21,303 nt of DNA from positions 1-21,303 of IMG/VR virus record IMGVR_UViG_3300045970_000773, one strand, 5' to 3'. Below the pieces are notes generated by a model, which was not told where the DNA came from, made no database searches, and worked only from the letters and a program-made list of their open reading frames with translations. Positions 1 to 21,303 of the stretch are shown here, piece by piece (within the stretch, counting starts at the first letter, position 1; the number at the start of each line of letters is the position of its first letter). This stretch comes from a virus. Position numbers and translations under genes: made by a program.

Positions 1-261
1 GTTGCCGGGCGCGTCGAGGAAGAGGTTCCGGATGTCCCGCGGCTTCAGGCCGGCGATCGGGTTCTCGCCCTTCTTCGTCACGGCCGACACGAGCACCAGC
101 CGTGCGACCTCGCCGCTGAGCTCCACGTTCCAGTCCGTGACGCTCGCGGAGCGGAAACCGTCATTGGTGAGGTTCCGCTCCGCAAGCTGAAGCTGTCTCG
201 GGCTCATCGGCTTGATGACGCAGGTCCAGCCGTTCTTGAGGGTCACTTCCTTGGTATTCAT
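1..261 (-). CDS. Tail-module protein following the tail tube gene (3' end cut by window edge)
   Basis: The first 87 codons of a gene that continues past base 1. The product begins MNTKEVTLKNGWTCVIKPMS and continues as a compact, charged, soluble sequence with no signal peptide or membrane segment. The ATG at 261 follows a purine-rich GAGGAGAGAG ribosome site, and the gene lies 28 bases after the tail tube stop. In long-tailed phages this slot is usually taken by a tail assembly chaperone, which occupies the tape-measure protein during tail growth. That role is inferred from position only, and I do not recognise the sequence family. A programmed frameshift, common for such genes, would lie outside the window. 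Confidence 0.72.
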   Translation of the reverse strand, partial: MNTKEVTLKNGWTCVIKPMSPRQLQLAERNLTNDGFRSASVTDWNVELSGEVARLVLVSAVTKKGENPIAGLKPRDIRNLFLDAPGN

Positions 262-289
262 GGTCTCTCTCTCCTCTCGGTTCGTTGGG

Positions 290-1282
290 TCAGTAGGTCG
301 CCGGGTCGATCTCGTTGATGACGGTCGAGACGATGGCGCTCGTGGCGGTCGGCTCGTAGAAGGCGTCGAAGGCGAACGTCGCGGCCAGCGGGCCGTCGTT
401 GATGACGGGAAGGTCCGGCGTGAGCTTCGCGGCCGGGAGCGCGATCGTCACCTCGGGCGTGCCGCCGTCCCACTTCAGCGAGACCGGGACCGACGTGTTC
501 GGCGCGGTGAGGACGGCCGCCATCTTGGTCGAGGCCTCCTCGGTCCACGCGCAGTCGAACGAGGCCGTGACCGTCGCGCGCTTCCGCGGGATCGAGAAGA
601 GCACGCCGAGCCCGCCCGCACGGTAGTCGTCCTGCGTGAGGTTGTTGTTGACGTCGATCGAGCCGCTCTTGATGTAGGCGACGGCGCCGGCCGAGAACGT
701 GATCGAGGCGGCGACGAGGTCGGCCTGAGTGATGAGCGTGTCGTCGGAGTTGTCGACGAGGGTGCCCGCCGTGGGCATGGTGGTGGAGTAAGTCGTTGCC
801 TTCCCCACGAGCGCGAGGTCGATCTGCATGAAGCCCTCGGACGCGACGGAGATCTTCGCCGTGTTCACCCGGCAGCCGGTCGTGACGATCGCCATGTCGG
901 TAGCCATGTCGAGGATCTCGGCGATGGAGTAGGACGGCAGGGAGACCGCCTGGATCTTGGAGGTTTGCGTCCAGGGCGTGGCAGCCCCGGTCGACGTGCG
1001 GCTCCCGAGGATCATCTCCATGACGTAGGGGAGGAAGTCCCAGCTCGCGTAGAGGGTGAGGTTCCCCCCCGCCTTCTGGTTCCCCAGGAGCGACTCGCGG
1101 GGGTTCGGATCGCCCCCGATGAGGTCGTTCGTGATCTTGTTGATGTTCGGCTTGAAGCCGCCACCCGGCTTGATGGCGACCTTGTGCCAGATGGGAGCCG
1201 GCGTAGTCGTCGGGGTTACACCCCAGATGGTCTCCTTGCAGATCTTGATGATGGCCGTGGTTCCCAGGATGGCTTCGCCCAT
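290..1282 (-). CDS. Phage tail tube (major tail) protein
   Basis: A 330-residue soluble protein rich in Thr, Ser, Ala, Ile and Val, with the alternating beta-strand texture of tail tube proteins (Phage_tube_2-like). Subunits of this kind stack as rings to form the inner tail tube through which DNA passes. Typical landmarks are an N-terminal strand region (GEAILGTTAIIKICKETIWG), a central segment with many short strands, and a C-terminal end reading STVINEIDPATY. The ATG at 1282 has a strong AAGGAG site about 8 nt upstream. It lies 15 nt after the gp37-like gene, as expected for connector-then-tube order. Family membership is judged from sequence character and order, so a related tail sheath-less major tail protein family is also possible. 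Confidence 0.8.
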   Translation of the reverse strand: MGEAILGTTAIIKICKETIWGVTPTTTPAPIWHKVAIKPGGGFKPNINKITNDLIGGDPNPRESLLGNQKAGGNLTLYASWDFLPYVMEMILGSRTSTGAATPWTQTSKIQAVSLPSYSIAEILDMATDMAIVTTGCRVNTAKISVASEGFMQIDLALVGKATTYSTTMPTAGTLVDNSDDTLITQADLVAASITFSAGAVAYIKSGSIDVNNNLTQDDYRAGGLGVLFSIPRKRATVTASFDCAWTEEASTKMAAVLTAPNTSVPVSLKWDGGTPEVTIALPAAKLTPDLPVINDGPLAATFAFDAFYEPTATSAIVSTVINEIDPATY

Positions 1283-1297
1283 GAGCGTGCTCCTTTC

Positions 1298-1738
1298 TCA
1301 GTTACACATCGCGTGCTTGAGGCTGAACGTCACTACCGCGCCGTAGATGTCGGACTCGACGAGCAGGACTCTGTCGTCTGATACCCAGCGCCACAGTTGG
1401 CTGTACGGCGCGGAGGACTTGAGGTGTTGGATGCGGTCGTGGACTTCCGCGACGATCTCCCAGAGCGCGGCGTCCGCGTGTTCGAGGTCTCTCTCCTGGA
1501 CGAGAATCCCGATCTCCCAGAGGCTCTCTGCCGGGACGTGCTTCTTGCCGACGCCGTAGACGTCGCCCGTGGGCCTGCTGCTGCCGGCGAAGACGCCGAC
1601 GAGCGGAGTCCTCGCGTCCTCGACCTCGTGAAGCCGTTCGAGGGACATGCCCGGGATGACGTCCACGACGCCGGTGATCCCGGTCAGCGCGGCGACGAGC
1701 TCGGCCTGCATGTTGGCGCGGAGCAGGACGTCGCTCAC
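1298..1738 (-). CDS. Mu gp37-like protein (DUF1834 type), probable tail terminator/connector
   Basis: A 146-residue protein that starts at a GTG overlapping the upstream gpG-like stop by four bases (GTGA). It has the alternating helix and strand pattern of the gp37/DUF1834 family: an N-terminal helix (RANMQAELVAALTGI), a 'TPLVGVFAGSS' strand, 'ESLWEIGILVQER', then a long helix and the C-terminal 'GAVVTFSLKHAMCN'. In Mu-like phages, gp37 is encoded between gpG and the tail proteins and is thought to act at the head-tail joint or as tail terminator. Here it sits in the same place, directly before the tail tube gene. The assignment combines family resemblance with conserved order; the biochemical role is inferred. 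Confidence 0.75.
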   Translation of the reverse strand: MSDVLLRANMQAELVAALTGITGVVDVIPGMSLERLHEVEDARTPLVGVFAGSSRPTGDVYGVGKKHVPAESLWEIGILVQERDLEHADAALWEIVAEVHDRIQHLKSSAPYSQLWRWVSDDRVLLVESDIYGAVVTFSLKHAMCN

Positions 1739-2373
1739 TTGATGGCCTCTTCGATCATCTTCTTGGCCTCGCGGATGGCGGTTGCGGCGAGGACGTCGCG
1801 GGGGAGGAACTGCCGCCGCGGGATCCGCACGGACTTGCGGCCGGCGAAGATGCGCTCGATGCCGCGCGTCCCTGCCCGGCGCTTCGAGGCTCCGCGGGAG
1901 CGGATGTCGAAGGCGGTCGCCGTCTGGCTCTTGCGGTAGAGCCCCGGCCCCTCCGGGCCCTTGAATAGGAAGAACGCCCCGTGGAAGTCCCGCGGGTTCA
2001 TCACGCGCTGGCTCTCGGTCAGGGGCGGAACGAGCGGGATCATCAGCCAACCGTTGGCCTTCTTCGGCCGGATCGTCATGCCCTGGTTGTGAGTCTTGCC
2101 GGCGGGGTGAGGCGTTCCGACGACGAGGTCATCCCCCCTGACCTTCCAGACGATGGAGCGCTCGAGGAGGTGCCGGTCGAGCAGAGGCTGCCCGCGGCGC
2201 ATCCTGAGCGGAGGCCAGCCGGGCCCGCTCTGCCGGAAGATCAGCGGGATCTCCGTGTTGACGTAGCGCCGGCCGACCCTTGCGTAGAACGCCGCGCGGT
2301 CCTTCACCGCCCCGATGACTCGCTCGAGCCGTGCGTCTACCGCCTGCGAGCCACGGAGCTCGACCGTGATCAC
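1735..2373 (-). CDS. Phage virion morphogenesis protein, Mu gpG-like
   Basis: A 212-residue basic protein that starts at GTG 2373, overlapping the stop of the gp36-like gene by 4 nt. The body 'AAFYARVGRRYVNTEIPLIF' followed by 'GPGWPPL', 'QPLLDRHLLERSI' and 'VGTPHPAGKTHNQG' is the characteristic pattern of the gpG/Phage_tail_S family of virion morphogenesis proteins. These are needed to join heads and tails, or to finish tails, in Mu- and P2-like phages. The C-terminal part is Arg/Lys-rich and ends in a helix (REAKKMIEEAIK). Its neighbours gp36 and gp37 are the expected partners. The protein is longer than P2 gpS-type members but in range for Mu-like siphoviruses. Confidence is good for the family and lower for the precise step. 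Confidence 0.82.
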   Translation of the reverse strand: MITVELRGSQAVDARLERVIGAVKDRAAFYARVGRRYVNTEIPLIFRQSGPGWPPLRMRRGQPLLDRHLLERSIVWKVRGDDLVVGTPHPAGKTHNQGMTIRPKKANGWLMIPLVPPLTESQRVMNPRDFHGAFFLFKGPEGPGLYRKSQTATAFDIRSRGASKRRAGTRGIERIFAGRKSVRIPRRQFLPRDVLAATAIREAKKMIEEAIK

Positions 2374-2843
2374 CGCCAGGGTCCTCCGGGGTAGTAGCCG
2401 CGCAGGTCGTTGCTGAAGATCCCCCTCCCGAAGACGGGCCGATCCGAGCCCGACGCCACGATGTTGGGCGTCGCGACGACGGGGTCTACCTGGGTTGAGG
2501 CCGTCGGCGGCAGGACGAGCCCGGGGAGGGTGACCTTCACCGCCTGGTCGTATTCCTTCCACACGGGATTCATCCGCGGGTCCACGTCGCGCCGGGCGTA
2601 CATCTTGAAGCGCGCGATGACGCGACAGATCGGCCCCAGCATCTCGACGGAGGCCGCGTCCGTGATCGGAGTCACGTAGCGCTGGGTCAGCGCGTTGTCG
2701 ATCTCGATCGAGGCGTCCCGGATGATCGCGGTCAGGGTGGCCGTGTCCTTCGTCGAGCCGCTGTCGGCCGACATCTGCGTCTGGCGCTTGTCGGTCAGGA
2801 CGGAGACGAGCTCCTCGACGGTCGAGTAGAGCTGGCGAGCCAT
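2370..2843 (-). CDS. Mu gp36-like head-tail connector (DUF1320)
   Basis: A 157-residue protein whose ATG overlaps the amidase stop by one base (TGATG). The N-terminal 'YSTVEELVSVLTDKR', the helix 'AIIRDASIEIDNALTQRYVTPI' and the segment 'ICRVIARFKMYARRD' with 'VWKEYDQAVK' are typical of DUF1320/gp36 proteins, small all-helical adaptor proteins that dock below the portal. The C-terminal 45 residues, Pro- and Gly-rich and ending PGGPWR, look disordered and may reach toward neighbouring subunits. It opens the connector trio gp36-gpG-gp37. Unusually, it is separated from the capsid gene by the whole lysis region. Confidence 0.82.
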   Translation of the reverse strand: MARQLYSTVEELVSVLTDKRQTQMSADSGSTKDTATLTAIIRDASIEIDNALTQRYVTPITDAASVEMLGPICRVIARFKMYARRDVDPRMNPVWKEYDQAVKVTLPGLVLPPTASTQVDPVVATPNIVASGSDRPVFGRGIFSNDLRGYYPGGPWR

Positions 2844-3424
2844 CAGGCGGCCTCCTTCTGCCCGCTGACCGCTGCCGGGAACGGGCCGAATTCCTTGTAG
2901 ATCACCTCGACTAGTACCTCGGCCCCATGAGCGATCACGACGGCGACGTCCTCCTGGTCGTCCATGAAACCCATTTCGGCCATGAACGACTGTGCGACGT
3001 CCGAGGCGTGGAGCAGCCCGACGTGCCCGACGAAAGACTCCGTGTCGGGCTTGGCGCCGCGGTTGCGCAGACCGAGACCCTTGGCGATGGCAGCCGAGAG
3101 CCGGGCCGCGCGCGGGATCAGCTCGGGTCGGTCCTCGGCGTGAAGCACTTCAGTCCCGGTACCGCCGCCTGCGTTCATGTGGATCGAGATCAGAACGTCG
3201 GTCGCCCTGAGCGTCTTCCTCGCCCACGGGATTCGCACGAGCGCGAGGCTTCCGCCGGGAGCTGCCTTCGCCGCGACTTTCCGCGCCAAGAGGCGGATCA
3301 GCGTCTGGGTGACGACCTCGCGCACGACCTCGTGCTCGGTCGTGCCGCTGCCCACTGCGCCCGGGTCGTAGAGGTTGGGCCTGCGGTTTCCGAGACCGTG
3401 ACCTGCGTCCAATAGAATAGTCAT
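2843..3424 (-). CDS. N-acetylmuramoyl-L-alanine amidase endolysin (Amidase_3 type)
   Basis: A 193-residue zinc amidase that cleaves the bond between muramic acid and the stem peptide of peptidoglycan. The fold is recognised by 'LLDAGHG' with zinc ligand His9, a Glu in 'TTEHEVV' (Glu30 or Glu32), 'LISIHMNAGG' with His82, and 'AEMGFMDDQED' with catalytic Glu150. There is no signal peptide and no separate wall-binding domain, so export would depend on a holin. The ATG at 3424 overlaps the upstream stop by four bases (ATGA). It is the last gene of the lysis region, after holin-like and membrane proteins. Lysozyme or peptidase functions are excluded by the motif set. Confidence 0.9.
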   Translation of the reverse strand: MTILLDAGHGLGNRRPNLYDPGAVGSGTTEHEVVREVVTQTLIRLLARKVAAKAAPGGSLALVRIPWARKTLRATDVLISIHMNAGGGTGTEVLHAEDRPELIPRAARLSAAIAKGLGLRNRGAKPDTESFVGHVGLLHASDVAQSFMAEMGFMDDQEDVAVVIAHGAEVLVEVIYKEFGPFPAAVSGQKEAA

Positions 3425-3885
3425 CGCGCCCTCATCAGGGCAATCCCAACCTGGACGATGGCGAAGATGATCGTGATGCTCGCCCCAATCGCCCACATGC
3501 GCCCCTGGAGGTTCGACTGGAACTTCTCGATCGAGACGAACCTACTCTCTTGCGCGTTGTTGTGGGCTTGGAAGGCAGCGTCAGTCATCGAGACGCGCTC
3601 GAGGATCACGACTCGATCGGTAAGGCGGTCGATCCGCTGCGCCATTCCAGAATGCTCCGAGTTGAAGATTTCTTTCCCCAGGAACGTATTGGCCTGCGCG
3701 GTGAGCTGCTTCCGGACCTCGTTGTCCTTCTCCCGCTGCGTCTCCGCGATGCTCTTCGCGAGGAGGAGCGCGGCCTGCGCGTTCTTCTCCTTCTCCTCGA
3801 CTCGGTTCTCCAGTGCGGCGATCCTGACTTCCAGGAGTTCGCGGACAAAGGCGATCGAGGGGTCGGTGTTCGCGAGAGGTTCCAT
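3421..3885 (-). CDS. Coiled-coil protein with C-terminal membrane anchor, lysis region
   Basis: A 154-residue protein. Residues about 15-110 form a charged helical or coiled-coil stretch (ALENRVEEKEKNAQAALLLA, MAQRIDRLTDRVVILERV). A single membrane span follows at about residues 130-150 (WAIGASITIIFAIVQVGIAL), with a short basic tail (MRAR). The topology implies that most of the protein is in the cytoplasm or tethered by its C-terminus. Similar proteins are common beside endolysins in siphoviruses and are often loosely called holin or antiholin. An i-spanin would normally have its membrane span at the N-terminus, which argues against that role. The start has AGGA about 9 nt upstream and follows a 51-base gap that carries a hairpin. 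Confidence 0.75.
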   Translation of the reverse strand: MEPLANTDPSIAFVRELLEVRIAALENRVEEKEKNAQAALLLAKSIAETQREKDNEVRKQLTAQANTFLGKEIFNSEHSGMAQRIDRLTDRVVILERVSMTDAAFQAHNNAQESRFVSIEKFQSNLQGRMWAIGASITIIFAIVQVGIALMRAR

Positions 3886-3903
3886 ACGTCTTTCCTGGAT
3901 AGC

Positions 3904-3927
3904 GGGGCGGACCGCGAGGCCCGCCCC
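3904..3927 (-). terminator. Intergenic GC-rich hairpin after the 108-aa coiled-coil gene
   Basis: On the transcribed strand the arms GGGGCGGGCC and GGTCCGCCCC pair over 10 positions, including one G-U wobble, around a UCGC loop. The hairpin begins nine bases after the TAG of the upstream gene and fills about half of the 51-base gap. The A-C mismatch on the other strand becomes a G-U pair in RNA of the gene orientation, which favours an RNA role. No U-run follows, so this may be a weak terminator, a processing site or a stabilising 3' end rather than a classical rho-independent terminator. Confidence 0.45.
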
Positions 3928-3936
3928 CTGGTCCTT

Positions 3937-4263
3937 CTACTGACCCGGCGGGACGTTCGCGTCGAGGGCGGCGACGACCTTCGCCTCGTTCGCAGCGACG
4001 CCTGCGAAGATGGCATCAACCTTCGCCTGGACCGCAGGCGTGAGGTTCACGCCGGCCAGCGCATCGGAGAGCTGCTTCTTCAGCCCGTCGATGAACATGG
4101 CGAGCGAGTCGATGGAGGTCTGCTCCGCGGTGACCTTGTCGAGAATCTGGTCCAAGGTGGCCATCAAAGACTCCTGTTGTGCTGTGATGCTTCGCATCTG
4201 CTGAAGGATCTGGTCGAGGCGCGTTACCTCACCAGTGGGGTTGATGAAGACGTCGATTCTCAT
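3937..4263 (-). CDS. Small coiled-coil phage protein, function unknown
   Basis: A 108-residue, nearly all-helical protein. Residues about 15-70 form heptad-like helices (LDQILQQMRSITAQQESLMA, LDQILDKVTAEQTSIDSLAM), followed by 'FIDGLKKQLSDALAG' and a Pro-delimited C-terminal helix ending ALDANVPPGQ. There is no signal peptide or membrane span. Proteins with this 'ATLDQIL...SLxxFIDGLKxQLxDALAG' pattern are frequent near lysis and structural genes of tailed phages, but I know of no established function. The ATG at 4263 lies three bases after the holin-like stop, so the gene is translated as part of the same cluster. Confidence 0.78.
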   Translation of the reverse strand: MRIDVFINPTGEVTRLDQILQQMRSITAQQESLMATLDQILDKVTAEQTSIDSLAMFIDGLKKQLSDALAGVNLTPAVQAKVDAIFAGVAANEAKVVAALDANVPPGQ

Positions 4264-4266
4264 CGC

Positions 4267-4644
4267 TCACTTCACGGCGTTGTTCTCGCGCGACTTCCAC
4301 CACGCCATGTACCCGCCCGCGAGACTCAGGAGCGTTGCGTTGATCGCGATGTTCAGGACGCCGGACCAGTCGAGCCCGATGATTCCCCCGTTGGCGATCA
4401 CCTTCGCGGCGATGGCGAGTCCTCCGACTCCGAGCGCTCCGACGATGAGGTTCCGTGCCGCCTGGATCGTCTTCGATTCCCAGAAGCTGACCGCGACGAC
4501 GACGACAGGCGTCCCCGCCTCGACGTCGATCGGGCCGGACTTCGGCGCCAGCGGGGCGGCCGTGACGGTCCCCGGGCTCGGCAGTTCTGCAGCCGTCCTA
4601 GAGAGCGTCGTCTGGACCAGCGGCCCCGTGCCGGCGACGTTCAC
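4267..4644 (-). CDS. Putative holin (two transmembrane segments)
   Basis: A 125-residue protein with a Thr/Pro/Ser-rich N-terminal half and a membrane half. Two hydrophobic segments are visible at about residues 64-84 (RNLIVGALGVGGLAIAAKVI) and 95-116 (GVLNIAINATLLSLAGGYMA), followed by a short charged tail (KSRENNAVK). Two spans, a charged C-terminus and a place in a cluster with an amidase endolysin are the usual marks of a holin, the protein that opens the inner membrane at lysis. It starts at GTG 4644, overlapping the preceding stop by four bases (GTGA). The 45-residue soluble N-terminal part is longer than in most small holins, so the role remains inferred. Confidence 0.62.
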   Translation of the reverse strand: MNVAGTGPLVQTTLSRTAAELPSPGTVTAAPLAPKSGPIDVEAGTPVVVVAVSFWESKTIQAARNLIVGALGVGGLAIAAKVIANGGIIGLDWSGVLNIAINATLLSLAGGYMAWWKSRENNAVK

Positions 4645-4841
4645 GGGATCAGCGTCGCCCCGAGGGGAGAAGGGACCGAGCGCTCGAAGTAGCTCTCCCC
4701 GGTCTTCGAGAGAATCGCGTCGAGTTCGGCCCAGTCCGCTTCGGTCGGGGCCGTCTTCATCGCGAGGAGCTTCCGGGCGGTCAGATAGGCGTCGGGACCG
4801 TACTTCAGCGCGATCCCGAGGAGGAGCGTGACGAGTTCCAT
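4641..4841 (-). CDS. Small protein of the lysis region, function unknown
   Basis: A 66-residue protein beginning with an amphipathic or weakly hydrophobic stretch (MELVTLLLGIALKYGPDAYL), followed by 'TARKLLAMKTAPTEADWAEL' and 'LDAILSKTGESYFERS'. The ATG at 4841 overlaps the upstream stop by one base (TGATG), and the downstream holin-like gene overlaps its stop, so the three genes are translationally coupled. The N-terminal segment is short for a membrane span. The protein may be peripheral or a companion of the holin. I do not recognise a characterised family. Confidence 0.7.
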   Translation of the reverse strand: MELVTLLLGIALKYGPDAYLTARKLLAMKTAPTEADWAELDAILSKTGESYFERSVPSPLGATLIP

Positions 4842-5224
4842 CAGCGGGCTCCTGCGGCCACGAGAGCGCCCGTGACCTTGTCGGCTTCGGTCTGGAGCTT
4901 GAGCACCTGCGCGTCTGCTGCCACCTGGTCAGCGACCACCTTGCAGGCGGCAGACACCCCCTGCGCGATCGGACGGTAGACGTCGTGGGCGGCGACGAGC
5001 TTTACCTTCGCAGCGTCGCTGATCTTGCCGGCGCGGTAGAGGTCTCCGGCGACGTTCATGCCGGTGTCGACGGCGTGTGCGGTCGCGGTGGTGACCTGGT
5101 AGCAGTACGTGGACGGGGGGATGCCGCTGCTGCAGCCCCAGAACAGCACCGAGAAGACGACGGCGCAGGCCAACGGGCCCACGAGGACGACGGGACGCCA
5201 GGAGGGACGAGGGGAATCGTTCAT
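4841..5224 (-). CDS. Exported lipoprotein-like or membrane-anchored protein, lysis region
   Basis: A 127-residue protein with an N-terminal hydrophobic segment at about residues 12-30 (PVVLVGPLACAVVFSVLFWG) ending in a Cys (FWGCSSG), which resembles a lipoprotein signal with an imperfect lipobox. The mature part is Ala- and Val-rich helix (TTATAHAVDTGMNVAGDLYR, ISDAAKVKLVAAHDVYRPIA) and would lie outside the inner membrane. ATG 5224 overlaps the stop of the preceding exported protein by four bases. A pair of overlapping exported proteins next to a holin and endolysin recalls spanin pairs, but neither partner shows clear spanin topology, so this is left as a hypothesis. Confidence 0.7.
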   Translation of the reverse strand: MNDSPRPSWRPVVLVGPLACAVVFSVLFWGCSSGIPPSTYCYQVTTATAHAVDTGMNVAGDLYRAGKISDAAKVKLVAAHDVYRPIAQGVSAACKVVADQVAADAQVLKLQTEADKVTGALVAAGAR

Positions 5225-5613
5225 GGGTACCTCACGAGCTTCACTCGCCCGATGGTGAGCATCAGCGGAGCGATGGTCCCGTCGGGCCAGACGACGTTTC
5301 CGGTGGCATCGTCGAACCGAAGCGCCACGGCCGCGATGGTGATCTCCTGCCCGCAGCATCCCGCGGAGGGGAAGGCCGCCCCCGGCTGCAGCGTCGGTGT
5401 CGGCGTCGGAGGAGAGGACGGCGCCGTTGGCATAGGTGTCACAGCCGGGGCCGGCGTAGGAGTGACAGCGGGACGAGGCGTGGGCCTTGCCGTCGGCTTC
5501 GGCGTCGGGCCGACCCACGCGAGCGTCGAGTCGGCCGGCTGCGGGCGAGCGGCCGCCGCGAGGCACAGGAGCCCCGTGACGGCCGCGGCGAGCAGCAGCG
5601 CCCGACGGTGCAT
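5221..5613 (-). CDS. Secreted protein with Pro/Thr-rich linker, function unknown
   Basis: A 130-residue protein with a clear Sec-type signal peptide: Arg-Arg, then LLLAAAVTGLLCLAAA, with likely cleavage after an AAA motif near residue 22. A low-complexity linker at about residues 35-77 follows, made of repeated Pro-Thr-Pro elements (PTPKPTARPTPRP, TPTPAPAVTP). The C-terminus is a compact domain of about 50 residues with a Cys-Cys pair (SAGCCGQE) and beta-like strands (VALRFDDATGNVVWPDG, LTIGRVKLVRY). A secreted, Pro-rich protein in a lysis region could span the periplasm or act at the envelope. No catalytic motif is seen. Its ATG directly abuts the TAG of the preceding gene. Confidence 0.72.
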   Translation of the reverse strand: MHRRALLLAAAVTGLLCLAAAARPQPADSTLAWVGPTPKPTARPTPRPAVTPTPAPAVTPMPTAPSSPPTPTPTLQPGAAFPSAGCCGQEITIAAVALRFDDATGNVVWPDGTIAPLMLTIGRVKLVRYP

Positions 5614-6144
5614 CTATCCGCCGGAAGGGTCGCCAGCGATGCCGAGCTGGGCGGCAATCCACTGCTCGGGCGTTCTCGGGTCAGGTTCGGTCGGAAGGCC
5701 GGCGCCGTCGGGGTGGACGTAGCCGGTGAGGACGAGGAGACACGCGAGGTCACCGGAGATGTTCAGCCACTTGCCGACGGGCGGCGCCTTCGCGAAGTCG
5801 ACCTGGGCCTTCTCGACCCAATCCCACGCCTCGAGGAGCTTCGCCCCGTAGAGGGCGCGAGTGCCGGCCCACGTCCAGCCGTAGAGGGCGAGCGCGAGGG
5901 CCTTCGCTGTTCCGGTGACGGTCGGGCCGGCGTCCCCGAACGCTCGCGAGCCGAAGGGACCGTCGTCGCGGAGGTTCGCGAAGAGGTCTACGGGGCGGAC
6001 CCATCGAGCCATCGAGGGGTCGATGGCGGGGGCCGGCTCTGCCGGCGGGGCGGGGGCGACAACGGCGGCCTTCAGGGCCGTGACGGCGTCGAGGATCTTC
6101 TCCGCCAGGGCATAGAGGGCGGTGATCGCTGGGTCGGTGGGCAT
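5614..6144 (-). CDS. Hypothetical protein directly downstream of the major capsid gene
   Basis: A 176-residue protein of unknown family. It has an N-terminal helix (ALYALAEKILDAVTALKAAV), an Ala/Pro linker (APAPPAEPAPAIDPS) and a Trp/Tyr-rich central part (ALYGWTWAGTRALYG, LLEAWDWVEKAQVDF). Next come a hydrophobic patch (ISGDLACLLVLTGYV) and a C-terminal motif 'TPEQWIAAQLGIAGDPSGG'. The ATG at 6144 has GAGAGGAG about 7 nt upstream and follows a 66-base gap with a strong hairpin. This position often encodes head-completion or accessory capsid proteins, but here it leads into the lysis cluster. No function is assigned. Confidence 0.72.
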   Translation of the reverse strand: MPTDPAITALYALAEKILDAVTALKAAVVAPAPPAEPAPAIDPSMARWVRPVDLFANLRDDGPFGSRAFGDAGPTVTGTAKALALALYGWTWAGTRALYGAKLLEAWDWVEKAQVDFAKAPPVGKWLNISGDLACLLVLTGYVHPDGAGLPTEPDPRTPEQWIAAQLGIAGDPSGG

Positions 6145-6174
6145 GTGGTGCTCCTCTCGAGCAGGGGCGAAGAA

Positions 6175-6202
6175 GGGGCGAGCCCGTTGCCGAGCCCGCC
6201 CC
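6175..6202 (-). terminator. Strong hairpin with GCAA tetraloop just after the major capsid gene
   Basis: In the transcript the arms GGGGCGGGCTCG and CGGGCTCGCCCC pair over 12 positions, with two G-U wobbles, closing on a GCAA (GNRA) loop. The hairpin starts eight bases after the capsid TAA and is followed by UUCUUCG. Both mismatches on the opposite strand become G-U pairs in the sense RNA, which supports an RNA function in this orientation. It is likely a partial terminator or an mRNA-end stabiliser that boosts capsid message over the downstream genes. The U-tract is poor. Confidence 0.6.
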
Positions 6203-6210
6203 CGGAGGGG

Positions 6211-7170
6211 TTAGGTCAGAACGTCGTCCAGCACGTAGATCGCGTCGGCGCAGATCGTGAGGACGGTGTCGAAGATGTCGACAGAGACCCAGTCGACCCG
6301 CTGGGACTGATGCGGCTCGGGCCACGTGTAGACCGCGTAGGGCTGGCCCCAGCCGGAGTACCGGTACTGAGCGAGGGCCGTCATGGTCTCGCCCGTGCCG
6401 GCGATGTTCGGGTCGACGTACAGGAGGTAGACGCTGTCGGTGCCCCAGATGCGGGAGACGGCGGCGGTCGCGCCAGGGTTGGCGCCGTTGCCGAGCGCTC
6501 CCGGGATGACCGTCTCGAGGCCCCAGATGTTCGGCGGGAGGTCGCCGTTCACGAGGAGGTTGGGCTCCGTGTACTTGCGGAGGTCGCGGATCGTCGTGTC
6601 CCGCTTCATCGACTTGGCGACGAGGGGCGGAATGACGATCGTGTTCGCCTCGTAGCCGCAGAGGAGCAGGAACGCCTCGCGGGCCACGTCGAGGTTCTTC
6701 TCGATCACGACGGCGGATGCCGCGTCCCACTTGACGGCAGGGGCGGCGTGATGCCCGGCGAGCGTGGCGTTCACGTCGAGCAGGGCCTTGACCTTCTGCT
6801 CCATCCCGAGGCGGAGGCTGTGGGTGAGGGATCCCGCGACCGCCATGGTGCTCGCGCGCGGGCCGCCGAAGAGCTGGACCTCACGGTTCACCGTGCCGTC
6901 GAGGGCGCGCCGGCTGACGCTGCCCTTCGTCCAGGTCGGCGGAGTCGAGCGCCACTGGTTCGGCTTCCCGCCGGGCCCGACCTCCGTCTTGATCTCGACG
7001 TTCATGGCGTCAGCCTTGTACGTCGGGTACTGGAAGTTGGGGGCGGTGACGTTGACGATGGGAGCGATCTTGTCCGCTACGAACCCGCCACCGGTGCCGT
7101 AGGCGACGTTCGTGTTGCGGGAATACTCGAAGTTGGGGAAGAGGTCGAGAGGCCGAATCGAGCCGCTCAT
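6211..7170 (-). CDS. Major capsid protein (HK97-fold expected)
   Basis: A 319-residue soluble protein with no signal peptide, encoded directly after the protease/scaffold and decoration genes. That is the usual place of the major capsid protein in Mu-like heads. The N-terminal 'IRPLDLFPNFEYS' leads into a region rich in strands, then a helix 'SLTHSLRLGMEQKVKALLDV', which resembles the long spine helix of the HK97 fold. Residues about 180-240 ('NTIVIPPLVAKSMKRDTTI') match the peripheral-domain pattern seen in capsid proteins. It would assemble into the icosahedral shell after scaffold removal. The stop is TAA and a hairpin follows closely. The assignment rests on order, size and fold character rather than on a short motif. 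Confidence 0.85.
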   Translation of the reverse strand: MSGSIRPLDLFPNFEYSRNTNVAYGTGGGFVADKIAPIVNVTAPNFQYPTYKADAMNVEIKTEVGPGGKPNQWRSTPPTWTKGSVSRRALDGTVNREVQLFGGPRASTMAVAGSLTHSLRLGMEQKVKALLDVNATLAGHHAAPAVKWDAASAVVIEKNLDVAREAFLLLCGYEANTIVIPPLVAKSMKRDTTIRDLRKYTEPNLLVNGDLPPNIWGLETVIPGALGNGANPGATAAVSRIWGTDSVYLLYVDPNIAGTGETMTALAQYRYSGWGQPYAVYTWPEPHQSQRVDWVSVDIFDTVLTICADAIYVLDDVLT

Positions 7171-7174
7171 CGCG

Positions 7175-7774
7175 TCACCTCACGATCGCCCAGGAGAAGG
7201 TGGACGTGTCGGACGCGGTGCCGACCACGGTGAAGGAGACCCCCGGGGTGATGGTCCCGACGCCGAAGTGGCCCGGGGTCCCGGCGGAGACGAGGCGGGT
7301 GAGGAGGATCGCGTCGTTCGCGGCGACCAGCGCGTTGGTGATGACGACCGGGGTCGTTCCGTTGAGCGTCCCGGTCCCCTTCGCCATGACGTTGACGGTG
7401 GCGGCAGAGGAGCCCTTCTTGCCGAGGCGGAGGGAGCCGAGCTCGCCGACGGCGCCACCGCGGATGACCTGGCCGAGGACGGCGTAGGTTCCCGTCGCGG
7501 TGACGGCCCGTCCGGAGGCGTCGGACATCACGTACGCCCCGTTCGCGACCGTGTCCCCGAGGAGGATCAGGACGACCCCGTCGATGGTCATCTCGAGGGT
7601 CTCGTTGATGATGCCGGCGTAGGAGATGACGCCGTCCGCGTCCTCGCCCGCGCCGCAGACGACCGCGTAGTCGCGATCGGTGTCGAACTTGACGAAGACG
7701 TTGCTGTTCGTGATCGCCGCGGTGAGCTTGACCGTCAGGCTCTCGCCGGGCTTGTTGTCGAGGAGGCGCGCCAT
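7175..7774 (-). CDS. Head decoration / capsid cement protein
   Basis: A 199-residue beta-rich protein. Residues about 40-95 ('AVVCGAGEDADGVISYAGII', 'IDGVVLILLGDTVANGAYVM') form the compact barrel typical of capsid cement proteins of the DUF2190 type. A second beta segment follows (about 120-199; 'TNALVAANDAILLTRLVSAG', ending DTSTFSWAIVR), of a type often fused to such proteins in environmental phages. Cement proteins bind the outside of the expanded capsid and stabilise it. The gene lies between protease/scaffold and capsid genes: one base after the protease stop and 4 nt before the capsid start. The C-terminal domain could also be a receptor-like or immunoglobulin-like appendage. Confidence 0.82.
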   Translation of the reverse strand: MARLLDNKPGESLTVKLTAAITNSNVFVKFDTDRDYAVVCGAGEDADGVISYAGIINETLEMTIDGVVLILLGDTVANGAYVMSDASGRAVTATGTYAVLGQVIRGGAVGELGSLRLGKKGSSAATVNVMAKGTGTLNGTTPVVITNALVAANDAILLTRLVSAGTPGHFGVGTITPGVSFTVVGTASDTSTFSWAIVR

Positions 7775-7775
7775 G

Positions 7776-8288
7776 TCAGGCCCCCTTCTTGGTCAGCCGC
7801 TCGGCAGCGGCGAAGACGGTGATTCCCTCGGCCGCGGCGAGAGCCTTGGCGGAGGCGATCAGCTGGTCGTTGACGTTGGGGTCGGAGAGGTCGGCGCCTC
7901 CGTAGGAGCCAGCCTCGAGCGGCGCGTTCCCGCCGAAGTCGAGCACGGGCGCGACCGGAGCGACGCGGGGGGCGTTCGCGACGAACGCGCTGAAGGCCTC
8001 GAAGTCGGCCGCGGCGAGCTTGAGCGCCTGGTCTCGCTGCCCGACGGTGACCTTCCCGGCGCGGACGGCAGCCTCGACGGCGTCGGCAGCGGCCTTGACC
8101 TTGTGCTCGGCCTCGAGACGCTTGCTGACGATCCGCTCGACCAGGTCGGTGGTCGCGGTCGTGACGGCCTCGACGCTGGCGGACTGAGGCGGGGCCTTCA
8201 GCTTCGCCGCGACGGCCGCGTTGATCTGCTCTTCGGTCGCGTCTGCGGCGAGGCCGAGGAGCGCCATGTTTTCCGGGGAGACTTTCAT
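7776..8288 (-). CDS. Nested scaffold protein from an internal start in the protease gene
   Basis: In-frame internal initiation at ATG 8288 (Met198 of the protease) would give a 170-residue helical protein starting MKVSPENMALLGLAADATEE, exactly the scaffold half. An AAAGGAG site lies six bases upstream of this ATG, better than most in the window, and it interrupts otherwise GC-rich coding sequence. Mu and lambda both make their scaffolds (Z and Nu3) from starts nested in their protease genes, so this is a known arrangement. Scaffold guides capsid assembly and is then degraded. Internal initiation is inferred from the ribosome site and domain boundary. Confidence 0.7.
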   Translation of the reverse strand: MKVSPENMALLGLAADATEEQINAAVAAKLKAPPQSASVEAVTTATTDLVERIVSKRLEAEHKVKAAADAVEAAVRAGKVTVGQRDQALKLAAADFEAFSAFVANAPRVAPVAPVLDFGGNAPLEAGSYGGADLSDPNVNDQLIASAKALAAAEGITVFAAAERLTKKGA

Positions 8289-8879
8289 CTCCAGCTCCTT
8301 TCGATCGCTCGCCGGGGAGGGCGAGACGTGGTTACTGGGTGTGGGGGTGGTCCCCCGTGATGCAGCCACGGCGAGTCTCACCATGGCCGGGACGTTGGTC
8401 AGTGCTCCGCCACAGATCTCGTTCGGCTGCAGGACCTGCCTGCCGTTCACGAGCTTCGGCTTGCCGTCCTGGTCGGTGATCTCGGAGGCGTAGAACTCGG
8501 GGGAGAAGTACGACCACTCGGGCGGCTCCTGCTTGATGGAGGCCCGCGCCGCGTCGTTCCACTTGACGATGCCCATGACACCCTCGGGAGCGAGCTCGAA
8601 GCGGACGGGAACCCCGGCGCGAGGCCCGAAGCAGTTGTGCCCGTAGTTCACCCAGATCTCCTCGCCTCCGGCAAGAGCGCCGTTCGCGAGGTCGACCATC
8701 TTCTGAGCGTTCTGGGGGGTGACCTCGAACTGGCGGTAGTCCTCTTCGTCCATCTCGGGCATCCCGAGCGGGAACCAGAGGAACCGGGCGCCGGAGCCGT
8801 CCGGGAGGACGCTGGCGAGGTGGACGTCCGGCTTGATCCGGATCGCCGTGCCGTTGACCTTGATGCGCTCGGTCGCCAT
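7776..8879 (-). CDS. Prohead protease-scaffold fusion, Mu gpI-like
   Basis: A 367-residue protein. Residues 1-175 form the maturation protease domain of the Mu I family, recognised by 'NPxx'-type segments such as 'WVNYGHN', 'EWSYFSPEFYA' and 'ICGGALTNVPAM', which are conserved in gpI-like proteases. A Pro/Ser/Thr linker (TTPTPSNHVSPSPASD) leads to a helical, Ala/Glu/Lys-rich scaffold domain from residue 198 onward (EEQINAAVAAKLK, VERIVSKRLEAEHKVKAAAD). The protease cleaves scaffold, and often itself, during prohead maturation. ATG 8879 opens the gene after a 67-base gap. The scaffold half is probably also made alone from an internal start, as with Mu Z. Confidence 0.88.
   Translation of the reverse strand: MATERIKVNGTAIRIKPDVHLASVLPDGSGARFLWFPLGMPEMDEEDYRQFEVTPQNAQKMVDLANGALAGGEEIWVNYGHNCFGPRAGVPVRFELAPEGVMGIVKWNDAARASIKQEPPEWSYFSPEFYASEITDQDGKPKLVNGRQVLQPNEICGGALTNVPAMVRLAVAASRGTTPTPSNHVSPSPASDRKELEMKVSPENMALLGLAADATEEQINAAVAAKLKAPPQSASVEAVTTATTDLVERIVSKRLEAEHKVKAAADAVEAAVRAGKVTVGQRDQALKLAAADFEAFSAFVANAPRVAPVAPVLDFGGNAPLEAGSYGGADLSDPNVNDQLIASAKALAAAEGITVFAAAERLTKKGA
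8295..8301 (-). promoter_or_regulatory. Internal Shine-Dalgarno site for the nested scaffold start
   Basis: AAAGGAG on the coding strand, six bases before ATG 8288. It is almost a full match to the 16S anti-SD partner, lies inside an open gene, and coincides with the border between the Pro/Ser linker and the scaffold helices. It supports separate production of scaffold. Confidence 0.65.
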
Positions 8880-8923
8880 GACGCGAGCGTGGGGGGAGAC
8901 TACCGGGTGAGGCTAGGGGGTCT

Positions 8924-8939
8924 GCACCGCCGACGGTGC
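8924..8939 (-). terminator. Short perfect hairpin in the gap before the protease gene
   Basis: Arms GCACCG and CGGTGC form a perfect 6-bp stem with a four-base loop. The hairpin starts seven bases after the TGA of the 69-aa gene, in the 67-base gap before the protease ATG. There is no T-run after it. It shares its position relative to the stop with the two other hairpins in this block, so a 3'-end or processing function is possible. The stem is short, so chance is not excluded. Confidence 0.35.
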
Positions 8940-8946
8940 GAAGGGG

Positions 8947-9156
8947 TCAGGCTGGGGAGGTGTGGGCGGGCTGGAACTCGGCTGCCTTCGCCTGCTCGAC
9001 TTCGGCGACGAGGTCGGGGGCCGGATCTTCATGGAACGACTTCACGAACAACTCCCGCCCACCAAGCCGAAGCACATCTTGCCGGAGCCTACGGTCGAAA
9101 TCAGGACCGAGGGGGATCTCGTCGGGCTCGTTGTCGATGACGATCGGCATGCTCAC
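8947..9156 (-). CDS. Small acidic protein downstream of the MuF fusion, function unknown
   Basis: A 69-residue protein from GTG 9156, which overlaps the MuF stop by four bases (GTGA). An ATG at 9150 is an alternative giving 67 residues. Neither start has a good ribosome site, so translation probably depends on coupling. The N-terminal part is acidic (VIDNEPDEIPLGPDFD), followed by 'RRLRQDVLRLGGRELFVKSF' and an acidic helix (PDLVAEVEQAKAAEF). There is no membrane segment. Its tight linkage to a MuF protein with an extra C-terminal domain leaves open an immunity or chaperone role, but a plain structural accessory protein is equally possible. Confidence 0.68.
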   Translation of the reverse strand: MSMPIVIDNEPDEIPLGPDFDRRLRQDVLRLGGRELFVKSFHEDPAPDLVAEVEQAKAAEFQPAHTSPA

Positions 9157-10598
9157 GGGTCGATTATCCCATACGGAACGCCAAGCCTCGCCGCTACCAA
9201 CCGGGCGAGCTGCCAACCCCACTCGGTTCGGAAGAGCGCCGTGGCCGTCGCGACATCTTCCGGGGACGATCGGGAACGGATCCACTCGCGGAACGAGATC
9301 GCCCAGGGACTTCCATCCAAATCGACCTCGGCCAGCGCCTTGGTGAGTTCTACCGTGGGAGGGTCCGGCCATCCAGAGACCGGTCTGGTCGCTACGGAGA
9401 GGACCGCTGTGCCCTCCCGGTTCCCGAGCGCGGCCACGTACCGGAGGCGGCTGGCCTGGGCCAGGACGAAATCCCCTTCGTGAGCCCCGCGGGTCGCGTT
9501 GAACCGCGCCAGCGTGAGCGGCCCGCCTCCGGGATGATTGTGGACGAATCCCATGTCCACCAATCCAGGCAGGTCTGCCGCTGCAATTTCGATGAGGTAG
9601 GGCCGTCGGGCGATGCCGACGAACCGGCGGACCTCGCGTCCGTCGATCCCGACGACGACCCCCTCCTCGTGATCCGATACTGAGGCCAACCCCTCCGCGA
9701 TCCCCCTCATGTGGTCTCTCCAAGCGCCGGGCGAGAGCCGGGGCGGAGTGCCGGACGGAGGGGAGGGAAGATCAGGGGCCGACATCGAAGTCCGATTCTC
9801 CCCCATCCGGTCCGAAGGCTCCATGGCCGAGACGTTCGCCAGCGACCGCGGCACCGTCTCCAGCACCCGGTCCGCGTTGAAGCCCTTGGGTGGGGCCCCG
9901 AGGATCTTCCCGTCCGGCATCTCGATCATCGGGATGTCGGAGCCGTTCATGACCTTGTGCCCGCCGTCAGCGACGTCCTGAGCGTCCATCGCGATGCACG
10001 AACAGCGGCAGGAATACCCGAGGGGAGGAAGGTATCTCCTCGAGATCGGGTCGTCCTTCCGGAAGACGCGTCCGTCGAGGGCGGCGTGTGCCGGCCTGGT
10101 CCGTGCGTCGTGAATCGCCGAGTACATCCAGAACGGCGAGGAACGGACCTCGTCCGCCGCGAACATCGAGGCGTAGCGGCCCCCCGCGTAGGCGGTCTGC
10201 ATGTTCGTCCGGAAGACCATGTCGCGGTACCAGGGAGCGTCCGCCCCGGCCTTTCCGTACTTGTTCGCCAGGCCGTCCCAGGCGTCCGCGCGCCACTGCC
10301 GGATCGTCTTCCCCTCGAGGATCGCGTCGCGAATCGACAGGAGCACTTCCGTCCGCGCCCGATCGTCCCAGAGGCGGGCGACCGTGAAAGCCGAGAGCTT
10401 CTCCTCGTCGGAGAGCGCCTCGAAGACGTCCTTCGGCAGGACGTTGCCCGCCTTCGCCATCCACCGATCGACCGCGTCCTTCGTGATCGGCCAGGAGGCC
10501 CATTTGTCGCCGTACGGGTCCTCAGCCCCGCCCCGGATGAGGCGGAGGTGGGGCTTCCTGACGGCGAGGGCCGTGGCCCGCTGGAAGGCGAGCCTCAC
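9153..10598 (-). CDS. MuF-type minor head protein with extra C-terminal HxHP domain
   Basis: A 481-residue protein starting at GTG 10598 (GTGA overlap with the portal stop). Residues about 85-205 are the MuF/SPP1 gp7 head-morphogenesis domain: 'WYRDMVFRTNMQTAYAGGRY', 'HDARTRPAHAALDGRVF' and the Cys pair in 'LGYSCRCSC'. A Pro/Ser-rich linker (about 258-295) separates a further domain of about 185 residues. That domain contains 'DMGFVHNHPGGGPLTLARFN', with His353 and His355, in the strand-helix setting of JAB/MPN-type metallopeptidases, though the usual downstream Ser and Asp are not clearly kept. MuF proteins sit on or inside the portal and can enter the cell with DNA. Fusions to toxin or enzyme domains are known for this family. 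The activity of this tail domain is not established. Confidence 0.85.
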   Translation of the reverse strand: MRLAFQRATALAVRKPHLRLIRGGAEDPYGDKWASWPITKDAVDRWMAKAGNVLPKDVFEALSDEEKLSAFTVARLWDDRARTEVLLSIRDAILEGKTIRQWRADAWDGLANKYGKAGADAPWYRDMVFRTNMQTAYAGGRYASMFAADEVRSSPFWMYSAIHDARTRPAHAALDGRVFRKDDPISRRYLPPLGYSCRCSCIAMDAQDVADGGHKVMNGSDIPMIEMPDGKILGAPPKGFNADRVLETVPRSLANVSAMEPSDRMGENRTSMSAPDLPSPPSGTPPRLSPGAWRDHMRGIAEGLASVSDHEEGVVVGIDGREVRRFVGIARRPYLIEIAAADLPGLVDMGFVHNHPGGGPLTLARFNATRGAHEGDFVLAQASRLRYVAALGNREGTAVLSVATRPVSGWPDPPTVELTKALAEVDLDGSPWAISFREWIRSRSSPEDVATATALFRTEWGWQLARLVAARLGVPYGIIDP

Positions 10599-12319
10599 GC
10601 CGGCTTGCGCTCCCGCGTGAATCCCCGCATGACGCCCTCGTACTGCACCGCGGCCAGGAGGTCGAGGAGCTCCGGCGAGTCGAGGGGCATCCCCGCGCGC
10701 TGCAGAACCCGGTGGAAGAGCTGCTCGAGCGAGGCGCCCTCCGCCTGGGCCTGGTTGATGATCCCTCGATACGGCGCGAGGATCTCCTCCCCGGCCTTGT
10801 CGGCGCGCCGCAGGGCCCAGGCCTCAAGCCGCTCAAGCTCGACCGCGGGGTCGTCCTTCGCCCTGGCTCTCGAGGCGGCCTGCTTGCCCGCGGGCTCCGG
10901 GGGCTCCTGCATGTCCTCGGGGTCCGGCATCTCGCCCGGGGCCTCGGGGGGCTCGGTCTTGTCCTCGGGGTCCGGCGGAGGGGCACCAGGAGGCACGATG
11001 ATCGGGACCGGCGGAGGCGCCTTCTTCAGCGTCGGCTCGTCGCCCTCGGGTACCGGGATCCCGCCCTCCTCGTTGATGACGCTCAGCGGGATCGCCTCGC
11101 CCCCGCCGGCTTCCACGAGCGCCTTGATCGCGGTGGCGAACTCGAGGAGGCTCGGCTTCGGCTTCGTGTAGAAGACGAGTTCGGGGGTGTGCTTGGCCGC
11201 GATCTCCGGGCCGTACGCCCTCGAGACGAGCGGCACGAGGAACTGTTCCCGGAGGCACGTGGCGATGCGCTTCGCGCGGGACTCCGCCTTCTCGAGGACG
11301 ACGTCCTGGTGAACGCTCGCGCTCGACTTCGAGCCCGTGTTCTTCTCGACGTCGGACGTCTGCGTCGAGCCGAGGATCAGCTTCGAGGCCTCCCGGTTCG
11401 TCCAGTCGAGCATGTCCCTGTGCGGCATGTCGCCCGCGGACACGAGCTTGCTGAAGAACTCGGCCTTCGCCCCCTCGGGCAGAACGAGCCAGAGCGCGGA
11501 GCCCGGGTCCTGAAAGGTCGAGATGAGCTGGTCCCGAGTCTGGAGGTCGCCCTTCGGGTACCAACCGACTCTTGGCGGCTCCCCGTAGCGCTCGACGGCC
11601 CTGCTCCACCACTCCGGCCCGTAGACGTGGATCATGAAGTACGGCAGGAGGCGGATGAGGCTGCCCCAGCGGCCCGGGTCCGGGATGTGCCGGTCGGGCG
11701 CGAAGACGACGAGGCCCGGCTGTAGATCCTCGATCGGGACCGCGCTGTTGAAGTCCTTCGTCGCCTGGACGAGCAGCCGCGTCCCGTTCACTTCGAGACG
11801 GAACCGATGCGGCGAGACGCGCTCGATGCCGGCGATGCGCTCGCGCTTCCCGTCTGGCTCCATCCAGTACTGGAAGGCCCCGACGCCGGTCCAGTAGCCC
11901 GTCATCAGGGCAGCCGCGGCGGATCCGAGGTGCGCGGCCGGGCCGATGAGCACGTCGCCGCAGTAGGAAGCCACGTCCGCAGCGAGCGCAGCGTCGCCGG
12001 TCTTCTTCTGGGAGCGCGAGCGCAGCGAGGCCGGGCACGCGAGGGCTTCCGCCCTGGCGCCCGACACCATCGTCTCCGCCCGGTCGATCTCGGCCTCCAG
12101 GTGGGGCCAGCCCGGTCTCATCCGGTTGACGTACCAGCTCCACAGGTAGCGCGGGTCGCCCTGGCCCGCCTGCATGAGGGCGCCGGAGAGGGCTTCTTCC
12201 GTGGACGCGACAGCGAGGGCCCACCATCGGTCCTGGACGTCGCGGTTGACCGTCGGCCCGGTAGGAGGCGGAAGCGGCGGCGGCGTCTTGGCCGCGCGGA
12301 AGGGATTCCACAGTTTCAT
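10595..12319 (-). CDS. Portal protein, Mu gp29-like (DUF935)
   Basis: A 574-residue protein starting MKLWNPFRAAKTPPPLPPPT. Portal proteins form the dodecameric ring at one capsid vertex through which DNA is packaged and ejected. The DUF935/gp29 pattern is visible in 'IAGIERVSPHRFRLE', 'ERYGEPPRVGWYPKGD', 'LPEGAKAEFF', 'NREASKLILGSTQTSD' and 'VHQDVVLEKAESRAKRIA'. Residues about 425-480 are a Pro/Glu/Asp-rich, probably disordered insert (PPDPEDKTEPPEAPGEMPDP). A C-terminal helical region follows, with 'GEEILAPYRGIINQAQAEGA', typical of the family. ATG 12319 overlaps the terminase stop by four bases, and the MuF gene overlaps its own stop, the standard terL-portal-MuF order. Confidence 0.92.
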   Translation of the reverse strand: MKLWNPFRAAKTPPPLPPPTGPTVNRDVQDRWWALAVASTEEALSGALMQAGQGDPRYLWSWYVNRMRPGWPHLEAEIDRAETMVSGARAEALACPASLRSRSQKKTGDAALAADVASYCGDVLIGPAAHLGSAAAALMTGYWTGVGAFQYWMEPDGKRERIAGIERVSPHRFRLEVNGTRLLVQATKDFNSAVPIEDLQPGLVVFAPDRHIPDPGRWGSLIRLLPYFMIHVYGPEWWSRAVERYGEPPRVGWYPKGDLQTRDQLISTFQDPGSALWLVLPEGAKAEFFSKLVSAGDMPHRDMLDWTNREASKLILGSTQTSDVEKNTGSKSSASVHQDVVLEKAESRAKRIATCLREQFLVPLVSRAYGPEIAAKHTPELVFYTKPKPSLLEFATAIKALVEAGGGEAIPLSVINEEGGIPVPEGDEPTLKKAPPPVPIIVPPGAPPPDPEDKTEPPEAPGEMPDPEDMQEPPEPAGKQAASRARAKDDPAVELERLEAWALRRADKAGEEILAPYRGIINQAQAEGASLEQLFHRVLQRAGMPLDSPELLDLLAAVQYEGVMRGFTRERKPA

Positions 12320-13707
12320 CGGAGCCCCGCAAGACGGCCGCCTCGGGCCGCGTGGTAGGAGCCGGCGGCGATGGCGCCGGGCTGTAGGGCCATGGGCGAG
12401 GGCGTGACCCCGACCACGGCCAGGGCGAGCGCGTCGCCACGGTCGGGCGAGCGCCCGAGCCGTTTCTTGATGTCGTCCTTCGCTTCGAGCTTGATCCGGC
12501 CCTTCGAGTCGAAGCTGTACTTCACGTTGCAGAGGTCTGCGGCGAGCCGGGCGTCAGTCGGGATCCCGAGGCGGCCCGCGGCAAGGGCCTCGCGCATCCC
12601 CCACCACAGCTCAGAGCGCCGGTTGACGAACTTCTCTGGGTCCAGCGCGGACTCGCCGAAGTTGATCCCCTCGACGGGGAACGACTGCTCCGCCAACCGA
12701 TCGGTCACGCCCCCGCCCAGGCCCGTGTCGTCGACGAAGGTCCGGCGCGCGTTGATGAAGCGAAGGTGTCCGGCCGTCGCCATGAGGTCCTGTCCGACCC
12801 GCACGATTGCGGGGGCCACGTTGCCGGCCTCGTCGATCGTGTACGTCACGGTCTCGTCCGTGCCGAAGCGGGCAACGTCACATCCGGCGGTCGCGGGGCG
12901 ACCGAGAGGCTCCATCCATCGGGACTGTGCGGCCTCGACGAGGGAGACGGGGATGAGGACGTCGGAGCCCGCCTCCGGCCAGCGGCCGAGCACACGAGCG
13001 CGGTAGAGGGCGGAGTCTCGGCCGCCGTAAGCCTCGAGTCGTTCGGCTACCCACTCGCGCGAGGGAGCTCCCGGGATGACGATCCGCCCCTCGACGACGT
13101 TCGGGTGATTCTCGACGCTGATCTCGACGACGTTCCAGCTTCCCGAGTCACAGACCTGCTTGAAGCGCGAGGAGGGGTCCGTCGGGTTGCCGATCGCCAG
13201 GAAACGGTCTTTTGGACCTACTGCGAGCGCCTCTGCGGCGTCCCAGATCTCCGGGTCTATCCCGGTAGCCTCGTCGAGGACGATGAGCATCTCGGGGGCG
13301 TGGATGCCCTGGAATCGCGTCGGGTCGTCAGTCGAGATTCCGATCGCGAACCAGTCGGGCGCCATCTCGAGGTGCGTTGACATCAGGCGTCCGCCGAAAG
13401 GCTGCTTCGAGCGCGCGTAGGCACCCGCGATCTCGCGCCAGAGCACTTCCTCGACCTGTCGCCACGTCGGCGCAGTCGTGATGACCTTCGATCCCGGCCG
13501 CGTCCCGAGGAACCACAGCGCGAGACAGGACGCGACGTACGACTTCCCGACGCCGTGTCCCGCGGGCGCAGCGGTGCGCCTGTTGTCCCGCACGGACTCA
13601 CAGACGCGGACCTGATCTGGGGTGAGCGTGCCGCCGAGTACCTTCGGGATGAAGAAGAGCGGGTCTGCCTTCGCCTTCAGGCCTGCGGCCCGCGCTGCCG
13701 GCGTCAT
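12316..13707 (-). CDS. terL: Terminase large subunit
   Basis: A 463-residue DNA packaging motor with ATPase and nuclease halves. The ATPase part has Walker A 'GHGVGKS' (50-56), Walker B and catalytic Glu in 'LIVLDEATG' (141-149), and the coupling motif 'AIGNPTD' (171-177). The RNase H-like nuclease part has 'GCDVARFGTDE' with Asp277, 'FVDDTGLGGG' with Asp326/327, and 'PDRGDALALA' with Asp422/425, the three acidic positions that bind metal. The start at ATG 13707 overlaps the small-terminase stop (ATGA). It translocates DNA into proheads via the portal encoded next and cuts concatemers. All key residues appear intact. Confidence 0.96.
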   Translation of the reverse strand: MTPAARAAGLKAKADPLFFIPKVLGGTLTPDQVRVCESVRDNRRTAAPAGHGVGKSYVASCLALWFLGTRPGSKVITTAPTWRQVEEVLWREIAGAYARSKQPFGGRLMSTHLEMAPDWFAIGISTDDPTRFQGIHAPEMLIVLDEATGIDPEIWDAAEALAVGPKDRFLAIGNPTDPSSRFKQVCDSGSWNVVEISVENHPNVVEGRIVIPGAPSREWVAERLEAYGGRDSALYRARVLGRWPEAGSDVLIPVSLVEAAQSRWMEPLGRPATAGCDVARFGTDETVTYTIDEAGNVAPAIVRVGQDLMATAGHLRFINARRTFVDDTGLGGGVTDRLAEQSFPVEGINFGESALDPEKFVNRRSELWWGMREALAAGRLGIPTDARLAADLCNVKYSFDSKGRIKLEAKDDIKKRLGRSPDRGDALALAVVGVTPSPMALQPGAIAAGSYHAARGGRLAGLR

Positions 13708-14102
13708 TCCGGCTCCTCTGCTACCAGCATCGAGAAGAACCCGGCGACGTCCTGGACGCTCAGGTTCAGGTCGGTCGTGTTCTTGACCTTGCCCTCTGTG
13801 CGGTCGGCAATCTCGGAGGCGGCGGGCGGAGTGCCGAGAAGCCACATTCGCGCCGCCGCGACGTACGGCATCAGGAGCGGGCGCTTGCCCCATGCCGCCG
13901 GCTTCTCTCCGCGGGCGATCTGCTCGATTTCGCTCGGCTCGAACTTGGCCCCGAGAATCGCGTAGGCCTGGGAGAGCGGGACGAAGCCCTTGGGCCGGCC
14001 GGCCGGGCACCCTGGGTTCGCCCGAGGTCCCCCGAACTGGGTCTCCTTCGGGGGCGCAACGCCGCTCCTTGGCGACACAGCCGGTTTTTGCGGCTTCTCC
14101 AC
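13704..14102 (-). CDS. Probable terminase small subunit (DUF5681-like N-terminus)
   Basis: A 132-residue protein starting at GTG 14102, immediately upstream of and overlapping terL. The N-terminal basic, Pro/Gly-rich part contains 'GGPRANPGCPAGRPKGF', like the 'NPAGRPKG' motif of DUF5681 proteins, which often precede phage terminases. A helical region follows (LSQAYAILGAKFEPSEIEQI, MPYVAAARMWLLG, ASEIADRTEGKVKNT) with helix-turn-helix character, then an acidic C-terminus (MLVAEEPE). Small terminases recognise packaging sites and regulate TerL. The assignment relies on position and the basic motif. The GGAGG site is only one base from the GTG, so the true start may be slightly downstream. Confidence 0.72.
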   Translation of the reverse strand: MEKPQKPAVSPRSGVAPPKETQFGGPRANPGCPAGRPKGFVPLSQAYAILGAKFEPSEIEQIARGEKPAAWGKRPLLMPYVAAARMWLLGTPPAASEIADRTEGKVKNTTDLNLSVQDVAGFFSMLVAEEPE

Positions 14103-14120
14103 GCCTCCCAGGGTTAGGCG

Positions 14121-14372
14121 CTACGTGTCGGAAGTCACCGGGGTACATGCCGCCGACGGTGCGTAGTCTCGCTCGAAGTCCACGGCGTACTTCGCCCGGA
14201 GGTACAGGGTTGGCGGCCGGACGCAGGTCACGCGTTCGGAGGTCCAGCACGACCAGCCACACGAGCAGGAGTAAGACCGCCGGGTCACGGAGTACCGGCG
14301 CATGACCTCGTCGGCGGAGTCGATGCGCTCGATGTCCCGCTTCCCGCAGTCCGGGCAACGCGCCCAAGCCAT
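14121..14372 (-). CDS. Zinc-ribbon protein, possible transcription regulator
   Basis: An 83-residue protein starting MAWARCPDCGKRD. One zinc ribbon is formed by the N-terminal Cys pair (CPDC) and a second Cys cluster (YSCSCGWSC) about 25 residues later, with 'RRYSVTRRSY' between. The arrangement recalls Ogr/Delta and NrdR-type zinc ribbons, where an Arg-rich stretch precedes the second pair. Ogr/Delta proteins activate late genes in P2-like phages, and the present gene sits just before the late packaging genes. That role is inferred. The C-terminal part (TLYLRAKYAVDFERDYAPSA) has no recognised domain. Its ATG overlaps the upstream TAA by one base (TAATG). Confidence 0.72.
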   Translation of the reverse strand: MAWARCPDCGKRDIERIDSADEVMRRYSVTRRSYSCSCGWSCWTSERVTCVRPPTLYLRAKYAVDFERDYAPSAACTPVTSDT

Positions 14373-14497
14373 TACGCCTCCTCCCGGTCGTCTTCCGTCT
14401 CGTCGTCCCCCTCGGTCTCCTCCGGCTCCCCTTCCTTGCCGTCCAGGAGGTCCAGCACGGCCTCGAAGGTGGGACATGTGGGGGTTGGGTCGGTCAT
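14372..14497 (-). CDS. Small acidic protein, function unknown
   Basis: A 41-residue protein, too short for most gene finders. It is supported by its fit into the overlap chain: its ATG overlaps the upstream nuclease stop by four bases (ATGA), and its TAA overlaps the next ATG by one base. The sequence starts MTDPTPTCPTFEAVLDLLDG and continues with 20 residues that are mostly Glu and Asp. Such an acidic tail suggests a DNA-mimic-like or protein-binding peptide, but no family is recognised. A GGCAGGGC-type ribosome site is weak, so translational coupling is likely. Confidence 0.6.
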   Translation of the reverse strand: MTDPTPTCPTFEAVLDLLDGKEGEPEETEGDDETEDDREEA

Positions 14498-15144
14498 GCC
14501 CTGCGCCCCGTGCCGGCGGCCCGCTCGTCCATCCTGCGCATGATTGCCAGGAGCGCCTCCCTCGAAAGGTGAGGGTGGGCGCGAAGCTCAGCCTGGATGT
14601 CAACCAGCCTGCCGTCCGAATGGCGGTAGGTGTCGGTCCCGTCCTCGCCGTGCTCGAAGCGGGCTGAGCGGGATTGGGCGACCGCGTTCAGGAAGACATC
14701 CCCGAGTGCGGGCCAGCAGTCACGCGGGATGGTCAGGTTGTCGTTCTCATATCCCGGGTCCGAGAACATCCGGTTCTCTCCGGCCGCCTGGTCTGCGTTC
14801 GGAACCCCGACAAACTCGCCAGGCTCCCAGGAGAGAGACACGCAAACCCAAGCGCGTTCGGACGGGGCACCTTCCGCGAGCCAGACCGTTGTCTCGGCGT
14901 CGAAAGAGGACTTGCGCGCCAAGCTGAAGTCTCCGCCGTCCGGCTTCACCTCAACGTACATCCCGCCCCCGAAGGTCGGTAGGTGGAAGTCCGGCAGGTA
15001 GCGCGTCCCGTCGGACAACTCGAACCCCTCCGGCTCGTACTCCCACTTGATCCCGAGCGCTTCGAAGAAGACCGCCCACCGTGCCTCAAGGCGAGAGCGG
15101 AACCTGAACCCCTTGTACCTGGTCTCGATCGGCTTCACGCTCAC
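14494..15144 (-). CDS. PD-(D/E)XK superfamily nuclease-like protein
   Basis: A 216-residue protein starting at GTG 15144, with a strong GGGGAGG site four bases upstream and a GTGA overlap with the replication gene. The N-terminus 'YKGFRFRSRLEARWAVFFEA' contains the conserved Glu of helix 1. Then follow 'WEYEPEGFEL', 'RYLPDFHLP' with the motif Asp, and 'YVEVKPDGG' with the Glu-x-Lys of the PD-(D/E)XK core. The C-terminal half (about 100-216) is mixed, with a helix 'LSREALLAIMRRMDE'. This small nuclease type is common in phage replication modules. It might process recombination or replication intermediates, or cleave foreign DNA. The fold assignment is good; the substrate is unknown. Confidence 0.8.
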   Translation of the reverse strand: MSVKPIETRYKGFRFRSRLEARWAVFFEALGIKWEYEPEGFELSDGTRYLPDFHLPTFGGGMYVEVKPDGGDFSLARKSSFDAETTVWLAEGAPSERAWVCVSLSWEPGEFVGVPNADQAAGENRMFSDPGYENDNLTIPRDCWPALGDVFLNAVAQSRSARFEHGEDGTDTYRHSDGRLVDIQAELRAHPHLSREALLAIMRRMDERAAGTGRRA

Positions 15145-15956
15145 GGGGCCTCCCCTGCCAGGCGGAGGCGTTCCTTCTCCTCGGGGCGGACGTGGATGAC
15201 GTCGATTCGTGGACCCGGCGATGGTCGGGTGCCGTTGCCCGGAGGCCTGAACTTCTCCTCGTTCCGCGCCCAGTTCCGGGCTGCGGCCTGCCAGTCCTTC
15301 ATGGGGGTCTTCCCTCCTGCTCGCCAGCCGTTCGCCTGGAAGTGGTCGTAAAAAGCCTCGGGCTTGCCAGAGAGCCCCGCCGATCGCCAATAGGCGGCGA
15401 CGACCTCGAGAGACCCGGGCGTGTTCCCGTTTCTGGAAACCTTGAGAGCGCGAGGCGGCGCCGAAGGCGACGCGGGGGGGACGGGGGGCGGAGCCCCCCT
15501 TGCATCCCCCGTTCTCTCTCTCTCTGCTTCTGCTTCTGCTTCTGCTTCTGCTTTGGTCGTATTTGTCGGGACGTGTCGGGTTTTGTCGGGACGTGTCGGG
15601 CGATGCTGTCGGTCCCAGTCGCGCTGGTACTCGCGCCGCGACTCAGCGTCTCGGATGTCGCGGTACTTGGCGTAGTTCACGATCCGGTAAGCGAACTGGC
15701 CCTCTCGGACGAGCCGCCTCCCGTCCTCCTCCTTGGATCGCGACTCGGGGTCTGCCTTCTGGAGGTATTCGAGCGCGGCCTCTACCTCCGGAATCGAACA
15801 GCCGAGGACGATGGCGGCAAGGCGCGGGTTGATCTCGACGTGCCCTTTGGCGTCGGACCTCGAGATGCAGTACGGCCACAGAGCGAAGACGTGGACTCCG
15901 GCCCCTAGCATCGAGCCCTCGTAGAGTCCGGCGAAGATCTTGCCGAATCCGCCCAC
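15141..15956 (-). CDS. Replication initiation protein, O-like, with iterons in its own gene
   Basis: A 271-residue protein starting at GTG 15956 behind a GAAGGAG site. Residues 1-105 look like a winged-helix DNA-binding domain ('INPRLAAIVLGCSIPEVEAA', 'LVREGQFAYRIVNYAKYRDI'), the pattern seen in phage replication organisers. Residues about 105-175 form a charged and low-complexity linker with an Ala-Glu repeat and a Pro-rich part. Residues 183-236 (AAYWRSAGLSGKPEAFYDHF, MKDWQAAARNWARN) resemble the C-terminal helicase-binding domain of O/DnaT-like proteins. The gene directly follows the helicase-like genes. The linker-coding DNA carries the repeats listed separately, as lambda O carries ori. 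Function is inferred from domain order and context. Confidence 0.75.
   Translation of the reverse strand: MGGFGKIFAGLYEGSMLGAGVHVFALWPYCISRSDAKGHVEINPRLAAIVLGCSIPEVEAALEYLQKADPESRSKEEDGRRLVREGQFAYRIVNYAKYRDIRDAESRREYQRDWDRQHRPTRPDKTRHVPTNTTKAEAEAEAEAERERTGDARGAPPPVPPASPSAPPRALKVSRNGNTPGSLEVVAAYWRSAGLSGKPEAFYDHFQANGWRAGGKTPMKDWQAAARNWARNEEKFRPPGNGTRPSPGPRIDVIHVRPEEKERLRLAGEAP
15483..15499. repeat. Perfect GC hairpin beside the candidate origin
   Basis: GGGGGGC and GCCCCCC form a perfect 7-bp inverted repeat with a three-base loop. It lies in the Pro-codon stretch of the replication gene, just downstream of the polypyrimidine and iteron repeats in transcription direction. It could be a structure used at an origin, or simply a by-product of Pro and Ala codons in GC-rich DNA. 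Confidence 0.4.
15513..15552. repeat. Polypyrimidine microsatellite: CT run plus five TCTGCT hexamers
   Basis: On the plus strand a TC-dinucleotide run (15513-15524) continues into five perfect TCTGCT units (15523-15552). On the coding strand this gives in-frame Ala-Glu repeats and then Glu-Arg. The strand asymmetry is extreme, with almost no purines other than G on the plus strand, and the local GC is clearly lower than that of the surrounding DNA. It adjoins the iterons, so it may be the easily melted side of an origin. Confidence 0.75.
15561..15600. repeat. Iteron-like array: two tandem 20-bp repeats, four TGTCGGG units at 10-bp spacing (candidate origin)
   Basis: Two adjacent 20-base units differ at one position. 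Each contains two TGTCGGG elements, so TGTCGGG starts at 15564, 15574, 15584 and 15594, spaced exactly 10 bases, one helical turn. A partial fifth copy follows (TGTCGG near 15607). The 20-base period is not a multiple of three, so the encoded peptides differ between copies; selection on DNA rather than protein is therefore likely. Position in the middle of an O-like gene matches lambdoid origins. Confidence 0.7.
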
Positions 15957-15971
15957 GTCAGCGGCTCCTTC

Positions 15972-16826
15972 TCATCCGAACCTCGCTTGTGCTGGGTCGA
16001 AGGTGAGTTCCCACTTGCCAGTGAGCCCATATTTATTTTTGGCTTGGCTGAACACCCGCTTCATCCCGGTCGGGTCCGTGTCCACCGCCTCGAGCTGGAA
16101 GAACGCATCGAGGTCCGCGAACATGGCGGAGGTCCCGCGTGCCCGCTGCCAGCCCTCGCGCCCGGGCGTCGCCTTGATCTGGTGGTGGACGAGGAGGAAG
16201 GTCGTCCCGTGGCGGGCGATGAGGTCGCGAAGCGGCTTCATCACCTGGGCCTTCCACTCGACGGCCGAGTTTTCGTCGCCCTTCCAGAAGTAGCCGATCG
16301 TGTCGAGGATGACCAGCTCGGCCTTGGACTTGCGGATCATCGCCTCGAGGGTGTGCCCGCCGATCTGGTAGTCCGTGACGCCCTGGCGCTGGATAAACCA
16401 TCCGGTTCCGGTTGGGATCCCGAGGGACTCCCGGGCGGTCCGGACACGTCCCTGGAAGGCCCCGCGCGATCCCTCGGCGCTCACGTAGAGCGTCTGGAAC
16501 GCGCGGCCCACCGGTGCGTCGTACCAGGGGGAACGGCCCGCGGAGAGGCAGAGTGCGAGTTGGACGAGGAGGGTCGTCTTCCCGACGGCCGGGTCCGCGA
16601 CGACCATGCCGACAGACCCGCGGGCGAGGCTCCCTCCGATGATCCAGTCGAAGTCCGTGTTCCGTTCGGCGAGAAACTCGTCGAGCTGGGTGACCGGGGC
16701 TTCCTCGGCCTCCTCCCCCGTGATGTCGGAGATGTAGGCTCGGCACTCGGCCAGATTCGTCAGGAGTCGCGTCTCCTCGGCCCGGAGCCGCTCGAGCTGC
16801 GCTTCTTGGCTCCTACGTGGTGGCAT
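15972..16826 (-). CDS. RepA/RecA-like replicative helicase ATPase (AAA_25 type)
   Basis: A 284-residue P-loop ATPase. After an N-terminal coiled coil (1-35) and a linker comes the RecA-like core. It has Walker A 'VADPAVGKTTLL' with Lys83, 'LYVSAEGSRG' (113-122), Walker B 'ELVILDTIGY' with Asp175, 'FLLVHHQIKATPG' (210-222) and 'RARGTSAMFADLD' (228-240). This is the motif series of RepA/DnaB-type hexameric helicases and AAA_25 proteins. ATG 16826 has GGAGG seven bases upstream and lies 14 bases inside the preceding DnaB-N gene in another frame. Together the two genes look like a DnaB split at the domain linker. It probably unwinds DNA at the phage origin, loaded by the following O-like protein. 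Confidence 0.85.
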   Translation of the reverse strand: MPPRRSQEAQLERLRAEETRLLTNLAECRAYISDITGEEAEEAPVTQLDEFLAERNTDFDWIIGGSLARGSVGMVVADPAVGKTTLLVQLALCLSAGRSPWYDAPVGRAFQTLYVSAEGSRGAFQGRVRTARESLGIPTGTGWFIQRQGVTDYQIGGHTLEAMIRKSKAELVILDTIGYFWKGDENSAVEWKAQVMKPLRDLIARHGTTFLLVHHQIKATPGREGWQRARGTSAMFADLDAFFQLEAVDTDPTGMKRVFSQAKNKYGLTGKWELTFDPAQARFG

Positions 16827-17229
16827 CTGGCGGCCTCCGTTGCCATGCGTCGATTCGCCGGTCCCGTGCCGCCGTCTTGATCGCCCTCACGTACTCCCGG
16901 ACCATGACCTCGTCGACGGCGTCGGGGATGTGAAGGAGCGCCGTGAACCAGTCAGGCGCCCCCGCGGGTGGTCGGACCCCGCGACGCTCGAGCTCCACGG
17001 ACACGAGCTGGAGGTTCGGCCTCGGCTGCCCCGGCTTGAGCATCTCCTTGGTCGTCTGGAAGACGGCGCCGTGGCCAGGGTCCGCGAAGTCGGCCGGGGC
17101 GAGCCCGTCACACTCGAGGATCCCGGAGATGTCCGCGAAGAGCGACCCGAGGAGGTAGCGCTCGACGACGCCGATGGCGCCGCCCTCGTGCTCCCAGCGC
17201 CAGACGGAGGGGACGTAGGCCTCGCTCAT
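16813..17229 (-). CDS. Stand-alone DnaB helicase N-terminal domain
   Basis: A 138-residue protein consisting only of a DnaB-N-like helical domain: 'VVERYLLGSLFADISGI', 'LAPADFADPGHGAVFQTTKE', 'LQLVSVELERRG', 'WFTALLHIPDAVDEVMVREY' and 'IKTAARDRRIDAW'. In complete DnaB this domain forms the dimeric collar that contacts primase and loader. There is no P-loop. The RecA-like ATPase is encoded by the next, overlapping gene. The gene is the first of the minus-strand replication operon. Its ATG at 17229 faces the plus-strand RHH gene across a 91-base control region with a palindrome. No good ribosome site precedes the ATG, so the leader may be very short. Confidence 0.85.
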   Translation of the reverse strand: MSEAYVPSVWRWEHEGGAIGVVERYLLGSLFADISGILECDGLAPADFADPGHGAVFQTTKEMLKPGQPRPNLQLVSVELERRGVRPPAGAPDWFTALLHIPDAVDEVMVREYVRAIKTAARDRRIDAWQRRPPDATT

Positions 17230-17249
17230 GGCATACCCATGCTCGAAGG

Positions 17250-17257
17250 ACTATACT
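17250..17257. promoter_or_regulatory. Overlapping divergent -10 boxes (candidate promoters)
   Basis: The plus strand reads TATACT at 17252-17257 and the minus strand TATAGT at 17255-17250, each one base from TATAAT, sharing an ACTATACT core. ATGGCA at 17228-17233 is a weak -35 for the plus direction with an 18-bp spacer. The minus -35 would fall in the palindrome. They would serve the RHH gene and the replication operon. No transcript data support this. Confidence 0.4.
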
Positions 17258-17258
17258 G

Positions 17259-17285
17259 GAAACGCAATGGAAACCATAGCGTTTC
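17259..17285. promoter_or_regulatory. 27-bp near-perfect palindrome, candidate operator
   Basis: The arms GAAACGCAATGG and CCATAGCGTTTC match at 11 of 12 positions around an AAA centre at 17271-17273. The site touches the -10 boxes and lies between the divergent DnaB-N and RHH genes. A symmetric operator bound by the RHH protein encoded next to it, controlling both directions, is the simplest reading. A smaller palindrome, GCAT-ACCC-ATGC, lies at 17231-17242. Confidence 0.6.
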
Positions 17286-17320
17286 ACTATCAGGCACCCC
17301 CCGGGGGACAATCCTTCCCG

Positions 17321-17509
17321 ATGGCGAGCACGAAGAAGAGCGTGGCGTTCGGCTTCTCGGAGGAGACCAGGGCAGACCTGGAATTTCTGCGGACTCACTA
17401 CCGGGTCTCGAAGAACGGGGTTCTCGAGATGTTGGTCGCGGCGGATGCCCGTCGTGTCCGCTCCGAGCAGCAGGCCCAGGCCCCGCCGAAGCCGCGGCGC
17501 AAGGCGTGA
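17321..17509 (+). CDS. Ribbon-helix-helix (Arc/CopG-like) DNA-binding protein
   Basis: The only plus-strand gene. The 62-residue product has the RHH layout: a short strand 'KKSVAFGFSEE', helix A 'ETRADLEFLRTHYR', a turn 'VSKNG' and helix B 'VLEMLVAADARRV', then a basic, Pro/Lys/Arg-rich tail. RHH proteins bind DNA as dimers through the strand and commonly repress nearby promoters. The fold starts right at ATG 17321, which lacks a good ribosome site at ideal distance (GGGGGA 12 bases upstream). An alternative ATG at 17267, inside the palindrome and just after a -10 box, would give an 80-residue, perhaps leaderless product. It is convergent with the recombinase. It may act as a lysis-lysogeny or replication switch. 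Confidence 0.75.
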   Translation: MASTKKSVAFGFSEETRADLEFLRTHYRVSKNGVLEMLVAADARRVRSEQQAQAPPKPRRKA

Positions 17510-17533
17510 GAGGACCAGGTTCGTGTCGCAGGC

Positions 17534-19078
17534 TCAGGGTTGCCACCGCTCCTCCACGTAGCCGCCGGCGGCGATCCAGCCCGGGACAACTTCAGTGATG
17601 TCAGTGGTTTGGACTACGTCCCGCTGGGGGTACCACGGCTCACACGAAGACCGGTTTGCGCCACTCAAGCTACTCAAGTACAAAGACTTAGCTGGTGTTC
17701 GAAATCCCGTCCCGACCTCGTAGTCGAGGCGAGCGGGGAACGCGATGCGGAGGAACCGGGGCCGGGCATCCAGGGAGAGCGCATCCCACGTCACCCGAGG
17801 GCTTTCCGCGAGACGCCGACCGATCCGGAGCGCGTGTTCGAAATCTGGCAGGGGCAGCGGAGTCGACTCTGCGAGCTCGGACCGCTCCTGGGCGACCTTG
17901 GCCCGCATCCGCTTCACCGTCGGGGCGTCGAGGTGCCCGTCGAGGAGAGCCGAGATCACCCGCTCCTCGCGCTCGTCGAGAGTTCTGCTCCGCCTCCTGG
18001 CGGCATCCTGCTGCGTCTTGTGGAGGTCGGCGCGCTGGCCCCAGGCCTCACGCATCACTGCCTCCCAGAGGTACCAAAGCCCCGACGGGCAGGCCAGGGA
18101 ATCCAGAAGCGTCCCGAAGGCGTCGTGAACCCGGTCCCTGGGGACGCTATGGCCGCATCCCATGCACCGGTAGTACGCGAACCGCTCCCGCCTCCCCTTG
18201 CAGAACGAGCCGGTGAGGGGCCTCGCGCAGGCACCGCAGCGGGTCCACCACCGAAGCGGGAACTCTGGCCGGAGGTCTGATCGCCTCCATCCGTCCGGAG
18301 CGCCCTGGAGGGCAGCCTGCGCCCGGCGCCACGTCTCCGGCGATACGATCGGGCGGAAGGCCCCGACGGCCTCGAGGCCCCACGCAGGCGCCACGATCCG
18401 GCCGCAGTAGATTGGGTTGTGGACCAACCGTGAGAACGTCTCGCGGGGGACGTCAAGGCCACGCTTCCGGAGCTCGGCCCGGGCCTCCTCCTGCGTACAG
18501 GCTCCGGCGGCGATCTGCTCGAACGCGAGACGGACGAAGGGGGCGGCGTCGGGATCCTCTACCATCGTGGGCTTCCGGTCGGGGCCCCGAAGCGACAGGT
18601 AGCCGAGCGGGGCCTTCCACGGCCAGATACCCCGCTTGATCGCTTCGCGCATCCCGGCGACCGTTTTTTCGCGCCGCACGTCGTTGTCGAACTGGCCGGC
18701 TGCCGCGAGGATCGTTCCCATGAACCGGCCGGACGGACTTTCGTCCATCGGCTGAGTCACCGCGACGAAGACCACGCCGGCCCCTGCGAGGAAGCCCTTG
18801 AGAGTGAAGTAATCGGCCGTGTCCCTGGTGAAACGAGAGACGTCGTAGACGAGGAAGTGGGTGAACCCGTGCCCCGGCCGGCCGAGCCGCGCAAGGAGCT
18901 TCTGCAGCTCCCGGCGATCCATGGTCTTCGCGGACTCCCCTTCTTCTCGCACGACGAGGCCCACCGCCCATCCATTCCGCTCCGCGAAGTCGCGGCAGAC
19001 GCGCTCCTGGACGTCCAGGCTGAACCCGTTGACCTGGTCGGACGACGACACGCGCACGTAGATGACGGCTCGAGACAT
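17534..19078 (-). CDS. Large serine recombinase, probable phage integrase
   Basis: A 514-residue site-specific recombinase that would integrate or excise the phage genome. The catalytic domain begins 'AVIYVRVSSSDQVNGFSLD' with nucleophile Ser11, and has 'YDVSRFTRDTADYF' with Arg82 and Arg85. The 'recombinase' DNA-binding domain spans about 155-260 (GYLSLRGPDR, FSRLVHNPIYCGRI). The zinc ribbon has Cys281/Cys284 and Cys305/Cys308 (CGAC and CMGC). A coiled-coil region follows at about 340-410. ATG 19078 overlaps the upstream stop by one base (TGATG). The last 50-60 codons use many AT-rich codons unlike the rest of the gene. Large size and zinc ribbon exclude a small resolvase or invertase. Confidence 0.93.
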   Translation of the reverse strand: MSRAVIYVRVSSSDQVNGFSLDVQERVCRDFAERNGWAVGLVVREEGESAKTMDRRELQKLLARLGRPGHGFTHFLVYDVSRFTRDTADYFTLKGFLAGAGVVFVAVTQPMDESPSGRFMGTILAAAGQFDNDVRREKTVAGMREAIKRGIWPWKAPLGYLSLRGPDRKPTMVEDPDAAPFVRLAFEQIAAGACTQEEARAELRKRGLDVPRETFSRLVHNPIYCGRIVAPAWGLEAVGAFRPIVSPETWRRAQAALQGAPDGWRRSDLRPEFPLRWWTRCGACARPLTGSFCKGRRERFAYYRCMGCGHSVPRDRVHDAFGTLLDSLACPSGLWYLWEAVMREAWGQRADLHKTQQDAARRRSRTLDEREERVISALLDGHLDAPTVKRMRAKVAQERSELAESTPLPLPDFEHALRIGRRLAESPRVTWDALSLDARPRFLRIAFPARLDYEVGTGFRTPAKSLYLSSLSGANRSSCEPWYPQRDVVQTTDITEVVPGWIAAGGYVEERWQP

Positions 19079-19236
19079 CAGCTCGCCTCCTGCTCGACCC
19101 GTTCCGGGGCCTGGCAGAGCGAGTCTAGGACCGCCTCGGCGAGCACGGTCACGAGGTCGCGGAGAGCCTCGACCTCGGCGTCCGATTCGGGCGCTGAAGG
19201 TCCCAGAAGGGCGCGGCACTCCTCGACGGCGAGCAT
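19078..19236 (-). CDS. Small protein upstream of the recombinase, function unknown
   Basis: A 52-residue, acidic, mainly helical protein (MLAVEECRALLGPSAP, AEVEALRDLVTVLAEAVLDS). Its ATG overlaps the previous TAA by one base (TAATG) and its TGA overlaps the recombinase ATG, so it is coupled to both. It has two Cys but no metal-binding pattern. A regulator of excision (recombination directionality factor) would fit the spot next to a serine integrase, but nothing in the sequence demonstrates this. Confidence 0.65.
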   Translation of the reverse strand: MLAVEECRALLGPSAPESDAEVEALRDLVTVLAEAVLDSLCQAPERVEQEAS

Positions 19237-19454
19237 TACAGCCCGAGCTCATTCTGAATCGCGGCCCTCGAGGTCCGGCGCGCGGCCTCTGCTGCGGCGA
19301 GGTTCCGCAGCCGGCACTCGTCCTGGGCCGCCTTCATCGAGATGAACCAGTTCGACTCGACGACCGAGGGCCTCTCGCCGTTGTCCGGGTGATACCGCCA
19401 GTCGTAGGTTCCGTCGCCGAGCCGGACGAGGTAGAAGCGCTTCATCTCCCTCAC
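19236..19454 (-). CDS. Small hypothetical phage protein
   Basis: A 72-residue protein. The N-terminal half is strand-like (MKRFYLVRLGDGTYDWRYHP, PSVVESNWFISM); the C-terminal half is a helix (KAAQDECRLRNLAAAEAARR). The GTG at 19454 overlaps the preceding stop (GTGA); ATG 19445 is the alternative start and begins MKRFYLV. Neither has a strong ribosome site. The pattern of a small beta-hairpin plus helix is common among early phage proteins without known role. No family is recognised. Confidence 0.68.
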   Translation of the reverse strand: MREMKRFYLVRLGDGTYDWRYHPDNGERPSVVESNWFISMKAAQDECRLRNLAAAEAARRTSRAAIQNELGL

Positions 19455-19648
19455 GGGTTCACCATCCTGTCGATGTTGGCGTCGTGTTCCTTCCGCCAGG
19501 CCTGGACGGCCGCGGCACCGATCGCCTCGAGCGGAGACTGGTAGCCGCCGCCGCTCCAGAGGCGCCGCTCCTCGTTGACGCGCTTCTCGGCCTTCTGAAG
19601 GGTCTCGGCGCGGACGTAGATCGCGGGAATGAGGATGAGGTCAGCCAC
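19451..19648 (-). CDS. Small hypothetical protein with GTGGCTGA-type start
   Basis: A 65-residue protein starting at GTG 19648 behind GAGGGGGC, overlapping the upstream stop by eight bases. It begins with a short hydrophobic stretch (VADLILIPAIYV) followed by a helix (AETLQKAEKRVNEERRLWSG) and 'SPLEAIGAAAVQAWRKEHDA'. No known domain. The first residues are too few for a membrane span. The upstream DNA is a near-copy of that before the 74-aa gene at 20745. Confidence 0.65.
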   Translation of the reverse strand: MADLILIPAIYVRAETLQKAEKRVNEERRLWSGGGYQSPLEAIGAAAVQAWRKEHDANIDRMVNP

Positions 19649-19850
19649 GGGCGGCCCCCTCGGCAGCGCGCCCCTCGCCACACTCGGCGTAGTGGTCGGC
19701 GCAGCGGACGGCAGCGTGGAGACACGTCGGGCAGACGCCTCCGGAGACGGCCGGAGAGAGGTACTGCCACCCCGCCGTCCGCAGCGGGTCGTCGGGCGAG
19801 GGCGGGAGCTGGCGGGCTGCGCCGTGGCAGAGGGGGCAGCGGTCAGGCAT
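19641..19850 (-). CDS. Small zinc-ribbon protein
   Basis: A 69-residue protein starting MPDRCPLCHGAARQLPP. It contains two CxxC knuckles, CPLC near residue 5 and CPTC near residue 40, the latter followed by 'LHAAVRCADHYAEC' with more Cys and His, so one or two zinc sites are likely. Such small zinc proteins in phages may bind DNA, RNA or a host enzyme. The target here is unknown. ATG 19850 overlaps the preceding TGA by eight bases. Confidence 0.68.
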   Translation of the reverse strand: MPDRCPLCHGAARQLPPSPDDPLRTAGWQYLSPAVSGGVCPTCLHAAVRCADHYAECGEGRAAEGAARG

Positions 19851-20313
19851 GGCTCACCTCCGCCGGCACGGGCAGCCCGAGCGCGCGGAACCCGGCTTCG
19901 GTGACGCGGTAGTAGACGTCGCGCCCCTCGTTGATGAGTCGCCCGCGGTTCATCCACCCGAGCGCCTCGAGCACGACGAAGTCGGCATCGTCAACGTGGC
20001 AGCAGAAGTAGTTCCTGCCCGGCTCCGTGCCGGGCCGTCCCGTCCAGTTGCCGACAGCGTGTTCCATCAGCTCGCGCTGGCGGTCCGTCAGTCTCGGGTC
20101 GAGTGTGCGGGCGGGTTCGTCTCGCGCCGCCTCGCGCTTGACGGAGATCAGCCCGAGCACGTCTCGGACGCGGTCGTACCAGCCAGCGTCGACGATCTGG
20201 CGCGCGACTTCCATCCTGGCCGCCGAGCGGGTCTTGGCCCAGACGGTCTGGACGATCGGGCCCTCGCCGGTACATGTTGTGGTCACGCGGAATGCCTTCA
20301 GCGGCTCAGCCAC
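19843..20313 (-). CDS. Hypothetical protein with winged-helix-like C-terminus
   Basis: A 156-residue protein from GTG 20313, with GGGGAGG about 4 nt upstream. The N-terminal third (AFRVTTTCTGEGPIVQTVWA, TRSAARMEVARQIVDAGWYD) looks like a small alpha/beta unit. The last 85 residues (LTDRQRELMEHAVGN, ADFVVLEALGWMNRGRLINE, DVYYRVTEAGFRALGL) resemble a winged helix in which the final strands and 'VTEAG' helix are typical of small phage proteins of this type. DNA binding is plausible, not shown. It is the largest gene of the early block. Confidence 0.68.
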   Translation of the reverse strand: MAEPLKAFRVTTTCTGEGPIVQTVWAKTRSAARMEVARQIVDAGWYDRVRDVLGLISVKREAARDEPARTLDPRLTDRQRELMEHAVGNWTGRPGTEPGRNYFCCHVDDADFVVLEALGWMNRGRLINEGRDVYYRVTEAGFRALGLPVPAEVSHA

Positions 20314-20443
20314 GCATCCTCCCCACGAACGTCCCCAGCGCCGCCCCGGCCCGCGCGACGAGGAGGAGCACGGCGCCGAGGAGGACGAGGGCGGTCAGCA
20401 CGCTGGCGACGATGACGACGGAATCCAGGATGGTCTCAACCAC
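20306..20443 (-). CDS. Small single-span membrane protein
   Basis: A 45-residue protein that starts at GTG 20443 with GGAGGGAGG about 5 nt upstream. It is dominated by one long hydrophobic segment, about residues 8-37 (SVVIVASVLTALVLLGAVLL and onward), ending GRMRG. The start overlaps the previous stop by eight bases (GTGGTTGA), and the next gene overlaps its own stop the same way. Membrane microproteins in early phage regions can act in superinfection exclusion or as small holin partners. No specific role is shown. Confidence 0.65.
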   Translation of the reverse strand: MVETILDSVVIVASVLTALVLLGAVLLLVARAGAALGTFVGRMRG

Positions 20444-20528
20444 GTTTCCTCCCTCCGTACCAGAGCCCCAGCGCGACAGAGCAGCAGACGAGCAGGGACA
20501 GAAACAGGCACATCACGACGTCAGCCAC
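20436..20528 (-). CDS. 30-residue membrane microprotein
   Basis: The product is almost one transmembrane helix (VVMCLFLSLLVCCSVALGLW) followed by a basic tail (YGGRKRG), which would set an inside-positive C-terminus. The GTG at 20528 has an excellent GAGGAGG site seven bases upstream and the GTGGCTGA overlap pattern. These support a real gene despite its length. Function is unknown. It forms a pair with the next 45-aa membrane protein. Confidence 0.6.
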   Translation of the reverse strand: MADVVMCLFLSLLVCCSVALGLWYGGRKRG

Positions 20529-20745
20529 GGTGCAGCCTCCTCGGCCTCGGCAGGCCGGCGTGGGCGGGACAGTCGAGGTCTCCGATCGGACGGACCGGGC
20601 CTCGCTCGACGAGCGGGTCTCCGGCGTTGGCACGCGCGATGAGGGCGGCGTGGTCGCGGAGGTCGCGGGCGGAGCAGTCGTCAACCATGACGACCTGACT
20701 CGTGCAATTACACGGGTGCTTGACGACGTACATGAGATCAGCCAC
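20521..20745 (-). CDS. Small Cys-containing hypothetical protein
   Basis: A 74-residue protein from GTG 20745, with GGGGAG about six bases upstream; an internal ATG at 20733 is the alternative. The N-terminus 'MYVVKHPCNCTSQVVMVDDC' has three Cys, and a fourth follows in 'GDLDCPAHAG', so a metal site is conceivable. The middle is helical (SARDLRDHAALIARANAGDP) and the end is basic (LPRPRRLHRG). It belongs to the chain of 8-nt overlaps. No family is recognised. Confidence 0.62.
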   Translation of the reverse strand: MADLMYVVKHPCNCTSQVVMVDDCSARDLRDHAALIARANAGDPLVERGPVRPIGDLDCPAHAGLPRPRRLHRG

Positions 20746-21076
20746 GGGCGCTCCCCGCGTCGTGGCGTTGCAAGTCGGCAAGGCCAAGCAGGAACTCGGC
20801 TCGATCCTTCTGCCTGTCCAGCTCGACCAAGAGTTTTGCGGCCATCGCCCGCGACTGCTCGCGCTCCGTCTCGGCCTCGCGGAGGGCGGCGTCGCGCTCG
20901 GCTTCGGCGCGGGTCATCCGCTCGAAGCGGTTGCGGTCGCGCTCGATGAGGTTGACGAACCGTAGACAAACCTCGTCTTCTAGGTACGTCGTCGGGATGC
21001 CATCGCTCCCTACAAGGTGGTAGTGGACCTCGACCCGGTTGCAGCCTGCGCGGGCGTTGACGCAGGTGTCGCTCAC
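20738..21076 (-). CDS. Small coiled-coil protein, function unknown
   Basis: A 112-residue protein from GTG 21076 (GTGA overlap with the gene at the right edge). The N-terminal 40 residues include 'CVNARAGCNRVEVHYHLVG' with two Cys and a strand pattern. Residues about 42-105 are a long charged helix, likely a coiled coil (NLIERDRNRFERMTRAEAER, AALREAETEREQSRAMAAKL). No signal or membrane segment. It may oligomerise. Nothing points to a defined role. Confidence 0.68.
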   Translation of the reverse strand: MSDTCVNARAGCNRVEVHYHLVGSDGIPTTYLEDEVCLRFVNLIERDRNRFERMTRAEAERDAALREAETEREQSRAMAAKLLVELDRQKDRAEFLLGLADLQRHDAGSARG

Positions 21077-21303
21077 CGCTTCCCCCCGTTGATCGCGTGG
21101 TCGAGGTCCGCCAGCACGCGTATCTCGGAGAGCGCGGCGGCGAGGTTCCGCTGCGTCTCGCGCTCGCGCTCGAGCATTTCGGTCAGGCGGATGGCGTGCT
21201 CGCGCGCGCAGGCATAGTGTTTCGGCCCACCGTCGCGCCAACAGGCTTCCCAATGGGTTGACTGCGGCGCGTCCGCCTCGACAGCGTGGGGACGGCGACG
21301 GAG
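21073..21303 (-). CDS. Partial small protein, 5' end beyond the window
   Basis: The last 76 codons of a gene entering from the right; the reading frame is open to the window edge and has no convincing internal start. The visible part has 'STHWEACWRDGGPKHYACAR', with Trp, Cys and His, then a helix or coiled coil (IRLTEMLERERETQRNLAAA) and 'ADLDHAINGGKR'. Its TGA overlaps the next GTG by four bases. The Cys/His region could bind zinc. No family is recognised. Confidence 0.6.
   Translation of the reverse strand, partial: LRRRPHAVEADAPQSTHWEACWRDGGPKHYACAREHAIRLTEMLERERETQRNLAAALSEIRVLADLDHAINGGKR

What the first reader, a model, noticed from the sequence alone, without database searches (positions are those of the whole stretch)
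15512..15615. Candidate replication origin: phased iterons inside an O-like gene
Seen: two tandem 20-bp units carry TGTCGGG at exact 10-bp intervals (four copies, partial fifth). They are flanked by a 40-base polypyrimidine repeat of lower GC, all in the linker of the replication protein gene. Because 20 is not divisible by three, the copies encode different peptides, so the repeat is conserved as DNA. Known: lambdoid phages carry ori iterons inside O. Inference: this is the phage origin, bound by the winged-helix domain of the same protein, but with one-helical-turn spacing rather than lambda-type 18-bp iterons.
Basis: partly seen in the sequence, partly recalled or inferred. Interest (0 to 1): 0.75.

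Follow-up and report, generated by a model that had tools for sequence, protein, structure and literature searches.

The report
Phage replication origin inside initiator gene
A short repeated DNA pattern inside a virus's replication-starter gene recurs, with the same geometry but changing letters, in hundreds of diverse bacterial viruses (including ones in E. coli and dairy bacteria), and is very probably where each virus starts copying its DNA.

Summary
In detail: four TGTCGGG copies at exact 10-bp steps (15564-15600), abutting a six-base-periodic polypyrimidine tract, in the linker of a winged-helix gene on the minus strand. The coding strand reads iterons, then (GCAGAA)n.

I retrieved 236 non-redundant homologs by their N-terminal domain only. 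83% of scorable loci carry three or more phased iterons, mostly GTNNNC at 9-11 bp, in about 50 sequences; 76-88% carry a six-base-periodic tract (consensus GCAGAN) that the last iteron usually abuts. The pattern is selected as DNA: all 381 alanine codons in (AE)n stretches are GCA, and all three frames are used. Where the protein is short, the element sits outside the gene, downstream of the stop or upstream and inverted, with polarity kept.

The same composite occurs in other annotated phage initiators: E. coli Evi/Tritos, P. aeruginosa phi1, Enterococcus phiEf11, and lactococcal Tuc2009, whose record says the gene "contains origin of replication".

Best reading: an in-gene iteron origin, lambda-like in layout but with different iterons and an ordered, not AT-rich, tract. 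Binding and origin activity are inferred. A bold extension: the tract is an array of host-primase start triplets (CTG; CTA in Bacillota phages).

The parts
15141..15956 (-). Initiator-like gene, 271 aa, GTG start: winged-helix N-domain, linker, C-terminal domain
   Evidence: ORF, translation; 65 viral loci; AlphaFold2 winged helix pLDDT 89.8; Foldseek hits to phage replisome organizers; weak PHROG 'replication initiation protein' hits
15600..15956 (-). Winged-helix N-domain (residues 1-119): predicted recognition helix about residues 55-66, wing 82-92, long C-helix 95-117
15562..15600 (-). Iteron array: four CCCGACA (TGTCGGG on +) at exactly 10-bp steps, two perfect 20-bp units
   Evidence: TCCGAC-class relatives L078, L116, L160, L216
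15512..15556 (-). Six-base-periodic purine tract on the coding strand, (GCAGAA)5 followed by (GA)n; abuts the iterons
   Evidence: TRF 15523-15553 period 6; family consensus GCAGAN
15186..15425 (-). C-terminal domain (residues about 178-257) shared with phrog_28809/phrog_15768
   Evidence: the same C-domain PHROGs match L487, whose N-domain is DUF6291
15972..16826 (-). Neighbouring replication gene: AAA_25 (RepA/DnaB-like) helicase ATPase
   Evidence: Pfam AAA_25 2.6e-28
16813..17229 (-). Separate small protein with a DnaB N-terminal domain
   Evidence: Pfam DnaB 5.4e-07

Best explanation
The feature is the phage's replication origin, embedded in the linker of its initiator gene. SHOWN: it is a two-part DNA element, selected as DNA and conserved in geometry, made of (1) a run of short direct iterons on one face of the helix (9-11 bp steps, usually GTNNNC, sequence specific to each lineage) and (2) a six-base-periodic, T-poor tract (GCAGAN)n that the last iteron abuts. 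INFERRED: the gene's own winged-helix domain binds the iterons side by side on one face of the DNA; this positions strand opening at the abutting tract, where the DnaB-type helicase (encoded next door in many of these phages) is loaded and priming follows. Carrying the origin inside the initiator gene keeps initiator specificity and site genetically linked while the phages recombine.
For: (a) Homologs retrieved by the N-domain only: a GCAGAR tract of score >=17 in 152 of 236, shuffle maximum 13; iteron chains >=4 in 65% vs 0.2% in shuffles; generic 6-bp periodicity >=14/18 in 76% vs 0.8% in codon shuffles. (b) Autocorrelation peaks at 10, 20, 30 and 40 bp in the linker only; GT peaks near -10, -20, -30, -40 from the first GCAGA. 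(c) DNA-level selection: 381/381 Ala codons in (A[ED])3+ stretches are GCA vs 130/1106 elsewhere in high-GC genes; the tract is read as AE, SR or KQ, rarely antisense. (d) Natural relocation: short-protein homologs carry the element just past the stop (L141, L184, L190, L389, L159, L218) or upstream and inverted (L080, L096, L136, L020, L082), iteron-to-tract polarity kept. (e) E. coli prophages of a second initiator family: GTCACG iterons conserved across members about 83-100% identical to Evi, a compensated +1/-1 shift between iterons in one, tract length varying by 6 or 12 nt. (f) Winged-helix fold like phage replisome organizers; helicase domains in roughly 20 of 45 downstream ORFs. (g) The same layout in Tuc2009 rep, deposited as 'contains origin of replication', and in r1t ORF11.
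Against: No binding, footprint, coverage or plasmid-replication result for this family. GC-skew inflection is weak. Residue-to-iteron covariation is inconclusive. A minority of homologs lack a recognisable element. About 3% have the tract reversed relative to the iterons, which a strictly strand-specific model would not expect. The AE frame dominates (124 of 141), so some peptide or phase preference exists.
Confidence: 0.85

Rival explanations
1. Operator: the iterons are an autoregulatory site at which the winged-helix protein represses or activates its own operon; the tract is incidental.
For: In L080, L096, L136 and L082 the element lies in the upstream region where an operator could be. 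Plasmid Rep proteins often autoregulate (general knowledge).
Against: In most loci the element lies more than 350 bp inside the gene, and in others after the stop. The conserved tract at fixed spacing to the iterons has no operator role. It sits in replication modules beside helicases, and in Tuc2009 the gene is annotated as containing the origin.
Confidence: 0.06
2. Neutral low-complexity linker: replication slippage expands hexamers and short repeats in a disordered linker that tolerates anything.
For: Tract length varies by 6 or 12 nt within E. coli prophages; linkers between domains are permissive.
Against: GCA in 381/381 Ala codons across divergent genes; same hexamer at 36-69% GC; iteron spacing of 9-11 bp, not multiples of 3, phased to the tract; element kept in non-coding DNA and inverted outside the gene; iterons kept across a compensated frameshift.
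Confidence: 0.03
3. Peptide-level function: the (AE)n/(SR)n/(KQ)n stretch is selected as a charged helix or flexible linker of the initiator.
For: The AE frame is preferred (124 of 141 in-gene cases).
Against: SR, KQ, SA, DT, VD, SG and PT peptides replace AE, codon choice is fixed, and the element persists when untranslated.
Confidence: 0.03
4. R-loop origin: transcription through the gene makes purine-rich RNA that hybridises stably to the pyrimidine strand and opens the origin.
For: In 140 of 152 tract-positive homologs the purine strand is the coding strand; lambda origin activation by transcription is established knowledge.
Against: Upstream-inverted cases (L080, L096, L136, L020) and antisense in-gene tracts would be transcribed, if from the gene's promoter, in the wrong sense. 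It does not explain the phased iterons.
Confidence: 0.08

Closest known systems
Lambda / Stx-phage ori in gene O (PMC7466680)
   Same: Origin inside the initiator gene; several iterons followed directly by an unwinding region; extra iterons add residues to the protein.
   Different: Here iterons are short direct repeats at about 10-bp steps, not roughly 18-bp iterons; the second part is an ordered hexamer array of about 50% GC, not AT-rich; the protein has no Phage_rep_O match.
Lactococcal Tuc2009 / r1t in-gene origins of replisome-organizer genes (GenBank AF109874, U38906)
   Same: Iterons at 10-11 bp (CAACC; GGAACC) followed by an A/G-rich short-period tract in the linker of a replication-initiation gene; the Tuc2009 record states the gene contains the origin.
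   Different: Different protein family and hosts; the tract there has 5-bp rather than 6-bp periodicity and TAG rather than CAG triplets. Origin mapping of r1t is recalled from memory, not tested here.
DnaA box + DnaA-trio bacterial unwinding system (PMC8287927)
   Same: Double-stranded binding sites set beside a short-period strand-asymmetric repeat that specifies where strands open.
   Different: The hexamer GCAGAN does not keep the (.A.)n trinucleotide register: its sixth position is A in only 58%; no DnaA involvement shown.
DnaD Recognition Element (PMC10201434)
   Same: T-periodic strand opposite an unwinding repeat; (TTCTGC)n is also an unbroken series of 5'-TnnT-3'.
   Different: No DnaD homology shown; variants such as GTCTGA break TnnT periodicity.
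repABC plasmid origin inside repC (PMC3155836)
   Same: Origin in the initiator's own coding sequence (general knowledge).
   Different: Plasmid system; AT-rich origin without this iteron/hexamer composite (general knowledge).

Membership tests
Lambda-type ori/O system | Origin lies inside the initiator gene, in the linker | tested here: met
   element in linker of 15141-15956(-) and of 145 of 152 tract-positive homologs (position only; origin activity not testable)
Lambda-type ori/O system | Roughly 18-bp iterons | tested here: not met
   Direct 10-bp-step repeats
Lambda-type ori/O system | AT-rich unwinding region beside the iterons | tested here: not met
   Tract GC 0.50-0.51 irrespective of genome GC; higher than the gene in GC<50% genes
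Lambda-type ori/O system | Initiator belongs to Phage_rep_O family | tested here: not met
   No Pfam family for the protein, only weak HTH_36 hits in 2 of 19 homologs
Lambda-type ori/O system | Initiator binds the iterons | not testable with these tools
   Needs EMSA/footprint
In-gene iteron phage origins (general kind: lambda, Tuc2009, r1t) | Repeated short sites plus adjacent asymmetric tract in a winged-helix replication gene | tested here: met
In-gene iteron phage origins (general kind: lambda, Tuc2009, r1t) | Supports autonomous replication | not testable with these tools
   Needs a conditional-plasmid assay
DnaA-trio / BUS | (.A.)n trinucleotide register in the repeat | tested here: not met
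   GCAGAG, GCAGAT and GCAGAC arrays break the register; position 6 is A in 83 of 143
Iteron plasmid Rep (RepE/pPS10 RepA-like) | Rep-type winged-helix fold | tested here: inconclusive
   Foldseek to PDB: 1hkq and RepE54 among weak hits (E 0.2-0.4), none at E<=0.001

The most novel reading that the evidence does not exclude
A shared origin module runs across different winged-helix phage initiator families in Gram-negative and Gram-positive hosts: interchangeable, initiator-specific phased iterons joined at fixed spacing to an initiator-independent short-period array. The array is read by a common replication factor, most plausibly DnaG primase. The strand opposite GCAGAN carries 5'-CTG-3' every six bases (the E. 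coli primase start triplet), whereas tracts in Bacillota-type initiators are enriched in TAG (5'-CTA-3' opposite, the start triplet of B. subtilis and S. aureus primases; PMC5429622): TAG>CAG in 18 loci vs 2, against 15 vs 177 in the window-type family.
Probability: 0.3. Interest if true: 0.88.

Novelty: new variant of a known kind. Interest (0 to 1): 0.72.

Why it matters
Phage origins are rarely recognisable from sequence. This element gives a simple signature (10-bp-phased repeats abutting a six-base-periodic tract inside or beside a winged-helix gene) that locates candidate origins in hundreds of uncultured phages; a related initiator gene sits in prophages of about 42% of complete E. coli genomes. 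It offers a natural series of initiator/iteron pairs with about 50 different site sequences. It also turns an open question, what specifies the first opened and primed bases at a phage origin, into a test with laboratory E. coli strains.

Tried and rejected
Residue-iteron covariation to find specificity residues: signals spread over the domain and confounded by relatedness, so inconclusive. GC skew around the element: only 11 loci long enough, weak. Helicase neighbourhood by single-sequence phmmer: insensitive, replaced by Pfam on downstream ORFs. First homolog set was biased because AEAEAEAE was a search peptide; only N-domain-retrieved sets are used for the main statistics. One alignment of divergent N-domains could not be used for a scan. 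The codon test with the tract defined by DNA is circular, so it was repeated with peptide-defined stretches. DnaA-trio identity rejected on register. AT-rich DUE rejected on GC. The reverse test with a non-GT-seeded chain had a high null (27%), so it is used only qualitatively. Literature searches found no description of the composite; the held library lacks most subscription papers on lactococcal phage origins, so prior art there cannot be excluded.

Full report
OBSERVATION. The four TGTCGGG copies at 15564, 15574, 15584 and 15594 and the perfect 20-bp x 2 array are confirmed. They are the strongest tandem repeat in the window, and a 19-base self-match was not reached in 200 shuffles (maximum 14). 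The gene is on the minus strand (15141-15956), so in coding orientation the element is CCCGACA iterons followed by (GCAGAA)5(GA)n. The window is a 21,303-base IMG/VR virus record. The gene lies in a replication module: AAA_25 helicase, DnaB N-domain protein, serine recombinase; Mu-like portal and terminase elsewhere in the window.

THE PROTEIN. It has no Pfam family and only weak PHROG matches named replication initiation protein. AlphaFold2 on 96 N-domains gives a confident winged helix (pLDDT 89.8, pTM 0.77). Named viral Foldseek hits are largely replisome organizers and replication proteins; PDB hits are generic winged helices plus weak RepE/RepA. No tblastn match was found in 50,697 GenBank phages for four family members (E limits 1e-3 to 1), while a control query from the same window matched 132 records. 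The family is therefore essentially known from metagenomes and from prophages in genome assemblies (Polyangiaceae, Chromatiales, Planctomycetota, Verrucomicrobia, Solimonas, Thermomonas and others).

THE ELEMENT IS GENERAL. The first 65 loci showed at once that most linkers have several copies of a short word at about 10-bp steps running into a GCAGAA/GCAGAG array, with the word differing between phages. To avoid the bias of that search I retrieved homologs by the N-domain alone (236 non-redundant). 152 have a GCAGAR tract of score >=17 (maximum in 396 shuffles 13): 140 in the linker on the coding strand, 5 in the linker antisense, 4 just after the stop, 3 upstream and inverted. Most of the rest have another short-period tract (ACAGAT, TCAGAC, GTAGAT, CCAACA, GGAGAA). 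Six-base periodicity >=14/18 occurs in 76% against 0.8% of codon shuffles, and iteron chains of 3 or more in 83% against 3%, of 4 or more in 65% against 0.2%. Self-match peaks at lags 10, 20, 30 and 40 appear in the linker and not in the N- or C-terminal coding controls, and GT dinucleotides peak near -10, -20, -30 and -40 from the tract start, so iterons and tract are in register. Hexamer consensus over 143 loci is G88 C90 A97 G92 A96 N. About 50 iteron cores were called, the commonest GTAACG, GTCAAC, GTAAGC, GTGGAC (seeds were required to begin with GT there, but the unseeded analysis also ranks GT-initial words highest).

IT IS SELECTED AS DNA. Spacing of 9-11 bp is not codon-sized. In 87 peptide-defined (A[ED])3+ stretches all 381 alanines use GCA, whereas in the high-GC genes GCA is 130 of 1,106 elsewhere. 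The same DNA is translated as AE, SR or KQ and, reversed, as SA. In homologs whose protein ends after the winged helix (median 145 aa vs 280) the element is found outside the gene, either immediately downstream or upstream and inverted, iterons first and purine tract second on the purine strand. In E. coli prophages of a second initiator family the GTCACG iterons are kept while intervening bases change; one member has a +1/-1 shift between iterons that keeps them intact, and tract length differs by 6 or 12 nt.

OTHER INITIATORS SHARE IT. Scanning IMG/VR for (AAGCAG)4 alone, 60 of 119 hits lie by this winged-helix gene. Others fall, beside different iterons or palindromes, in genes of other initiator families: DUF6291 (L487), SWLRLW..DPKWR type matching phrog_3729 replication initiation protein (L525, L553, L569), phrog_16167/1408 (L565), DnaT-like (L511), phrog_2447 (L503); several remaining hits are unrelated coding repeats. 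Through these families the element reaches cultured phages: Escherichia Evi and Tritos, Pseudomonas phi1, Aeromonas pAEv1818; relatives of the Evi gene occur in 2,270 of 5,426 complete E. coli genomes. A DNA search with the Evi gene hit Enterococcus phiEf11 precisely over iterons and tract. PF09681-type genes of Staphylococcus, Streptococcus, Listeria and Ruminococcus phages show the same layout; a Bacillus phage relative does not. Most informative, Tuc2009 rep is deposited as 'contains origin of replication', and it and r1t ORF11 carry 10-11-bp iterons followed by an A/G tract, there of 5-bp period. TP901-1 rep, a different protein, shows only a weak version.

MECHANISM. Shown: composite, phased, DNA-selected element, coupled to winged-helix replication genes and often to helicase genes (AAA_25, DnaB in roughly 20 of 45 downstream ORFs). 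Inferred: initiator binding on one helical face, opening of the abutting tract, helicase loading. Iteron cores are shared in 67% of pairs at 80-90% N-domain identity but only about 5% at 50-60%, as expected for co-diverging initiator and site, though common descent alone would also give a decline. The tract keeps 50% GC whatever the genome, and is GC-richer than the gene in AT-rich phages, so it is probably read by sequence rather than by melting ease. Because different initiators share the tract while iterons differ, a common factor is the natural reader. Tract triplets match known primase start triplets: CAG (CTG opposite) enriched 3.7-fold in the window family, TAG (CTA opposite) 3.7-fold in Bacillota-type genes where CAG is not enriched (triplets from PMC5429622). 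Composition and lineage confound this, hosts of most uncultured phages are unknown, and in the Bacillota set the tract was located only by purine content (a few windows are clearly misplaced), so it is a hypothesis.

WHAT IT IS. In kind, an in-gene phage origin as in lambda (PMC7466680) and Tuc2009; in detail a different and apparently undescribed architecture. It fails three defining lambda features (iteron type, AT-rich region, O family) and the DnaA-trio register, so it is not filed under either. Open points: binding, origin activity, skew, specificity residues and the reversed-tract minority.

Noticed in passing
window 15972-17229 (-): The DnaB N-terminal domain (138 aa) and the helicase ATPase (284 aa, AAA_25) are separate, slightly overlapping genes, as if a replicative helicase were split.
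   Followed up: no
L183, L049: The linker region just before the origin carries extra domains: an HNH-like motif (CGICSD..HIDHIIPLS..CNHIK) in L183 and a GIY-YIG/T5orf172-like segment in L049, as if homing-type nucleases had entered at the origin.
   Followed up: no
window 15186-15425 (-) and L487:7430-8056(-): The window protein and L487 share the C-terminal domain PHROGs but have different N-domains joined at the iteron/tract linker, suggesting recombination at the origin swaps initiator specificity.
   Followed up: partly
L550, L514, L584, L573: The GCAGAA tract abuts palindromic sites (CCTAATAGG, TTTGCACGTGCAAA, GGGGTTAACCCC) in further uncharacterised initiator-like families (WxDWxxD..CSLAARGLWM type and DUF1376-like).
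   Followed up: partly
L596 (E. coli APEC-O117H42 prophage): Initiator gene annotated as two broken pieces, yet iterons are intact and the tract is shortened by 12 nt.
   Followed up: no
L218, L159: In non-coding copies of the element the tract spacing loosens (7, 7, 6 nt) and stop codons appear, consistent with coding constraint helping to keep strict 6-nt phase in genes.
   Followed up: no
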